DNA of 64,000 nt from Balneolaceae bacterium (GTDB lineage Bacteria > Bacteroidota > Rhodothermia > Balneolales > Balneolaceae). The stretch covers positions 1-64,000 of the forward strand of contig VEMX01000017.1 of NCBI GenBank assembly GCA_009711805.1, written 5' to 3'. This document shows positions 1 to 64,000 of this stretch, in pieces; the first letter of the stretch is position 1; each line of letters begins with the position of its first letter. The translations under genes and the position numbers were made by a program. The notes below the pieces were generated by a model. It was given only the letters and a program-made list of their open reading frames with translations. It searched no databases and had not been told where the DNA came from.

Positions 1-395
1 TTAGACCAATCTTAGAGGTGCCAGGCTGGCTCGATTCCAATAGAATGTGCTGAGGGTAAAGATCATAACGTACGTATGCAATCTTTTTCCAGCTGATAAA
101 TGTTGATACCTTCAACATATGAGACCGGTGATCGGTCAGATCGAGTACGGCGTTGGTTTGATTTACCCCTCGGTCTGCCGGCTGGAGTCCGTCTGACCGA
201 TTGCTGGATGTTTTGGATGCACCGGATTTACCCGTCTTGAGCTTTTGTGATCCCGAAGATTCGGAAGATCAAGCCAAAAGTGCATAGTCGTTGAGAGGGA
301 ATAACTTCAGGTCTGCTCTTCTTTATAAATCAATTTATATATTTTTTGGAGAATGAAAACAATGCACAATCCTACCCACCTTTGTACGTCTCCAG
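1..395. repeat. Gene-free stretch with REP-like hairpins
   Basis: I see no coding frame that looks real here. Two hairpin-like sequences stand out: GACCG-GTGAT-CGGTC at 123-137 and CGGTCTGCCGG / CCGTCTGACCG (171-181 and 189-199, 9 of 11 pairs). Near-identical hairpins recur at 24820-24849 and 24917-24931, in the opposite order, so these are dispersed REP-like units rather than a local accident. It is downstream of the minus-strand nitroreductase gene. The window edge may cut a larger repeat block. Confidence 0.5.
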
Positions 396-1067
396 TTAAC
401 CCCCAGAATCAACTTGAAGCCAATCCATCCAGTCAGATACATGACCCCGGCTTTCCCGGTTTTTGCCTGTTTTGGTTTTAACAACATCTTCGTTGTACTC
501 ATCAGGGAAAAGAAATACAGCGCCGAGTAATAATTCTTCATCGGAGACGCCCAGTGTTTCTAAGATAGCCGGTTTTCTTAAACAGCCTCCTGATGACCAG
601 TAGTTTGTAATCCCTTTTGCTGTAGCCGCCAACAACAGATTTTGTATGGCTGCGCCGGTTGCGGCAATATGTTCCATATTCTTCACATTGGGATAGAAGG
701 ATCCCTTTTTTAAACGGGGGGTACGCTCAGGCAGCCAGCTTACCATAATAAGGGCATCGGCTGCGGCCAGCATTTCTTTGATACCGTCACTGCATTTCAC
801 GGGTTTGTCTTCATTCAGCGATGCCAATAACTTCCGGCAGCTTTCCCCATCCAGCGCATGAAACCGCCAGGGTTCTACCCCTTTCAATAATCCCTTTGAA
901 TGATAATGCTCATGGCTTTGATGATGAAAGGGAGCCTGGCCGGCCAGTTCAATCATTGCCTGAATCTGCTTTTTAAAATCTTCTCCTTTGGTAAGTGGCA
1001 AAGGGTGTTGAGGATCTACTCTTAATTTAAGTGTCCTTCTTGCCCGAATAGCGTCTTCTGTTTTCAT
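396..1067 (-). CDS. Nitroreductase family protein
   Basis: A 223-residue protein of the FMN-dependent nitroreductase fold, usual length for the family. The N-terminal Arg-Arg stretch (RARRTLK), a central PWRFHAL segment typical of substrate/flavin contact, and the C-terminal region with TNYWSSGG and GAVFLFPDE match NAD(P)H-dependent nitroreductases; they reduce nitro groups, quinones or flavin-like substrates in the cytoplasm. The natural substrate cannot be read from sequence. It lies 93 bp downstream of glpD on the same strand and might be the last gene of that transcription unit, though nothing links it to glycerol metabolism. Confidence 0.8.
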   Translation of the reverse strand: MKTEDAIRARRTLKLRVDPQHPLPLTKGEDFKKQIQAMIELAGQAPFHHQSHEHYHSKGLLKGVEPWRFHALDGESCRKLLASLNEDKPVKCSDGIKEMLAAADALIMVSWLPERTPRLKKGSFYPNVKNMEHIAATGAAIQNLLLAATAKGITNYWSSGGCLRKPAILETLGVSDEELLLGAVFLFPDEYNEDVVKTKTGKNRESRGHVSDWMDWLQVDSGG

Positions 1068-1160
1068 AGGAAGTTTTAGAATACGATGATTGTATTAGTT
1101 ACCCCGGAACGGCCTCAATCCATTTTTGCCGTATTTTCTTCGGGTAAATAGTTTTATTAA

Positions 1161-2726
1161 TCAGGCCAACAAGATATAGTTTTTGGCTAACTCTTTATAT
1201 TCCTTTAACTGCTGTGTTACCCATCCCGTACCTTTGTTTAATTCCGTCTGCATTAATTTTGCTACTTCCTCCGCCATCTGCACGCTGGCCCGGGCATCCA
1301 GTAATAACGCCCGGCTTCTACGCGCCAGGAAATCCTCAATGGTCTGAGCCATCTCATTGCGTACTGCCCAGATAACTTCAGCTTTTATATAGGGAAGGTC
1401 TTTATGAAGTTGCTCCCCCAGGCTTTCATCTTCTTCAATCAAAGCGTCCAGGGCTATACGATCTGAACCATATACATACAGGTGATCCTCATCATCTGTA
1501 TTTCGTAACCAGCCATGAATCCGCAGGTCATAGGTATCACATTTTTCGTGTTCCAAACCGGCAACCAGGATGGCTTTGTCTACCGTATCCTCTGCCATCT
1601 TCCGGTAGGTGGTCCATTTACCCCCGGCAATCGTTACCAGTCCTGATTTTGATACCTGCAAGTGATGACTGCGTGAGATCTGTGACGTTTTTTTGGTATC
1701 CGGCGGTTTAACCAGGGGCCTCAATCCGGCGAATACACTTTTAACATCCTCTCGTGATGGATCTTTTGTGAGGTACTGAGCTGCATGCCTGAGGATAAAG
1801 TCTATCTCTTCTTCCAGGGCCACCGGTTCCAGGCTTGGTTCATCAATGGGAGTATCGGTAGTTCCCACAATCACTTTATTATGCCAGGGAACGGCAAACA
1901 GCACTCTTCCGTCATCGGTATGTGGAACCATAATGGCCGAATCCCCGGGCAGAAAATCCTTATCCAATACAATATGAATGCCCTGAGCACACTGAATAAT
2001 TTTCTCATGCCCCTCTTCGTCCATCTCAAGAATATCATCCGAAAAAATACCTGTAGCATTAATAACTACCCTGGCATTGATGTCATATTCTTTTCCCTCC
2101 AGCATGTCCCGGGTTTTCACTCCCTCAATAAAGCCCTTTTCATTCTTCTTCAGGTCCGTCACTTTCATGTAATTGAGTGGTATACCACCTTCATCATATA
2201 TCGTCTGTGCCAGGTTAATAGCGAGACGCGAATCATCAAACTGTCCATCGTAATAGATGACCCCTCCGCGGAGTCCTTCATTTTCAAGAGTGGGGATTCG
2301 CTCCAACGTCTCTTCCCGGGAAAGGTTTTTGGATTCTTTGATGCCCAGTTTGCCGGCCAGCATATCATACACTTTCAGCCCTACCCCGTAGAAGGGACCG
2401 TTCCACCATTCGTAGCTGGGTACAATAAACGACTGGTGGTTTACCAAGTGAGGAGCATTCTGAATAAGCAATCCGCGTTCATGCAGTGCTTCAATCACCA
2501 AGGAAACATCTCCCTGCTGCAGATACCGGACGCCGCCATGTACCAGTTTGGTACTCCGGCTGGAGGTTCCCTTGGCAAAATCATGCATTTCCAGCAACAG
2601 GGTTTTATATCCTCTTGAGGCTGCATCCACCCCCACCCCCAGGCCGGTTGCACCTCCGCCAATAACCACTATATCCCAGTAGTTGTTGAACTCCTGTACT
2701 TTTTTTAAGAACTGGCTTCGATCCAT
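1161..2726 (-). CDS. glpD: Aerobic glycerol-3-phosphate dehydrogenase
   Basis: FAD-dependent enzyme of 521 residues oxidising sn-glycerol 3-phosphate to dihydroxyacetone phosphate and passing electrons to the quinone pool at the inner membrane. The Rossmann dinucleotide motif GGGATG is at about residues 23-28, followed by the family signature GTSSRSTKLVHGGVRYL around residue 55-70; PWHNKVIVGTTDTP and GLRPLV are the other conserved blocks, and a C-terminal DAO_C domain follows. Length is normal. The gene is 93 bp downstream of glpK on the same strand, so the two enzymes form a glycerol-catabolic unit. No glpF facilitator or GlpR-like repressor is in the window. Confidence 0.96.
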   Translation of the reverse strand: MDRSQFLKKVQEFNNYWDIVVIGGGATGLGVGVDAASRGYKTLLLEMHDFAKGTSSRSTKLVHGGVRYLQQGDVSLVIEALHERGLLIQNAPHLVNHQSFIVPSYEWWNGPFYGVGLKVYDMLAGKLGIKESKNLSREETLERIPTLENEGLRGGVIYYDGQFDDSRLAINLAQTIYDEGGIPLNYMKVTDLKKNEKGFIEGVKTRDMLEGKEYDINARVVINATGIFSDDILEMDEEGHEKIIQCAQGIHIVLDKDFLPGDSAIMVPHTDDGRVLFAVPWHNKVIVGTTDTPIDEPSLEPVALEEEIDFILRHAAQYLTKDPSREDVKSVFAGLRPLVKPPDTKKTSQISRSHHLQVSKSGLVTIAGGKWTTYRKMAEDTVDKAILVAGLEHEKCDTYDLRIHGWLRNTDDEDHLYVYGSDRIALDALIEEDESLGEQLHKDLPYIKAEVIWAVRNEMAQTIEDFLARRSRALLLDARASVQMAEEVAKLMQTELNKGTGWVTQQLKEYKELAKNYILLA

Positions 2727-2819
2727 AGCATTCTAATCTTGAAGAATAAATATGATTGTAAATCAAAGATTTAACAAGTGTGAAATTTGATGGGGCTTAC
2801 ATTACTTCCGAACAGTTGT

Positions 2820-4313
2820 TTACTCTACCCACTGTTTGCTTTTCTCTACCGCTTTATTCCATTTGGAAAGATGTTGTTGTACTTCCTCTTCAGGCATCCG
2901 GGGCTCAAACTGCTTGTCTATTTGCCACTGGGTGCTTAGTTCATCTACATCTTTCCAAAAACCTACAGCCAGTCCGGCCAGGTAAGCTGCTCCCAGGGCA
3001 GTGGTTTCCAGCACTTTCGGCCTCACAATGGGAATTCCGAGAATGTCGGACTGAAATTGCATTAATGTATCGTTGGCTGCGGCACCGCCATCTACTCTGA
3101 GTTCTTTTATGCTGATCCCGGAATCGGCTTCCATAGCAGATATTACATCCTTCACCTGAAAAGCAATACTCTCCAAAGCGGCTCGGGCTATGTGGGCAGA
3201 TGTAGCAGCCCGCGTTAAACCATAAATAGCGCCCCGTGCATGTTGATCCCAGTGTGGAGCTCCCAAGCCCGCAAAAGCCGGTACCAGGTACACCCCTCCG
3301 TTGTTCTCTACCGATAATGCCAATTCCTCTACCTCTGATGAAGATTCAATAATACCTAATCCATCTCTTAACCATTGAACCACTGCCCCTGCCATAAAAA
3401 TACTGCCTTCCAGGGCGTAAGTGACGTGGTTATTTATTTTCCACCCCACAGTGGTAAGTAGATTATTTTCTGAATGAACCGGTTTATCACCTGTATTAAA
3501 CATGATGAAAGAGCCGGTACCATAGGTGTTTTTGAGCATACCGGGCGTGGTACACATTTGTCCAAACAGGGCAGCCTGTTGATCTCCGGCTATTCCCGCT
3601 ATGGGAATTTCAGTATTTAATATTGAAGCTGTTGTATGCCCATATACTTCGGATGAGCTTTTGACTTCGGCTAAAATCTCTTTCGGAATATCCATGAGCC
3701 TCAGTAGCTCATCATCCCATTGGTGTTCCCTGATGTTGTAAAGCATGGTTCGGGAGGCATTGCTTACATCGGTAATATGAATTTTCCCATTAGTCAAATT
3801 CCATATCAGCCAGGAATCGATGGTACCAAAAGCCAATTCACCCTTTTCCGCTTTTGCTCGTGCTCCTTCTACATTATGGAGTATCCATCTGAGTTTTGTC
3901 CCGGAGAAATAACTGTCTATCACCAATCCGGTTTTATGCTGAATGTTATCGGACCACCCTTCTTTCTTCAGCCTATCGCAGTAGTTGGAGGTTCTTCGAT
4001 CCTGCCATACAATAGCGTTATAAATAGGTTCTCCTGTTTCTTTATCCCACACCACCGTTGTTTCTCTTTGGTTGGTGATGCCGATGCCGGCTATCTCCGT
4101 TTCATCTATACCTGCTTTTAAAATGGCCTCTTGTATTACCTCTGACTGGGATTCCCATATTTCAACCGCATCATGCTCAACCCATCCATCATGAGGGTAG
4201 TATTGTTTGAATTCTTTTTGAGCCAGTGATTGTACCTTTCCTTGTTGATTGAATATAATGGCCCTGGAACTGCTGGTACCCTGGTCGATGGCTAATATGT
4301 AGTGTTTACTCAT
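2820..4313 (-). CDS. glpK: Glycerol kinase
   Basis: FGGY-family sugar kinase, 497 residues, phosphorylating glycerol with ATP to sn-glycerol 3-phosphate. Visible are the N-terminal phosphate loop [10 protein letters not shown] (about residues 9-18), the WVEHDA block, the [10 protein letters not shown] segment and the C-terminal adenosine motif [16 protein letters not shown]. Full family length with no disruption. It heads the glpK-glpD pair; a 419-bp gene-free region with a perfect inverted repeat lies upstream and probably holds its promoter. Confidence 0.97.
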
Positions 4314-4470
4314 ATCAATGATTCGTTTCTACCGGAAGTAGAATATGTTTGTATAGATGGGATTTAACAAATGGAGTTGGTTTTTGGGGAAGTACCGGGG
4401 AAAAGTTGATATCCCATCTATGATTTCCAAGGTTTTTCAATGGTACAGGTAGATGAACTAAGCATCTCTA

Positions 4471-4495
4471 TAAACCTTGGAGATCTCAAGGTTTA
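4471..4495. promoter_or_regulatory. Perfect 9-bp inverted repeat upstream of glpK
   Basis: TAAACCTTG and CAAGGTTTA are separated by seven bases. It sits 158 bp ahead of glpK in a 419-bp stretch (4314-4732) in which I see no gene. There is no T-run on either side, so a terminator is unlikely; an operator for the glycerol genes is possible but unproven. The rest of 4314-4732 shows nothing recognisable. Confidence 0.35.
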
Positions 4496-4732
4496 TATCA
4501 TTGGGTTATAAGTATAATTGTTATTGGTGGATTGGAGGCTTTTTCTCGTTCTGATACTTCATAACACCCACATCTCAGCACAAACAGTATATTGCTTCTT
4601 AATTAAACCAATGTGCTTATCCATCTCCCTCAAGGGAGGATTTATTCAGGGTAAGTTCCTATTCACGACTCTCATTACTTTATACAGCTAATGCTAATCA
4701 CATTCCCGTGGGAGAACCTTATCCTAAAGTCG

Positions 4733-4824
4733 TTAACCCGAATTATTCACGAATGGATACAAAATGACGATCTATATACTTGAATATATTACCGTTGAAT
4801 TGCTTGGTGAATAATCCGGGTTAA
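4733..4824 (-). repeat. 92-bp internally deleted MITE-like element
   Basis: Bounded by TTAACCCGAATTATTCAC (4733-4750) and its inverted partner GTGAATAATCCGGGTTAA (4807-4824), 17 of 18 bases complementary. Read on the minus strand it matches both ends of the 236-bp element at 13834-14069, with only three substitutions in the retained part, and lacks 144 internal bases. The deletion joins the CAAG next to one end to CAATTCAACGG near the other, with a shared AAG at the junction. Its terminal TTAA contains the TAA stop of the patatin-like gene. Confidence 0.85.
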
Positions 4825-5750
4825 GCTTCTTCTTTACTATCCATGGAGGAATGATAGAATTTTCGTCCCTGGTCGATTACCATTTCTGCTTCATGAAAAT
4901 CGAAGGTATCACAGGTATTCCTTGGTATTGTAATAAGGTGATCAGGTTTATACATCTGAATCATTAAGTCGGTAAGGCGGTCCTGGGTAAAACTGAAGGT
5001 ACTGTCCATAAGCTCGAACAGTGAAAAGGAGGGTCGGTTATTCTTTTCATTTTCCAGCTTTTCCCGGTATTCATGAAGTGCATCCGGAATTAAATCATCA
5101 AACCATTTCTTTAACCGGTCCTCTTCCTCTTGTTTATCCTCTGGATCGGATGTTGAAGCACTTACCTCATCTACATCAGGAATAATCTTTCCATTTACAT
5201 CCACAGCAACTACCATAGCATCTTCCTGTTTCTTCACCAGGTTTACAGGCAATGGATTCAATACCCCGCCATCCACCAATATTCGATTTCCATCAACCAC
5301 CGGGACAAATACTCCCGGGATAGATACCGATGCCCGGAGTGCTTTATATAATTCTCCTGATGTGAAATGTACTTCTTCATTATGTTTCATATCGGTTGCA
5401 ACAGCGGTAAAGGGGATATTGAACTCTTCAATGTTTTGCAGTCCGGTCACCTCCAGGTGTTTTGAAAACAGTTTTTCACCTTTCACAAAACCCTGCTTGG
5501 TAAAGGTGAAGTCCAGCAAATCAAATACATCCTTTTTGCTTAAACTCATCAGCCATTCTTTATATTCCGGAAGGTGACCTGCCGCATAAATACCACCCAC
5601 TACGGCTCCCATCGAACAACCTATCACTTCTATAATTTCATATCCTTGTTGTTCCAGCTCTTCAATAACCCCAATGTGGGCAATACCCCTTGCCCCACCG
5701 CTTCCTAAAACAAGATGAACTTTTCTTTTATCTGTACCTTCTTTATTCAC
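4821..5750 (-). CDS. Patatin-like phospholipase (RssA/NTE type)
   Basis: A 309-residue patatin-domain hydrolase. The oxyanion loop GSGGARG is at residues 16-22, the nucleophile elbow G-C-S-M-G puts the catalytic serine at residue 46, and the catalytic aspartate lies in VDGG about residue 160. These cytoplasmic or membrane-associated enzymes hydrolyse phospholipid or lysophospholipid acyl esters; the substrate is unknown. The start is GTG and overlaps the end of the upstream 83-residue gene by 8 bp. The TAA stop lies inside the terminal inverted repeat of the adjacent short element, so the insertion abuts the coding end; the protein does not look truncated, but the last residues may have been changed. 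Confidence 0.88.
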   Translation of the reverse strand: MNKEGTDKRKVHLVLGSGGARGIAHIGVIEELEQQGYEIIEVIGCSMGAVVGGIYAAGHLPEYKEWLMSLSKKDVFDLLDFTFTKQGFVKGEKLFSKHLEVTGLQNIEEFNIPFTAVATDMKHNEEVHFTSGELYKALRASVSIPGVFVPVVDGNRILVDGGVLNPLPVNLVKKQEDAMVVAVDVNGKIIPDVDEVSASTSDPEDKQEEEDRLKKWFDDLIPDALHEYREKLENEKNNRPSFSLFELMDSTFSFTQDRLTDLMIQMYKPDHLITIPRNTCDTFDFHEAEMVIDQGRKFYHSSMDSKEEA

Positions 5751-5994
5751 TTTTTATTGATTTGACGATTCGCTCTTTTTCAACATCACTAAAATCATCA
5801 GAATAGTATCTAAGAAATACCTTAGCTGTTATTTCATTCTTTGTGAGATTCGGATTTTCCTGTTCTATTTGTTCTCGAATCATGTAGTAGATTAAATCTA
5901 CCATATCTACAGCCATAGCTGCTCTTTCTTGTGGAGTCTTGGAAAAAATAATCTTCCTCTGTTTCTCCAGCATAGATTGGGATGTGTCATTCAT
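5743..5994 (-). CDS. Small antitoxin-like protein paired with a nucleotidyltransferase remnant
   Basis: An 83-residue charged helical protein. The layout (SKTPQERAAMAVDMVDLIYYMI then a central NPNLTKNEI and VFLRYYSDDF) resembles the small partner proteins often encoded beside nucleotidyltransferase-like (AbiEii/DUF6036-type) toxins; that is family recognition by eye. Supporting it, the upstream reading frame is the C-terminal part of such a nucleotidyltransferase and the two overlap by ATGA, the usual sign of translational coupling. Its own start ATG and stop are intact, so it may still be expressed, perhaps as an orphan antitoxin. Confidence 0.55.
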   Translation of the reverse strand: MNDTSQSMLEKQRKIIFSKTPQERAAMAVDMVDLIYYMIREQIEQENPNLTKNEITAKVFLRYYSDDFSDVEKERIVKSIKSE

Positions 5995-6263
5995 GATATA
6001 AGTCCATATATGTTTAATTCCATTCTTCTACACCAGTTTTGAACATATATACTATCTACCGAAGGATTCTCTACCAAATTCTCAATATCCTTTATTTGTG
6101 TATCGCTTTTAATCTTTTGTATCCATTTTAATTTTGAGATTATTAAATTTTCAATTGATACTACCCAGAATTTTGTTCCAAATGCTTCTGTTAACCTTCG
6201 CCTTCTAAATTCTTCCAGATGAAACTCTATTTTAAAACCTGTTTTATTGTCAATAACATTAAA
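5991..6263 (-). pseudogene. 5'-truncated nucleotidyltransferase-like toxin (C-terminal remnant)
   Basis: An open frame of 90 codons, without any early start codon, translates to NVIDNKTGFKIEFH, then VVSIENLIISKLKWIQK, then IKDIENLVENPSVDSIYVQNW. This is the familiar C-terminal half of MNT/AbiEii-like nucleotidyltransferases (substrate-domain 'EDLILSKL...RDI' pattern). The N-terminal half with the GS and DxD catalytic motifs is missing: the frame begins directly after the TAG stop of the upstream metalloenzyme gene, in the same frame. It ends in ATGA overlapping the small downstream gene. I read it as a decayed toxin gene whose 5' part was removed by a deletion. Confidence 0.65.
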
Positions 6264-7154
6264 CTATTCCAAGAATCTTAAAATTGAGCCCTTGATATCA
6301 ATGAGGCTATCAACACAATTAAATATATCCGCTCCCTCTCCAAAAACAAATAAAGGAACCTTATTTCGGGTATGAGTTTTGGTAGACAGGTCTTCCAGGT
6401 TACCGTGATCGCTACTAATCACCAACAGGTCTTCACTTCTCTTATGCTCGATGATATGCATTAAAAACTCGTCCAGTGGTTTTAATACCCGCCCGGCATC
6501 TTCCGGCCGTTGACTGTGCCCGGCTTTATCCGTCAGATAATATTCATAGAGTAGCAGATCATAATCTGGTAGGATATTAAGTACCCTTTTGGCTGCATCA
6601 ACAGCTGTTATTTTTGGGATGTCTATATCCAACCGTTCTCTCCAGGCATTCTGAACGATTTCGGCTGTAAGGGCTTTTTCACTCAATATTTCTTTAGTGG
6701 AGTTCAATCTCATATCCGCACTCTTGGTCATAAGAGTGGTACAGCTCCAGCGATTCCTTCTTTTGGCGTGTGCAAAGAATATGGGTGGATAGGCGTTCAT
6801 GAAATAAGGTTTCTTTCCCATCTCCTTCACTCCATGAAAAATACTCTTTGACTGCAGAAGTGGTTTAATCCCCGAATGAGGATACGGTCCAAAATGCTTA
6901 CCTATCTTTTTGGAAGCATTATGACCGGTAAACAAGCTGGTTTGTCCGGTTCCGCTTTGGGGTAACCCTTCCACCCCGAGGTTGGCATCAATAGGTTTAA
7001 AAAGGTGATTACTGGTAGTTATTGATTGGGCCTGGTTGTCGAATGGTGCACCAATCAGTACTTCAAACGAATCGTACCGTTGGCTATAAAACGGGTTTTC
7101 CTCTCCGGCATTGCCCAACCCTACGCCATCAATAAATACGAACAGAACAGCCAA
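6264..7154 (-). CDS. Alkaline-phosphatase-superfamily metalloenzyme
   Basis: A 296-residue protein of the metalloenzyme superfamily that includes cofactor-independent phosphoglycerate mutase and phosphopentomutase. The metal-binding FIDGVGLG is at residues 7-14, the phosphate-accepting threonine is probably in SGTGQTSLFTG, and the C-terminal metal cluster is SSDHGNLED followed by THTRNKVPLFVFG. It is shorter than phosphoglycerate mutase, so it is more likely a generic phosphohydrolase or phosphotransferase. It is one base upstream of the decayed toxin frame and one base downstream of dtd, so dtd and this gene form one unit. Confidence 0.75.
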   Translation of the reverse strand: MAVLFVFIDGVGLGNAGEENPFYSQRYDSFEVLIGAPFDNQAQSITTSNHLFKPIDANLGVEGLPQSGTGQTSLFTGHNASKKIGKHFGPYPHSGIKPLLQSKSIFHGVKEMGKKPYFMNAYPPIFFAHAKRRNRWSCTTLMTKSADMRLNSTKEILSEKALTAEIVQNAWRERLDIDIPKITAVDAAKRVLNILPDYDLLLYEYYLTDKAGHSQRPEDAGRVLKPLDEFLMHIIEHKRSEDLLVISSDHGNLEDLSTKTHTRNKVPLFVFGEGADIFNCVDSLIDIKGSILRFLE

Positions 7155-7155
7155 C

Positions 7156-7596
7156 CTATTTCTCCAGTATGATGGTTACCGGTCCGTCGTTTTCAAGCTT
7201 CACATTCATCATGGCTCCAAATTTTCCGGTTTCAATATCTAAATCGGAATGCTCTTTAAAATAGGTAATCATATCTTCATACATAGGTTCGGCCTTATCC
7301 GGTCGGGCTGCTTCTATAAAGCTGGGACGGGTGCCTTTGCGTGTATTTCCATATAGAGTAAACTGGGATACCACCAATATTCCCCCGCCTATATCCGAAA
7401 CCGAACGGTTCATTTTGCCTTCTTCGTCTTCAAAAATACGGAGCTTCAATATTTTATTGCAGATCCATTCCATTTGCTCGGGGCTATCGTCCTGATGGAT
7501 ACCTACCAGTAATAAAAGCCCTTTACCTATAGAGCCTGTTACTTTATTATCGACGATTACAGAAGATGATTTTACGCGCTGAACGACTACTTTCAT
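7156..7596 (-). CDS. dtd: D-aminoacyl-tRNA deacylase
   Basis: About 146 residues, standard length. Cuts D-amino acids from mischarged tRNA. The chiral-proofreading SQFTLYGNTRKGTRPSF block and the C-terminal Gly-Pro motif (NDGPVTIILE) are both present. A TTG three codons upstream would extend the frame to 7605, but the ATG giving MKVVVQRV is the family-typical start and I use it. The gene ends one base before the metalloenzyme gene. Its 5' side faces the DnaA-box-rich region. Confidence 0.95.
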   Translation of the reverse strand: MKVVVQRVKSSSVIVDNKVTGSIGKGLLLLVGIHQDDSPEQMEWICNKILKLRIFEDEEGKMNRSVSDIGGGILVVSQFTLYGNTRKGTRPSFIEAARPDKAEPMYEDMITYFKEHSDLDIETGKFGAMMNVKLENDGPVTIILEK

Positions 7597-7605
7597 GATC
7601 AACAA

Positions 7606-8008
7606 AAATGTGGATTACTATGTGGATTACTCGGTAATAACTATTGGATAACTTTTTTCTCCAAAAGTTTTGAACAAGTTTCCACATTATCCCCAACAAA
7701 TCAACATTCAAAAAGAATAACTTTTGATGTTAACTAATATTACACTCATTATATGTGCAATTTATAAATCCGTGTTGATAAGTCTTAGTCAACTAACTTA
7801 ACATATTGTTTTATATACACAGATAATCAACAAAGTTATCCACTATTCATTCACTTTATTTTTTATAACTTGGATAAAAATGTTATCCACATATCCACAC
7901 TCTCTACTAACTATTACTATATATATAAATCTCACACTAATAATATATACCTGTGGAAAATTGATCAAAAAAGCTCTCAAAACACTCTTTTAAACATGGT
8001 ATATTTAT
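7606..8008. other. Candidate replication origin (DnaA-box cluster, AT-rich)
   Basis: A gene-free, very AT-rich 400 bp between divergently oriented genes. DnaA-box matches to TTATCCACA: perfect at 7883-7891; eight of nine at 7609-7617 and 7621-7629 (minus orientation), 7687-7695, 7836-7844, 7891-7899 and 7952-7960 (minus); weaker ones at 7643-7651, 7678-7686 and 7869-7877. An almost pure A/T tract at about 7905-7950 could be the unwinding element. All genes to the left for 7 kb point left and the next two to the right point right, as expected at an origin. dnaA is not in the window, which is common in Bacteroidota. Confidence 0.6.
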
Positions 8009-8029
8009 TTGAATCAAAACTCAGGAATC

Positions 8030-8554
8030 ATGAATAAAAAATATCCAATAGGTCAGCTTTCTTATTCAGAAGATTACACAGATGATGAGCTTGATAATTG
8101 GTTGAATGACATTGCTCTTTTACCAGATCGAATCCGTGATGAAATACAAGGATGCTCTGATGATATTTTGTTAACTCCCTATCGCGATGGTAGTTGGAAT
8201 ACACGACAACTCATAAGTCACCTTATTGATAGTCATTCTAATGCCATCAATCGAATTAAGTTTGCTCTTACTGAAGATAGTCCATCGATCAAACCTTATG
8301 ATCAGGATGCCTGGGTTGAAATAGAAGATCAGTTTGGGTTACCATTGGAAATGAATCTGGATTTGTTGGAAAATATTCATGAGAAATTGGTTCGTATGTA
8401 CTACAGCTTAAGTGAAGCCGACTGGAAGCGTACCTATACCAAAGAAGGTAGTGGTACTTATACACTGAGCCATTCAGCTGCATTGTATGCCTGGCATTCA
8501 AATCATCATTTAGCACATATACGGCTGGTAACCCGGGAAAAAGCCAATAATTAG
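8030..8554 (+). CDS. DinB / YfiT-type metal-dependent transferase
   Basis: About 174 residues, four-helix DinB fold. The N-terminal YPIGQL, the TPYRDGSWNTRQLISHLIDSH block and the HSNHHLAHI segment near the C-terminus carry the three metal-ligand histidines, matching the YfiT/BstA group of putative thiol transferases or hydrolases (bacillithiol S-transferase in Bacillus). The cofactor used here is unknown. I place the start at the ATG at 8030, which has TCAGGA four bases upstream, rather than a TTG at 8009. It is the first plus-strand gene after the candidate origin. Confidence 0.8.
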   Translation: MNKKYPIGQLSYSEDYTDDELDNWLNDIALLPDRIRDEIQGCSDDILLTPYRDGSWNTRQLISHLIDSHSNAINRIKFALTEDSPSIKPYDQDAWVEIEDQFGLPLEMNLDLLENIHEKLVRMYYSLSEADWKRTYTKEGSGTYTLSHSAALYAWHSNHHLAHIRLVTREKANN

Positions 8555-8589
8555 TTCAGCTTTAATTACTATCAAATCATATAAATCAG

Positions 8590-8612
8590 TTAACCCAGAT
8601 TAGTATTAACCC
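8590..8612 (+). promoter_or_regulatory. Tandem TTAACCC direct repeat before purM
   Basis: TTAACCC occurs at 8590-8596 and again at 8606-8612, ending right against the purM ATG. The first copy continues as CAGATTA, resembling the end of the dispersed TTAACCCGGATTATTCAC repeat, so it may be a decayed repeat end rather than a control site. Confidence 0.25.
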
Positions 8613-9620
8613 ATGAGTGATAAAAAACAGTTTACCTACAAAGATTCCGGTGTAGATATTAAAGCCGGAGAAGAACTGGTTGAATCCATCAAAGGTGTAG
8701 TTAAAGATACCCACGGACCCCAGGTATTAAGTAATATTGGAGGTTTTGGAGGATTCTTTCGTCCAGATCTCGGGTCTTTTGAAAATCCCGTGTTTGTGAG
8801 TTCGGTTGATGGTGTAGGTACTAAATTGATTGTAGCCTTTAAAGCGGGCAAATATGATACTGTTGGCCAGGATCTGGTAAATCATTGTGTTAATGATATT
8901 GCTGTGTGTGGGGCAACTCCACTCTTTTTCCTGGATTATTTTTCTACCGGGAAGCTGGAACAGCATGTGGGATATGATGTGATTAAGGGCTTTGCCAAAG
9001 CATGTAAAGATAATGGGGTAGCCCTGATTGGCGGGGAAACTGCCGAAATGCCCGATATCTATTCTGAAGGTGAATTTGATCTGGCTGGTACCATTGTGGG
9101 CATTGTGGATGAAAATAAGGTTATCAACGGATCGGATATTCAGAAGGGAGATGTGCTATTGGGTTTCAAAAGTTCCGGATTGCATACCAATGGATATTCG
9201 CTGGCCCGCAAAGTATTATTCAGCAAGCATAAAGTTGAAAATTATGTAGAGGAACTGGGCAGTACAGTAGGGGATGAATTGCTGAAAGTTCACAGATCGT
9301 ATTTGTCGCTTATTTCCGAATTAAAAGAACTGAAAGGGGTAAATGGCTTTTCTCACATCACCGGAGGGGGAATTGTAGGCAATACCAAACGTATTCTTCC
9401 CGAGGGACTGAAACTCAATATCAATTGGGAAGGATGGGAACGCCCGGCCGTGTATAAACTGATCCAGGAAATAGGAAATGTACCTGAAGATGATATGCAG
9501 GCTACCTTTAACCTTGGTATAGGGCTTATTACTGTTGTATCAGAAGACCAGGCGGATGCTGTAAAAGCCAAAGCAAAAGAGCTGGGCGAAGAGGTTATTG
9601 AAGTTGGGAATGTTATGTAA
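8613..9620 (+). CDS. purM: Phosphoribosylformylglycinamidine cyclo-ligase (AIR synthetase)
   Basis: A 335-residue enzyme of de novo purine synthesis, closing the imidazole ring of FGAM with ATP to give AIR. Typical blocks are YKDSGVDIKAGEELV at the start, SSVDGVGTK, GGETAEMPD and the C-terminal GGGIVGNTKRILPEG. Normal length, no disruption. It stands alone rather than in a pur operon; the next gene downstream is convergent. Confidence 0.97.
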   Translation: MSDKKQFTYKDSGVDIKAGEELVESIKGVVKDTHGPQVLSNIGGFGGFFRPDLGSFENPVFVSSVDGVGTKLIVAFKAGKYDTVGQDLVNHCVNDIAVCGATPLFFLDYFSTGKLEQHVGYDVIKGFAKACKDNGVALIGGETAEMPDIYSEGEFDLAGTIVGIVDENKVINGSDIQKGDVLLGFKSSGLHTNGYSLARKVLFSKHKVENYVEELGSTVGDELLKVHRSYLSLISELKELKGVNGFSHITGGGIVGNTKRILPEGLKLNINWEGWERPAVYKLIQEIGNVPEDDMQATFNLGIGLITVVSEDQADAVKAKAKELGEEVIEVGNVM

Positions 9621-9685
9621 TTTATAGTTTAGAGCCCAAAAATACGGTTATATAACTGCTTGAGGCAGCTAACTTAAGAACTCAT

Positions 9686-10159
9686 TTAATGTTGAAAATT
9701 TCTTTTTGGAGGTTTTGTACCTTCAATAAAAACATCAGTCATTAGCTCTACAATTTTCTCCTCTTCTTTCAGGTAGGTAGCCCGGTAATGAATACCACGT
9801 GAAAAGAATATGATATCTACATAGATAATTTTATCTGTTGTTTCATATTCCTGAAATTCAATGAGCATCTTTTCATTTGCCTGTTTTTTTTCATGAACAC
9901 CAATGGTCCATTTATCAATAACTATTACAGTACCTGCTTTCCATGCACACTTATCATTGGTTATGAGCTGATAGGTATCAGATCTCCTTACCAGATCTTT
10001 AATAGAATGATCCTTTAACATTTTCTCTAAAATTAGTTTTTGGTACTGTTTATTTGTGGTTTGGGCAACACAAACACCCATAAGAGAAGATGAAAAGATG
10101 AGTAATAAGAATATTCGGGATAGGGTTTTGTGTGTTTTCATAGATGGTTTAAAACTCAT
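9686..10159 (-). CDS. Hypothetical secreted protein
   Basis: 157 residues with an N-terminal signal peptide (hydrophobic LSRIFLLLIFSSSL followed by an Ala/Gln cleavage region, CVAQT). I do not recognise the family. The mature part is charged with several beta-like stretches (GTVIVIDKWTIGVHE, KIIYVDIIFFSRGIHYRATYL). The first ATG overlaps the stop of the upstream lipoprotein gene by ATGA; a second ATG six codons later (MKTHKTL) is also plausible. Likely co-expressed with that lipoprotein. Confidence 0.6.
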   Translation of the reverse strand: MSFKPSMKTHKTLSRIFLLLIFSSSLMGVCVAQTTNKQYQKLILEKMLKDHSIKDLVRRSDTYQLITNDKCAWKAGTVIVIDKWTIGVHEKKQANEKMLIEFQEYETTDKIIYVDIIFFSRGIHYRATYLKEEEKIVELMTDVFIEGTKPPKRNFQH

Positions 10160-11220
10160 TTTAGGTTGTAGATAACAATATTATGCTCTTCCTCATCAGG
10201 GGCATATCCATAGATACGATTGTGAACTTCATCTATAGCAAAAGAGAAAATGTAGAAGTCATCTAAAGGGTATTCTTTAACAGCTTGTCCTTTCCAGTTG
10301 AAAACCTGTAATTTATTATCTACTATTTCATTTTCATAGTCCTTAATAGCTCTGTTATGATTTAATCCATAAATCAATCCTTCCGCTACCTCTAATTCAA
10401 CAATGTAATATTTTAAATTACTGTCCTTTGAAAAATTCCCGTTTTCTAACTCATCCTGATAACGATCACGAGGTTCAAAAATAGAGGCTTGTGTTAAATT
10501 TCCTTCCATGTCAAAAAAATCGAGTTCGCCCAAACAATAAGGTGCTGCTGCAATAGTGTTTGCATTCTTGTTGAAATAAACTGCTGGCCTGTAAATGTGA
10601 TACAAAGAATGCTTCGGTACATCAAAGGTTAATTTGGGAAGATAGGGTACAGTTGTAAAGGTGGCTGTGTTAAAATCATAAATTAACAGGTTTCCTCCAC
10701 TATGAGGGGTTGCGATAAAGAAATTATCGTTGATATGGTGTAAGTGTACGAGATAACTCCCAACATTTGGTAAACGCCGTTGTGGAAATATAGTCTCTCC
10801 GTTAACAGCATCGTGAACATTTACTGTTGTAACCTTGCTCTGTTTAAAATCATGTATTTTTAAAAGTGGAGCATTTGTGTCCGAATCACGGGAAACCTGA
10901 TTTAAAAGGGTGGCGTCAATGAATTCACCCGGTCCCTTTCCTTTTCTTCCAAAAGCTGCAAGTTGTGCATGGGTATTGGTGCTATATACATGTATGAAGG
11001 GTTCTCGTCCTTGTGCTACAACCAAAAAAGTATCAGCTACCGTCAAGTAAACATTTCGGTTTGTATACACAGTTATATCTTCAACAGCTTGAGCCCGGAG
11101 TGTATCTGTTATATGTTCAAATTTGATGAGCTCATTGTAATTCCCTTCTTTTTTTGTACAACCATTGTAAAGAAAGAGACCGAAGCACATAAAGAATAAG
11201 AGGTATAAAAAAATCTTCAT
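10156..11220 (-). CDS. Beta-propeller lipoprotein (BF3164 / TolB-like type)
   Basis: 354 residues. Lipobox LFLYNGC gives a lipidated cysteine at about residue 21. The body has repeated strands of the kind seen in six-bladed propeller lipoproteins of Bacteroidota: VADTFLVVAQG, HVYSTNTHAQLAAFGRKGKGPGEF, NLLIYDF. The 'G+KGxGPGEF' stretch is characteristic of this 6-bladed propeller family. It probably sits on the periplasmic side of a membrane; function unknown. Overlaps the downstream secreted-protein gene by 4 bp. Confidence 0.7.
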   Translation of the reverse strand: MKIFLYLLFFMCFGLFLYNGCTKKEGNYNELIKFEHITDTLRAQAVEDITVYTNRNVYLTVADTFLVVAQGREPFIHVYSTNTHAQLAAFGRKGKGPGEFIDATLLNQVSRDSDTNAPLLKIHDFKQSKVTTVNVHDAVNGETIFPQRRLPNVGSYLVHLHHINDNFFIATPHSGGNLLIYDFNTATFTTVPYLPKLTFDVPKHSLYHIYRPAVYFNKNANTIAAAPYCLGELDFFDMEGNLTQASIFEPRDRYQDELENGNFSKDSNLKYYIVELEVAEGLIYGLNHNRAIKDYENEIVDNKLQVFNWKGQAVKEYPLDDFYIFSFAIDEVHNRIYGYAPDEEEHNIVIYNLK

Positions 11221-11376
11221 ATCAATAGAAAATTATTGTATAAATATAATTTAAATACATTTATAGTTAGTAAAATAATAAACCATTCACAATTTATACA
11301 TGAAGATTCCTTCCATAAATGTTTACTCTGTTGACTTTAACTTTGCTTTCTTTCTTATTATGTATAACAAAATCTG

Positions 11377-12501
11377 GTGCCAGATATGACCTTGGGGATG
11401 CAACGAAAGATCTTTTATATAATACAGGGCTCGCTGCTTATGTGTGTATTAGTTTCATATCCCCTTTGGTTCAACGACAGAGCTGTACCATTGGCTTCGG
11501 CTGTAGATGTACTCGTATTTAAAGGATGGTTACATGTTGGTACGTTGGCAGTGTGGGGAATGCTATTTTTGGCTTCTTTTTGGAAATTCAGAAAACCATC
11601 TGTGCTGATTACTTTTCTGTTTGTTTCCCTTATTCTGGCTTTGCAAGATCAGCTTCGGTGGCAGCCCTGGTTTTACCAGTACCTGTTGATGATTTCCTTT
11701 TATGTACTGTACACTGCCAAGAGAATACGACATATAGATTTTCGTAATGTGATCCGGTTAATATTGATAGGAAGTTATGTTTGGGCCGGTATTCACAAAT
11801 ATAATGCAGCCTTTATCGAAGAATTTATCCCAAAAATTCTGCAGACCGAAATTGTATGGCTTGGCTACCTGCTTCCGGTGATAGAAACATTGCTGGCTAT
11901 TGGCTTAATCCCCCAAAGGACAAGAAGAATATCAACTGTGGGATTAATGATAATGCATTTACTGATTCTTATAGCAGTTATAAACGGAAGCATGAGATTT
12001 AACTTGGTTCTTATTCCCTGGAATCTCGGTCTGATGATACTCGTGTTCATTTTGTTTTGGTATCAAGAAAAACGAGCTGGATTTGAGTTAGACCGGGCAG
12101 TGCTCTCCAAAAGCATAGCTCTTCTTCTCACAATTATTCTTCCCTCCCTGAATTTTGTTGGCTATTGGGACAGTTACCTTTCTTTTTCCCTGTACTCAGA
12201 AAAAACAGATAAGGCTTATTTCTTTGTAAGTGATGAATTTAAACAGCGATTTTCTGAAGAGAGTCAACAGTTGTTTGATATGGAGAATAAAATATATGTA
12301 CAAAAACTGGCTTATAGTGAATTGAATACACCAATGTACCCGGAACGAAGGGTGTATATTGAGATTTTTGAAAAATTTTGTTCAGAGGCAGATCAAAACT
12401 TTGATATAATTATTCAACTGCAGACGATGCCAAATCCATTAAAAAATGAATGGAAGAAAGAAACAATTTTTTGTGAAGATATAGGCTATTCTTTTGAGTA
12501 G
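11377..12501 (+). CDS. Multi-pass membrane protein (HTTM/DoxX-like)
   Basis: Up to 374 residues with about eight hydrophobic segments and a soluble C-terminal tail of about 110 residues. The segment YVWAGIHKYNAAF resembles the core of HTTM / vitamin-K-carboxylase-like membrane proteins, but I cannot assign it firmly. The longest frame starts at GTG (11377); ATG codons at 11386 and 11398 are more likely starts, the latter following TTGGGG. Function unknown. Confidence 0.6.
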   Translation: MPDMTLGMQRKIFYIIQGSLLMCVLVSYPLWFNDRAVPLASAVDVLVFKGWLHVGTLAVWGMLFLASFWKFRKPSVLITFLFVSLILALQDQLRWQPWFYQYLLMISFYVLYTAKRIRHIDFRNVIRLILIGSYVWAGIHKYNAAFIEEFIPKILQTEIVWLGYLLPVIETLLAIGLIPQRTRRISTVGLMIMHLLILIAVINGSMRFNLVLIPWNLGLMILVFILFWYQEKRAGFELDRAVLSKSIALLLTIILPSLNFVGYWDSYLSFSLYSEKTDKAYFFVSDEFKQRFSEESQQLFDMENKIYVQKLAYSELNTPMYPERRVYIEIFEKFCSEADQNFDIIIQLQTMPNPLKNEWKKETIFCEDIGYSFE

Positions 12502-12656
12502 ACAGGTCTCAAATATTCAATTAAAGATTGTTTAATCAAAAATTATTCAATTGGAAATGTAGTTCAGGATAAGCCGGTGCAATTCCATTATGCATAACAC
12601 TATTTTCTTTGTTCCTTCTGCCCTTTGCCTTATTTGCAACCCCCGAAGCATCAGGG

Positions 12657-12678
12657 CTTGATGAATAATCCGGGTTAA
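12657..12678 (-). repeat. Solo end of the TTAACCC element
   Basis: CTTGATGAATAATCCGGGTTAA matches the end at 4803-4824 of the deleted element with one mismatch, including four bases inside the terminal repeat. No partner end is convincing nearby. It lies in a 322-bp gap (12502-12823) that otherwise holds only CCCCCGAAGCATCAGGGCTT, a REP-like stretch, just before it. Confidence 0.6.
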
Positions 12679-12823
12679 TCCATTTGAAATAAGATTTAGG
12701 TTTAACCGTTTGTACTAAGTGGTTCAAAATCAATAGGGAAAGAAAATATTATCAGCTAATGCTATATAGAAGTGCAAATCCTCCCTGGTTAATTGTGAGT
12801 GATTAACATAGAAGAGAAGTTAT

Positions 12824-13790
12824 ATGCGAGTAGCAGTTACAATTTTAGGTGTATGTATTGGGTTGGTTTTTTTGCACCCTCAAGATATATATGCTCAGGA
12901 CATATCTGAGGCCGAAACCAAAAATTGTATTCCTTCTCTAAGTTATCGAATAGGTGAAATTGATCCCCGATTTGATATAACAGAAGATCATCTTAAAAAT
13001 GCCGCGAAACAAGCAACCAATGTTTGGTCAGAAGTAGTGAATAAACCGATCGCTTTTTATTCTGAAAATGGAGAAATAGAAATAAATTTGGTTTACGATA
13101 ATCAACAGAAACAAGCACAAAAAGAATATCAGTTTAGTGCGAAGCTTTCCAGGATACAGTTTAAAATTGATATTTTAACATCTGATCATTCAAGGCTTAA
13201 AAAAGAGTTTGACCGACAGGTAAAAAATCATCACAAGAGCGAAAGAGAATATTATAGGCAACTGAGTTCCTTAAATAAATGGGTTAGAGAAGTGAATACC
13301 CAGGGAGTTAGTATTGGTTCTAATCAATTAAACACATATTACAGAGAAAGACAGGGATTAGGAGCCTTAAGAAAGAAGATAGAGCAGAATGGGAGCATGC
13401 TGAATAAAAAAGGGAAAAAACTAAACCTGAGACTAAATGAGATTAAAGAAATTAATAGTAGAGAAAGAAGAACTGATAAGTAAATACGAAAAGAACTTTA
13501 GTGGGGTTAACTATTATCTACAGGGGGTATACAAAAGAGATGAAAATAACAGGAGTATAGAAATATATATTTTTATAGATGAAGAAGACTTAAAGGTGGC
13601 ACTAGCTCATGAATTCGGGCATGCATTGGGTTTAAAACATGTGTTTAATCCCAAGGCAGTAATGTACGATCATATTTCCTATCCTAAAGCAATGATATTT
13701 GACCAAACCAAGAAGCTATACAAACCTACCCTTACATTAACACAGGCAGATCGAGAAGCTTTTCTGGAAGTCTGTAATTGTAATAAGTGA
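12824..13790 (+). pseudogene. Frameshifted matrixin-like zinc metalloprotease
   Basis: Two overlapping frames together make one secreted protease. The first (12824-13483) has a signal peptide ending in YAQD, then the family-typical CIPSLSYRIGEIDPRFDIT and INLVYDNQQ blocks, then a coiled coil. The second (from about 13461 to 13790) carries the zinc site HEFGHALGLKH and the turn AVMYD. In the A-rich sequence at 13461-13472 (GAGAAAGAAGAA) one missing base moves the reader from the coiled coil into an early stop; adding one A restores EKEELISKYEK and a continuous protein of about 320 residues. Either a real mutation, a phase-variable tract or an assembly error. Confidence 0.75.
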
Positions 13791-13833
13791 ATAGATGTAA
13801 ATTGACTGTAAGTTTCTATCAAATAAATTTGTT

Positions 13834-14069
13834 TTAACCCGGATTATTCACCAAGAAATTTAATCGTACGCAAGGCGAAGTGGAAATGGGAACGGAAGGG
13901 TACTGTGGTACCCTGAGTACCCCAATTTTCACTTGAACGCAGCGTACGGGGAAATTTCGCCGCCTAATCCGTACCTCAAAATTGGGCTATTACATAAAGC
14001 AATTCAACGGTGATATATTCAAGTATATAGATCGCCATTTTGCATCCATTCGTGAATAATTCGGGTTAA
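13834..14069 (+). repeat. 236-bp MITE-like element with TTAACCC inverted ends
   Basis: Ends TTAACCCGGATTATTCAC (13834-13851) and GTGAATAATTCGGGTTAA (14052-14069), 17 of 18 complementary. Inside is a long imperfect hairpin spanning 13856-13957: AAATTT-CGTACGC on one arm, GCGTACG-AAATTT on the other, closing on GGGTAC-TGTG-GTACCC at 13898-13913. No open frame of interest. If TTAA is a 4-bp target duplication the true ends start CCCGRATTATTCAC; I cannot name the parent IS. The right end stops about 14 bp before the RNase P RNA. Confidence 0.8.
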
Positions 14070-14083
14070 ACCCTTACTTTATT

Positions 14084-14443
14084 GCAGGCAGGGAAACCGG
14101 GTAATCGCTCTTCAGTGTTGAAGGGAGGAAAGTCCGGACACCAACAAGTACCGCGCTCCCCGATTCGGTTCAGCCGGCGAAGGGGAGGCTTGGTAGCAGG
14201 AATGCTGCCATGACAGACAGTGCAACAGAAAACAAACCGCTCTGGTGTTCAACACCGGAGTAAGGGTGAAAAGGTGAGGTAAGAGCTCACCGCCCCAAGG
14301 GCGACTGCGGGGGCACGGTAAACCTGGCGGGGTGCAAGTTCATGCAGATGGTATACGCCGCTTGTCGTGACGCCATCGGGTGGAACGCAACAGACAAATG
14401 ATTACCCTCGACAAAATCCGGCTTACAGGTTTCCCTGCCGATG
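14084..14443 (+). ncRNA. rnpB: RNase P RNA (type A)
   Basis: The catalytic RNA that trims tRNA 5' leaders. The P1 helix is formed by GGCAGGGAAACC at 14087-14098 with GGTTTCCCTGCC at 14428-14439. The universally conserved GAGGAAAGTCCGGAC-type core is at 14133-14141 onward, GTAAGAGCTCACCG in the middle, and ACAAAATCCGGCTTACAG near the 3' end. Boundaries are set from the P1 helix and may be off by a few bases. The upstream element leaves only about 14 bp, so part of the promoter must lie in the element. Confidence 0.95.
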
Positions 14444-14459
14444 CTTTAATACATGAAAG

Positions 14460-14492
14460 CCCTGCTCATAACTGTGAGCAGGGTTTTGTTTT
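14460..14492 (+). terminator. Rho-independent terminator after rnpB
   Basis: CCCTGCTCA / TGAGCAGGG, nine perfect pairs with a six-base loop, followed by TTTTGTTTT. It ends rnpB transcription just before the convergent membrane-protein gene. Confidence 0.9.
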
Positions 14493-14498
14493 ATGAGC

Positions 14499-15770
14499 TT
14501 ATATAAAGAGCATACTCAAAATACCCCCGGCACAAATAATGAGAATCATCCAGAGGAGTTGCCGGCTTTTTTTAACGCCTGCCATAAACATAAATAAGCC
14601 TGCTTTTACCAGCGTATTAGAAATTACAGCAAGCAAGATTCCCATAACAGCAACAGAGGAATTCAGATTTTGTTTTGCCATTTGGGAAATGGAAAGAGTG
14701 ATGGCATCTACATCCATCAACCCTGAAAAGAGGGCGAGTAAATAAATACCACGGTTCCCAAACCATTTTTCCAATGCGGTAGAGAGAAGTAGAATTAAGG
14801 CCAGTAAGGCTCCAAATTTTAATGCGGTAGGAAGTTGTAGAGGGTTTTTTAGTTCTATTGTTGGTTTCATATCAGAATCGTTCTCAGCCGACTGATTCCA
14901 AAGCCATAGCACACAAATCAGGGAAAGAACAAGCATTACAGCTATGGGAACCCAGAGCGGATATAATAGGCTGGAGTTTACAATAGAAACTTCAATAATT
15001 ACCCTGATAAACATAATTGAAGAAGCGACCAGCACACCGGCAATAAAAATTTGGATGGTCGTTTTCTTTTGTTGCTTGGCAAAGTCGGCCAAACTAATTG
15101 TTACGGCTGTGGAGGAAGCAAGCCCTCCTATAATGGAGGTCAATAATGTTCCCCAGCTTTCATCCAGGTATTTTAGAAGGATGTACCCAATAAATGAAAG
15201 TCCCGAGATGAGTACTACCATCCACCAGATCCAGTAGGGATTTAGGGATTCCCATGGACCATATCCCTGGTTGGGGAGTAAAGGAAGCAGGATAACAGAA
15301 ATAACCAGTAGTTTAATGCCGGCATAAATCTCTTCAACTTCAATTTTTTTGAGCCATTGGTGAAGAACAGGTTTTAGACTTAGGATAGTTATTACAGCAA
15401 CTGCACAGCCAAGCGCTTCCAGCTGATATCCCATAGCGGCCCATGCAGCCAGGGAAAAAGTTAAGAGGAGAGCAATTTCGGTGGTGATTCCAATATCTTC
15501 GTTATCCCGTATTTTAAGTTCAAAAATATAGGAAGTGACAAGCAAGGCTGTTAAGGATAGAAAAGCCAACCCCAAAATCCATTCACCGGTATGAGGAATC
15601 AGGGTAGTTGTTATCCCTCCCAACAAACCTACAAGGCTAAAAGTGCGAATACCAGCCACACGATCTCCTTCATCTTCTTCACGTCCGTGCCAGCCCCGCT
15701 CGATCCCAATTAACAATCCAATTCCCAGCGCCGCGGCAAGTTTCCAGATTATTTCCAATTCGGAGTTCAT
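14499..15770 (-). CDS. MgtC/SapB-like membrane protein with DUF4010 domain
   Basis: 423 residues, about 12 membrane segments. The N-terminal half carries the MgtC signature GLLIGIERGWHGR followed by GIRTFSLVGLLGG (residues 18-55); the C-terminal half matches DUF4010 with GGLASSTAVTISLADFA and GLMDVDAITLSISQMA. These inner-membrane proteins are thought to be transporters or regulators; no substrate is established. It converges on rnpB. Confidence 0.85.
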   Translation of the reverse strand: MNSELEIIWKLAAALGIGLLIGIERGWHGREEDEGDRVAGIRTFSLVGLLGGITTTLIPHTGEWILGLAFLSLTALLVTSYIFELKIRDNEDIGITTEIALLLTFSLAAWAAMGYQLEALGCAVAVITILSLKPVLHQWLKKIEVEEIYAGIKLLVISVILLPLLPNQGYGPWESLNPYWIWWMVVLISGLSFIGYILLKYLDESWGTLLTSIIGGLASSTAVTISLADFAKQQKKTTIQIFIAGVLVASSIMFIRVIIEVSIVNSSLLYPLWVPIAVMLVLSLICVLWLWNQSAENDSDMKPTIELKNPLQLPTALKFGALLALILLLSTALEKWFGNRGIYLLALFSGLMDVDAITLSISQMAKQNLNSSVAVMGILLAVISNTLVKAGLFMFMAGVKKSRQLLWMILIICAGGILSMLFI

Positions 15771-15861
15771 TCCGAATTATAAGCATACTACAACTAAATA
15801 TAGACAGGAAATTAAGGAGAGATAGAAAGCTTTAATACAGCCGAAAGTGAAAGAGGATAAA

Positions 15862-16332
15862 TTACAAATTCACCTTATAACTTCCCTTCACATTGCGGCT
15901 TATCTGGCGCTTTACATCTTTTTCTTTGATGGATTCACGCTTGTCGTATTGTTTTTTACCCTTGGCAACGCCAATTAATATTTTGGCATTTCCCCTCTTA
16001 AAGTAAAGCTTGAGGGGTACAATGGTATATCCTTTTTGCTGAGTGGCTTTTTCCAGTTCCCGGATCTGGCGTTTATGCAACAGCAGTTTACGAGGACGAC
16101 GCGGATCATGGTTATTGTAGGAGCCGTGTTCGTAGGGCTTTATGTACATTTCACGGAGAAATACTTCCCCATTTTGGATGTAGGCAAAGGTATCGGCAAA
16201 ACTGGCCTTTCCCTGGCGTAGTGATTTCACCTCCGTTCCTTTCAGAACGATTCCAGCCTCAAAAGTATCCTCGATTTTATAATCGTGAGAAGCCTTTCGG
16301 TTTTTTATGGTAGGTGTTTTACTTTCGCTCAT
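15862..16332 (-). CDS. smpB: SsrA-binding protein
   Basis: 156 residues. Partner of tmRNA in rescuing stalled ribosomes. Conserved NRKASHDYKIEDTFEAGIVL, GTEVKSLRQGKASFADTFA and the C-terminal GKKQYDKRESIKEKD tail are all present. Length normal. tmRNA itself is not in the window. Stands apart from its neighbours by about 75-90 bp on each side. Confidence 0.97.
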   Translation of the reverse strand: MSESKTPTIKNRKASHDYKIEDTFEAGIVLKGTEVKSLRQGKASFADTFAYIQNGEVFLREMYIKPYEHGSYNNHDPRRPRKLLLHKRQIRELEKATQQKGYTIVPLKLYFKRGNAKILIGVAKGKKQYDKRESIKEKDVKRQISRNVKGSYKVNL

Positions 16333-16406
16333 GTGATCACTAATTAATGTGATTCCGTTGATTAAATATTGTATTCCTTTTTCTTAAAAAAAAGAAATAT
16401 TGGGAT

Positions 16407-16841
16407 CTATATCTCAAACCCCAGTTCTTTAAGGTCTTCCATCACTTCATCTTTTGGCTTACGATGAGGAAAGCTTCGATAGATACTTAGAATTTGTTCA
16501 ATTTCAGAAATCGCTTTCTGATTATCCGGGTTTATTTTCAGTACCTCAATAAACTGCCCAAGAGCATTGTTCGCATTTTCCCTCATGGTAGAAGGGTCAG
16601 CATTGTAAATAAGATAGATTCCATAGTTAAGGTGGGTTTTTTCGCTCAGGGTAGCTATGTCCGGCTCCTCACTTTTGGTTTGTAGTAACTCAAGAGCTTT
16701 TTCATATTCATCGTTATTGATGTGGGTGTCGATCTGCTGGCTTAACGTTATTTCTGCAGTCTCTTTGTTATTCTTAGGCTGAGAACAAGCAGAAATTAAG
16801 GCAATGACTATAAATAAAGGTGTAATTTTTAAATATCTCAT
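16407..16841 (-). CDS. Small TPR-like lipoprotein
   Basis: 144 residues; signal peptide with lipobox LISAC (Cys at residue 19). The mature part is helical and repeats the pattern seen in tetratricopeptide proteins (EYEKALELLQ, then NALGQFIEVLKINPDNQKA). Envelope-localised scaffold by inference; family not further recognised. It lies 19 bp downstream of the site-2 protease gene and could be co-transcribed with it. Confidence 0.65.
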   Translation of the reverse strand: MRYLKITPLFIVIALISACSQPKNNKETAEITLSQQIDTHINNDEYEKALELLQTKSEEPDIATLSEKTHLNYGIYLIYNADPSTMRENANNALGQFIEVLKINPDNQKAISEIEQILSIYRSFPHRKPKDEVMEDLKELGFEI

Positions 16842-16860
16842 GTAAAAAATAAACTAAGAT

Positions 16861-18078
16861 TTAATTGATATAAAGGGGATTCGGACTAATACAGAGGATA
16901 AATATAAGCATACTTAGCCAACCGATCACTTGTCGGGATGTACTTAACTTCTCTTCACGGGCTATGGGGGGATGTTCTGCCCCAACCATAAATGCAATAA
17001 AGAAACTCCAGACCACCCAAATAAAAGAAGGTTGACTTGACATAGCTGTAGTATCAAAAAACAGATATATAGAAGAACTGGCTACAGAAATTAACAATGA
17101 TGTATAAACCCATTTCTCTTCCCTTTTAAAAGCCCGGTTCATAAGCAGATATAAAATGCCGGCCCAGGCTACCCATGCTACAGATCCATAGAGCTCATTA
17201 AACTCCATAAGGTAGTTATACAGCCAGGGCAGAACTTCAATACCAGCCAATACGGTAATACAGCTAAAGAAAATGCGAGCTACAATTCTATGCTTTTTAT
17301 GGCCGATTAACGAATACAAAATATGACCGCCGTCAAGTTGGCCGACGGGCATCAGGTTCAGGGCCGTGAAGAAAAGTCCCAACCACCCTGCGAACAGGAA
17401 AGGATAGTGATACATTTCCCACATGGGAGGAACATTATCAAAAAAGGAGGCCAAAAAAGAATACAAGAGAGTATTTCCCACGGTTAAAACCGCTCCATTA
17501 TCTGTTTCAGGATTTTGCTGGGGAAAGGTTCCATTCTGGGCAACATACTCTTTAAGGGCTTCGTGCCCGGCAAAATTGGTTATATAGTCAGGTTCCGGGA
17601 GTGTAACAAAGCCAATCAGAAGTACAGCCAGTGCTACCACGAAACCAGCAATAGGACCTGAAGCTCCCACATCAAAAAGCTTATACATACGGTTAATACG
17701 TTCTTTAATTCGAATTACCGCACCCATTGTGCCTACACCAGCTGGGATGGGAATGTAATAGGGAAGAGTCACCTTTACCTTGTGGTATACTGCGGCAAAG
17801 TAATGGCCAAACTCGTGCACGGTTAAAAAACCAAGCAACAAAACAGCAAATAAAAGACCTCTCAGCATATCGGGCGTAGAAGGAAAAGCAAATGGAAACA
17901 GCACCGGGTCAAATCCCACAAAGTTGGCTCCCGTCATAGTAACGGAAAAGAGGGTTAGTAAAAACAACCCCAAATGCTTTAAAATGGTAGTAGTGTCCGG
18001 GTTGTTCTTCGGCTCTTCTTCTACAGATAGAACTTCATAATCTGCAGAAACATCTTTTCTAAAAGGATCTGAACTCAA
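16861..18078 (-). CDS. Site-2 protease family (M50) intramembrane metalloprotease
   Basis: 405 residues, polytopic. Zinc motif HEFGH with ligands His88 and His92 and Glu89, and the second ligand motif QLDGGHILYSL about residue 245-255 on a later membrane helix. This arrangement, with an extra N-terminal cytoplasmic segment, is the plant-EGY/archaeal-type S2P rather than RseP, as no PDZ domain is visible between the motifs. It probably cleaves membrane-anchored regulators. Thirteen bases downstream of the arginine deiminase gene on the same strand. Confidence 0.88.
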   Translation of the reverse strand: MSSDPFRKDVSADYEVLSVEEEPKNNPDTTTILKHLGLFLLTLFSVTMTGANFVGFDPVLFPFAFPSTPDMLRGLLFAVLLLGFLTVHEFGHYFAAVYHKVKVTLPYYIPIPAGVGTMGAVIRIKERINRMYKLFDVGASGPIAGFVVALAVLLIGFVTLPEPDYITNFAGHEALKEYVAQNGTFPQQNPETDNGAVLTVGNTLLYSFLASFFDNVPPMWEMYHYPFLFAGWLGLFFTALNLMPVGQLDGGHILYSLIGHKKHRIVARIFFSCITVLAGIEVLPWLYNYLMEFNELYGSVAWVAWAGILYLLMNRAFKREEKWVYTSLLISVASSSIYLFFDTTAMSSQPSFIWVVWSFFIAFMVGAEHPPIAREEKLSTSRQVIGWLSMLIFILCISPNPLYIN

Positions 18079-18091
18079 TAGCTTGCTCTTA

Positions 18092-19324
18092 TTATGAAAT
18101 TGGTGTTCTTGATATGGGCATAGTCATACAGCGCGCGCCGCCCCGGCCTCTGCAAAGCTCATGCCCCTGAAAACTGATGGCAATCTTTTGGTCTGAATTG
18201 GGATCCAGCTTTTTATGTTCATATTCTTCTATAAACTCATATTGATTCATGAGAATATACCCGCAATCTACCAGGGTGTTAAAGGTATTGGTGTTACGTT
18301 CGTAACCTACAATAACCCCCGGAGCAAGGGCAAATACATTGGCACCGTCGGTCCATTGCTCCCTGAATTGGTTGGTACGGTCTTCTCCACCGCATTTAAT
18401 GAAGTTATAATTGGTACCGCTGTATTCTCTGAGTGCCGTATGCAACGATTGCTTGGTTTCTGATACAATATTATCACCGTTTTTATGCAAAGCTACAACA
18501 TTGTTCTCTTGTTCCATAAGGGCGGGAGGAAACACAATACATTCATTTTGGCTGGCAAAAGTAAAAATGGTATCCAGGTGCATCGAAGAACGCTGTTTGG
18601 GAATGTCTACAGCCAGAACGGTTTTTACTCCGCGATTCAGCAAGCCTTCGGTTCCCTTCATTAAACCACTAAATGAGGTGCGTTCACTCATTCCAATAAG
18701 AACCAGTTTATCCGAAACCACTAAAACATCCCCTCCTTCAATAGACTGCTGTCCTTCAATACGAATAGCTTTGTCCCGTACAGCTTCGAACATGGGATGA
18801 TGCTGTACCAGAGTTTCCATTAAAAGTGATTCCCTTAAGCGAGCTTTTTTTGCTGCACGAGAAACAAGGATACCATTACCTACAACGGCAGCCAGGTCGC
18901 GGGTGAAAAGCAGATTGGGAGTAGGATTTAAGCTAAATCCCTTGGATTTCTTTATTCGTCCTTCCGTAACAAAACAAAGCAGTTCGTCGGGAGTAAGTTC
19001 CTTCAGTTCCTGTTCTATCACATGCAGGTTGGCTTCCGGAAATTCCCGAATGAGCTGATCAATAAAATGATAGCGGGCATCTTCTTTTTGAAAAACATCG
19101 CTGATCAGGTCTGTAATTTCAATAACCCGTCCATCGGCTGGCATGGCTGCTTTAAATATTTTAAGCATTTCCAGATGTTCTTCACGGGCATCTTCTTCAA
19201 AGATGATGTCATCAAAAAGGAGCTCATCCTTTAATTCAGGATTAACCAGGGAAACTTCATGGCCCGGTGTGTGAACTATAACTCCATTCAGATGTCCAAT
19301 TTCGGACGAAACATTTATATGCAT
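18092..19324 (-). CDS. arcA: Arginine deiminase
   Basis: 410 residues; hydrolyses L-arginine to citrulline and ammonia in the cytoplasm. Motifs seen: HTPGHEV near the N-terminus, NLLFTRD, EGGDVLV, SMHLDTIFTF and the catalytic cysteine within CRGRGGARCM (Cys399). All catalytic positions are intact and length is standard. No ornithine carbamoyltransferase or carbamate kinase gene is near, so a full deiminase pathway is not shown here. Confidence 0.92.
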   Translation of the reverse strand: MHINVSSEIGHLNGVIVHTPGHEVSLVNPELKDELLFDDIIFEEDAREEHLEMLKIFKAAMPADGRVIEITDLISDVFQKEDARYHFIDQLIREFPEANLHVIEQELKELTPDELLCFVTEGRIKKSKGFSLNPTPNLLFTRDLAAVVGNGILVSRAAKKARLRESLLMETLVQHHPMFEAVRDKAIRIEGQQSIEGGDVLVVSDKLVLIGMSERTSFSGLMKGTEGLLNRGVKTVLAVDIPKQRSSMHLDTIFTFASQNECIVFPPALMEQENNVVALHKNGDNIVSETKQSLHTALREYSGTNYNFIKCGGEDRTNQFREQWTDGANVFALAPGVIVGYERNTNTFNTLVDCGYILMNQYEFIEEYEHKKLDPNSDQKIAISFQGHELCRGRGGARCMTMPISRTPIS

Positions 19325-19459
19325 GTGCTTGTGGGTTTGTTATCGAAAAAATCATGCAAAACTGAGCCCCAAATATAAGGGTTACCTTTACCATATATAA
19401 GAGGTAATTGTATAAGGGAATCAATATCTTAAAACAGAGAGATGTAATTAATCAACTGT

Positions 19460-20317
19460 ATGACCACGAAAACAGAAATAGAGTCACTGCTTTTTTTACT
19501 GGATGACCCTGACCCTTTTGTGCAGGAGAGCGTGCAGAACCGTTTACAGGAACTGGGGGAAAAAGCGGTTCCCCTCCTGGATGAATACCGCTCTGAAGTA
19601 ACAGGAAAAAAGGAAAAAGAAGTTATTAACGGAGTAATCCATCAGCTGACTTTTGAAACCTTGCAAGCTGATTTTGTAGAAATCCTTGAGCGGGGGGTAA
19701 AGACAAGAAAAAAACTGGAAGAAGTTATTTTTGTATTGGCTCGTTTTGGGAATCCTACCCTGAGGGCAAGAGAGTATCAGAAAAAACTGGATCATTTTGC
19801 AGAAATGATTAAGCCGCAGGTCCGCTATAAACTTGATGAGCAGAAAAAGATGAAAAAGATGCTCAAGTTTATTTTTGACGACCTGAACTTTAGCGGAGAT
19901 ACAGCCAATTACCACGCCCCTGAAAACTGTTTCATGGATCAGGTTATAGACAAACGGAAAGGGTTGCCAATATCACTGAGCCTGGTCGTAATGTTTGTTG
20001 CCCGCCGGCTGGAGATTCCCTTTTTTGGAATCAATATGCCCATTCATTTTATGCTGAGCTTTGTGGGAGATAAAGAAGAGCTGTTGATTGACCCCTACGA
20101 TAATGGTGAAATAGTGACGTACGATCAATGCTATTTCTTTTTGAAGAAAAACAACATTGAACCCCGGCCGGAACACTTCCAGATAGCTACCAATCTGGAT
20201 ATTATTACCCGCTGTATACGCAATCTTATTCACAGTTTTGAAAAGGAGGAACAGCCCGAAAGGATTGAGGCACTTAAGAAGCTGTTGAATCTTGCAGAAA
20301 TGTATGAGGATCGGTAA
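19460..20317 (+). CDS. SirB1-type transglutaminase-like protein
   Basis: 285 residues. The first 90 residues look like a helical (HEAT-like) region starting with LLDDPDPFVQESVQNRLQELG. The central NYHAPENCFMDQVIDKRKGLPISLSLV block and the INMPIHFMLSF motif are diagnostic of the SirB1/transglut_core2 family. The cysteine and histidine typical of the core (ENCF, PIHF) are present. The role in bacteria is not well defined. Stop overlaps the next start by one base. Confidence 0.8.
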   Translation: MTTKTEIESLLFLLDDPDPFVQESVQNRLQELGEKAVPLLDEYRSEVTGKKEKEVINGVIHQLTFETLQADFVEILERGVKTRKKLEEVIFVLARFGNPTLRAREYQKKLDHFAEMIKPQVRYKLDEQKKMKKMLKFIFDDLNFSGDTANYHAPENCFMDQVIDKRKGLPISLSLVVMFVARRLEIPFFGINMPIHFMLSFVGDKEELLIDPYDNGEIVTYDQCYFFLKKNNIEPRPEHFQIATNLDIITRCIRNLIHSFEKEEQPERIEALKKLLNLAEMYEDR

Positions 20318-20724
20318 TGGCTGGATATTCGGGAACACCGTTGCTGAGAAAACTGGGCATTAAGCCCGGTTATACAATAATGACTGTGCATGAACCCGAT
20401 CATTATTTTGAAATACTTGGCAAACTTCCCCAGGCAACAGAAGTTGTTGATACAGACACTGATAAAGCTGTAGATTTCATCCATGTTTTTTGTAAAGATG
20501 AAGAAAGTCTGCATACTTCATTTCCTGTACTGAAAGAAAAATTGCGTAAGGATGGAATGATCTGGGTTTCATGGATTAAAAAAGCATCAAAAATACATTC
20601 AGATATCACCGGGAATGATGTGCGGGAGCTGGGCTTGCAAATTGGGCTTGTAGATATAAAAGTATGTGCTGTTGATGATGATTGGTCAGCTCTTAAATTC
20701 ATGTATCGTAAAGAAGATCGCTGA
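20317..20724 (+). CDS. DUF3052 family protein
   Basis: 135 residues. Starts MAGYSGTPLLRKLGIKPG, with DGMIWVSWIKKASK in the middle and GLVDIKVCAVDDDWSALKFM at the end, the pattern of DUF3052, a small conserved cytoplasmic family of unknown function that resembles a methyltransferase-like Rossmann fold lacking the catalytic site. Translationally coupled (TAATG) to the SirB1-like gene. Confidence 0.8.
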   Translation: MAGYSGTPLLRKLGIKPGYTIMTVHEPDHYFEILGKLPQATEVVDTDTDKAVDFIHVFCKDEESLHTSFPVLKEKLRKDGMIWVSWIKKASKIHSDITGNDVRELGLQIGLVDIKVCAVDDDWSALKFMYRKEDR

Positions 20725-20811
20725 TGCCCGCTTTTCCCTATCCCGGTATTTAAGTAGCATTATTGTAATAAAAGGTTAGTTTATACCCATCTTTAAATCA
20801 ACGATAGTGCT

Positions 20812-21303
20812 ATGAAAGTTTTGTTAATTCCGATCATTACCTTAATCATCGGTTTTGGGATTAGTGAATTAAGGCAATGGAAATCTTTTTCCGAGCATTA
20901 TAAAAGCGAAGGGATAACAGTTGCCGACACCAGCGACTTTGACCAGGATGCAGCGCTCGAAAAACTACGAAGCCAGATTAGAGGGAAAGAGGAGTTATTA
21001 GCTTCTGAGGTGTTCTCAAACATCGAGCTATTTAAACAAACAACGGCCGGTAGCTTGCTCAATATTATGGAAAGAGGATTCTCTGCTTCATTGGGAGTTA
21101 GCTGTATTCACTGCCATAACCCAAATGACTGGAGCAGTGATGAAAAAGAGGAAAAGCAGATCAGTCGTGAAATGTCAATGATGACGACTAAAATAAACAG
21201 GAAACTGCTTCCGGCTATTCAGGAGCTGGGCGATAGAAATGCAATCGTAAATTGTACCACTTGCCACCGGGGACAGAAAAAGCCGGCTCTTCGAATCAAT
21301 TAA
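20812..21303 (+). CDS. Diheme c-type cytochrome (PRC cytochrome c-like)
   Basis: 163 residues with an N-terminal signal/anchor segment (LLIPIITLIIGFGI) and two heme-binding CxxCH motifs, SCIHCHN and NCTTCHRGQ. The arrangement, with CTTCHRGQ at the C-terminus and a helix between, is that of the small photosynthetic-reaction-centre cytochrome c family, widespread in non-phototrophs. Likely a periplasmic electron carrier; the partner is unknown. It is 87 bp after the DUF3052 gene and is followed by a repeat end. Confidence 0.82.
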   Translation: MKVLLIPIITLIIGFGISELRQWKSFSEHYKSEGITVADTSDFDQDAALEKLRSQIRGKEELLASEVFSNIELFKQTTAGSLLNIMERGFSASLGVSCIHCHNPNDWSSDEKEEKQISREMSMMTTKINRKLLPAIQELGDRNAIVNCTTCHRGQKKPALRIN

Positions 21304-21393
21304 AACTTGAAAGAAAAGCGGCAAAGATAATTATCAAATTTAACGTAAAAAAAGGAAAGCGGATTAAAGTATATCCACCTTCCACTTTTTAGC

Positions 21394-21411
21394 TTAACCC
21401 GAATTATTCAC
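21394..21411 (+). repeat. Solo TTAACCC element end at a stop codon
   Basis: TTAACCCGAATTATTCAC, identical to the end of the 92-bp element at 4733. No partner end or internal element sequence is visible in the 90 bp between it and the cytochrome gene. The stop codon and the last codons of the minus-strand permease (Ser-Glu-stop) lie within it. Confidence 0.7.
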
Positions 21412-24013
21412 TTCTTAAATTATCAATAGAGTTGGCCCGGGCAGCCCTAAGAGCCTGGGAGCCCACCGTGAGAAGAGCTAACCCAAAAATCAGAAGGGTA
21501 CCCCCAATAAACACCACAGGATGAAGCCCTACTTTATTGGTTACAGCATCCATCCAAAGTTTATTAATAAACCAGGTGACCGGCAGGCCTATTGCAATGG
21601 CAATGCCCAGCAAAACCAGATATTCTTTGGATAGAAGAACCACAATATTTTGAACGGTGGCTCCCAAAACTTTGCGAACCCCGATCTCTTTTACGCGGTT
21701 TTCTGCAGAATACATAGCCATCCCCAGGAGCCCCAGGCAGGAAATCAGGATAGAGAAAGCACCAAGAAGAAAGAGTATTTTTATGAAGTCGATGAAGACA
21801 ACAAGGCTGGGTGTTTCTTTTATCTGGTCATTAAAAATCCGGTATTTTACTCCATACAAACTGTTGAGGGATGACCATGTTTTTTCTAATTCGTTTATAA
21901 ACTCTTCGGTTTTACCCGCTTGCAGTTTTACAACGGCATAGTAAACGTTGTCGGGTTGGTATAGAAATACGATAGGATCGCCAGCCCGGCTGGGGTCTGC
22001 TGAGATAAAATTTTTAACTATTCCGACAACGCTATATGATTGTTTATTTACGGTAATTTCGCTGTTGAGCGCTTCATTAAAGTTTTTAAACCCAAGTTGC
22101 CTAACAGCCTGATCACTGATTATAACTGCTGTTGATGTATCGGTTGCCATGTCAGGATTAAAGTTCCGTCCGGCCAATAGGTTGATGCCCATGGTTTGAA
22201 TATAATTCTCATCAACCCGAAAAGAATGGGCGTTTACGCGGTTTTCGTTGAGATCAGATTTTATCCAGACACCATCTATGGAACCCAAAGCAGGTACTTT
22301 GGATGAGGCTGCCATGGATACAACATTTGAGCTTTGGGCAAGTTCAAACTCAAGCTGATCGTAGGGAACATCCTGTAAAGCGATATTAACTATATGCTCC
22401 CGGTTGAAGCCGTAATCAGTATTACCCATGTAACTGAACTGTTGAAATAGAATCATAGAGGTGATAATAAAAATCAGGGAAAAACTGAACTGGGCAACGG
22501 TAAGGATCTTTTTGAGCTTTTGTCCTGACATCCTATTGCTGTTGAATGTACCTTTAAGCACCTGGGCCGGGCTGAATGAAGACAGATACCGGGATGGGTA
22601 AATTCCCGCCAGTATTCCAATCACGATACTAAAAATCAGGAAAGAGAGGATGATTCCTGGATTGCTAATCAGGCCGGGTTCAATTTGGTAGTTGGTAAAG
22701 CTGATGAAGAACAGACTGTTGAATTCCGGAAGCAGCCACCGCAACAGAACGCTGGAAAATAAGAGGGCAATAAAGGATATCAACACAGATTCTAACAGAA
22801 ACTGTTTCACTACACTTCCACGGTGAGCACCTAATACTTTTCGCACCCCAACTTCTTTACCCCTGTTCAGAGAGCGGGCTACGGTTAAGCTCACATAGTT
22901 GAATGATGCAACCAGCATGATAATGAAAGCAAATCCTGCCAGAAACCAGACGATAAAGCCAGGCATCACCATTCCAATTTCATTCGATAAAGCCGGCCCC
23001 ATATTAATATCAGTGAGGGGTTGTACTACAAAGCTTCCTATAACATTTTCTTCTGATGGATCGTGGTAGTTTAACTCTATAACCGATTGTATTTGTTCTT
23101 CAAAGTGTTCCAAGTCGGCTCCTTCTTTCATCAAAAAGTAGTTGTAGGAGCTAAAGACACTTCTCTTCCAATCCTGAAGCCGTTCGTTGTGCCGGGTGGT
23201 TGCAACTAAGGTTTGATAGGAGACAACAGCCTCAAAATTGATGTGGGTTTGGTAATCATTTTTGATGACGCCGGTAACGGTATAATCCCGATCTTCCAGT
23301 CCGATAACGGTTTCTCCAAGCGGGTTTTTCTCACCAAAAAGAGTTTTGGCCACTTCAGGGGTCAATAAAATATTGCCCGGTTCGGAAAGAGCTGTTTCCG
23401 GATTTCCCTGTAGTAGTTCGAAGCCAAAAATATGCAGAAAGTTTTCATCGGCATGAATACCCTCGAGCGGCATGGTTTTCTTATTATATCGGAGTTCAGC
23501 CTCAAAGTCTCCCTGTACCCTGGATACAGCTTCAACTTCCGGGTAATTCTCTTTCAGAAGGTCTCCAAGAGTTCCCGGAGAGGTGGCGTACCCGGTACTG
23601 CCGTCACTATATTGTGATTTTAAATCAGTGATTACTCGTACAATTTGGTCAGTTTTGGGATGAAATCGATCGTAGTTGAGTTGATCCGCAATAAAAAGGA
23701 TGATCAACAGACATACCGACATACTTGCGGCCAACCCTAACACATTGATGAGCGAAAAGCCAGTGTGTTTTTTGAGATTTCGCCAGCTTACTTTTAGATA
23801 ATTATATAGCATTTCTACATTCCAGATTAAAGATTGAAAAATAAAATAGGGGAGTGAACGCAATACCTGGCTCCAGAACCTGCGTCGGGCATAACCAAGT
23901 CCCTCCCTTTTAGCGTTATTATGAAATTCCTCTTCCAGGTCTCCGATTAAATGATGCAGCTCGGGAGGCAGTATCCGGTCGAATATTCCATTAATGAGGT
24001 TTTGTCCAGCCAT
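21404..24013 (-). CDS. MacB/FtsX-type ABC transporter permease with prefix domain
   Basis: 869 residues: an N-terminal prefix helical domain (residues 1-60, PPELHHLIGDLEEEFHNN...YARRRFW), then two FtsX-like units, each a periplasmic MacB_PCD domain and four-helix core (QDVPYDQLEFE and NRVKEIGVRKVLGA mark the second). This is the orphan-permease (ADOP-like) architecture, encoded without its own ATPase. Function may be export or sensing. The stop falls in a dispersed repeat end; the family normally ends '...SLRSE', so the protein looks complete. Confidence 0.88.
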   Translation of the reverse strand: MAGQNLINGIFDRILPPELHHLIGDLEEEFHNNAKREGLGYARRRFWSQVLRSLPYFIFQSLIWNVEMLYNYLKVSWRNLKKHTGFSLINVLGLAASMSVCLLIILFIADQLNYDRFHPKTDQIVRVITDLKSQYSDGSTGYATSPGTLGDLLKENYPEVEAVSRVQGDFEAELRYNKKTMPLEGIHADENFLHIFGFELLQGNPETALSEPGNILLTPEVAKTLFGEKNPLGETVIGLEDRDYTVTGVIKNDYQTHINFEAVVSYQTLVATTRHNERLQDWKRSVFSSYNYFLMKEGADLEHFEEQIQSVIELNYHDPSEENVIGSFVVQPLTDINMGPALSNEIGMVMPGFIVWFLAGFAFIIMLVASFNYVSLTVARSLNRGKEVGVRKVLGAHRGSVVKQFLLESVLISFIALLFSSVLLRWLLPEFNSLFFISFTNYQIEPGLISNPGIILSFLIFSIVIGILAGIYPSRYLSSFSPAQVLKGTFNSNRMSGQKLKKILTVAQFSFSLIFIITSMILFQQFSYMGNTDYGFNREHIVNIALQDVPYDQLEFELAQSSNVVSMAASSKVPALGSIDGVWIKSDLNENRVNAHSFRVDENYIQTMGINLLAGRNFNPDMATDTSTAVIISDQAVRQLGFKNFNEALNSEITVNKQSYSVVGIVKNFISADPSRAGDPIVFLYQPDNVYYAVVKLQAGKTEEFINELEKTWSSLNSLYGVKYRIFNDQIKETPSLVVFIDFIKILFLLGAFSILISCLGLLGMAMYSAENRVKEIGVRKVLGATVQNIVVLLSKEYLVLLGIAIAIGLPVTWFINKLWMDAVTNKVGLHPVVFIGGTLLIFGLALLTVGSQALRAARANSIDNLRSE

Positions 24014-24018
24014 GGTGA

Positions 24019-24357
24019 TCAGGATGTGGCAGGAATCCAGTTAACACCCACATCGGGCAAGTCAGACCAGGCATTCTCCTGTATGGTTTTAACCTGCTGA
24101 AGAGCATTGACTCCTTTCTTGGTTAACTTGTAAAAACGTTTCGAACGGCCCCCTCTTTCATCGGTTGGCTTACTGTCCCACGATTCGAGATAACCTCTTT
24201 TCTTCAGACGCTTTAGTGGAACATATACAGCCCCAACAGACAAGTCGTTTCCTACAATATCCGAAAGGTGCTTTCTGATTTGCAGTCCATAAGCTTCATT
24301 TTGAAGCTTCCATACCGAAAGCAGGATGAGTTCTTCAATGCGAGATAATAAATCCAT
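24019..24357 (-). CDS. PadR family transcriptional regulator
   Basis: 112 residues with the PadR winged helix: LILLSVWKLQNEAYGLQIRKHL and VGAVYVPLKRLKKRGYLESW, then RSKRFYKLTKKGVNAL. It lies five bases upstream of the FtsX-type permease gene, and the pair PadR + ADOP-type permease is a recurrent bacterial arrangement, so it most likely controls that operon. Ligand unknown. Confidence 0.9.
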   Translation of the reverse strand: MDLLSRIEELILLSVWKLQNEAYGLQIRKHLSDIVGNDLSVGAVYVPLKRLKKRGYLESWDSKPTDERGGRSKRFYKLTKKGVNALQQVKTIQENAWSDLPDVGVNWIPATS

Positions 24358-24538
24358 GGCGTATTTGTTTTAAAATTTAGAACAAATACGCCCAATGATT
24401 AAATATGTTTCAGAAAAGGAAATTTTTTTAGCTGAGTCTATTTGTATTTCAGAATTTGTAAGAAAGAGGGTCTGCAAAAAATCGCTTGAATTAAAGAATT
24501 TCCTGACGGCTGTGCCTCGGGGTAGTTCATTCCTGCAA

Positions 24539-24552
24539 GTCCCGGAGGGGAC
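24539..24552. repeat. GTCCC-GGAG-GGGAC REP-like hairpin
   Basis: A five-base perfect stem with four-base loop in a gene-free, repeat-rich 900 bp (24371-25286). Similar 'tcccggagggga' sequences recur in many genomes of this group as REP-like elements. A 71-residue plus-strand frame across it (24395-24610) has no homologue I recognise and I do not call it a gene. Confidence 0.4.
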
Positions 24553-24601
24553 GCTACACATAGAATCCCAAAATAAAGCCCTCATTCGCGAAGCCCGGGG
24601 G

Positions 24602-24702
24602 CTTCAATAACGCCCGATACCATGCCGACGCGGCGATCTCCAAGAATATGTTTGGTTTGTTACATCAACGCTGATCACATTAGTTGCCATAGACAAGGAG
24701 AC
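24602..24702. repeat. Direct repeat copy A (about 100 bp)
   Basis: Copy A of a diverged direct repeat; copy B is at 25078-25177. Shared stretches are CCGACGCGGCGATCTCC, then AATATG, then GATCACATTAGTT and TAGACAAGGAGAC. The element is non-coding; it may be decayed. Confidence 0.7.
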
Positions 24703-24819
24703 TGCCGCGGCCTGGCTCGTTGGGCTCGAACAGCCCTCGCGTGCCGTAGACATCCCCACGGGAGAAGAAGCCTCATTCGATGCCTGCTCTACCTGATCTT
24801 GGAAATAATATGCGCTTCC

Positions 24820-24849
24820 CGGTCTGACGGCTTCAAGTCCGTCTGACCG
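24820..24849. repeat. REP-like hairpin (CGGTCTGACGG / CCGTCTGACCG)
   Basis: A stem of 11 positions with one mismatch, matching the hairpin at 171-199. A second matching unit GACCG-GCGAT-CAGTC follows at 24917-24931, also found at 123-137. Confidence 0.55.
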
Positions 24850-25077
24850 TTCGCTTGATTCGGGCAACCAACCATGTCTATTTTTGCCTGTCTACTTTTG
24901 AAGCCTAACCCATCGAGACCGGCGATCAGTCAGATTGGGCGCCCTGTTCGGCAGGACTCTATCTCTTTCCCTAACGTTGGCTTGCATGAAACCTAAATAG
25001 GTTAAGGGCAAGGGGATGCCTTAGTGACAGAGGCAGGTCAGCCACCCCCCCAAGCTCCATTAGCGAAGGATCCAAGA

Positions 25078-25177
25078 CTTCAATTAGGCCCGGTTCGTTA
25101 CCGACGCGGCGATCTCCCACAATATGCCTGGGATATCCATCAATGCCGATCACATTAGTTACAATAGACAAGGAGAC
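25078..25177. repeat. Direct repeat copy B (about 100 bp)
   Basis: Second copy of the repeat at 24602-24702, with scattered substitutions and similar length; separated from copy A by about 375 bp of other REP-like sequence. No transposase or gene found between them. Confidence 0.7.
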
Positions 25178-25229
25178 GGTCTATTAATTTGGTTGTTGTT
25201 TTCGCTATCACCACAAAAAAGTCTCCCAT

Positions 25230-25260
25230 AAAAAAATCCCGAGCCATATGACCCGGGATT
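25230..25260 (-). terminator. Terminator downstream of the S9 peptidase gene
   Basis: On the minus strand AATCCCGGGTC-ATAT-GGCTCGGGATT forms an 11-pair stem with two wobbles and is followed by a run of seven T. It lies 27 bp after the peptidase stop. Confidence 0.88.
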
Positions 25261-25286
25261 GGTATTATAGCGAGAAGCTATGTAGG

Positions 25287-28010
25287 TTATTTTTCTTCAA
25301 GAATCTCAGGACGTTTTAAATAGGGGATACCACTCTTTATCCACTTGGGGGCTTCCTTGCCCTTTAGGAAATGCTCATGCCACTGAAAAGCCCGGTTGGC
25401 ATAATCGATCATATTCTCCTTTTGTCGTAATCCATGGTTTTCGCCTTCATAAACCAGCATTACATATGGTTTCTCCATCCGGCGCATGGTGTTGTATAGT
25501 TCTACCCCCTGGTTAAAATCTACGGCTCCGTCATCAGTGCCAAATTCAACCAATAGCGGTGTGGTGTTGTTCTCCATATTGAAGATGGGCGAGTTCTCAA
25601 TAAAATTATTCCAGTCTTCCCAATAAGGATCGGGAAAGCGCCCCTGACTTACTTCAAATATCTGGGCATCAGGAGTGCCCGAGTTCCAATACACCGAGTT
25701 ATACATACTCACCATATTGGTTAATGGAGCGCCTGCAACTGCTGAGTTAAAGATGTCGGTCTGTGTTATGATAAATGCCGTTTGGTAGGCTCCCCAGGAA
25801 TGTCCGGTAAGCCCAATCTTATCTTCATCAATCATCCCTGTTTTCAATACTTCTTTAACAGCAGGAACCACGCTTTGAACAGCCGAAATGCCGGGATCTC
25901 TGAGCTCATAGTTAATATCAGGTTCAAAAACGAAATAACCTTCGGATGAATATCGCCTCATGTTATAAGGACTGGTTCGGGTAGGTACACTATAATTGTG
26001 CATATTCTGTGAACGCAGCTCATAGATATAGGTAATCATGGGGTACTTTTTTCCTTCCTCGTAGTTGGCAGGATACAAAAGGCGGCCCTGAAGCTGATCA
26101 CCCCGTTCATTAATAAAAGTAATAAGCTCATCATCTGCCCAGTAATACTCCTCCTGTTGGGGATTGGTATTCGTTAAAGGCTGAGGGGTTTCAAAATCCG
26201 ATCCCGCATGATAATAGTTATGCGATTCGGTTGCGCTCTCCATCATGAATACAAATTCGTCTTCCGATTCTGCCTTATCGAGGCGCGAGATCATCTTTGA
26301 ATCATAAAGCAGTTCTTTTAAACCGTCTTTGCGGTCGAAGCGAGCATAGCCCCGGTCTTTGGTATAATATCCATATTTACTAAAGTAGATGGGGGCCTTC
26401 TTGGCGATAAAATCTTCTTCGTAGTCAAGTCTTGTCTGGCGGTATTGTATTTGAGCGTCTGAAGCATTGGTCAGGTTTTCGAATTTATCACCATCTGCCC
26501 AAACGCGGTACACATCATACTCGTCATAGATCAGTACCCATTTATCTCCCTCAACCCACTGACTGCTTCCAAATGGGCGAAAGTTCTCACGCCCAAAGAT
26601 GCTTTTATAATTTTCGAAACGGGTATCAATACTCTGGGTGATGTTGGTGTGCCGCTCATCTTTAATGTGATAGGTCCACCAGTCGGTATCTTTAAAATAA
26701 AGCAGGTATTTACCATCCGGGCTGGCAGAAACACTTTCATGGCGTTTCAATACATTGGTTTTTTCTCCGGTAGATACATCTACAACATAAATATCATTCC
26801 ACTGCTCCCGGAATGCGGGTTCGTAGGGATGAGGGTCGTAGCCGATGGCGTGTTTTTGATCACCGGTAAGCCTGACGTTTTCAATTTGTTCATCCTCTAA
26901 TTGCACAAAAGCATTATCGTCAAGATGCCATACCGAAAGAAAGTTATCTCGTTCATTTCGGCTTTTTCTTACTTTTTGCTGAGGTTGAATTTCAGCATCT
27001 TTCCAGTGCCACACTTCTACATTGGTGGGGTCAAGTCCTTCATTAAGTTTGGCAATAGCCGAGCTGTCTTTGGGTTCATCCTTTTTCTTGAGTTCCCAAT
27101 ATTTTATACCAAAAAACAGTCGTTCCGCATCTTCCGACCACCTTAATCCTGCATAATCTACTATCCGGTAGTTCTCCGGAAAGTTGTTGATATCGGCCTG
27201 ATCAAAAACAGAAAAGGAAGAAGGCTCATTGATATCAGGATAGGCATATACTCGGTTGGTTTCGTCTTCGTGCAAGGTATCCGAATGGGTTTTCATGAAA
27301 GCAAGTGCATTGTCTTCCTCATGCCAGCTCAGGCTTTTATAGCTTTCAGTATCACTATCTAAAACGGCAATGCTGTTGTTGTCCAGATTTATAAGTTGTA
27401 CTCCATTTCCAAGTTTTTCAGAAGCATCAATGGTAACAGCCAAGTGGGTGCCGGCATCATTAAAACTATAACTGGCCACATTACCGATAAGCTGGTTGGT
27501 CCCGAATTTCAAATTTCGAAGAATGATATCTGCCCCATCGGTTTTTACTTCTTTAGCCTTGTACTTTTTCATCAGCAGGTGGCTTCCGGTTTCAGAAAAC
27601 TCAAATTGCTGGATAGATTTAAAAGTATCTACTTCAGCAGTATTTAGGTTTAGCAGGCCAAGATCGTAGTGTACAGGTTTTTTCTTTTCTTTAAGTTTTT
27701 CCTCTTCATCTTCGGAAATGCCAATCCGGAAGGCGAACCATTTATTATCATTGGAAAAAAGTGGCAGTGAGCCGTACATAAATTTATGCTCATCATCTGT
27801 GTGCACCCCGGTAAGCATCAGCCAGCCGTCATCTTCAACCAGGGATACCTGGTAGGCAAACCAGTTGGCATCATCAGAAAATGCAGTTGAGTATATATTT
27901 TGCCATTGGGCATAGTCGGCGGGCTTCAGATCTTTTTTTTGGGCTTGAACCGAGGCCGAGCAAAAGAGAATAAATGCAAATACCCCGAAACTGAGAAAGC
28001 GATAGTTCAT
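25287..28010 (-). CDS. Secreted S9 family prolyl oligopeptidase-like peptidase
   Basis: 907 residues with a signal peptide ending in SVQAQ. The N-terminal part is a WD-like beta-propeller; the C-terminal alpha/beta hydrolase domain has the nucleophile motif GLTGHSWGAYQTA (Ser), the acid in FGTDDGAVDFNQ and the histidine in GENHGLRQ. The 'S-W-G-A' elbow is the S9 serine environment, so it is expected to cut peptides N-terminal of the hydrolase domain's access channel; specificity unknown. Ends at a strong terminator. Confidence 0.88.
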   Translation of the reverse strand: MNYRFLSFGVFAFILFCSASVQAQKKDLKPADYAQWQNIYSTAFSDDANWFAYQVSLVEDDGWLMLTGVHTDDEHKFMYGSLPLFSNDNKWFAFRIGISEDEEEKLKEKKKPVHYDLGLLNLNTAEVDTFKSIQQFEFSETGSHLLMKKYKAKEVKTDGADIILRNLKFGTNQLIGNVASYSFNDAGTHLAVTIDASEKLGNGVQLINLDNNSIAVLDSDTESYKSLSWHEEDNALAFMKTHSDTLHEDETNRVYAYPDINEPSSFSVFDQADINNFPENYRIVDYAGLRWSEDAERLFFGIKYWELKKKDEPKDSSAIAKLNEGLDPTNVEVWHWKDAEIQPQQKVRKSRNERDNFLSVWHLDDNAFVQLEDEQIENVRLTGDQKHAIGYDPHPYEPAFREQWNDIYVVDVSTGEKTNVLKRHESVSASPDGKYLLYFKDTDWWTYHIKDERHTNITQSIDTRFENYKSIFGRENFRPFGSSQWVEGDKWVLIYDEYDVYRVWADGDKFENLTNASDAQIQYRQTRLDYEEDFIAKKAPIYFSKYGYYTKDRGYARFDRKDGLKELLYDSKMISRLDKAESEDEFVFMMESATESHNYYHAGSDFETPQPLTNTNPQQEEYYWADDELITFINERGDQLQGRLLYPANYEEGKKYPMITYIYELRSQNMHNYSVPTRTSPYNMRRYSSEGYFVFEPDINYELRDPGISAVQSVVPAVKEVLKTGMIDEDKIGLTGHSWGAYQTAFIITQTDIFNSAVAGAPLTNMVSMYNSVYWNSGTPDAQIFEVSQGRFPDPYWEDWNNFIENSPIFNMENNTTPLLVEFGTDDGAVDFNQGVELYNTMRRMEKPYVMLVYEGENHGLRQKENMIDYANRAFQWHEHFLKGKEAPKWIKSGIPYLKRPEILEEK

Positions 28011-28112
28011 TTTATATAGTATTAATTTAAGTGAAGTTATCTACAGTACTATTTTTAATGCAAAAATGCACATTCAAAAGACTGATTAAAGAGAATAAAA
28101 ATATGGAACAGC

Positions 28113-28928
28113 TTATGGAGCGCTTACCAAAATAATATTCTGCGCTATCAGGCCTTTATCATTTTCTGTTATATCAAATTCGAAGATAAGTTCTCTGCTG
28201 GGCAAATACTGGGCATCAAAGTCATCTTCGAACTGGGAAATGTGGGCGAATACGGTTTTATAGGGAGAGTCTTCATCCCTGGAATCTGTAATCCAGAGGC
28301 TGTTATTCTTATTCGTCAGAAACCGCAAAAACCCATAACCTTCATCATGGGTAAAGTCATAGCAAACACCCCGGACTCTGGATCCTGTTTTGCCCCAGTC
28401 ATAGGGAGACTCTATAGGCAGAAGCTTGGGAATAAGATATCCTGAAGCAAAGGAGTCGACAGATTTTTTTAAATTGCCAGATACATTATCGAAACCTACC
28501 AGTTCTATACGGCAACCTTTGTTCTGGATGGCATTAACAACGCTGGAATAACTGCCGTTGCTGGTTAGCAGTACAATTTTGTCGAGGTGATCGGCTTGCA
28601 CCAGCATATCTACCGCCATGTCCATATCGATGGTAGATTTGGTTATTTTTTTACCTGTTTCGTGGTTGATGTAAGTCTGAACAGGTTTTTCAGTTACTTT
28701 ATATTCGTAATCGCGGAGAACCTCGCAAAAGCGTTGTGTTCTGTGTCGGTACTCGGGGTCTTCTTCAAGGCGCTTGGCATCGTAGCAGAGGTATACATTG
28801 AGCCTTGCAGCGGCTCCCCCTCCCCTACAAGCAAATCGTCTCAAAATATCGTAACGAAGTCCGAAGCCCCCATTCATGGTTACATTTACGGCGTCAACAT
28901 ATACGCCAGTGCGTTTTATGGAATTCAT
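28113..28928 (-). CDS. NYN domain protein with cold-shock-like C-terminus
   Basis: 271 residues. Residues 1-170 are a LabA/NYN (PIN-like) domain: GVYVDAVNVTMNG with the first acidic residue, TIDMDMAVDML, and LLTSNGSYSSVVNAIQNKGC. The C-terminal 80 residues read as a beta-barrel of cold-shock type, with GVCYDFTHDEGYGFLRF, then VFAHISQF and DKGLIAQNI, matching the usual 'GyGFI ... vFvH ... kG..A.nv' pattern. That suggests a nuclease-like domain joined to an RNA-binding module. Acidic positions suggest activity, but this is inference. Confidence 0.78.
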   Translation of the reverse strand: MNSIKRTGVYVDAVNVTMNGGFGLRYDILRRFACRGGGAAARLNVYLCYDAKRLEEDPEYRHRTQRFCEVLRDYEYKVTEKPVQTYINHETGKKITKSTIDMDMAVDMLVQADHLDKIVLLTSNGSYSSVVNAIQNKGCRIELVGFDNVSGNLKKSVDSFASGYLIPKLLPIESPYDWGKTGSRVRGVCYDFTHDEGYGFLRFLTNKNNSLWITDSRDEDSPYKTVFAHISQFEDDFDAQYLPSRELIFEFDITENDKGLIAQNIILVSAP

Positions 28929-29031
28929 AATAATTTCAGGAAGTGATTAATAATAAAGATGTTTAATAAGTGTAATGCCTGCTATGCTTGTGTCATCTTT
29001 AATTAATACAATATTTTAGGTGAGAGTCAAA

Positions 29032-30498
29032 TTACTTTGCTTTATTTATTGAATAGAATGACAAGGCCAAAACAAGCCCAAGGGTTACAACAAACAGGAA
29101 TACAGAAGCTAATATCCCGGGCATAAGGATGGCATTAACCAATAGGGGTTTTAACCAAACAGCAGTCGCACAGCAGACGATAATTCCCAAACCTTCCCAT
29201 ATGTTGTAAGGTACCGCATATGCTTTGGTAGAATAGTAAAAGATAAGCAGAGCCATACTGCTATAGCTTATCAGCGTAGCGGTAGCAGCTCCCATCATCC
29301 CCCATAACGGAACAAGTATAATATTACAGATGATGGTAATACCGGCTCCAAAAAGAGTAATACGGGCCAGGCTTTGCGTATTCTCCGAAATAAAAATTCC
29401 AGCAGAAAAATTGATATACCACCCCTGGAACCAGTAAGCTATAAGCAGCAGAGGAACTACTTTTAGGCCCAGCCAGTATTCTTGTCCAACCAGATAAAAG
29501 TCAAGAAAAGGAATTTTGACAGACACAATTTGTTCAGCAAAAAGGGCCACTCCCAAAAACACCGCGGCAGCGGCCACATTAAAAGCACTAAATGTTTGAG
29601 CAAAAGTAACCGGAGCCGATTCTTCATCCGATTCACGCATAAAAAAAGGCTGCCAGGCCATTCGAAACATCTGCACAATAAGGAGCATGAAAACAGCCAG
29701 TTTATAGCAGGCTCCGTAAATACCAACTACATCATCGGGAGTGTACTCAGCACCATAGAGTGATGCTACAGTGCCTGGGTCCATTCCCTTCAGGAAAAAA
29801 CGGTCCACAAGTTCATTGATAGCATGACCAAAACCGGCAGGTATAAAAGGCAGTCCAAAATAAAGGGCTTTTTTGAGGAGGTCTTTATCCCAGCTGCCTT
29901 TAAATAAAGGCAAGGTGAATAATGCGGTGGCTATGGCTGTCAGAAATGAGGCAACCAGGTTGCTGATAAAGACGGCTTCGATTCCATAATCTAATCCCAG
30001 GATGAGATAAAAATTCAATCCAAGATTAACAATAACATTGGCTGTTTTGAGGACGGCAAAGGTTTTGGGGCGTCGTACTATTCTTAATTCAGCAAAAGGA
30101 ACTACGGCAATAGTGTCAAAAAATAGAATACCCAGCATCATCCAGAGAATAGGATCTCCGCTTGGAAGGCCAATTCGCGGTGCTATCAGGGGTTGAAGCA
30201 GCCATATCAGAACAACAAAAAGCAGGGAGGTGCCCAGCAGAAATAACTGCAGGGTTTTAAAAATGTCTTCAGCCTTATCGCGGTCTTTGCCATAGCGGAT
30301 GTAAGTTGATTCCATCCCCATGGTAAAAAGGACATTGAAAAGGGCAATGGCGGCAAATACCAGGGTGACGATCCCATACTGGTTTTCAGCAAACACCCCG
30401 GTATGCAGAGGAACCAACAGGTACCCAATAAAGCGGGCAAATACGCTGCTGATGCCATAGATTAGTGTATCAGAAAAAAGTTCTTTGAGTTTCTTCAA
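29032..30498 (-). CDS. Polysaccharide flippase (Wzx/MATE-like)
   Basis: 488 residues, about 14 predicted membrane segments. Typical opening DTLIYGISSVFARFIGYLLVPL and the central GLPFIPAGFGHAINELVDRFFL match oligosaccharide flippases of the polysaccharide biosynthesis family. It should move lipid-linked sugars across the inner membrane. It overlaps aroQ by four bases and is the last gene of HIT-aroQ-flippase; no glycosyltransferase cluster is near. Confidence 0.85.
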   Translation of the reverse strand: MKKLKELFSDTLIYGISSVFARFIGYLLVPLHTGVFAENQYGIVTLVFAAIALFNVLFTMGMESTYIRYGKDRDKAEDIFKTLQLFLLGTSLLFVVLIWLLQPLIAPRIGLPSGDPILWMMLGILFFDTIAVVPFAELRIVRRPKTFAVLKTANVIVNLGLNFYLILGLDYGIEAVFISNLVASFLTAIATALFTLPLFKGSWDKDLLKKALYFGLPFIPAGFGHAINELVDRFFLKGMDPGTVASLYGAEYTPDDVVGIYGACYKLAVFMLLIVQMFRMAWQPFFMRESDEESAPVTFAQTFSAFNVAAAAVFLGVALFAEQIVSVKIPFLDFYLVGQEYWLGLKVVPLLLIAYWFQGWYINFSAGIFISENTQSLARITLFGAGITIICNIILVPLWGMMGAATATLISYSSMALLIFYYSTKAYAVPYNIWEGLGIIVCCATAVWLKPLLVNAILMPGILASVFLFVVTLGLVLALSFYSINKAK

Positions 30499-30932
30499 TC
30501 CCTGGGGTTTGTTAAATGTTCAATGGCTTGTACGCCGAGGATGTAGCTGTGCTTTCCAAAACCAGTAATAATACCATCCATTACCCGGCCGGTTATAGAT
30601 TGTTCTCTGAATTCCTCGCGAGCGTGTATATTCGATATATGAACTTCAACCTTAGGAAGAGACACAGGTTCCAGCGCATCCCGGATGGCTACGGAGGTAT
30701 GCGTGTAGCCGCCCAGGTTAGTAACAACCGCTTCGGTTCCATCCTGCATAGCTTGCTGAATCCGGTTTATTAACTCCCCTTCCACATTACTTTGATAAAA
30801 CTCAAAAGTGTGATCCGGGCAGGTGTTTTCAATGAAAGCCTGTAAATCAGAAAGAGTATACTCGCCGTATGTTCCCTGGTCGCGCTTACCCAAAAGGTTT
30901 AAATTAGGTCCGTTTATAATAAGGATGTTCAT
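30495..30932 (-). CDS. aroQ: Type II 3-dehydroquinate dehydratase
   Basis: 145 residues; third step of the shikimate pathway. The N-terminal INGPNLNLLGKRDQGTYG, NLGGYTHTSVAIRDAL and VEVHISNIHAREEFR motifs are all intact, including the catalytic tyrosine and histidine. The dodecameric type II enzyme; standard length. Four-base overlaps on both sides indicate translational coupling. The chorismate synthase gene is about 17 kb away at 47025. Confidence 0.96.
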   Translation of the reverse strand: MNILIINGPNLNLLGKRDQGTYGEYTLSDLQAFIENTCPDHTFEFYQSNVEGELINRIQQAMQDGTEAVVTNLGGYTHTSVAIRDALEPVSLPKVEVHISNIHAREEFREQSITGRVMDGIITGFGKHSYILGVQAIEHLTNPRD

Positions 30933-31327
30933 AACCTGACCTCCTCTCGAATACGCCGGGCCAGTTCCTTCATTTGGTTTTCATCAAGATCTGTTTTTTT
31001 ACCAAGACTAAAATTCTGGCTGGGTTTGTAAATGGGAATAAGGTGAATATGTGCATGAGGAACTTCCATCCCCTCTACAATAAGCCCGGTTCTGATAGGC
31101 TGTAAAGCCCGATCAATACCACAAGCTACTTTTTGGGCAAAAAGAGTAAGCCCGGAAAGCTCGTCAGGCTCAAGGTTGAACAGGTAATCGGTTTCCTTTT
31201 TGGGGATGACCAATGTATGTCCCTTTGCTGCCGGGTTGATATCGAGAAAGGCGTAACAGGCATCATCCTCTGCAATCTTGTAACTTGGAATGTTTCCGTC
31301 AATAATCTTGGTAAAAATACTCGCCAT
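30929..31327 (-). CDS. HIT family nucleotide hydrolase
   Basis: 132 residues of the HIT (histidine triad) fold. The opening SIFTKIIDGNIPSYKIAEDD and the triad PHAHIHLIP (His-x-His-x-His) are clear. Cleaves phosphoramidate or phosphate bonds of purine nucleotides. First gene of the HIT-aroQ-flippase unit. Confidence 0.92.
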   Translation of the reverse strand: MASIFTKIIDGNIPSYKIAEDDACYAFLDINPAAKGHTLVIPKKETDYLFNLEPDELSGLTLFAQKVACGIDRALQPIRTGLIVEGMEVPHAHIHLIPIYKPSQNFSLGKKTDLDENQMKELARRIREEVRL

Positions 31328-31386
31328 AACTATGAATAAAAGGTGGTAATTTCATTAAAGATACTATCTCAAAAACAGAAATCCTC

Positions 31387-31881
31387 ATGTCGTGCACAGT
31401 CCAGGTTAAAGTTCTGCTTCTTTTTGGGGGGATGATGATCTTCGTTTCCCAAAAAGCACAAGCCCAAACCCAAAACATTATAGGTACCGTAAGTCAGGAA
31501 GAGTTACTTTCCCGCGAACGAATCTATGACATTTATGCCCAGCGGTACAAACCAGAAAAGGAAGCACTGGATTTTCTCAAATCCTATACCGATACGGTAA
31601 AGGTGAAAGTTTTTTTTGGAAATTGGTGCCGGGAAAGCAAAAAATATGTACCGAGATTAATCAAAATTTTTCAATTACTTAGGAATGATTATTTTGAGAT
31701 AGAGTACATAGGAGTGGGGGAACAAAAAAAACTTCCAAAAGAGTTTTTAAAAAAGTTTCATATCAAATATATTCCAACTGTTTTGGTCTTGGAAGGCAGT
31801 GATGAATTAGGACGCATTAAAGAAATTTCGCAATACCGCATTGAAACTGAGTTGGTTCGGATCCTCAAAAAGGTACAATAG
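31387..31881 (+). CDS. Secreted thioredoxin-fold protein
   Basis: 164 residues with a signal peptide ending in AQAQ. The fold is recognisable from VKVFFGNWCRESKKYVPRL and the cis-Pro-like YIPTVLVLEG. The active site is WCRES, with only one cysteine, so a classic dithiol mechanism is not available; a chaperone, reductase or structural role is possible. Starts at ATG 31387, divergent from the HIT gene with a 59-bp gap. Confidence 0.75.
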   Translation: MSCTVQVKVLLLFGGMMIFVSQKAQAQTQNIIGTVSQEELLSRERIYDIYAQRYKPEKEALDFLKSYTDTVKVKVFFGNWCRESKKYVPRLIKIFQLLRNDYFEIEYIGVGEQKKLPKEFLKKFHIKYIPTVLVLEGSDELGRIKEISQYRIETELVRILKKVQ

Positions 31882-31928
31882 TGAGAATGCGATCAAAAAT
31901 AGATGATCTAAAAAAAATAGATTTTTGA

Positions 31929-31960
31929 TTGTAAAGTGATTCTCAAATCCCTTATCTTTG
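31929..31960 (+). promoter_or_regulatory. Bacteroidota-type promoter for tRNA-Lys
   Basis: TTG at 31929-31931 and TATCTTTG at 31953-31960 (matching TAnnTTTG), 21 bases apart, ending 12 bp before the tRNA. The same 21-bp spacing is seen upstream of ftsB. Confidence 0.6.
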
Positions 31961-31972
31961 TGATCTGTTTTT

Positions 31973-32045
31973 GAACCGGTAGCTCAGTTGGTAGAGCAAC
32001 TGCCTTTTAAGCCGTGGGTCGAGGGTTCGAGTCCCTCCCGGTTCA
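31973..32045 (+). tRNA. tRNA-Lys (anticodon TTT)
   Basis: 73-nt cloverleaf. Acceptor GAACCGG pairs with CCGGTTC, anticodon loop CTTTTAA gives TTT, T loop GGTTCGAGTCC. The 3' CCA is not encoded. Confidence 0.97.
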
Positions 32046-32089
32046 CAACTTTTTTCAAACATTTTTTATAATGACTCTCTCTTGACCAG

Positions 32090-32123
32090 CCCCATACGAT
32101 TGACCTCGGATGGGGTTTTTTTT
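32090..32123 (+). terminator. Terminator after tRNA-Lys
   Basis: CCCCAT / ATGGGG plus an inner CGA/TCG pair, followed by eight T. It follows tRNA-Lys by 44 bp and faces the convergent PLD gene. Confidence 0.8.
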
Positions 32124-32258
32124 GACCTACCCCACCTCTTTTCTCATCGTCCGTTTTGTTTAAATACTTAAGGTTCTTTTACTAAAATTTCACATCATTT
32201 TTCATGTTTACTATAGGCGTTTCCGCTCTCACAATTACACTCAGAAAGAAGAGATTCA

Positions 32259-34190
32259 TTAAAGAATAATTATGGGTCGTAGTTTTTGAAGTGTCTTCGG
32301 CCCAATACCTTTAACATTTGTTATTTCCTGGACTGTTTTAAAACTTCCGTTCTCAGTGCGATATTCAATAATGCGTTTAGCATAGGCCGGACCAATTCCC
32401 GGAAGAAGTTGTAATGTTGCAGCATCAGCGGTGTTAATATTGATGGGAAATACCAGGTTGACAGCTCCTCCACCCTCTAACTCCTTAGTACGCAATACCC
32501 GAAGGCCTATTTTTGGGGGGAATTTCCAAAAACCAGCTTTTTTGAGTTTTGCATTAGATTCATACGCTTTAAAAGTGCGGATAGAATCTGGTTGCTGTCG
32601 GCCAAAGCCTGAATAACGGGCATATCCTTGTTCGAGCAACAGCTTATTCAAACTTCGGACAGTTCCGTTATCATCAAAGTGTATATAGCCATAAAAACTA
32701 TTGTAATAGCTTCCGGGCATTTCATCGTTAATACCAGAAATACGCACTTTCCGCCCTTCCAGTACATTTCGGACATACTCTGCAGCCGCCACCGAATAAA
32801 AATCAGCTGAATCAGCACCGGCATAGACGGATGGCACCTCAAGCCCAAGCAGCCGGATGCCATACCCAAAACCGGGCAGCAGTTCGATACTAAAATGGGA
32901 TCCATCACGAATGGAGTATATATCATACCACTTGCCGGTGTTTATGGGAGGGGCTGGAGGATAGGTTTCTTTCTTGGCGCGGCTCATGGTTCCCATAAAA
33001 TCCTGGTAGAACTGATTGGCTATTGTATCCGAATATATAATTAGCAGGTTTTCATCATTATTGAATTCTGCATTCCTGGAAAAATTATATGAACCGGAGA
33101 TCACCACTCCCACATCGTTGGAGTCGGGATGGGCAGCATCAAGAACAATGGTTTTATGGTGGAGTTTACGCAATTCGTTGGAGGGGAGAATCATTCTGCT
33201 TCCTGAGCGAGCTTCCTCGGATCCCCATATTTGTTCTGCTTTTTTATATCTGCTATAGAAAGTGTAGTCGATAACACCATTCAATTTGATATTACCTGTA
33301 GCCGACCGATTCCACATTTTCTGGCTGAGGGGAATATCCGGAGTAATGGCAAAAGCCTGGAAGTTGATGTCGTGCTGTGCCTCTTCTCCAACGACCTCCA
33401 CCAGGCGTTTACTGATGGATGGTTTACTCCTTTCGCGGTTTACCGGTGCAAAGTAAAGCTCAACTTTTGTTCCACCTACATCAAAAATGTGTTGGCTTAC
33501 ATCTTTTTTGTCTTTATGGAACCGGGCCTGTAAGGGATTGGGTTCTTCGGTTGCACTCCCCCACATTTGATTGAATTCCTGCCGGTAGGCCCGGGTAACT
33601 TCGGTATCCTTTATAACAATGGTGTGGTTGGTGTTGTAGGCACCGGTGTATGTGAGGTTGGTGGAACCTGTCCACACATAGTCGTCATCAGGTGCAGGGC
33701 TTAGGGCATCGATTACAGCAAATTTGTTGTGCATGTCGGCTCCGTCATTCACCAGGTCATAATCGGCGATGGTTCCATCTGCCCGGTATACATCCCCGTC
33801 ATCATCTATAGAAAGAATGCCTGCTTTGCTGAGCATGGTCCACATAGCTTCATCGATGGGCCCGGCATCGGTGCGATTGTGGCTGTCGGTCACAATACGG
33901 ATACGTACTCCTCGTTTTTTGGCTCGAATGAGGGCCCGGGCAAGCCGGGGGTGTTCCAGATCATAAATACACAAATCCACACTTGAGTTGGCATTATCAA
34001 TACGATCGGTTAGAGATTTGAACAGATCGTAGCTGTGGTTGCTCGTGTTGCCGGAAATTGCAACGGTAGTATCGGCGGGCATATTGAAGTAGACAGTGAT
34101 CCATTCATGCTGAGGTTGAGCGAATAATGTCTCTGGCAGGTATAAAATCAGCAGTAAAGCACTTATAAAGAACTTCAATACAAAACTCAT
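32259..34190 (-). CDS. Secreted PLD + nuclease-like + HhH fusion protein
   Basis: 643 residues with signal peptide (cleaves after LFAQ). Two phospholipase D HKD motifs: HNKFAVID in the first half and HHKTIVLD in the second, both complete, with a GSYNFS follow-up. A staphylococcal-nuclease-like region comes next (GYGIRLLGLEVPS...GARYSGF), in which the usual acidic and arginine catalytic residues look substituted. The C-terminus is a ComEA-type double helix-hairpin-helix: NINTADAATLQLLPGIGPAYAKRI and VKGIGPKTLQKL, DNA-binding. Likely a periplasmic or secreted nuclease. Confidence 0.85.
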   Translation of the reverse strand: MSFVLKFFISALLLILYLPETLFAQPQHEWITVYFNMPADTTVAISGNTSNHSYDLFKSLTDRIDNANSSVDLCIYDLEHPRLARALIRAKKRGVRIRIVTDSHNRTDAGPIDEAMWTMLSKAGILSIDDDGDVYRADGTIADYDLVNDGADMHNKFAVIDALSPAPDDDYVWTGSTNLTYTGAYNTNHTIVIKDTEVTRAYRQEFNQMWGSATEEPNPLQARFHKDKKDVSQHIFDVGGTKVELYFAPVNRERSKPSISKRLVEVVGEEAQHDINFQAFAITPDIPLSQKMWNRSATGNIKLNGVIDYTFYSRYKKAEQIWGSEEARSGSRMILPSNELRKLHHKTIVLDAAHPDSNDVGVVISGSYNFSRNAEFNNDENLLIIYSDTIANQFYQDFMGTMSRAKKETYPPAPPINTGKWYDIYSIRDGSHFSIELLPGFGYGIRLLGLEVPSVYAGADSADFYSVAAAEYVRNVLEGRKVRISGINDEMPGSYYNSFYGYIHFDDNGTVRSLNKLLLEQGYARYSGFGRQQPDSIRTFKAYESNAKLKKAGFWKFPPKIGLRVLRTKELEGGGAVNLVFPININTADAATLQLLPGIGPAYAKRIIEYRTENGSFKTVQEITNVKGIGPKTLQKLRPIIIL

Positions 34191-34205
34191 GGAACGAACC
34201 TTTAA

Positions 34206-34237
34206 TTGTTATTAATAAGCAAATTAATGTATTTTTG
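34206..34237 (+). promoter_or_regulatory. Bacteroidota-type promoter for ftsB-like gene
   Basis: TTG at 34206-34208, 21-bp spacer, TATTTTTG at 34230-34237 (TAnnTTTG). The gene ATG is at 34273. Confidence 0.5.
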
Positions 34238-34272
34238 GCTCAAGCAAAGAAAAAATCTACAGTGCAAAAATC

Positions 34273-34578
34273 ATGAATCTACAGCTCATAAATCCTCTGC
34301 GTTGGAAAAAATCTTTTCTATTCTTTTTGTTAGCGGCCTTTGTAGTTGTATGGTTTACTTTTATTGATACCTATAGCCTTAAAATGCGTTGGGATCTTTA
34401 TTCCCAAAAACAAGATTTAGAAGAGCGCACCATGGAGCTGAAGGAGAAATCGCAAGAATTACAGACAAAAATTGAAGACCTTAATGAAGACCCGGCCCTT
34501 CTTGAAAAAATAGCACGTGAAGAATATGGCATGAGGAAGCCAGGGGAGACAGTATATAAGATTAAACGCGAGGATTAG
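34273..34578 (+). CDS. Septum formation initiator (FtsB/DivIC family)
   Basis: 101 residues: a short cytoplasmic segment, one membrane helix (FLFFLLAAFVVVWFTFI), and a periplasmic coiled coil (about 45-80) ending in LLEKIAREEYGMRKPGE, the family signature. Divisome subunit that bridges FtsL and FtsQ. Followed at 63 bp by the ROK kinase. Confidence 0.9.
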   Translation: MNLQLINPLRWKKSFLFFLLAAFVVVWFTFIDTYSLKMRWDLYSQKQDLEERTMELKEKSQELQTKIEDLNEDPALLEKIAREEYGMRKPGETVYKIKRED

Positions 34579-34641
34579 CTCTTTACCGGGCTAACAGCGA
34601 CTGGGTGCAAGCCTGTAATCGATAATATTTAGGCAAGTTTA

Positions 34642-35586
34642 ATGAAAGCGATTGGTATTGATCTTGGTGGAACGAACATAAAAGCAGCCATTGTAGATCA
34701 GGATAAAGGAATTGTAGAACAGACATCCATCCCTACCGAGGCCAATGCGGGCAAAGAGATATTATTGGATCGAATAGCCGAACTGGCCAAAAACCTGGCT
34801 TCCAAAACAGAGGTGATTGGAATTGGTTTGGGGCTGCCGGGCATGGTGGCGCTTGACCAAAACACCGTAATGAATCCCCCTAACTTGCCGGGATGGATTA
34901 CAGTAAAAGCAGGGGATGAAATTTCTAAAAGAGCAGGTTTGCAGTGTCGTATTGAGAATGATGCGAATATAGCGGCTTTGGGATCAATGTATTTTGGTGT
35001 AGGCCGGCAGTTTCAAAGTTTTATAATGGTTACGCTTGGCACTGGGGTTGGAGGAGGCATTATTTACAATAGGCGGCTTTTCAAAGGAACTAAAGGTATG
35101 GCTGGGGAGGTTGGTCATGTAATTATCAACTATGATGGACCTCGCTCTAACAGTGTAACGCCCGGTACGGCCGAAGCTTACCTCGGGCAGCGGTTTATAA
35201 GCAACTATGCACGCAGGCTAATCATGCAGAATGTTGAAAATGAGCTCTACAAAGAATTTGGAGATAATCTTAAAGAGCTCGAACCCGTTGATATATTCAG
35301 GTCGGCAAAAGAAGGCAATGAGCTGGCAATAAAAGTATTAAAAGAAAGCGGAAAACAGCTTGGCTATGCGATTATAAATTATGTGCACATACTGGATATC
35401 AGAAAAATTGTATTAAGTGGAGGAGTTTCTAAATCCGGAGCTTTTCTGATAGACCCTGCTTGTGATATTGTAGATAAGTATATGATGGAACCGTTTAAAG
35501 AAGACTTTGAAATTGTGCAGGAAGACCTGGGTAACAACAGTGCTTTGTTAGGAGCTGCGGGTCTTGCTTTCGATTCTTTTTCATAA
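34642..35586 (+). CDS. ROK family sugar kinase (glucokinase-like)
   Basis: 314 residues. N-terminal GIDLGGTNIKAAIVD, GLGLPGMV, ENDANIAALG and GTGVGGGIIYN match ROK kinases phosphorylating glucose, fructose or N-acyl sugars. The characteristic ROK zinc motif CxCGxxGCxE is missing: after GEVGHVIINYDGP the sequence runs RSNSVTPGTAEAY with no cysteine. It is therefore a zinc-less variant and its substrate range is uncertain. It lies between ftsB and lptD. Confidence 0.85.
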   Translation: MKAIGIDLGGTNIKAAIVDQDKGIVEQTSIPTEANAGKEILLDRIAELAKNLASKTEVIGIGLGLPGMVALDQNTVMNPPNLPGWITVKAGDEISKRAGLQCRIENDANIAALGSMYFGVGRQFQSFIMVTLGTGVGGGIIYNRRLFKGTKGMAGEVGHVIINYDGPRSNSVTPGTAEAYLGQRFISNYARRLIMQNVENELYKEFGDNLKELEPVDIFRSAKEGNELAIKVLKESGKQLGYAIINYVHILDIRKIVLSGGVSKSGAFLIDPACDIVDKYMMEPFKEDFEIVQEDLGNNSALLGAAGLAFDSFS

Positions 35587-35604
35587 ACCGAAATATAAAA
35601 GGCT

Positions 35605-38307
35605 TTGGGCATGAGCAGACATATAGGCAAGTTCTTTGTAGTGTTTTGCCTGCTGTGCCTAAGCAGCGAAATGCTTTTAGCTCAACGTTCTCAATTGTTG
35701 AATTCCAAGACAGGTCCCACCTCATCAGATACAACGGAGGTATATCAGTCGCCATCGGGAATTGAAGGGGTGCCGGAAGATGCGGTTGAGTTTTCTTCTA
35801 ATGATTCATTAATCATTGACCTGAGAGATGGAAAAAGGGTATTTTTATTTGGCTCATCTAAAGTAAATCATACCAGTGGTAAACTGAGTGCGGGCGAAAT
35901 CAACATCAATATTGATAAAAGCCTGATGGAGGCCAGTACCCTTACACCCCAGGATACATTATCGCAACCGGTTATAAATGTTGACGACAAAGAGATAAGA
36001 AGCCGAAGAGTCCTTTTTAATTATGAAACTGAAAAAGGAAAGTTTGAAGCAGCGCGAGTTCAGGTTTCAGAAGGGAACCTCATAGGTTCCAAGGTAAAGA
36101 ATGTTAGCGACAGCGAAGTGTTTATAGAAGATGGAGTTTACTCTACCTGCCCGCCCGATTATTTATACTATTACATAAAAGCTAAAAAGATGAAAGTGGT
36201 AGATGAGGACGAGCTGTTCTTTTCTAATGCCCGGCTTTATATCCTTGATATCCCCTACCCCCTTGTTTTTCCTTTCGGCTATGTACCTACTGACATTGAG
36301 AAAAAAAGATCGGGAATGTTAACTCCAACCTACGCTTACCAGGGGCAGCAAAGCCGGGGAATAGGCTTACAGAACCTGGGTTGGTTTCAATATTTTAATG
36401 ATTATCTGACGGGAGAGGTAAATGGTGATATCTATACATCAGGCTCTTATTATCTGAATGGTATTGTGCAATATCGAAATCAGAATTCCTTTAGCGGGTC
36501 AATAAATATTGGGTATTCTAACGAGCGTGGGCTCGAAAAAACAGATCCTGGTTATGAAGAAATAACGCAAAAATCGTTAAGTCTCAGGCACAGGCAAACC
36601 ATATCTCCCTATGCGTCGCTTTCTGCAAATGTAAACCTGAGAACAGCGGATTATTTTACCAGAAACTCTTATGATGTAGAAGACCGGGCAGAGACGAGTT
36701 CGAGATCCAGTATCTCTTACAACTACAAACAACCTGAAAATCTTTATAACTTTAGTGCCAGCAGCCGGTTGGTTCAAAACTTTTTTAACAACTCTACAAC
36801 TCTGAATGGGCCAAGAGCTACATTCAGCCTTAAAACCATATCTCCCTTCCAGAATGAGGGCAGCTCACAGGATCAAAAATGGTACAATACCATAAGTTTA
36901 ACATACAATAATCAGCTTGAAACCCAATTTAAGTATAATCCCATTGATGTTGATAGTGCAGAAGTTACCTTTCTTGAAGCTTTAACAGACCCTTCTCTTT
37001 ACCGGGAGGCAACGGGTAATGATGATTATATACGGGCAGGGCTCAAACAAACCGCAGGTCTTCGTATAGGTCAGCTTATACCCAGCCAGTTTCTAAATAT
37101 TTCCGGGAGTATCAATTACAATGAGTATTTGTTTCCTTCTACGATCCGGAAGTCATTTAATGCGGATTCGAACCGGGTAGAGGAAGAGAAGGTGCGGGAG
37201 TTTGCTGCTGCCCGCGATTTTAATACCAGCGTAAGCTTTTCAACCACACTGTATGGTACTTCTTTTCGAAAGATAGGCTCTCTGGAAGGATTGAGGCATA
37301 CAATGCGCCCATCCATTAGTTTTAGCTACCGACCTGATTTTGGGGATGAACGATGGGGGGTGTATAAAACTGTACAGGCAGATACGAACGGAAACATTGA
37401 AGAGTATTCCATTTTTGAGGATGAAGTGTTTCGGGGGCCTTCCAGGGGAGAGCAACGGTCTGTTTCGTTTTCAATTCGGAATGTATTTGAAGCCAAAATT
37501 GTAAAAAGGGACAGTACCGGGGAGGTTAAAGAGAATAACCTGAGGATTATTGACAATCTTTCTTTGAATACTTCATACAATTTTGCTGCCGATAGTTTGA
37601 ACCTGAGTGATCTGAGTACCAATTTTAGTTCTAATGCCATACCAGGAATTCGTTTGAATGGCCGGGCTTCATTTTCGTTTTACCAGCGGGATTCCCTGGG
37701 CAGAGCTATTAATAAGTTTTATATCGAAGACAGTAAAAAAATCGGACAGTTAGAATCATTTTCTATCAGTGCCAGTACATCGTTTAGAGGTGGCCGCAGC
37801 GGGGTAGAAGCATACACTCCCGTATACCGAAAAAGGTACGATCCTTTTAATCAAGCCATTTTCCGCCCAATTGATCCTTCCTATAATTATGAGCCTATTC
37901 CTTCTTTTAAAACTCCCTGGAGCGTGAACCTGGATTTCAGTTATCGATGGAATTACAGGTTTAACGCAAAACCTCAAAAAAGTGCGGAGATCAACGCCAC
38001 CAATATTTCATTTAACCTGACTCCAAAATGGAAGTTTAGTACCCGCTTGGGGTATGATTTTATTGGAAAGGATTTTACACCTTCCCGCTTTTCACTTCGC
38101 CGAAACCTTGAATGTTGGGATCTTACCTTTGAACTGAGTCCATTTGGGGAGTTTCAATACTATTTCTTTCGGCTGAGTGTAAACAGCTCTCAGATTCAAA
38201 GTCTGTTCCAGAAATTGCCGATTCTGAAGAACCTTGAAAGAAGCTCAAGCCCCACGGGAAGAGGTGGCGGTCGCCGCAATACTGGAAGAGGTGGTTCCAT
38301 TAATTAA
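35605..38307 (+). CDS. LptD-type lipopolysaccharide assembly protein
   Basis: 900 residues. Signal peptide ending in LLAQ; residues about 55-170 are the OstA/LptA-like jellyroll (VEFSSNDSLIIDLRDGKRVFLFG); the remainder is a long series of amphipathic beta strands ending in a C-terminal barrel (LSPFGEFQYYFFRLSVN), as in outer-membrane LptD of Bacteroidota. Inserts LPS into the outer leaflet. Ends with a Gly/Arg-rich tail. Follows the ROK gene by 18 bp. Confidence 0.9.
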   Translation: MGMSRHIGKFFVVFCLLCLSSEMLLAQRSQLLNSKTGPTSSDTTEVYQSPSGIEGVPEDAVEFSSNDSLIIDLRDGKRVFLFGSSKVNHTSGKLSAGEININIDKSLMEASTLTPQDTLSQPVINVDDKEIRSRRVLFNYETEKGKFEAARVQVSEGNLIGSKVKNVSDSEVFIEDGVYSTCPPDYLYYYIKAKKMKVVDEDELFFSNARLYILDIPYPLVFPFGYVPTDIEKKRSGMLTPTYAYQGQQSRGIGLQNLGWFQYFNDYLTGEVNGDIYTSGSYYLNGIVQYRNQNSFSGSINIGYSNERGLEKTDPGYEEITQKSLSLRHRQTISPYASLSANVNLRTADYFTRNSYDVEDRAETSSRSSISYNYKQPENLYNFSASSRLVQNFFNNSTTLNGPRATFSLKTISPFQNEGSSQDQKWYNTISLTYNNQLETQFKYNPIDVDSAEVTFLEALTDPSLYREATGNDDYIRAGLKQTAGLRIGQLIPSQFLNISGSINYNEYLFPSTIRKSFNADSNRVEEEKVREFAAARDFNTSVSFSTTLYGTSFRKIGSLEGLRHTMRPSISFSYRPDFGDERWGVYKTVQADTNGNIEEYSIFEDEVFRGPSRGEQRSVSFSIRNVFEAKIVKRDSTGEVKENNLRIIDNLSLNTSYNFAADSLNLSDLSTNFSSNAIPGIRLNGRASFSFYQRDSLGRAINKFYIEDSKKIGQLESFSISASTSFRGGRSGVEAYTPVYRKRYDPFNQAIFRPIDPSYNYEPIPSFKTPWSVNLDFSYRWNYRFNAKPQKSAEINATNISFNLTPKWKFSTRLGYDFIGKDFTPSRFSLRRNLECWDLTFELSPFGEFQYYFFRLSVNSSQIQSLFQKLPILKNLERSSSPTGRGGGRRNTGRGGSIN

Positions 38308-38323
38308 AAAAGGAAACAACGGA

Positions 38324-38575
38324 TCAAACCATTTCAATCTTCCGATAAAACTTTATAGACATTGGTAAAAGAACACCCAGTAATGTACCGAAAAGAATGC
38401 TGATGGATGGCCTCTCCTGTGATTTGCTTGAGGGAAGTATACTGGAAGATAATATGAAAATAAAAAAGCCCACACTACTTGGGTAAGTACCGTAAGCTGT
38501 GATAGGTATGATGAACGGGGTATTTGTGATGAATTGGGGAAAAGATAAAGGCTGGGTTGCCTGTATTGCACTGTG
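38324..38575 (-). pseudogene. Possible remnant of a membrane-protein gene
   Basis: An 83-codon open frame without a start codon, lying in the otherwise gene-free 38308-38680 between two convergent genes. Its end reads SISILFGTLLGVLLPMSIKFYRK, which resembles a polytopic protein's C-terminus. Nothing supports expression. Chance is not excluded; the rest of this gap shows nothing. Confidence 0.25.
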
Positions 38576-38680
38576 TTAGGTACAGTGTTCAAGAAAGAAA
38601 GTGGCCAATGAAAGCGAAATCTTCTAAATGGGGTAATGAAGTCTGCCCCCATCCCCCTGTTTACTGTTCGAATCAGTCCC

Positions 38681-39286
38681 CTACAAAGAATCCTGTCCGA
38701 TGCTCGCCAGGTATTTGACCACGTACTTGCCAATTACGTCAAATTCCAGGTTTAAAGCATCACCTGTAGTTTTATCTTTTAGATTGGTGTTTTTCCAGGT
38801 ATAAGGGATTATGGCCACTATAAATTTGTTTCCTTCATCTCTTGCAATGGTAAGGCTGACGCCTTCCATGGTAATACTCCCTCGCCCCACAATCATATTG
38901 GAGAATTCCTCAGGATATTCAACGGTTAGCAGCCAGCCGGTTTCTTCTTTCTCTATTTTTGTGATGGTGCCGGTGGTATCCACATGTCCCTGAACCAAGT
39001 GCCCTTCCAGGCCTTTCTGCAGGGTTAATGAGCGTTCCAGGTTCACCGGGGAGCCTTCTTCTAATTCTCCGATGGAGGTTTTACGGAGTGTTTCTTCTAC
39101 ACTCTGAACGGTAAACGTATCATCGTTGAAAGACACTACTGTATGGCAGGCCCCATTGATGGCAATACTTTCATCCTCGTGGCAGGTATCGGCGAAGGAG
39201 CACGAAATGATGAGTTCTTTTCCTCCCCCGTTTAAAGATTTGATGTGCTCTACGGTGCCTATTTCCTGAACAATACCTGTAAACAT
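38681..39286 (-). CDS. ribE: Riboflavin synthase, alpha subunit
   Basis: 201 residues. Dismutates two 6,7-dimethyl-8-ribityllumazines to riboflavin. The start MFTGIVQEIGTV and two lumazine-binding repeats are present (repeat 2 opens KGLEGHLVQGHVDTTG; GRGSITMEGVSLTIA). Follows ribD by 11 bp on the same strand, so the two form one unit; ribBA and ribH are not in the window. Confidence 0.95.
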   Translation of the reverse strand: MFTGIVQEIGTVEHIKSLNGGGKELIISCSFADTCHEDESIAINGACHTVVSFNDDTFTVQSVEETLRKTSIGELEEGSPVNLERSLTLQKGLEGHLVQGHVDTTGTITKIEKEETGWLLTVEYPEEFSNMIVGRGSITMEGVSLTIARDEGNKFIVAIIPYTWKNTNLKDKTTGDALNLEFDVIGKYVVKYLASIGQDSL

Positions 39287-39297
39287 AATGTGGGTTT

Positions 39298-40431
39298 TTA
39301 AAAGTATCCGGTTAATAAAATGTCATTTCCTATACGATTCCATTCTACATCCTTAAGATCGGTAATTTCATTCATTTTATTAACACCTATATCAATAAAA
39401 GACCGGGTGCCGGCGCCCAGAATTTTAGGGGCAATAAAAAGTTCTAATTTGTCAACCAAACCCTGCCGTACCAGCGCCGATGAAAGCTGTTGTCCGCCTT
39501 CAACCAACACCGAAGTAATCCCCTTTTCTCCCAGCAGCTTAAAGCCTTCTCTAAGGTCTATATGTCCATCCAGCTTTGAAACTTGCAGTACTTCGCCCCG
39601 AAAATAATTTTGCTGCATCATCCGAAGCATGGGGTCGGCGTCGGTTGCTGATGCCTCTCTATTCCAGGTTAGGATGTAGGTTTTTTCTTCAAACTTGTCG
39701 GAAAACAGCTTCAGGTTTTTAGGGAGTTCATAGGGGCCATCAATAACAATGCGTTTAGGCTGAGGGCCAGATACATGGCGGACGGTCAGGCTGGGATTGT
39801 CTGCCATGGCTGTGTTTCGCCCCACCATTACAGCATCATATTCTGCCCGCCAGCGGTGGACCATTTTACGGGCTGGTTTCCCTGTAATCCATTGAGATTT
39901 CCCATCGGCCGCCGCTACATAGCCATCTGCGGTTTGAGCCACCTTTAGCGTAATAAAAGGACGCCCATAGGTTTGATGGTGGATAAAAAACTCATTCAAT
40001 TGTTCTGCTTCTTGTTTCATAACACCCATGTCAACCTCTATACCTGCATTCTTTAGATGCAGGATTCCATCTCCATCTACTTTAGGGTTAGGGTCCTTCA
40101 TGGCAATAACAACGCGTTTGAGGGGAAGTCGGGACAGCATATGGGCACAGGGAGGTGTTTTGCCATGAAAAGAACAAGGTTCCAGGCTAACATACAGAGT
40201 GGCATCATTTAAGAGAGCGGTATCTTCTACAGAGGAAACGGCATTAACTTCAGCGTGCTCTTTACCAAATTTTTGATGATACCCCTCCCCGATAAGGTCT
40301 CCTTTGCTGGAAATAATTACACAGCCAACCATAGGATTGGGAGCAACGTAGCCTGCTCCCTTTCGGGCCAGTTTTAGAGCATGGGCCATCCATTTATGGT
40401 CATTTTGTTTGTTTAGATTTTCCGGAGACAT
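39298..40431 (-). CDS. ribD: Bifunctional riboflavin deaminase-reductase
   Basis: About 377 residues. N-terminal deaminase with zinc ligands HAEVNAV and PCSFHGKTPPC, C-terminal reductase with VMVGRNTAMADNPSLTVR and VEGGQQLSSALV. Catalyses the second and third steps of riboflavin formation. I use ATG 40431; a TTG at 40455 would extend it by eight codons. A terminator-like hairpin stands immediately upstream, so it may be transcribed from a short local promoter. Confidence 0.95.
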   Translation of the reverse strand: MSPENLNKQNDHKWMAHALKLARKGAGYVAPNPMVGCVIISSKGDLIGEGYHQKFGKEHAEVNAVSSVEDTALLNDATLYVSLEPCSFHGKTPPCAHMLSRLPLKRVVIAMKDPNPKVDGDGILHLKNAGIEVDMGVMKQEAEQLNEFFIHHQTYGRPFITLKVAQTADGYVAAADGKSQWITGKPARKMVHRWRAEYDAVMVGRNTAMADNPSLTVRHVSGPQPKRIVIDGPYELPKNLKLFSDKFEEKTYILTWNREASATDADPMLRMMQQNYFRGEVLQVSKLDGHIDLREGFKLLGEKGITSVLVEGGQQLSSALVRQGLVDKLELFIAPKILGAGTRSFIDIGVNKMNEITDLKDVEWNRIGNDILLTGYF

Positions 40432-40453
40432 ATAAAATGCTTTTGGGTCTAAC

Positions 40454-40482
40454 AAAAAAGGGTGAGAAGAAACTCCTCACCC
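40454..40482 (-). terminator. Terminator between ppiD-like gene and ribD
   Basis: On the minus strand GGGTGAG-loop-CTCACCC followed by TTTTTTG. It lies 29 bp after the PpiD-like stop and 23 bp before the ribD ATG, so it either ends the first gene cleanly or acts as an attenuator for ribDE. Confidence 0.85.
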
Positions 40483-40510
40483 CGAAAAATAATATAAAAA
40501 GTAGTACTGT

Positions 40511-42286
40511 TTATGGGTTCAACAGTCGATGCCGGTTGTCAATGATACTGGCATTCTCTTTTAGCTGCTGAAGCCATACAGAATTGAATTTTTCTGTTTT
40601 CTGGCGTTCAAGTCGCTGTTTGATCTGGTTTTTGGTTGGCTGATCAAGGCCCGTTATATCAGCTTCATTCTTTTGATCTACACGCACTACATAAGCGGCG
40701 GATTCACCTGCCAGAGTTTCTGAAATGGTTCCTTCATCAAGGGTAAAGATAGTACCAATAACGGCTGGTTCCCGGCCGGCTCCGGTCAATACAATGGAGT
40801 TTCGGCGGACACTGGTTGACGTTTGGATGTCTTTTTCGGAGGCTTCAGCCAGTTCGCTAAGCGATCGGTTAGTTGAAAGCAATTTGTTTGCTTTATCCAG
40901 TGTGAATTCTTTTCGCTTTGTGATTTTAACCTGGTTTTCAACCTGGCTCCGTACTTCCTCCAGTGGGCGATACCCATCCGGGATTACATCATCAAGTTTA
41001 GCGACAACAAAATTAGAGTTAAGCTCGAGTACTTCAGAGAGATCTCCTTCATCAGCTCCCTCAGCAAAGTTCATTATCTGCTGGCTGCTACCGATGCCCG
41101 GAATAAAGTTTGAACCCTTGGTGACGGTAACATTCTTGATTTCAAGGTTACGGCGTTCGGCTTCTTCTTCAAAAGCAGATTCTTCAGCTGCATAAAATTC
41201 AAAATCAGAAGCTTGTTCATTTACTTCATCAAGTGTTGAAGGGAGGGCTTCAATATTATAGCTCATGATTTCGAATTTAACCTCGTCACCGTTGTCAGCT
41301 ACTTTCTTTAAAATAGCGGCTTGCCCGCCGTTCAGGATTACATCAGATACTTCCCCTTCTTTAAGATCTAAAACAGCACTGTATTCGTCACGAACCTCAT
41401 CTTTAGCTACAAAAACATTTCTGTATTGAGTGGTAGAAGCCTGGCGTGCGAGGAAGAGCGAATCATTTCCTGCGTTTTGAAAGGCAGAACGCAGGTCAGC
41501 TATTTCCTTCATAATTTGAGTAGTGTCTTCTTTTGTAGGAAGCTTACTAAAAGAGACATACTTAATTTTGTAAGTCTCATTTCGTTTGTAGCGATCTTTA
41601 TGGTCGTTGTAATAAGTTTGGAGATCCTGCTCAGTTATATCAAGCTGATCTTCAGAAATCTCACTATAAGGGAATCGCACAAATGATACATCGGCTGTTG
41701 TATTTTGGCGGATGTATTCCTGCTCAATATCCGCATCTGTAACCTGAAGTCCTGCTTCTATATAACTGTTCAGCTTTTGTTGCCGGCGTTTTTGCCGGAG
41801 CTGAACTTCAAGAGCAATGGCTTGCTGAGAAAACTCATTGGATGAGAGTACCTGCTGAATGGCAGCACGATCGATAGTGCCATCTTCCCGGGTAAAATTT
41901 TGGCGGATGATAGGATCCGGATTTTCGCCGTATACCATATCCAGTAATTCCTGATCGGTAACAGTGATACCCAATTCATCCATTTTTTGTGTGATGAGTC
42001 GGGTATTCACCAATTCGTTCCATGCCTGAGTTTCGTACCTGGCTCGCATTTCCGGTGTCATTGCACTTCCGGTTTGCTGGCTGTAGGCCGTAGAGTAATA
42101 TTGAATCCGGTTATTGTATTCTTCTATGGTTATCTCTTCACCATTAACAACACCCAGAGCATTTGGTCCAGCTTGAATAGCATCAAAAAAGTTTACATCT
42201 GCCAATACCCACACCAGTCCAAATGATCCGATTAGCACCCAAAGAATAATAGCGGTGCTATTTCTCATTTTTTCCATTACACCCAT
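40511..42286 (-). CDS. PpiD/SurA-like periplasmic folding factor
   Basis: 591 residues. N-terminal MRNSTAIILWVLIGSFGLVWV is a single anchor helix; the SurA_N-type chaperone region follows (IVNGEEITIEEYNNRIQYY, VTDQELLDMV), and a parvulin-like segment (QASTTQYRNVFVAK...GEVSDVILNGGQAAILK) lies in the middle, but its rotamase signature is weak. An inner-membrane-anchored periplasmic chaperone, PpiD-like. Ends at a terminator. Confidence 0.85.
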   Translation of the reverse strand: MGVMEKMRNSTAIILWVLIGSFGLVWVLADVNFFDAIQAGPNALGVVNGEEITIEEYNNRIQYYSTAYSQQTGSAMTPEMRARYETQAWNELVNTRLITQKMDELGITVTDQELLDMVYGENPDPIIRQNFTREDGTIDRAAIQQVLSSNEFSQQAIALEVQLRQKRRQQKLNSYIEAGLQVTDADIEQEYIRQNTTADVSFVRFPYSEISEDQLDITEQDLQTYYNDHKDRYKRNETYKIKYVSFSKLPTKEDTTQIMKEIADLRSAFQNAGNDSLFLARQASTTQYRNVFVAKDEVRDEYSAVLDLKEGEVSDVILNGGQAAILKKVADNGDEVKFEIMSYNIEALPSTLDEVNEQASDFEFYAAEESAFEEEAERRNLEIKNVTVTKGSNFIPGIGSSQQIMNFAEGADEGDLSEVLELNSNFVVAKLDDVIPDGYRPLEEVRSQVENQVKITKRKEFTLDKANKLLSTNRSLSELAEASEKDIQTSTSVRRNSIVLTGAGREPAVIGTIFTLDEGTISETLAGESAAYVVRVDQKNEADITGLDQPTKNQIKQRLERQKTEKFNSVWLQQLKENASIIDNRHRLLNP

Positions 42287-42422
42287 AAAAGGTAACCTCT
42301 AAAAAACGTTAAATTTGATTTCGATTTTTGGCCGCAGCCAGTAAAATTGCAGACTACAGCATTAAGCCTGCAAATATAAGCTAATACTGCAGGAATTGAA
42401 AGTTATAACCTAAGGTGATTGG

Positions 42423-43355
42423 TTAAAATATCTCAACCAGTCGCATGTGTTTAAGATACTTTCGGGGATCATCGTTTATGTTTTTGATGAGCGCATTCAA
42501 ATTAACCGATAAACTATCTATGTTATTGTACAGTGAAGGGTTGTTTACAAGCTTACCCAAAGTCCCCTGTCCTGAGTTTACTTTATCCAGCACTTCGTTG
42601 AGGGTAAGGGTGGTTTTATTGAGGCCTTCACTGAGGGTCTCAAGTTCTCCACTGGTAGTTTCCAGGTTAGAGATCATAGTGTTAAGTTTGGTTTTATTTT
42701 CAGCGCTTAGGTCGTCTATATTCTGCATGGTATTTTTTGCCGATACAATCATAGAATCCAAATCAAGTTGTTTTTTTTGGAGAAGCTCATTGAGCGAATG
42801 AGTAGAAGATTTAAGATTGCTGAGCATACCACTTATATTTTCTTTGTTCTTTTCACTGAGAGTTTCGTTTAGGTTAGATACCAATTCCTCAATGCCTTTA
42901 ACAGATGAAGAAATATCATCGGAAAGTTTAGCTCCCTTGTCGGCAAAACTATCCATCATGCCTTGTTCGAAAGCCCCTTCCATAGTTCCACCATCCTGAA
43001 TAGTTTTTTCATTACGGGATTTCTGAATCTCAATAAATTTGTTACCAAGCAATCCGCTGGATTTAAGTATAGCCAGAGAGCCTTTGGGTATGGCATAACC
43101 TTCTTCGATGTTCAGAGTTACTCTAATGGAATCTGATGCGGTAATTTCCATTCTCTTAACGGTGCCAATTTTGTAGCCGTTTACATTTACCAGGTTCCCG
43201 GGGAGCAGGCCATTTACTTTGCTGAATTTGGTATAAATGGTAGTTGAAGATTTAAACAGCGGAAGATCTTTCATCACGCTAAAACCCACAAAGGCTACAA
43301 TGATGGCTACCAACACAGTAAGGCCAATTTTTAGTTCATTACTTATTCTTGCCAA
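42423..43355 (-). CDS. mlaD: MlaD/MCE-domain lipid-transport protein
   Basis: 310 residues. N-terminal helix (LKIGLTVLVAIIVAFVGFSV), MCE domain with VNGLLPGNLVNVNGYKIGTV and GLLGNKFIEIQ, then a long heptad-rich tail (LNKTTLTLNEVLDKV). Periplasmic substrate-binding unit of the phospholipid transport complex with MlaE and MlaF encoded just upstream. Confidence 0.9.
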   Translation of the reverse strand: MARISNELKIGLTVLVAIIVAFVGFSVMKDLPLFKSSTTIYTKFSKVNGLLPGNLVNVNGYKIGTVKRMEITASDSIRVTLNIEEGYAIPKGSLAILKSSGLLGNKFIEIQKSRNEKTIQDGGTMEGAFEQGMMDSFADKGAKLSDDISSSVKGIEELVSNLNETLSEKNKENISGMLSNLKSSTHSLNELLQKKQLDLDSMIVSAKNTMQNIDDLSAENKTKLNTMISNLETTSGELETLSEGLNKTTLTLNEVLDKVNSGQGTLGKLVNNPSLYNNIDSLSVNLNALIKNINDDPRKYLKHMRLVEIF

Positions 43356-43372
43356 AACGGTTCTCCTATCCT

Positions 43373-44116
43373 CTATAGTTTATTTATTTGGTATTCGCTG
43401 GCCCTGATAAAATCATTAAGAGCTACATGGTCACTACGCTGCATTTCTTCCAGGGTGCCAACCCAGCTTAATTTCTGTTCATCCAGGAATGCTACTTTTT
43501 CGGCTACTTCAAGTACACTATGCATATCGTGTGTAACAACAACAGATGTAATATCGAGGCTTTCTGCCATGGTAATAATAAGCTGATTTATTTCTTCTGA
43601 TGTTTTGGGGTCTAAGCCGGAAGTGGGCTCGTCATACAGCAGGTAATCCGGCTTTAAAATAATTGCCCGGGCCAGCGCCACTCTTTTCCGCATACCGCCT
43701 GAAAGCTCCGAGGTTCCTTTATTTCCAGAGCTGCTCAAATTTACCATTCCCAACGCTTCTTCTACATTATGGGTAATTTCTTCATCATCTTGTTCGGTAA
43801 AATATCGCAAAGGAAAAGCTACATTTTCAAATGTACTGATGGAGTCAAATAACGCCCCACCCTGGAATAAAATTCCAAAACGTTGTCTTACTTTTCGAAG
43901 CTCTGTATAAGAGAGTTCGAACACGCACTTTCCGTCAATTAGCACTTCTCCTGAATCGGGATACATGAGCGCATTAAGATGTTTTATAAGCACAGATTTT
44001 CCCGATCCTGACTTACCTATGATAGCTAAAGTTTCTCCATCCTGTATGTTAAATGTTACATCGCTCCATACCAGGTTTTCACCAAAGCTTTTTGTAAGAT
44101 TTCTGATCTCAATCAT
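43373..44116 (-). CDS. mlaF: MlaF lipid-transport ATPase
   Basis: 247-residue ABC ATPase. Walker A GKSGSGKSVL, signature LSGGMRKRVALARAI, Walker B YLLYDEPTSGLDP, and the H-loop THD. MlaF-type, powering the MlaED permease complex. Two-base gap to mlaE and 17 bp to mlaD: one operon. Confidence 0.93.
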   Translation of the reverse strand: MIEIRNLTKSFGENLVWSDVTFNIQDGETLAIIGKSGSGKSVLIKHLNALMYPDSGEVLIDGKCVFELSYTELRKVRQRFGILFQGGALFDSISTFENVAFPLRYFTEQDDEEITHNVEEALGMVNLSSSGNKGTSELSGGMRKRVALARAIILKPDYLLYDEPTSGLDPKTSEEINQLIITMAESLDITSVVVTHDMHSVLEVAEKVAFLDEQKLSWVGTLEEMQRSDHVALNDFIRASEYQINKL

Positions 44117-44118
44117 AA

Positions 44119-44877
44119 TTAGAGTAATATGGCTGCCAATATAAAGTCGGCAAGCAGTACAAAAATACAGCTCATTACGGTTGCTTGTGTGGTTCCTTTT
44201 CCTACCCCTTCGGCTCCGCCAAAGGCATAATATCCCTTAAAGCAGGCAATGGAGCTTATCACAAAGCCAAATACAATAGACTTAATAAAACCGAAAACAA
44301 CGTCCGATTCAAAGAAAAAAGCACGGGCCCCCTTCATAAACTCGGCGATGGGTACAATGCCGTCCAAAGCTCCTGCGGTAACACCTCCAAGAACTCCAAA
44401 AACGGAGGCGGTTATGTACAATATCGGAAACATTAAAATGCCGGCTAAAATACGGGGAACCACTAAAAAAGAAACAGAATTAAAGCCCATCGACTCCAAG
44501 GCATCTATTTGTTCGCTTACCCGCATTGTCCCCAGTTCGGTAGACATGCGCGCCCCCACCTTTCCGGCCAGCACAAGAGCACTGATAACCGCAGCCAGTT
44601 CAATGACAATAGATTGGGAAACAATGGCCCCAATGATGTAGCTGGGGTATAAACCGGTGTCGAGCTGGTGAGCGGTTTGCAGGGTTAACACCGCTCCGGT
44701 AAAAACACCGGTAAGCATAATTATAGGAATGGATTCGTAGCCTACCTTTACAAATTCGTGGAATAGGTTCTTCCGGTAGGTGCTGAATTCCGTAGAAGAT
44801 CGTAGTGCCTGGTATAGAAGCTGGGTGTAATGGCCAAATTCCTTGAGAGCATCAGCACCCGGGAGTTTCGATATCAT
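44119..44877 (-). CDS. mlaE: MlaE lipid-transport permease
   Basis: 252-residue inner-membrane permease, about five helices. GVFTGAVLTLQTAHQLD, GARMSTELGTMRVSEQIDALESMG and GYYAFGGAEGVGKGTTQATV are the MlaE hallmarks. First gene of the mlaE-mlaF-mlaD operon, which keeps outer-membrane lipid asymmetry. Confidence 0.94.
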   Translation of the reverse strand: MISKLPGADALKEFGHYTQLLYQALRSSTEFSTYRKNLFHEFVKVGYESIPIIMLTGVFTGAVLTLQTAHQLDTGLYPSYIIGAIVSQSIVIELAAVISALVLAGKVGARMSTELGTMRVSEQIDALESMGFNSVSFLVVPRILAGILMFPILYITASVFGVLGGVTAGALDGIVPIAEFMKGARAFFFESDVVFGFIKSIVFGFVISSIACFKGYYAFGGAEGVGKGTTQATVMSCIFVLLADFILAAILL

Positions 44878-44965
44878 TTGTTATTAATAATTTTCACGTA
44901 TTGCTAATGCATTTGATTATATTACAAAACATTTGCACCAATTGTGATTTATAAATTAATAAGAA

Positions 44966-45943
44966 GTGAGAGTTTTATTAACCGCTATTTCATGTTTTCT
45001 TTTGAGCTATTCTGCATCAGCTCAATCTAACTCATCCAGTGTATTTCGTTTTTTAGATCTTACTCCAACAGCGCGTGCTTCTGCTGTTGGTGGTAATCAC
45101 GTTGGCTTATATGGAGGGGGGGTTAGCTTGTTTCATTTAAATCCGGCTTACCTGCAAGAGGAGGCAGTTAATACAGTTTCAGCCACTTATATCAATTATT
45201 TAGCTGATGCCAATTTTGGTTTTACAAGCGGGGCGTTCAGGGTAAAGGGATTGGGTGTGATAGGTGTAGGTATTCGTTATGCCGGTTATGGAGAGTTTGA
45301 TCTGCTTGATGAAAACGGGAATGATAACGGAGACTTTAACGCCAAAGACCTCGCCTTCACCGGGGGGTACAGCCAGAAGCTGGCCGAAAACCTGCGTGCA
45401 GGTGCTTCTTTTGATTTTATTCACTCCTCGTATGGAACATATCAATCCTCTGCGGTAGCTGTATCGGGAGGACTTTTTTATGAAGATAAGCCAGGAAGGT
45501 TTAGTGCAGGGGTGTCGGTAAAAAATCTGGGGGCACAGATTACTACCTTTCATTTACGCCGAGAGCCCTTGCCCCTGGATATAGCTGTAGGTATTTCAAA
45601 GAAACCAGAATCATTTCCATTTCAGCTGAGCTTTACTCTCAAAAAGCTAAACGATTGGGATTTGAGAACCTACCAGGAACCCGATAAACCAGCCTTTTTA
45701 AACAACCTGATGCGTCATGTGCTTATTGGAGGAGAAACACTGGTTGGCCAAAAACTTTATTTACGATTGGGATATGATCATTATCTTCATGAGCAAACAA
45801 AAACCGGAAAAACAATAGAATTGGCAGGTGTAGCTTTTGGAGTGGGTTTTAATATAAAATCTATTCAGATTGACCTGAGCCGAAATTCCTACAGTAAGTT
45901 AGGCGGCATTACGCGCATCAGCCTTAAAACTGAAATCAAATAA
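44966..45943 (+). CDS. porQ: Type IX secretion system protein PorQ
   Basis: 325 residues, signal peptide ending in SASAQ, then SSVFRFLDLTPTARASAVGGNHVGLYG, the opening of the PorQ outer-membrane barrel family, and a repetitive beta-rich body. PorQ belongs to the type IX secretion apparatus of Bacteroidota. Starts at GTG. It heads a tightly spaced plus-strand run; the next gene is 8 bp away. No other por gene is here. Confidence 0.9.
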   Translation: MRVLLTAISCFLLSYSASAQSNSSSVFRFLDLTPTARASAVGGNHVGLYGGGVSLFHLNPAYLQEEAVNTVSATYINYLADANFGFTSGAFRVKGLGVIGVGIRYAGYGEFDLLDENGNDNGDFNAKDLAFTGGYSQKLAENLRAGASFDFIHSSYGTYQSSAVAVSGGLFYEDKPGRFSAGVSVKNLGAQITTFHLRREPLPLDIAVGISKKPESFPFQLSFTLKKLNDWDLRTYQEPDKPAFLNNLMRHVLIGGETLVGQKLYLRLGYDHYLHEQTKTGKTIELAGVAFGVGFNIKSIQIDLSRNSYSKLGGITRISLKTEIK

Positions 45944-45951
45944 TCTCCCAT

Positions 45952-47013
45952 ATGAAGAGATTATACTCTTACGCCATTGAAAACACAGCTTTGGTAAGGA
46001 TAATGGTTGCCACTATTATTATGGCCAATGTTTTTATTATTGGCATGGTGGGCTATCATTATATTGAGGGAATGAGTTGGTTTAACGGCTTTTACATGAC
46101 CTTCATAACGATTACAACCATAGGGTTTTCCGAACTTAGGTCGTTGTCTGTTGAAGGGCGTATTTTTACCATTATAATTTTTGTGATGGGCATTGGTGTT
46201 ATTTCTTACATTGCTTCCCAAACCACACAATTACTTTTTGAAAGCGAATTATTTGTACAAAGAGCCATGAGGCGAAAATTGAACAAAATTGAAGATCATT
46301 ACATTATTTGCGGATATGGACGTATCGGGCATCGTATAGCCGAAGTATTGCAAGATGCCCAGCTGCCCCTTGTCATTGTTGAGAACCGTAAATCGAGCAT
46401 TGAGCGTATCAAGAATGATAACCTACTGTATGTGGAAGGAGATGCAGAGGAAGAACAATCACTTATTGACGCGGGCATTGAACGGGCTAAAGCTCTGATA
46501 TGCACCCTTTCAAGTGATCAGGATAACGTGTTTACCACTTTACTGGCACGCGAGCTAAACAGAGATATTTTTATACTGGTTCGCACCAATCAATCTAAAA
46601 ACCGCCTCAAAATATTGAGAGCCGGTGCCGATAAAGTAATTTCTCCCTATGATATTGGAGCCGATCGAATGGCCGATGTTATACTGCGTCCCAATGTAGA
46701 CCAGTTTATACAGAAAATGAACCGGGGAGATAAACAGGATCATTCATTTGATGAAGTTTTTATAGCCGGCGGATCCTCTCTGTCGGGCAAAACGCTGGCT
46801 GAAATTAATGTACGAAGTAAATATGCGGTTTTGATTATTGCCATAGTACCCAAAGGCGAACGAATTATTTTTAATCCGGAAAGTGACCAGGTAATCAACG
46901 AAGGGGATTCACTGATTCTATTGGGAGATGTTGCAAAGATTCAACAATTCCGGGAAGAAGTATGTAAAGATTATCGCTCTTTATCGGATAGAGCAGAACA
47001 GTTTCAAAAGTAA
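45952..47013 (+). CDS. Potassium channel with RCK domains
   Basis: 353 residues: two transmembrane helices around a pore loop (TFITITTIGFSE, residues about 45-60), then RCK-N with HYIICGYGRIGHRIAEVL and RCK-C (SGKTLAEINVRSKYAVLIIAIV). The pore signature is TIGFSE rather than TVGYGD. The C-terminal dinucleotide domain gates the pore. Co-transcribed with porQ and aroC. Confidence 0.88.
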   Translation: MKRLYSYAIENTALVRIMVATIIMANVFIIGMVGYHYIEGMSWFNGFYMTFITITTIGFSELRSLSVEGRIFTIIIFVMGIGVISYIASQTTQLLFESELFVQRAMRRKLNKIEDHYIICGYGRIGHRIAEVLQDAQLPLVIVENRKSSIERIKNDNLLYVEGDAEEEQSLIDAGIERAKALICTLSSDQDNVFTTLLARELNRDIFILVRTNQSKNRLKILRAGADKVISPYDIGADRMADVILRPNVDQFIQKMNRGDKQDHSFDEVFIAGGSSLSGKTLAEINVRSKYAVLIIAIVPKGERIIFNPESDQVINEGDSLILLGDVAKIQQFREEVCKDYRSLSDRAEQFQK

Positions 47014-47024
47014 ATACCCATTTC

Positions 47025-48200
47025 ATGATAAGATATTTAACAGCGGGAGAATCGCACGGTCCGGGCCTTACAGGCATTGTTGAAGGAGTGCCGGCGGGGC
47101 TTTCTATTACCGAAGATGAAATCGCAGAGCACTTAGTTCGCCGCCAGCAGGGCTATGGTCGTGGCGGCCGGATGGCTTTCGAAAAAGACTTTGCTACTAT
47201 TAAATCTGGTGTTCGATTTTCCAAAACCATCGGCGGGCCAATTTCTCTTTTTATGGGCAACAGAGCCTATGAAAAAGATGACGCCGGCTGGCCTACAGTG
47301 ATGAATAAAGAGAAAGAAGCACCCGGTATAGAAAAAATTACCCTGCCACGGCCGGGGCATGCCGATTTGGTTGGAGCACAAAAGTACCGTTTTGATGATA
47401 TACGCCCGGTGATAGAGCGGTCCAGCGCCAGGGAAACAGCCATGAGGGTTGCCTGCTGCTCAATAGCCCGAAAATTTCTCAAGCATTTTGGTATTCAAAT
47501 TGGCGGACATGTATTACGTATTGGCAGAGTGGGATTCGACAGCTGGAATGAAATTCGTTTGACAGCAGACCCCCTTATGGAAAATGGTGCAGAAGCTGTT
47601 TACAAAGCCGCAGATCAATCGGATGTACGCTGCCTGGATGAGGAGCTATCCCAGGGTATGCGGGAAGAGATAAAAATTCGGCGTAAAGAAGGTTCTTCAC
47701 TGGGGGGAATTTATGAAATAGTGATAACCGGAGTACCAGAAGGCCTGGGGAGTTTTGTACACTGGGATAAAAAACTGGATGGTAAACTGGCACAGGCTAT
47801 TGTAAGTACGCAGGCAATGAAAGGGGTGGAAATAGGGCTTGGCTTTGAGTCGGGCCATCGCCACGGCCAGCAAGTTCATGACGAGATTACCCATGAAGAC
47901 GGTTCTTTTAAACGCCGTACAAATCATATGGGCGGTATAGAAGGGGGGATGAGCACAGGAATGCCTATTATTATTCGCGGGGTGATGAAACCCATACCAA
48001 CAATGCTAAACCCTTTAAGTACCGTGGATATGAAAACAAAAAAAGAAACGGAAACCCGGTATGAACGATCCGATGTATGCGCACTTCCACGAGCTGTAGT
48101 AGTAGCTGAAAGTGTAATAGCTCCGGTTATTGCCAATGCGTTCATAGAGAAATTTGGCGGAGATTCTATGGAGGAAATTGAAGAGCGATACAGCCTGTAA
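47025..48200 (+). CDS. aroC: Chorismate synthase
   Basis: 391 residues. MIRYLTAGESHGPGLTGIVEGVPAG, RPGHADLVGAQKYRF, RSSARETAMRVA and GIEGGMSTGMPIIIR are the family signatures for the flavin-dependent enzyme forming chorismate. Standard length. Spaced 11 bp after the channel gene. Confidence 0.97.
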   Translation: MIRYLTAGESHGPGLTGIVEGVPAGLSITEDEIAEHLVRRQQGYGRGGRMAFEKDFATIKSGVRFSKTIGGPISLFMGNRAYEKDDAGWPTVMNKEKEAPGIEKITLPRPGHADLVGAQKYRFDDIRPVIERSSARETAMRVACCSIARKFLKHFGIQIGGHVLRIGRVGFDSWNEIRLTADPLMENGAEAVYKAADQSDVRCLDEELSQGMREEIKIRRKEGSSLGGIYEIVITGVPEGLGSFVHWDKKLDGKLAQAIVSTQAMKGVEIGLGFESGHRHGQQVHDEITHEDGSFKRRTNHMGGIEGGMSTGMPIIIRGVMKPIPTMLNPLSTVDMKTKKETETRYERSDVCALPRAVVVAESVIAPVIANAFIEKFGGDSMEEIEERYSL

Positions 48201-48230
48201 ATCCAATTTCAATACTCTAAACAACATGTT

Positions 48231-48557
48231 GTGGCTTCAAGAGTTTCAAAATTAGCATCTGCAATAAAAGAGAATCCCGATGATTCCTTTTCAAAGTTTG
48301 CTCTGGCCCTTGAGCTTCTAAAGGTGGATGAAGTTCAAAAGGCCCGCAGGTTATTTGAAAATATCCGCCACAACGATCCTGGCTATACAGGAGTATATTA
48401 TCATCTTGCTAAGCTTTATGTTGAAATTGGGGAGAACAAAAAAGCACTAAAGACATACAAGGAAGGGATTGCCATAGCAGAAGAGCAAAATGATGCTCAT
48501 TCAAAATCAGAGTTGGCAGAAGCTCTTTTGATGCTTGAATTAGATCTTGAAGAATAA
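48231..48557 (+). CDS. Small TPR protein
   Basis: 108 residues of helical repeat: FSKFALALELLKVDEVQKARRLF, then GVYYHLAKLYVEIGENKKALKTYKEGIAIA, typical TPR spacing. No signal peptide. Starts at GTG (48231), with weak RBS. Interaction partner unknown; five bases before the LysM gene. Confidence 0.72.
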   Translation: MASRVSKLASAIKENPDDSFSKFALALELLKVDEVQKARRLFENIRHNDPGYTGVYYHLAKLYVEIGENKKALKTYKEGIAIAEEQNDAHSKSELAEALLMLELDLEE

Positions 48558-48562
48558 ACCAT

Positions 48563-49537
48563 ATGAATATACGGATGCGAAGTTTAAAAATAGTGGTGAT
48601 CGTTATGATGGTTGTTGCGGCTTTTTCTGCAACGGCTATAGCACAGCAAAAGGCGACATATACCGTTAAACAAGGGGAAACACTTTTCAGTATATCCAAA
48701 AAATTGGAAGTAACCATAGCCGAGCTGAGGCAGTGGAATAAACTGGGTGGCAATGAGTTGAACATAGGACAAGAGTTGGTTTATTATAAAACAGATGAGC
48801 CCATCCGGAAAATGCCGGAAACGCCTTCAAAACCACTTGTAAATACTAAAAAAAATACAGCTAACACCTATTATACCGTAAAGAGCGGCGACAATCTGTA
48901 TACGATTGCCAGACTCCATAATATGACCCTGAAACAGCTTAAGGAATTGAATAACCTAAGGAGTAACCAGATCAGAGTTGGGCAAAAACTGGCGGTGAAA
49001 GAACTATCTGTTGCCCCTTCTGTTTCTGAAAATGAAGGAAGGTCAACACCTCAGGGAGCCTTTTCACTTTATACCGTACAGCGGGGGGAAGATCTAAATG
49101 CTATTTTGCGGAAGTTTAAAATGACAGAACAAGAATTTAAGGCTTTAAATACAGATCTGGATGTGAGCACTTTGGACCGGGGACAAAAAGTAACCATTTT
49201 GCTTCCTCCTTCCCGCAATTATGAAAATCCATATTTGCAAAAAGCAGATTTGCAGGATCTTGGAAGTGTACCCGTGAGCAAATACGGGGAAAATGAAATG
49301 GGCAGTACCACTACCAACGGAGAACTCTATGATCCTACCGCTTTGACCGCAGCTCATTCCAACATAGCATTAGGCAGCGTAATCTTTGTGGAGAATTTAG
49401 CGAATGGCCGTGGCATATATATACGCATCAATGACAGAATAACAGGAAATGGTCTGAAACTTTCTGGGAGGGCTTACCGAATATTAGGGCTCGACCAGAC
49501 GGCACAACCGGCTGTAACTATTTTTACCGATAGCTAA
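48563..49537 (+). CDS. LysM-repeat, RlpA-like envelope protein
   Basis: 324 residues. Signal peptide ending in AIAQQ; three LysM units (YTVKQGETLFSISKKL, YTVKSGDNLYTIARLH, YTVQRGEDLNAILRKF) for peptidoglycan binding; then a double-psi barrel of RlpA type (VSKYGENEMGSTTTNGELYDP, SVIFVENLANGRGIYIRINDR). Periplasmic or outer-envelope protein acting on or anchored to glycan strands; a catalytic role is not proven. Followed by the CPBP gene with a 2-bp gap. Confidence 0.88.
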   Translation: MNIRMRSLKIVVIVMMVVAAFSATAIAQQKATYTVKQGETLFSISKKLEVTIAELRQWNKLGGNELNIGQELVYYKTDEPIRKMPETPSKPLVNTKKNTANTYYTVKSGDNLYTIARLHNMTLKQLKELNNLRSNQIRVGQKLAVKELSVAPSVSENEGRSTPQGAFSLYTVQRGEDLNAILRKFKMTEQEFKALNTDLDVSTLDRGQKVTILLPPSRNYENPYLQKADLQDLGSVPVSKYGENEMGSTTTNGELYDPTALTAAHSNIALGSVIFVENLANGRGIYIRINDRITGNGLKLSGRAYRILGLDQTAQPAVTIFTDS

Positions 49538-49539
49538 CA

Positions 49540-50280
49540 ATGCAAGAAGAAAGCGCCAGTACATTTAAAGGGTATTTCAAAACCACTAATACACTTTTAT
49601 ATAGTTTTTTAGTGAGCCTGCCCCTGTTCCTGCTGTACGAGGTGCTCATCATCATTTCTCAGCCAGAAGCTCAACAAATCGTACGCATCAGTGTTGATGT
49701 GTGGATAAAAAGTTTATTTACCTATGTGGGGGTAAATGCAGTGTCTTTTTCTTTGCTGTTAATTGCAGTAGCTGGTGTTGGTATCCTGGTTAAAGAGCGA
49801 GAACGCCTTAAATCTCTGCGCTTTTCATACTTTCCCCTGTTATTGCTGGAAGCTACTCTCTATGCAGTTGTAGTGGCATTTATAAGTAATTTCCTGGTTT
49901 CTCTGGTAGTCAATATGCAGAGTTCAGATCCCATACATTCTTTGAGCATAATTCAACAATTCGCTTTATCGCTTGGTGCGGGATTATATGAGGAATTATT
50001 CTTCCGGGTTATTTTAGTATCGGCACTGAGTTTTGTGCTTGTGAAAATTTTTAAGAAAGAGTGGGCGGGAATAACAGCCGCTGTTTTATTAGCTGCTTTA
50101 TTGTTTAGTGCCGTTCATTATTTGGGGAGTATGGGAGATGCTTTCACCCTCAGGTCCTTCTTGTTTCGCTTTACCTTCGGGCTGATTCTGAATGGCATCT
50201 ATGTTTGGAGGGGGTTTGGAGTGGCAGCCTGGACCCATGCTATTTATGATATAATGGTTCTTGTATTATTTAGCCCATAA
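49540..50280 (+). CDS. CPBP family intramembrane protease (Abi)
   Basis: 246 residues, about six or seven helices. Conserved motif LYEELFFRVIL (EExxxR) and FSAVHYLG (H) and the third box GLILNGIYVWR...AWTHAIYD are all present, so active-site residues are intact. CPBP proteases include CAAX-prenyl proteases and bacteriocin immunity proteins. Last gene of the porQ-CPBP run. Confidence 0.88.
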   Translation: MQEESASTFKGYFKTTNTLLYSFLVSLPLFLLYEVLIIISQPEAQQIVRISVDVWIKSLFTYVGVNAVSFSLLLIAVAGVGILVKERERLKSLRFSYFPLLLLEATLYAVVVAFISNFLVSLVVNMQSSDPIHSLSIIQQFALSLGAGLYEELFFRVILVSALSFVLVKIFKKEWAGITAAVLLAALLFSAVHYLGSMGDAFTLRSFLFRFTFGLILNGIYVWRGFGVAAWTHAIYDIMVLVLFSP

Positions 50281-50383
50281 GAAATTGACTAATCCCCTCA
50301 TAAATTCTTTCTATTTACCGTTAATAATCTCCTTGTTTAATATGTCCCAATGATTTAACAGCCTAAATAATGTTCGAGTATTT

Positions 50384-50397
50384 GGAATGGACATTCC
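50384..50397. promoter_or_regulatory. GGAATG-GA-CATTCC palindrome upstream of sigma factor
   Basis: A perfect six-base inverted repeat 39 bp ahead of the ATG; it could be an operator for the sigma-factor gene. Nothing else recognised in 50281-50436. Confidence 0.25.
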
Positions 50398-50436
50398 GAT
50401 AAAGTACATTAATAGTTGAAGAAAAGGGATGAAGAG

Positions 50437-51012
50437 ATGCCAAAATTAACAAGAGATGAGAAAAAAAAGCAGAAGGACTTTGATGATGAGATCATTCCTC
50501 ATATGGATGCGCTTTATAATTTTGCATTGAGATTGACCACTGACCCAAATGATGCAGAAGACCTTGTTCAAGAGTCTATAGTAAAGGCATATCGATTTTT
50601 CAGTAGTTATGAAAAAGGGACCAATGCCAAGGCTTGGATGTTTAGAATCCTGAAGAACTCATTTATTAATAACTATCGTAAAACCTCAAAAAAACCCAGC
50701 CAGGTAGACTATGACGAGGTTTCTTCCTACTACGAATCCATAAGAGCAGAACGAACAGAAACTTCAGATCTTGAAAGTTTAATGTTCAGAGAACTGATGG
50801 ATGATGATATCTCTAATGCATTGTCTGAACTACCGGAAGATTTTAGGATTGTAGTATTGCTCTGTGATGTAGAAGGATATACGTATGAAGAAATTGCGAA
50901 TATGCTGGATGTTCCTATTGGTACTATTCGGTCAAGGCTGCACCGGGGCAGGAACCTGCTAAAAACAGAACTTATTGAATACGCAAAAAAGAGAGGTTTT
51001 GCAGGAGATTAA
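50437..51012 (+). CDS. RNA polymerase sigma factor, ECF (SigH-like) type
   Basis: About 191 residues. Region 2 DALYNFALRLTTDPNDAEDLVQESIVKAYRFF with region 2.4 AWMFRILKNSFINNYRK, and region 4 ALSELPEDFRIVVLLCDVEGYTYEEIANML...GTIRSRLHRGRNLL. No anti-sigma gene adjoins it. I take ATG 50437; a TTG at 50416 gives seven more codons. It converges on the histidine kinase, sharing a TTAA over both stops. Confidence 0.92.
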   Translation: MPKLTRDEKKKQKDFDDEIIPHMDALYNFALRLTTDPNDAEDLVQESIVKAYRFFSSYEKGTNAKAWMFRILKNSFINNYRKTSKKPSQVDYDEVSSYYESIRAERTETSDLESLMFRELMDDDISNALSELPEDFRIVVLLCDVEGYTYEEIANMLDVPIGTIRSRLHRGRNLLKTELIEYAKKRGFAGD

Positions 51013-52313
51013 TCTTCACTCTCATTCACAACATTTAAGGTAACCCTTATGGTTGTGCCCTCGTCAAGTTCAGAGCGTAAAACAAAAACGCTGCCACTGT
51101 GATACTCCTCAATAATTCGCTTGGTAAGGCTTAACCCTAATCCCCACCCTCTTTTCTTGGTGCTGAAGCCAGGCTTAAAAATGTTTTTCACGTCTTTAAT
51201 ATCTATTCCTTTTCCAGAGTCTTCGATATCAATAATAACTTCTTCTTCTTGTATTGTAGAAGTTATAGCAATGTATTGTTCGTTCTGAACAGACTGAAGG
51301 GCATCCAGGGAATTTTTGAGCAGGTTTTCGATCGCCCATTGAAACAGTTCCGGATTTATCCTAACCACGGCATCTGCATCTAAAGACTTCCTGACATCAA
51401 CTACTTTGCCAAGTTTGGGGAGTCGTCGCTCTATATAAGCCATTACATGATTCAGAACAGGCCCTATTTTAACTTCCTGCAGCTCAGGCTCCGATCCTAT
51501 CTTGCCAAAGCGCTCTGCCACCCCCTTCAGGCGTTGGATATCTTTCTCAATTTCTTTAGTAATGTTGGTAGCGGTATCGTCATAGCGGTACTCATCTTTC
51601 AGCAATTGTATCCAACCGTATAAACTGGATATCGGTGTTCCCAATTGATGGGCAGCCTCCTTGGCCATACCCACCCAAAGGTTCGATTGTTCCGCTCTGG
51701 AAATGCTTCTGTAGGTGGTATATCCAATTCCAAAAAGCAGAGCTAATAGTAAAAACTGAAGGTATGGATAGTATCTTAACAATTGCACGGTAGGGCTTTC
51801 ACCATAATATACCCATTGAGCTATTTGCTTCTGTTTATCACCAAATACAATTTTGATAGGTTCACTGCTTTTGTATTCTCTAACCAGTTCGGCTCTTCTT
51901 TTAGGGGTTCGAAGCCGGGAAGAGTCAATATTAGCATCAAAATTAATGTTCTCAGAAGAGTCAACTACAATTGTTGGTATATGAAACCGATCTTCCAGAA
52001 TAATTTCATCAGTAACAAAGTCATCAGCTCCGTAGGCCTGCTCAGCTTCTTCGAGAAGTTCTATGACATTGTATGGGGTGGGTTTATACCTTCGTAGAGA
52101 ATCGATAGCATTAAGAACCATGGTATTGGGGCGCTCATCAACCAATACACTACTAAACTCAAGTGCCCGGGCAAGGAGTTCAACACTCTTTCGTTCCTGT
52201 TTGCGGATTTCAGTAATCAGATACTGGCTATATACGACAGATCCTATTCCAAGGAACAGTAACAATGAGACCAGAATGATTTTCATCCGTTTAGACGGTG
52301 CAAATAATGTCAT
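51009..52313 (-). CDS. Sensor histidine kinase
   Basis: 434 residues. Two membrane helices flank an approximately 150-residue periplasmic region; the H-box AKEAAHQLGTPISSLYGW carries the phosphorylated histidine, followed by N-box ENLLKNSLDAL, G1 DSGKGID and G2 GWGLGLSLTKRI. The response regulator is not adjacent. Confidence 0.92.
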   Translation of the reverse strand: MTLFAPSKRMKIILVSLLLFLGIGSVVYSQYLITEIRKQERKSVELLARALEFSSVLVDERPNTMVLNAIDSLRRYKPTPYNVIELLEEAEQAYGADDFVTDEIILEDRFHIPTIVVDSSENINFDANIDSSRLRTPKRRAELVREYKSSEPIKIVFGDKQKQIAQWVYYGESPTVQLLRYYPYLQFLLLALLFGIGYTTYRSISRAEQSNLWVGMAKEAAHQLGTPISSLYGWIQLLKDEYRYDDTATNITKEIEKDIQRLKGVAERFGKIGSEPELQEVKIGPVLNHVMAYIERRLPKLGKVVDVRKSLDADAVVRINPELFQWAIENLLKNSLDALQSVQNEQYIAITSTIQEEEVIIDIEDSGKGIDIKDVKNIFKPGFSTKKRGWGLGLSLTKRIIEEYHSGSVFVLRSELDEGTTIRVTLNVVNESED

Positions 52314-52363
52314 ATAGGAAGAAGGTTAAATTTGCGCCAATATAGACAGGAAATTGCAGATAC

Positions 52364-52391
52364 AAAAAACCCACATGTGATAACATGTGGG
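52364..52391 (-). terminator. Terminator after clpX
   Basis: CCCACATGT-loop-ACATGTGGG on the minus strand, nine perfect pairs, followed by six T. Confidence 0.92.
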
Positions 52392-52398
52392 GCATTTG

Positions 52399-53652
52399 TT
52401 AAGCAGAAGCTTTTTGTTTCTCGTATACCGGAGGTGCTTGTTTCTCAACGGTCTCTTTAGTTATTACACAGCGTGCAATATTCTTCATTGAAGGGAGACT
52501 AAACATAATGTCGAGCATAGAGGCTTCCATAATGGACCGAAGACCACGAGCACCGGTTTTACGCTGTTTGGCTCTTTCAACAATAGCTTCAAGAGCCTCA
52601 TCCTCAAACTCCAGTTCTACCTCTTCCATGCTAAACAGTTTTTTGTACTGTTTAACCAATGCATTTTTTGGTTTTCGGAGGATTTCCAGCAAGGCCTCAT
52701 CGGAGAGCTCATGCAAACCGCTTATAACAGGAAGCCGGCCAATTAATTCGGGAATTAATCCAAAACGCTGAAGATCTTCAGGTTCTACATTCACGAAAAT
52801 TTCAGGATTGTTCTTATCAAACTTAACCTGTTCCTTAGAATGGAAACCCATAGCACTGGATGACAACCTGCGTGCAATAATTTCTTCCAGCCCGGCAAAA
52901 GCACCACCACAAATAAACAAAATATTGGATGTGTCAAGTTGGATAAAGCTTTGTTCGGGATGCTTTCTTCCTCCCTTGGGGGGAATATTGGCAACGGTGC
53001 CTTCCAGAATTTTAAGCAGAGCCTGCTGTACACCTTCACCGCTTACATCACGGGTGATAGATGGGTTGTCGCTTTTACGGGCTACTTTATCTACCTCATC
53101 GATGTATACAATGCCACGCTTGGCACGTTCTACGTCATAATCAGCAGATTGTAAGAGATTGCTTAAAATGCTTTCAACGTCTTCTCCCACATAACCTGCC
53201 TCTGTCAACACCGTGGCATCGGCGATGGTGAAGGGGACATCAATAATACGGGCAAGGGTGCGAGCCAAGAGTGTTTTACCACTTCCGGTAGGTCCAAGCA
53301 ACACAATGTTACTCTTCTCTATCTGGATGTCATCAATTTCGTTGTTCTCTGCACTAATTCTTTTGTAATGGTTATAAACCGCAACCGAGAGAGTTTTTTT
53401 GGCAGACTCTTGCCCAATTACGTAGTCATCAAGCTTGTTTTTTATTTCAACAGGCTTAAGAAGGGGTTTATAACTTTTTTCTCTTCTTCTGGCCAGGGAG
53501 GCTAAATCACTTTTGATGATACTGGAGGCATCTTCGACGCAACGGTCGCAGATGTATACACCAGGCCCGGCCACCATGCTATTAACTTCCAGACTCGATC
53601 TGCTGCAAAAAGAGCAGTGTACTATATCGCTATTACTTTCCTTATCACTCAT
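52399..53652 (-). CDS. clpX: ClpX ATPase subunit of the Clp protease
   Basis: 417 residues. N-terminal zinc finger HCSFCSRSS...YICDRCVED; Walker [13 protein letters not shown], Walker [11 protein letters not shown], and the arginine-finger/sensor region [11 protein letters not shown]. Unfolds substrates for ClpP. 27 bp downstream of clpP, ends at a terminator. Confidence 0.98.
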
Positions 53653-53679
53653 ACAATGATAAATCTAATCAAAATTCCG

Positions 53680-54330
53680 TTATTTGTCATCCGTTGTGCG
53701 ACTTAACACATTATCGACTAATCCATAGTCCTTAGCTTCCTGTGCGGTCATCCACTTGTTGCGGTCAGAATCTTCAATAATTTGTTCTACCGTATTGTTG
53801 CTGTGGTCGGCCAGTATCTGGCTCAACTCTTTCTTTACTCTGAGAATCTCTTTCGCCTCAATTTCAATATCGCTGGCTTGTCCCTGTGTACCGCCCAAAG
53901 GCTGGTGAATCATAACACGGGAATGGGGAAGGCAGCTTCTTTTTCCTTTAGCCCCGGCTGTCAGCAATACGGCGCCCATACTTGCAGCCATTCCCATACA
54001 GGTAGTAGCTACATCACATTTAATATGTTGAATAGTATCATAAATGGCTAAACCTGCAGAAACCACCCCACCCGGGCTGTTAATGTAGAAATTAATGTCT
54101 TTTTCAGGATCCTCTGATTCAAGAAAAAGTAACTGAGCCATAATAGAGCTTGCAACCGCATCATTAACAGGGGTTCCAAGAATTACAATCCGGTCTTTGA
54201 GCAGGCGTGAGTAAATATCATAAGCACGTTCGCCCCGGCTGGTTGTTTCCACAACCATTGGTACCAGGTTATTTTGAATCTGTTGAATATTATCTGCTAA
54301 AGGTTGCTCGAAAAGTGGTTGATTGATCAT
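53680..54330 (-). CDS. clpP: ClpP protease subunit
   Basis: 216 residues. Catalytic serine in [11 protein letters not shown], histidine in [10 protein letters not shown], aspartate in EDSDRNKWM: all intact. Processed N-terminus likely. Middle gene of tig-clpP-clpX. Confidence 0.98.
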
Positions 54331-54349
54331 GATAATATGCTAAAAATGA

Positions 54350-55645
54350 TTATGGGTTCGTATTAGCCTTTTCCTGTTGTTGCTCTCTGTATTTTTCTTT
54401 ACTGAGTTCGTTTATTTTAACAATATCCTGGAGTTTGTCAAACACTTTATTCTCCCGAATACTACTGCGAAGTTGTTCAAGCATATTTGGGTTTTGAGCA
54501 TAATGCTGTTTCAGCTGATCTACTGCAACACCGTACTGAGCTGCCTGCAGGCCAAGATGCTCGTCAATATCTTCAGGCTTTATTTCGATATCTTCAAATT
54601 CTTCCTGAAGTTTTTGGCTAATAAAAGTCCATTTAGCTTCCATTACCGCGCGTTCTATCATATTAGCTTTATACTCTTCTTCATCGAAGTGTTCCGGCAA
54701 CTCTCCACCAGCTTGTTGTTTAGCTTGTTCAACATACGAATTCTGGACCTGTGCGATAAAAGCCTCAGGTACATCGAAGTCGTGTTTTTTAACAAGTGCA
54801 TCAACAACATCATTCTTAAATAAGTCGTTCGCACTTTGGTCGTAATAATCCTGCATTCGGCTCTTAATGTAGCTGCGGAATTGGTCTTCATCTTCGGCTT
54901 CACCATTACTTTGCTGTTTGATGAAGTCATCATTCATTTCTGCTTTATGCAGTTTTTCAATCTTTTTGATGATAACCCGGAAGCGATCGGTTTCTTCACC
55001 TTCACTTAATTCCATATCTACCACATCGCCGGTGGTTTTACCTACCAGTTGTTTGCGGAACTCTTGGGCGCCGTCATTACGGAGGTCAATGTCCTGGTCT
55101 TCGTCTTTTTGGCCTTCAATTTCATTTCCGTCTTCATCGAGAGAAACAACATCAACCACAAGTTTGGAACTTTCTTCAACTTTTCCGTCAACTTCTTCCC
55201 AGTTGCCTTCTCGTTCAAGTGTGCGTTCCACTTCTTCTTCAACCTCTTCATCTGTTACATCGTGAACCATTTTGTCCACTTCAACTTTTTCCAGGTCGGT
55301 AAGTTCTACCTCAGGCTTAGATCCAATCTTAAAAGTTACTTCAAGTACATCGTCCTCCCATTGGAGGTCAAGCATTTCTGGTTCGCCCACAGGCTCATAT
55401 TCAGGGACTACTTCTTTTTCAAAAACCTCTTGTACATACTTGTTGATTTCTTCGTATTCAATTTCTTTGCCAAATCGCTTTTTCACGATGTGTAAAGGTA
55501 CTTTACCGGGTCGAAAGCCCGGCATATTTATTTGAGCACGATATTTTTTGTATGCTTCATTAAAATTATCCTGAAGTTCTTCGCGCTTTGCAGTCAGGGT
55601 GATTTCTTTATCTACAGATGTGATCTCTTCTACAGAAATATCCAC
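54350..55645 (-). CDS. tig: Trigger factor
   Basis: 431 residues. Ribosome-docking motif GFRPGKVPLHIVKKRFG (residues about 42-58), a degenerate FKBP-like middle domain, and a C-terminal chaperone domain rich in acidic residues and helices. Binds nascent chains; the gene leads the tig-clpP-clpX operon, 19 bp before clpP. Confidence 0.96.
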   Translation of the reverse strand: MDISVEEITSVDKEITLTAKREELQDNFNEAYKKYRAQINMPGFRPGKVPLHIVKKRFGKEIEYEEINKYVQEVFEKEVVPEYEPVGEPEMLDLQWEDDVLEVTFKIGSKPEVELTDLEKVEVDKMVHDVTDEEVEEEVERTLEREGNWEEVDGKVEESSKLVVDVVSLDEDGNEIEGQKDEDQDIDLRNDGAQEFRKQLVGKTTGDVVDMELSEGEETDRFRVIIKKIEKLHKAEMNDDFIKQQSNGEAEDEDQFRSYIKSRMQDYYDQSANDLFKNDVVDALVKKHDFDVPEAFIAQVQNSYVEQAKQQAGGELPEHFDEEEYKANMIERAVMEAKWTFISQKLQEEFEDIEIKPEDIDEHLGLQAAQYGVAVDQLKQHYAQNPNMLEQLRSSIRENKVFDKLQDIVKINELSKEKYREQQQEKANTNP

Positions 55646-55713
55646 GATTTCTCCGCTTTAATATGTCGGTTCAGTAAATGAACAGGATTTTAAGATTAAC
55701 ATTAGGAAGGAAG

Positions 55714-55797
55714 TACGAGAGGGGGGACTCGAACCCCCACATCGGTTAAGATACTAGATCCTAAATCTAGCGCGTCTACCAATTCCGCCACTCTCGC
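55714..55797 (-). tRNA. tRNA-Leu (anticodon TAG)
   Basis: 84-nt class II tRNA. Acceptor GCGAGAG pairs with CTCTCGT (a terminal G-U), anticodon loop TTTAGGA gives TAG, variable arm present. It lies 68 bp ahead of trigger factor, transcribed in the same direction. Confidence 0.97.
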
Positions 55798-55947
55798 AAA
55801 ATTAAGAGCTTGCAAAGATAACGGTAATTGCTGAAAAAAGCCAAGAATGAATTAACAAAAATTGGTATTCAACCCAATTATATTTACTGGAACTTTTACG
55901 AGCTTTCTTTAGCTTTTAAAGATACTTTTTAACAGTTTTGAACTACT

Positions 55948-56289
55948 ATGTATAAAAATCTGCGTTTTGTTTACATCACTACACCAACAAAAGAAGAAGC
56001 AAAAAAAATCGGCCGTATTTTAGTGGAAGAAAAACTGGCTGCCTGCGTCAATATTGTAGATGAAATGGAGTCTATATATTGGTGGGAAGGCGAAGTACAG
56101 CAGGCAACGGAATGTATACTTATAGCCAAGAGTCATTATTCCCGGGCCAAGCAATTGGGTAAGCGGGTAAAAGAGATGCACAGTTACGATTGTCCGTGTA
56201 TCGTTTCCATGACCATTGCCGAAGATGAAGGAAATCCCGAATATCTAAAATGGCTGGAAGAGACCACCAAGCAGCCGTTTAACCTTTAG
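55948..56289 (+). CDS. cutA: CutA divalent-cation tolerance protein
   Basis: 113 residues. FVYITTPTKEEAKKIGRILVEEKLAACVNIV, then IYWWEGEVQQATECILIAKSH and YDCPCIVSM are the CutA hallmarks. Trimeric copper-binding protein of uncertain role. Downstream a bidirectional terminator. Confidence 0.95.
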   Translation: MYKNLRFVYITTPTKEEAKKIGRILVEEKLAACVNIVDEMESIYWWEGEVQQATECILIAKSHYSRAKQLGKRVKEMHSYDCPCIVSMTIAEDEGNPEYLKWLEETTKQPFNL

Positions 56290-56292
56290 TAA

Positions 56293-56320
56293 GAAAAAGG
56301 CCCGCCTAAAGCGAGCCTTT
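56293..56320 (-). terminator. Bidirectional terminator between cutA and the zinc-ribbon-family gene
   Basis: AAAGGC-CGC / GCG-GCCTTT with a mismatch and five-base loop. The minus-strand side is followed by TTTTTCTT; on the plus strand only a short T run is seen. Confidence 0.8.
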
Positions 56321-56378
56321 CGTACAGGTTGCTATTTTTTGTGCTGATCACAGCATAAGAGGCAGCCTGCCGGTTTGG

Positions 56379-57113
56379 TTAAAGGGTTAATTCTTCCTTT
56401 GCATTATCGAAGAACGACTGATCCACAACGATACGCCCGCTGTTTTCATCAATAATAATTTTGTTTTTGCGTCGAACTTCCACTTGTTTTTGGGGAGGAA
56501 GAGCCATCCCTAAAGCAGCTCCGCGATCCATGGCTACTACCGCCATTCCGTTGTTAAGTCCATTTCTCAATCGTTTATAGCTGCGTATGTAACGATCGTC
56601 GATTTCCTCTTCTACTTCTTTTCGTTTTTTCAGAAGCTCATCCTCTTCGTCTTCTGTAGACTTTACTACAGTTTCGAGGCTGCTACTCTTTTCATCGTAG
56701 CGTTCTTGAGCATCTGCAAGGGTTGCTTTGGCTTTTTCCAGCTCAGGCTCAATTTCTTTCTGGCGTTTTTCGATTTCTTCGAGACGAGACTGAGCATTTT
56801 CGATGACCTGTTTTTGAGCCTCAATTTCTTTAGTTAAGGCATCATACTCTCGGTTATTGCGAACGCTCATTTGCTGGTCTTCATATTTAGCCATTTTCTC
56901 CTGAGAGCTTGTGATATCCAGCTTGAGCTTATCGAATTCGACCTTAAGGTCTGTCTCTTCTTTCTCAAGTTTGTCGAGTTTATTCTTTTTCCTCGCTATA
57001 TCTGTCTCAATGTCCAGTACTTCTTCAGGAAGGTCCCCACGCAACTGCTTAAGTTCATCAATGCGTGAGTCTATATATTGTAGATTTGCTAATTGTTGCA
57101 GTACTTCTTTCAT
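56379..57113 (-). CDS. C4-zinc-ribbon-family coiled-coil protein lacking its cysteines
   Basis: About 244 residues. N-terminal coiled coil (DSRIDELKQLRGDLPEEVLDIETDI onward) and the C-terminal segment AALGMALPPQKQVEVRRKNKI, then IIDENSGRIVVDQSFF. In homologues this region carries two pairs of cysteines (GCGGC-like and CExCGR); here they are Ala/Gly and Asp/Ser, so no metal can be bound. Length, position next to the Nif3-like gene and the surrounding sequence match the family. Start ATG 57113 used; a longer start at 57164 overlaps the upstream gene. Confidence 0.8.
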   Translation of the reverse strand: MKEVLQQLANLQYIDSRIDELKQLRGDLPEEVLDIETDIARKKNKLDKLEKEETDLKVEFDKLKLDITSSQEKMAKYEDQQMSVRNNREYDALTKEIEAQKQVIENAQSRLEEIEKRQKEIEPELEKAKATLADAQERYDEKSSSLETVVKSTEDEEDELLKKRKEVEEEIDDRYIRSYKRLRNGLNNGMAVVAMDRGAALGMALPPQKQVEVRRKNKIIIDENSGRIVVDQSFFDNAKEELTL

Positions 57114-57123
57114 GGAGTGAAAT

Positions 57124-58185
57124 TCAACTTGGTTGAATGGGTTTTGGTTCAGTTTCCGACACATATGTTTGCATCGGGTTTGTAATAGTTCTGGTAACAG
57201 ATACTTTTACTTGTTCAAAAGCTTCTGAAAGCTCATTTTTAAGTGCTTCAGCTACTGGGAACTCACTTTCGTAATGTCCTACATCCAGTAACAAAAAGTC
57301 ATCTTTTTCAGTAAAATAATCGTGATATTTTATATCAGAGGTTACAAATGCCTGGGCGCCAGACTGGATCGCCTTGTTTTTGAGAAAAACTCCTGCACCT
57401 CCGCAAACAGCTACACTTTTAATCCGGTTTACCGAGCCAGAGTAGCGAATAGCCTTTACATCAAGGGCTTTGGCCACCAGGTGTAGAAATTCATTTTGAC
57501 CAATTCCTTTTTCAGGATATTCGCCTATAACTCCCATTCCGAAATTTTGGGACGAAGAAGCTAAATCAGTAACCTGGAAGCTGCCCTCCTTGAGCATGCC
57601 TTCTTTTTTTAACCCTTTCCTCAGGGCAGAGACATTATGTTTGTCTATAATGGCCTCAAAACACTTTAAGCCGCTTGCCCGGCTTTCTACATCAAAATTA
57701 TGAGCTTCTTCAGCAGAATAATAATTCAATAGGTTAAGGACAGCCTCGCTGTCTTCGTGTGAGGTAACAAGCCGGATTTTCTTACTTATAGAATAGTTCT
57801 TATCCAAAAACCGGAGATTATCCAGTCCCAGCATATTTGCCAACACAAAAGAAACACCATCGAGAGCGGCATCCAGGTTTGTGTGAGCTACTAACAGGGC
57901 AATATCGTTCTTAATAAGTTTGTATATAATCCGGCCTTGCTCGTTGGTTGGGTTGATGCTGCCAATCTTGCTAAAAATGAGAGGGTGATGAGCTACAATA
58001 AGCTGACAACCTTTTTCGATGGCTTCATCTACAACATCGCCGGTAACATCAAGGCAGGTAAGTACAGAATGAACGGCAGAACCCGGGTCTCCGACTAATA
58101 ATCCGACATTATCGTAATCCAACTTTACCCCGGGTGGTGCCCACTGGTTGAGAAAAGTAGAAATTTGTCGGATTCTGATTGACAT
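57124..58185 (-). CDS. Nif3-like dinuclear metal-centre protein
   Basis: 353 residues. VGLLVGDPGS, IVAHHPLIF, LLVAHTNLDAA, VAVCGGAGVF, FVTSDIKYHDYF and LLDVGHYESE are the metal-binding blocks of the DUF34/NIF3 family, with the PII-like insert in the middle. Possibly hydrolyses a nucleotide-derived metabolite. Ends 10 bp before the coiled-coil gene. Confidence 0.92.
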   Translation of the reverse strand: MSIRIRQISTFLNQWAPPGVKLDYDNVGLLVGDPGSAVHSVLTCLDVTGDVVDEAIEKGCQLIVAHHPLIFSKIGSINPTNEQGRIIYKLIKNDIALLVAHTNLDAALDGVSFVLANMLGLDNLRFLDKNYSISKKIRLVTSHEDSEAVLNLLNYYSAEEAHNFDVESRASGLKCFEAIIDKHNVSALRKGLKKEGMLKEGSFQVTDLASSSQNFGMGVIGEYPEKGIGQNEFLHLVAKALDVKAIRYSGSVNRIKSVAVCGGAGVFLKNKAIQSGAQAFVTSDIKYHDYFTEKDDFLLLDVGHYESEFPVAEALKNELSEAFEQVKVSVTRTITNPMQTYVSETEPKPIQPS

Positions 58186-58383
58186 GCTATCTAACTCCTC
58201 GTTTCTTTAGTTTAGAAAACATGCCCGATAAAAGAGCTATAAGTTTAAATAAGATCAAAGTCGGTATTTAACGATTCTTTTAGTTGCTACCAGAGCTTCC
58301 AAAAATAAGGGTTATCTTTGAATGATAAAAGTTATACTTGTTCTTAATTACCCAAAACCACAATTAAGTTGATAAAAACAAGA

Positions 58384-59088
58384 ATGTCAGACACGAATAT
58401 TTCTCAAAACCTTGAACAGCTTAAACACCGAATTGCTGCTGCATGCGAAAAATGTGGTCGGGATCCGGATGATATACTCCTGGTTGCGGTAAGCAAAACC
58501 AAGCCCAATAAAGATATTCTAAAAGCGGTACAGTCGGGACAGCTCCACTTTGGTGAGAACCGCATGAAAGAATTGGAAGGTAAGATGGAGCAGATTGTAA
58601 ATTCGGATATAAGCTGGCACTTCATCGGCAACCTGCAAACCAACAAGATTAAGTATATAGCAAATCGGGTAAATTGGATTCATTCGGTAGAAAAAACTAA
58701 ATATTTAAAAGAAATCGAAAAAAGAGCAGCATCAGCCAGCCGGACAATCAATGCATTAATACAGGTAAACATTAGTGATGAAAAACAGAAGGGAGGATGT
58801 GCTCCCGATGCCTTGGCAGCTATACTGGAGTCAGCCCAGGATTATGAGCATGTAAATATATGCGGGTTGATGGGGATGGCCACTTTTGCGGATGACCCTG
58901 AAGATACCCGCCCGGAATTCAGATTGCTTAAAGAGTTGTTCGATTCGCATCAAAAATACAACCAGGGCAGTGTAAACTTGCAGTATCTCTCTATGGGAAT
59001 GACCAATGACCTTGATGTTGCAATCGAAGAAGGATCCAATATGGTGAGAGTGGGAAGTGCTATTTTTGGAGCCCGAAACTATGATTGA
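58384..59088 (+). CDS. YggS-family PLP homeostasis protein
   Basis: About 234 residues. LVAVSKTKP carries the PLP-binding lysine; FGENRMKELEGKM, WHFIGNLQTNKIKYI and LSMGMTNDLDVAIEEGSNMVRVGSAIFG are family signatures. Maintains pyridoxal phosphate homeostasis. A TATCTTTG box lies upstream at 58313-58320. It starts the cluster ending in divIVA. Confidence 0.94.
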   Translation: MSDTNISQNLEQLKHRIAAACEKCGRDPDDILLVAVSKTKPNKDILKAVQSGQLHFGENRMKELEGKMEQIVNSDISWHFIGNLQTNKIKYIANRVNWIHSVEKTKYLKEIEKRAASASRTINALIQVNISDEKQKGGCAPDALAAILESAQDYEHVNICGLMGMATFADDPEDTRPEFRLLKELFDSHQKYNQGSVNLQYLSMGMTNDLDVAIEEGSNMVRVGSAIFGARNYD

Positions 59089-59144
59089 ATATGAGCGTAG
59101 CAAATGCCACTTTACAAGAAACAATAATCTAACTTAAGGGCACT

Positions 59145-59450
59145 ATGTTATTTGGAATTCCATGGCCGGGTATAGTAGCTATCGTCGCTATTGTTGGTGG
59201 CCTATTGTATGCGTATAAAGAAAAAGAACTGGAAGTAGAAGCAAAATCCAGAGGGAACTCTCGCGAGCTGCATGAGCTCAGGAAGATTGTTCACAACCTG
59301 AAATCCCGTATTGAAACACTGGAAGCTATAGCTGCTGAGGAGAAGAGCCAGGAAAAAGAAGCTAATCCATTAAGCAGTATAGAGATTGAAGATGAATCCG
59401 AACGCAGTAATGCCGGCAACACAGCCTCGGGAAATAAAACAAAAACATAA
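59145..59450 (+). CDS. PspB-like membrane coiled-coil protein 1
   Basis: 101 residues: one N-terminal helix (GIPWPGIVAIVAIVGGLLYA), then a charged coiled coil (LHELRKIVHNLKSRIETLEAIAAEE) that resembles the phage-shock protein PspB, and a hydrophilic acidic tail with SSIEIEDESE. Family assignment is by resemblance. It sits between yggS and a second related gene. Confidence 0.6.
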   Translation: MLFGIPWPGIVAIVAIVGGLLYAYKEKELEVEAKSRGNSRELHELRKIVHNLKSRIETLEAIAAEEKSQEKEANPLSSIEIEDESERSNAGNTASGNKTKT

Positions 59451-59465
59451 AAACCAGGGAACATT

Positions 59466-59819
59466 ATGCCAGAAGAGATATTCCTGTTATCCCTATTCGG
59501 GATTGTATTTGGTTCTAGCTTAGTTGGGTTGGTACTATATGGTATTTACAACCTGATTATGACAAAGATGAATAAAGGGGACAGAGGACGGGAGATTAAC
59601 CCACAATTTTTTAAAGCTCTGAGTGAATTCAAGAAGAATACCGAGCGAAGAATTGGTAACCTGGAAGCCGTTGTCTCTGACCTGGAGCAAGAGAACGCAC
59701 AATTGACCGAAGATGTAGACAGCCAGGGAAGCATTGAGATGGAAGACGAAGAGGCACATACTCCTTCCCAAAAGAATAAAACAGAAGGGGGTAATCTCAG
59801 GAACATGTTAAATGAATAA
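59466..59819 (+). CDS. PspB-like membrane coiled-coil protein 2
   Basis: 117 residues, same plan: N-terminal helix (LFGIVFGSSLVGLVLYGIY), a coiled coil with FKKNTERRIGNLEAVVSDLE and an acidic tail SIEMEDEE. The tail motif SIE[IM]EDE is shared with its neighbour, so the two are paralogues, 15 bp apart. Likely membrane-associated scaffold; role unknown. Confidence 0.6.
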   Translation: MPEEIFLLSLFGIVFGSSLVGLVLYGIYNLIMTKMNKGDRGREINPQFFKALSEFKKNTERRIGNLEAVVSDLEQENAQLTEDVDSQGSIEMEDEEAHTPSQKNKTEGGNLRNMLNE

Positions 59820-59867
59820 ATGTTATTTTAGTAAAGCTTTTTCAGTCTAAGTAAAAAAATAGCTTCT

Positions 59868-60533
59868 ATGAAACTCACTCCGCTTGAAATTAAGCAGCAA
59901 ACATTTGAAAAAGGACTTCGTGGTTATGATGTGGCGGATGTCCAGGCTTTTTTAACATTGGTCTCTAATGAGTTCGAACATCTCATTACCAAAAATAAAG
60001 AATTAAATCAGGAAATTAATAAGCTGACGGAACGTGTGAAGCACTACGAACGCGTTGAAGAAGCACTCCATGAAACCCTGCAAACGGCTAAAGAATCGGT
60101 CGCACAAAAGGTTGAAAGTGCTCGCAAAGACGCTGAGAATACCATTGAGAAAGCCGAGATGGAAGCCGATGCCATTATTAAGGAAGCAAATCACAATCGG
60201 CAGCAGATTCGCCAAAGTATACTCAGGCTGCTCGACCGAAGAGAAGAAATTATAAACGGGATGACCTCCTACCTTGAAAATGCCCACAAATCAGTAGAGC
60301 AATTTGGGAAAGATGAAATGGAAGTATTCCAGCTTCCCAAAGAACCTGAAGTTGAAGAAGCTATCAAGCAATCCGAAAAGCCGGCCAAATTTCAGTTAGA
60401 CGAAGAAGAGGCCGATAAACAATATACTGAAGAGAAGGAGAATAAAACGCAGGAGTCAGTATTTGATCAAGCCGATGATGGCTTTTCTCCCGGAAGTGAT
60501 CGCCTGGACGATATTCTGGACGAGATCGATTAA
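59868..60533 (+). CDS. DivIVA domain protein
   Basis: 221 residues. MKLTPLEIKQQTFEKGLRGYDVADVQAFL is the DivIVA N-terminal membrane-curvature-binding domain, followed by a long coiled coil (50-150) and an acidic tail. In Gram-positives it organises pole and septum; in this lineage its role is unstudied to my knowledge. Last gene of the yggS cluster. Confidence 0.88.
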   Translation: MKLTPLEIKQQTFEKGLRGYDVADVQAFLTLVSNEFEHLITKNKELNQEINKLTERVKHYERVEEALHETLQTAKESVAQKVESARKDAENTIEKAEMEADAIIKEANHNRQQIRQSILRLLDRREEIINGMTSYLENAHKSVEQFGKDEMEVFQLPKEPEVEEAIKQSEKPAKFQLDEEEADKQYTEEKENKTQESVFDQADDGFSPGSDRLDDILDEID

Positions 60534-60631
60534 GCCAAAGGCTGCTTCCGGCTGCATAGGGTTGTTGCTGATAAGTAAGATGGTAGATTTATATCTGTAA
60601 ATTGCCATTATGCTATAAGCAATTATCAGGT

Positions 60632-60639
60632 TAAATTTG
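60632..60639 (+). promoter_or_regulatory. TAAATTTG -7 box for purine nucleoside phosphorylase
   Basis: Matches TAnnTTTG 40 bp ahead of the ATG; a TTA stands 21 bp further up in place of TTG. The rest of 60534-60679 shows nothing else. Confidence 0.35.
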
Positions 60640-60679
60640 CTGCTGCATATATTTTTTTAACACCTATTTTAAAATCAAC

Positions 60680-61516
60680 ATGGCATATAAAACCGTTGAA
60701 GAACTAAAAGCAAACAGAGCGGAAACAGTAGAATTTATTCAGAATGAAACAGATTTTCAGCCAGAATATTTGTTGATTCTGGGGACAGGATTGGGGCAGC
60801 TCGCCGATGAAATTGAAGTACAGGATGTAATAAGCTACGAAGACATTCCCCACTTTCCGGTCTCCACGGTTGAAAGCCACGCAGGAAAATTATTATTTGG
60901 AACTCTGGGCGGGAAAAGCGTTGTGGCTATGCAGGGGCGCTTCCACTATTATGAGGGCTACTCTATGAAACAGATAGCCTTTCCTGTGCGCGTAGCGAAA
61001 GAGCTTGGGGCCCAAACCCTCATGGTGAGTAACGCCTGCGGCGGCCTGAATCCGAATTTCAGCAAGGGCGATATTATGCTCATTAACGACCATATTAATT
61101 TTCTGGGAGATAATCCTCTCATAGGTCCCAATGATGATAGTTTAGGTCCTCGTTTTCCTGATATGAGTGAGCCTTATACGGAACGCTTGCTGGAGCTGGC
61201 CGAAAATGTAGCGCTCGATAACTCAATCAAAATGCACCAGGGAGTGTATCTGGCAGTAGCAGGCCCCATGCTGGAAACCAAAGCCGAGTATAGGTATATG
61301 CGACAGCTCGGGGCCGATGTGGTTGGGATGAGCACTGTTCCCGAAGTAATAACAGCCGTACACATGGGCATGGATGTTCTTGGTATTTCAGTAATTACCG
61401 ATGAATGTTTCCCGGACGCACTTGAACCGGTTGATATTGAAGATGTGCTGGCCGCTGCGGCAATGGCCGAGCCCAGCCTTACACAGGTCGTGATAAAAGT
61501 TTTAGAACGACTATAA
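60680..61516 (+). CDS. Purine nucleoside phosphorylase
   Basis: 278 residues of the trimeric PNP class. GTGLGQLADE, GRFHYYEGYS, NACGGLNPNFSKGDIMLI, AGPMLETKAEYRYM and GADVVGMSTVPE are present; ITDECFPD is the Asn/Asp region that fixes purine preference. Cleaves (deoxy)inosine and guanosine with phosphate for salvage. Confidence 0.95.
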   Translation: MAYKTVEELKANRAETVEFIQNETDFQPEYLLILGTGLGQLADEIEVQDVISYEDIPHFPVSTVESHAGKLLFGTLGGKSVVAMQGRFHYYEGYSMKQIAFPVRVAKELGAQTLMVSNACGGLNPNFSKGDIMLINDHINFLGDNPLIGPNDDSLGPRFPDMSEPYTERLLELAENVALDNSIKMHQGVYLAVAGPMLETKAEYRYMRQLGADVVGMSTVPEVITAVHMGMDVLGISVITDECFPDALEPVDIEDVLAAAAMAEPSLTQVVIKVLERL

Positions 61517-61523
61517 CAACTTT

Positions 61524-61552
61524 TTATCCACAAAAAGCGTTAGTTTTCCACA
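61524..61552 (+). promoter_or_regulatory. Two DnaA-box-like sequences
   Basis: TTATCCACA (perfect, 61524-61532) and TTTTCCACA (61544-61552), same orientation, 20 bp apart, in the gap between the phosphorylase and the acidic protein gene. Confidence 0.5.
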
Positions 61553-61617
61553 AACTATTGCATCATTAGAGACAATTTGTTTTTTATTATAAACCATAAC
61601 TATTAGTTCAGCCCTTG

Positions 61618-62385
61618 ATGGATAATTACGACGGATTTGATGACGAATTATGGGATGAATTCAGGTGGGAAGCTCATCTCAATGAAGTTGAGAAGAAAAG
61701 CGAGCAACTTCGGAAGTTTATAGCCTCGGACCACAAAGGAAATATACCACGCTGGCTAACCCTATTGCAGGAAAGCCTGGATGAAGATGATGCTTTTGAG
61801 GCATTTATTGAAGAAGAACTACTGATGGACGAGGCCTACTTTCCCGAAGATGAAGATTGGGAAGATGACGAAGATGACTGGGAAGACGAGGATGACTTCT
61901 TGTTTGGCAATTTCGGAGATCGCGAAGAAGATGAATACGATGACTTCGATACGGGCGAAGACTGGAAAGAGCTAAGCGGTGATTACGCTCAATCTGAATA
62001 TGGATCTCTTGAGAACCTGCACATTTATATTGGTGCAAAAACCCTGGCGGTAGATATTCTAAAATGGGCCGAAAAAGTACCTTCCCATTCTCAGAACCAT
62101 GACTTTCAGGAATTTGTAGGGGGATTGTTAAAAATTGGAGCCAAACTGGCCGGCGGGTATTCCTTCGGTTTTGAGACGGATTATATTGGGGCCAATATAG
62201 CTTATTCTAAAAAAGCCCTGACGAATGCCAATCGCAGTTTAGAGCTCTTGCAATCACTTAAAAAGAAATCTCTTTTTGGTAAAAAGGAGTATATGGACTT
62301 CCATAATCGACTTTTTGAACTCAGAAATGATATTGGAATTTATATACAGGAACTGAGAGATCAGTTTTATCTTGGGTTAAAGTAA
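61618..62385 (+). CDS. Highly acidic hypothetical protein
   Basis: 255 residues. The first half is extremely rich in Asp/Glu (for instance DEDWEDDEDDWEDEDD), the C-terminal half is helical and less acidic (IYIGAKTLAVDILKW, ANRSLELLQSLKKKSL). No family recognised; no signal peptide. ATG 61618 used. A frame of this size with a structured C-terminal half is likely real. Confidence 0.7.
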   Translation: MDNYDGFDDELWDEFRWEAHLNEVEKKSEQLRKFIASDHKGNIPRWLTLLQESLDEDDAFEAFIEEELLMDEAYFPEDEDWEDDEDDWEDEDDFLFGNFGDREEDEYDDFDTGEDWKELSGDYAQSEYGSLENLHIYIGAKTLAVDILKWAEKVPSHSQNHDFQEFVGGLLKIGAKLAGGYSFGFETDYIGANIAYSKKALTNANRSLELLQSLKKKSLFGKKEYMDFHNRLFELRNDIGIYIQELRDQFYLGLK

Positions 62386-62409
62386 GCAAACCCGGTTTTA
62401 CTTTGTATG

Positions 62410-62453
62410 ATGGTACTATAGTGTGAAGGCGATACTCCACATTATAGTACCAT
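62410..62453. terminator. Inverted repeat terminator between convergent genes
   Basis: ATGGTACTATA / TATAGTACCAT, 11 perfect pairs extended by TGTG/CACA past a mismatch, then TACTTTTCTGTTT. Serves the acidic-protein gene and faces the asparaginase gene. Confidence 0.75.
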
Positions 62454-62476
62454 TACTTTTCTGTTTATAGGACGCT

Positions 62477-63508
62477 TTATTCCTCTTCCCAGATGCCGAT
62501 GCTTTTTTCTCCCGTTGAATTGGCAGCAGCCCGAAACATAGAGCCCGTATTGGTTTTCATGGAAAAGTTGCCATACTTATCTACAGCAATAAAGCCTGCA
62601 TCGCCCGGCTCAAGCACATCGTCCACAAGATAATCCATAGATGCCTGAAGAGAAGTATCTTTAAACTCCATATAGGAAGCCAGGGTATGAGCCGAAACAC
62701 TCAGCATAATCTTTTCTCCCCACCCGGTTGAGGATACGGCAACCAGATCATTGGCATAGGTGCCTGAGCCAATAATTGGGACATCACCTACCCGACCATA
62801 CATTTTGTTGGTCATACCACCGGTTGAAGTGCCAGCCGCAAGCTTGCCGTTTTTGTCGAGGGCAACACAGCCAACGGTTCCATATTTCCAGCTTTTTTGT
62901 TCATCGGTAAGTGGCAGGCTTCCACTTTGTTTATTCGCTTCTTGCCATGCCTCATAGCGATGATCGGTATGAAAGTAGCTGCGTTCCACACGCTCTACAT
63001 CGGTTTCATCGGCAAATGTCTCGGCTCCATCCGCAGCAAAGAATACATGTTTAGAGTCAGTCATAACTTTACGTGCCAGTGAAATTGGATTTTTTACTGT
63101 AGTTACCCCGGTGATGGCTCCGGCATTTTTAGTAGAACCATCCATAATAGAGGCGTCCAGTTCATTTTTTCCTTCCGCAGTAAACACCGCACCTTTTCCG
63201 GCGTTGAAGAGCTCGTTGTCTTCGAGGTAGTTTACCGTTTGTTCAACGGCATCGAGGGCAGAGCCACCGTTTTTTAATACTTCAGAACCAATAGCAAGGG
63301 CTTCATCCAGCGATTCCATATACGCTTGCTTACGTTCTTCAGGCATATCTTTGGAAACATAGCCGGCGCCTCCATGCAGGGCTATGGCCCATTCTTTTTG
63401 TGTTTGTTCTGTAGTGTCGGCAGTAGAGTTATCGGTATTCTGCTTTACCTGGCAGGCAGTAACAGATAGCAGTAATAATATTGGGAGTAGTAAATAAAGT
63501 TTTTTCAT
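62477..63508 (-). CDS. Isoaspartyl peptidase / L-asparaginase (Ntn hydrolase)
   Basis: 343 residues, lipoprotein signal (lipobox SVTAC). IALHGGAGY, FNAGKGAVFTAEG and the autoprocessing nucleophile in KYGTVGCVALD (Thr) with TSTGGMTNKMYGRVGD mark the Ntn asparaginase 2 family. Precursor is probably cleaved before that Thr into two subunits; hydrolyses isoaspartyl dipeptides and asparagine at the envelope. Confidence 0.92.
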   Translation of the reverse strand: MKKLYLLLPILLLLSVTACQVKQNTDNSTADTTEQTQKEWAIALHGGAGYVSKDMPEERKQAYMESLDEALAIGSEVLKNGGSALDAVEQTVNYLEDNELFNAGKGAVFTAEGKNELDASIMDGSTKNAGAITGVTTVKNPISLARKVMTDSKHVFFAADGAETFADETDVERVERSYFHTDHRYEAWQEANKQSGSLPLTDEQKSWKYGTVGCVALDKNGKLAAGTSTGGMTNKMYGRVGDVPIIGSGTYANDLVAVSSTGWGEKIMLSVSAHTLASYMEFKDTSLQASMDYLVDDVLEPGDAGFIAVDKYGNFSMKTNTGSMFRAAANSTGEKSIGIWEEE

Positions 63509-63703
63509 AGTCAGTAATGTTTAATTTGGTGGATTATAATGAGCATTTTGGTTTTTAAAAACCTGAATGCGAGGAAGTTGCATTTGTTAACAGGAAGAAA
63601 GGAGGCAGTTCATCGAAAATACAGGGATGTTCATCGAAAAAATTTCTCAGATACGGAAGATCGTGGTTTCTTGGCAGTGCATTCAAAAACAAACCTTTTG
63701 ATT

Positions 63704-64000
63704 ATGAAAAATTCTAAGAAAACAATTCTGTTATCAATCTTTTTGGTAATCAGTTTATCAGGATGTTATTTAAAGTCGTTGCACCCCCTGGTTGAGCCAA
63801 AGGACTCTATTGAGGTTACGGGGCTTTCCGGTTCCTGGATGTCAGAATCTCAACGTTGGTCGTTCATCTATTCTCAGGAAGATTTTAAACAACATTTCGG
63901 GGAAGATGATTTTGACGCTGAGTTTGAAGATGATCAGCCATACCTGGTTATGCTCGAGCATTTTGAAGATAATGAAACAGATACCGTATTGTTTCAAGGC
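63704..64000 (+). CDS. Lipoprotein, partial (runs off the window)
   Basis: 99 codons seen, cut by the window end. Signal with lipobox SLSGC, then YLKSLHPLVEPKDSIEVTGL and GSWMSESQRWSFI, the opening of a family of Bacteroidota lipoproteins that begin 'HPLY' and 'L.G.W'. An acidic stretch EDDFDAEFEDD follows. The gap 63509-63703 before it holds nothing I recognise. Confidence 0.7.
   Translation, partial: MKNSKKTILLSIFLVISLSGCYLKSLHPLVEPKDSIEVTGLSGSWMSESQRWSFIYSQEDFKQHFGEDDFDAEFEDDQPYLVMLEHFEDNETDTVLFQG

Follow-up and report, generated by a model that had tools for sequence, protein, structure and literature searches.

The intergenic region between dtd and a DinB-like gene (positions 7597–8029) is, judging from its sequence, almost certainly oriC, the single DnaA-dependent origin of replication of this Balneolaceae chromosome. 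It lies in the window, the whole 64,000-nucleotide stretch analysed here, which belongs to contig C14 of a 4.08-Mb draft genome in 99 contigs (G000). Among named genomes, Balneola, Gracilimonas and Rhodohalobacter have the most similar dtd, which places the organism in Balneolaceae or close to that family. The region holds an array of DnaA boxes whose register is conserved among relatives, a DnaA-trio motif and a core present in a single copy in this genome, and the sign of GC skew changes at this region rather than at dnaA. An earlier note, made from the letters alone, had put forward a candidate chromosomal origin at this place, and it is borne out by the box array, its conservation and the skew switch.

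The intergenic region and its flanking genes

The gene-free interval measures 433 bp, has 73% A+T, and is bounded by the ATG of dtd on the minus strand (7594–7596) and the ATG of the DinB-like gene at 8030. To its left, dtd (D-Tyr-tRNA deacylase, PF02580; 7156–7596, minus strand) is linked to the origin throughout Balneolales. To its right follow, both on the plus strand, the DinB-like gene (PF12867; 8030–8554), which is missing from some relatives, and an AIR synthase (purM) family gene (8613–9620), which adjoins the origin directly in several relatives. The earlier note had described a strand switch of all flanking genes; the adjacent genes do diverge and the main open reading frames on the left are on the minus strand, but 'all' was an overstatement, as the right side has only the two plus-strand genes before returning to the minus strand at 9686. 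Its description of the DNA as AT-rich with an A/T-only tract agrees with our findings, runs of 12–14 bp of A and T only being present at three places (7855–7868, 7918–7930 and 7938–7949).

Near the right edge, TATATTTATTTG (8000–8011, plus strand), in which TATATTT is conserved in relatives, is likely a promoter element of the rightward DinB–purM genes. A search of positions 7000–9000 against Rfam returned no known RNA. We also observed a block that contains no DnaA box, AAAAAGAATAACTTTTGATGTTAAC (7710–7734). Most copies of this origin in Balneolaceae retain it, and it may act as the promoter of dtd or as a binding site for a further origin protein.

DnaA boxes and the unwinding core

Against the consensus TTATCCACA, positions 7606–8008 contain one perfect and seven one-mismatch DnaA boxes, and against TTATNCACA one perfect and nine; of the one perfect and six one-mismatch boxes counted previously, the former figure stands and the latter becomes seven or nine according to the consensus. 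The accompanying claim of a density far above chance holds for this intergenic cluster, with ten boxes versus about one expected: simulated sequences matched in composition to these 403 bp gave on average 0.9–1.2 boxes, with none of 2000 reaching ten, and elsewhere in the 64 kb no 400-bp stretch had more than three.

The boxes most distal to the unwinding site form a pair on the minus strand, TAATCCACA (7609–7617 and 7621–7629), 12 bp apart and conserved in position. They are followed by a one-mismatch box recognized by motif match, TTATCCCCA (7687–7695, plus strand), whose adjoining sequence TTTCCACA (7679–7686) is the better conserved of the two in relatives, and by two boxes of conserved position, TTATCAACA (7773–7781, minus strand) and TTATCCACT (7836–7844, plus strand).

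The best-conserved stretch (7883–7960) consists of TTATCCACA-TATCCACA and, after a gap of four bases, repeats of the CTACTA type, an A/T-rich part and an inverted TGTGGAAAA. It opens on the plus strand with tandem DnaA boxes recognized by motif match, TTATCCACA/ATATCCACA (7883–7899), which overlap by one base and would form the platform of the unwinding system. The DnaA-trios, CTACTA-A-CTATTACTA (7904–7919, plus strand; 3'-GAT-5' on the other strand), are separated from the first tandem box by 12 bp. From its position, the stretch at 7904–7951, with 79% A+T and two of the A/T-only tracts (7918–7930 and 7938–7949), is the putative DNA unwinding element, and it ends at an inverted DnaA box on the minus strand (TGTGGAAAA on the plus strand; 7952–7960) that is nearly invariant in relatives.

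A basal unwinding system is described as tandem boxes, a 10–13 bp spacer from the better box, and trios of consensus 3'-GAT-5' (PMC8287927). Its first feature, a box or tandem boxes with a spacer to the trios of at most 16 bp (peak 10–13), is present here in the tandem boxes at 7883–7899, with trios from 7904 at 12 bp from the first box. For its second, at least three trios in register, the window copy is split into two trios, one extra A and three trios. The relatives L006, L007 and L009 have four to five trios in register, in an uninterrupted run in L006 and L009.

By analogy with the biochemistry of B. subtilis, from which filament growth, melting and helicase loading are extrapolated, DnaA encoded elsewhere on the chromosome would fill the distal boxes (7609–7844), which would help to build the DnaA complex, and then the tandem boxes (7883–7899). 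From these an ATP-DnaA filament would grow onto the DnaA-trio strand at 7904–7919 and melt the A/T-rich stretch 7904–7951, up to the inverted box at 7952–7960. Two helicases would be loaded at the melted stretch, and two forks would depart in opposite directions.

Conservation of the core and its linkage to dtd

Most Balneolales genomes, across genera and families, have the box array upstream of dtd, in a fixed register that is kept even where single boxes have drifted. R1, a sequence-only model of the unwinding core, found one match in this genome (E 3.8e-18), and the exact tandem-box 17-mer (7883–7899) likewise occurs once, as expected of an origin present in one copy per chromosome. In the set of relatives, R1 had matches in 54 of 59 genomes, although 25 of these loci had served to train it and so match by construction; the remaining genomes are independent. 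Comparison of coordinates placed the match next to dtd in 51 of the 54. In two of the exceptions (G001 and G055) the core lies at the end of a contig and no dtd was found, while in the third, G056, a member of Balneolales, core and dtd lie on separate contigs (C208 and C344), an apparent break of the linkage.

Across the phylum, no box cluster was seen at the dtd flanks of the loci sampled outside Balneolales, and R1 matches in other orders of the class lie away from dtd. In several families of sister orders (L295, L296, L299 and L300) comEC is close to the core, and nusB or moeA is also in the vicinity. In the genomes checked it is not beside dnaA, the nearest case, at about 12 kb, being a family with two dnaA genes. 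With dtd as its neighbour in Balneolales and comEC/nusB or moeA in the sister orders, one homologous core could be the oriC of the whole class, a portable conserved module moved as a unit between neighbourhoods; we give even chances to this reading.

The family with two dnaA genes (f12) is represented by three class-level relatives, G184, G192 and G193, each with the core about 12–12.5 kb from one of the two copies.

Strand composition

A GC-skew minimum at the site, which the earlier note had expected, was found as far as a draft allows: the window genome shows a local switch at about 7.9 kb, and two closed relatives, G033 and G043, show the change chromosome-wide. For the relatives, whole-chromosome skew was taken from sampled stretches, while the window genome contributes the local switch alone. 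The array lies at the skew minimum in G033, in G043 and in the pooled profile described below. In G033 (3.75 Mb) the samples up to about 297 kb have negative skew, and those between about 320 kb, the position of the array, and about 2.2 Mb are mostly positive, the change being placed to within about 20 kb; the sampled maximum, at about 2.2 Mb, is half a chromosome from the array, and dnaA (3.62 Mb) belongs to the negative arm. The array of G043 (4.29 Mb) is at 270 kb; the sign flips between the 20 kb on its left and the 20 kb on its right, with dnaA (0.7 kb) in the negative arm. In G023 skew changes close to dtd, and dnaA lies about 370 kb inside the positive arm. In a closed genome of a sister order (G086, 4.50 Mb) the R1 match at 2,394,067, a locus with other gene neighbours, falls on the skew zero crossing, and both dnaA, at 2.324 Mb, and dtd, at 2.067 Mb, are off it, in the negative arm.

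Raw cumulative skew of contig C14 alone is not decisive, because its minimum over the full contig falls at the far end, and so we used third-codon skew by gene orientation. When this measure was pooled over 14 genomes in 2.5-kb bins, all left bins were negative and all right bins positive, the switch falling in the bin at the core, and the same held for plus- and minus-strand genes. Gene orientation thus cannot cause the switch, since it is present in genes of both orientations. Ten further genomes gave a right-flank skew above the left in all ten cases, for both total and third-codon skew; the third-codon change was weak (+0.034) in G018.

Just past the window, at about 68000–84000 of C14 (L087), skew turns strongly negative, against the sign of the replichore, and the cumulative value falls from +394 to -520. 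This stretch beyond about 68 kb may be inverted or of foreign origin.

The dnaA gene

As the earlier note had stated, dnaA is absent from the locus: there is none in the window, and the gene is present in this genome on another contig, C17, whose GC skew is uniformly positive. Neither dnaA nor dnaN adjoins the origin region, and dnaA is outside the skew switch in G000, G023, G033 and G043, at about 0.27–0.45 Mb from the origin in relatives of the order with closed genomes or long contigs. The encoded DnaA has the full set of main domains (PF00308, PF08299, PF11638), among them an intact box-binding domain IV with the motif GGRDHSTVIHA. Upstream of dnaA (L002, 750–1030, on C17) we observed four DnaA boxes, two perfect and two with one mismatch, which probably serve autoregulation.

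Alternative interpretations

Promoters too carry DnaA boxes, and the interval is a divergent promoter region; the array might accordingly be read as a DnaA-titration (datA-like) site or as a regulatory site for dtd and DinB–purM, with replication starting elsewhere. We consider this highly improbable, as it leaves unexplained both the strand-composition switch in many genera and the anatomy of tandem boxes, trios and A+T-rich DNA. Nor does the core follow dtd, given that it is on another contig in G056 and beside comEC/nusB or moeA in sister orders.

Less probable still is an origin at dnaA, as in many bacteria, to which the dtd-side cluster would be secondary. While the boxes upstream of dnaA on C17 would fit such an origin, the contig that carries dnaA in this genome has uniformly positive skew over its entire length, and in G023, G033, G043 and G086 dnaA is about 70–450 kb inside one arm. 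We give least credence of all to a chance or compositional effect: DNA of 73% A+T scanned with a relaxed nine-base motif does yield many chance matches, but not one of the 2000 composition-matched simulations reached the count, and box positions are conserved over genera and families. A chance origin of the cluster is refuted by the simulations together with this positional conservation.

Comparison with known origins

The origin of E. coli is away from dnaA, and its proximal box has the unwinding element on the CACA side. The dtd-side oriC of Balneolaceae shares both of these features with it, but is without the gidA/mioC neighbours. It also resembles the incC part of the B. subtilis oriC (DnaA-boxes 6/7 and DnaA-trios; PMC6669920, PMC8287927), in that tandem boxes are followed by 3'-GAT-5' trios and then by an A/T-rich stretch, with further boxes upstream, and its 12-bp spacer is within the 10–13 bp peak found across bacteria (PMC8287927). 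In contrast to incC, it is unlinked to dnaA, flanked instead by dtd and DinB/purM, and has a nearly invariant inverted box past the unwinding element.

DnaA-dependent origins unlinked to dnaA are an already known kind, of which the Balneolaceae site is a new example, because origins remote from dnaA have been reported to be common in Bacteroidetes (PMC4755523). A similar case, although from a different lineage, is the predicted origin of Prevotella intermedia chromosome 1, where boxes cluster at a GC-skew transition that is remote from dnaA (PMC4755523). The papers that we searched described no Balneolales origin and no link to dtd, an earlier automatic prediction (DoriC) being possible; text matches to 'oric' in PMC7029141 refer to the genus Oricola and not to an origin. 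The stable linkage of dtd and origin thus appears to be new to the literature searched.

For Balneolales, in which replication is seemingly unstudied in those papers, the analysis provides a precise predicted origin and a base-level map of its putative unwinding element. With dtd as marker gene, the core sequence model offers a means of locating the origin in draft genomes. Software that uses dnaA for chromosome rotation or growth-rate estimation would be off by about 0.27–0.45 Mb in the relatives measured.
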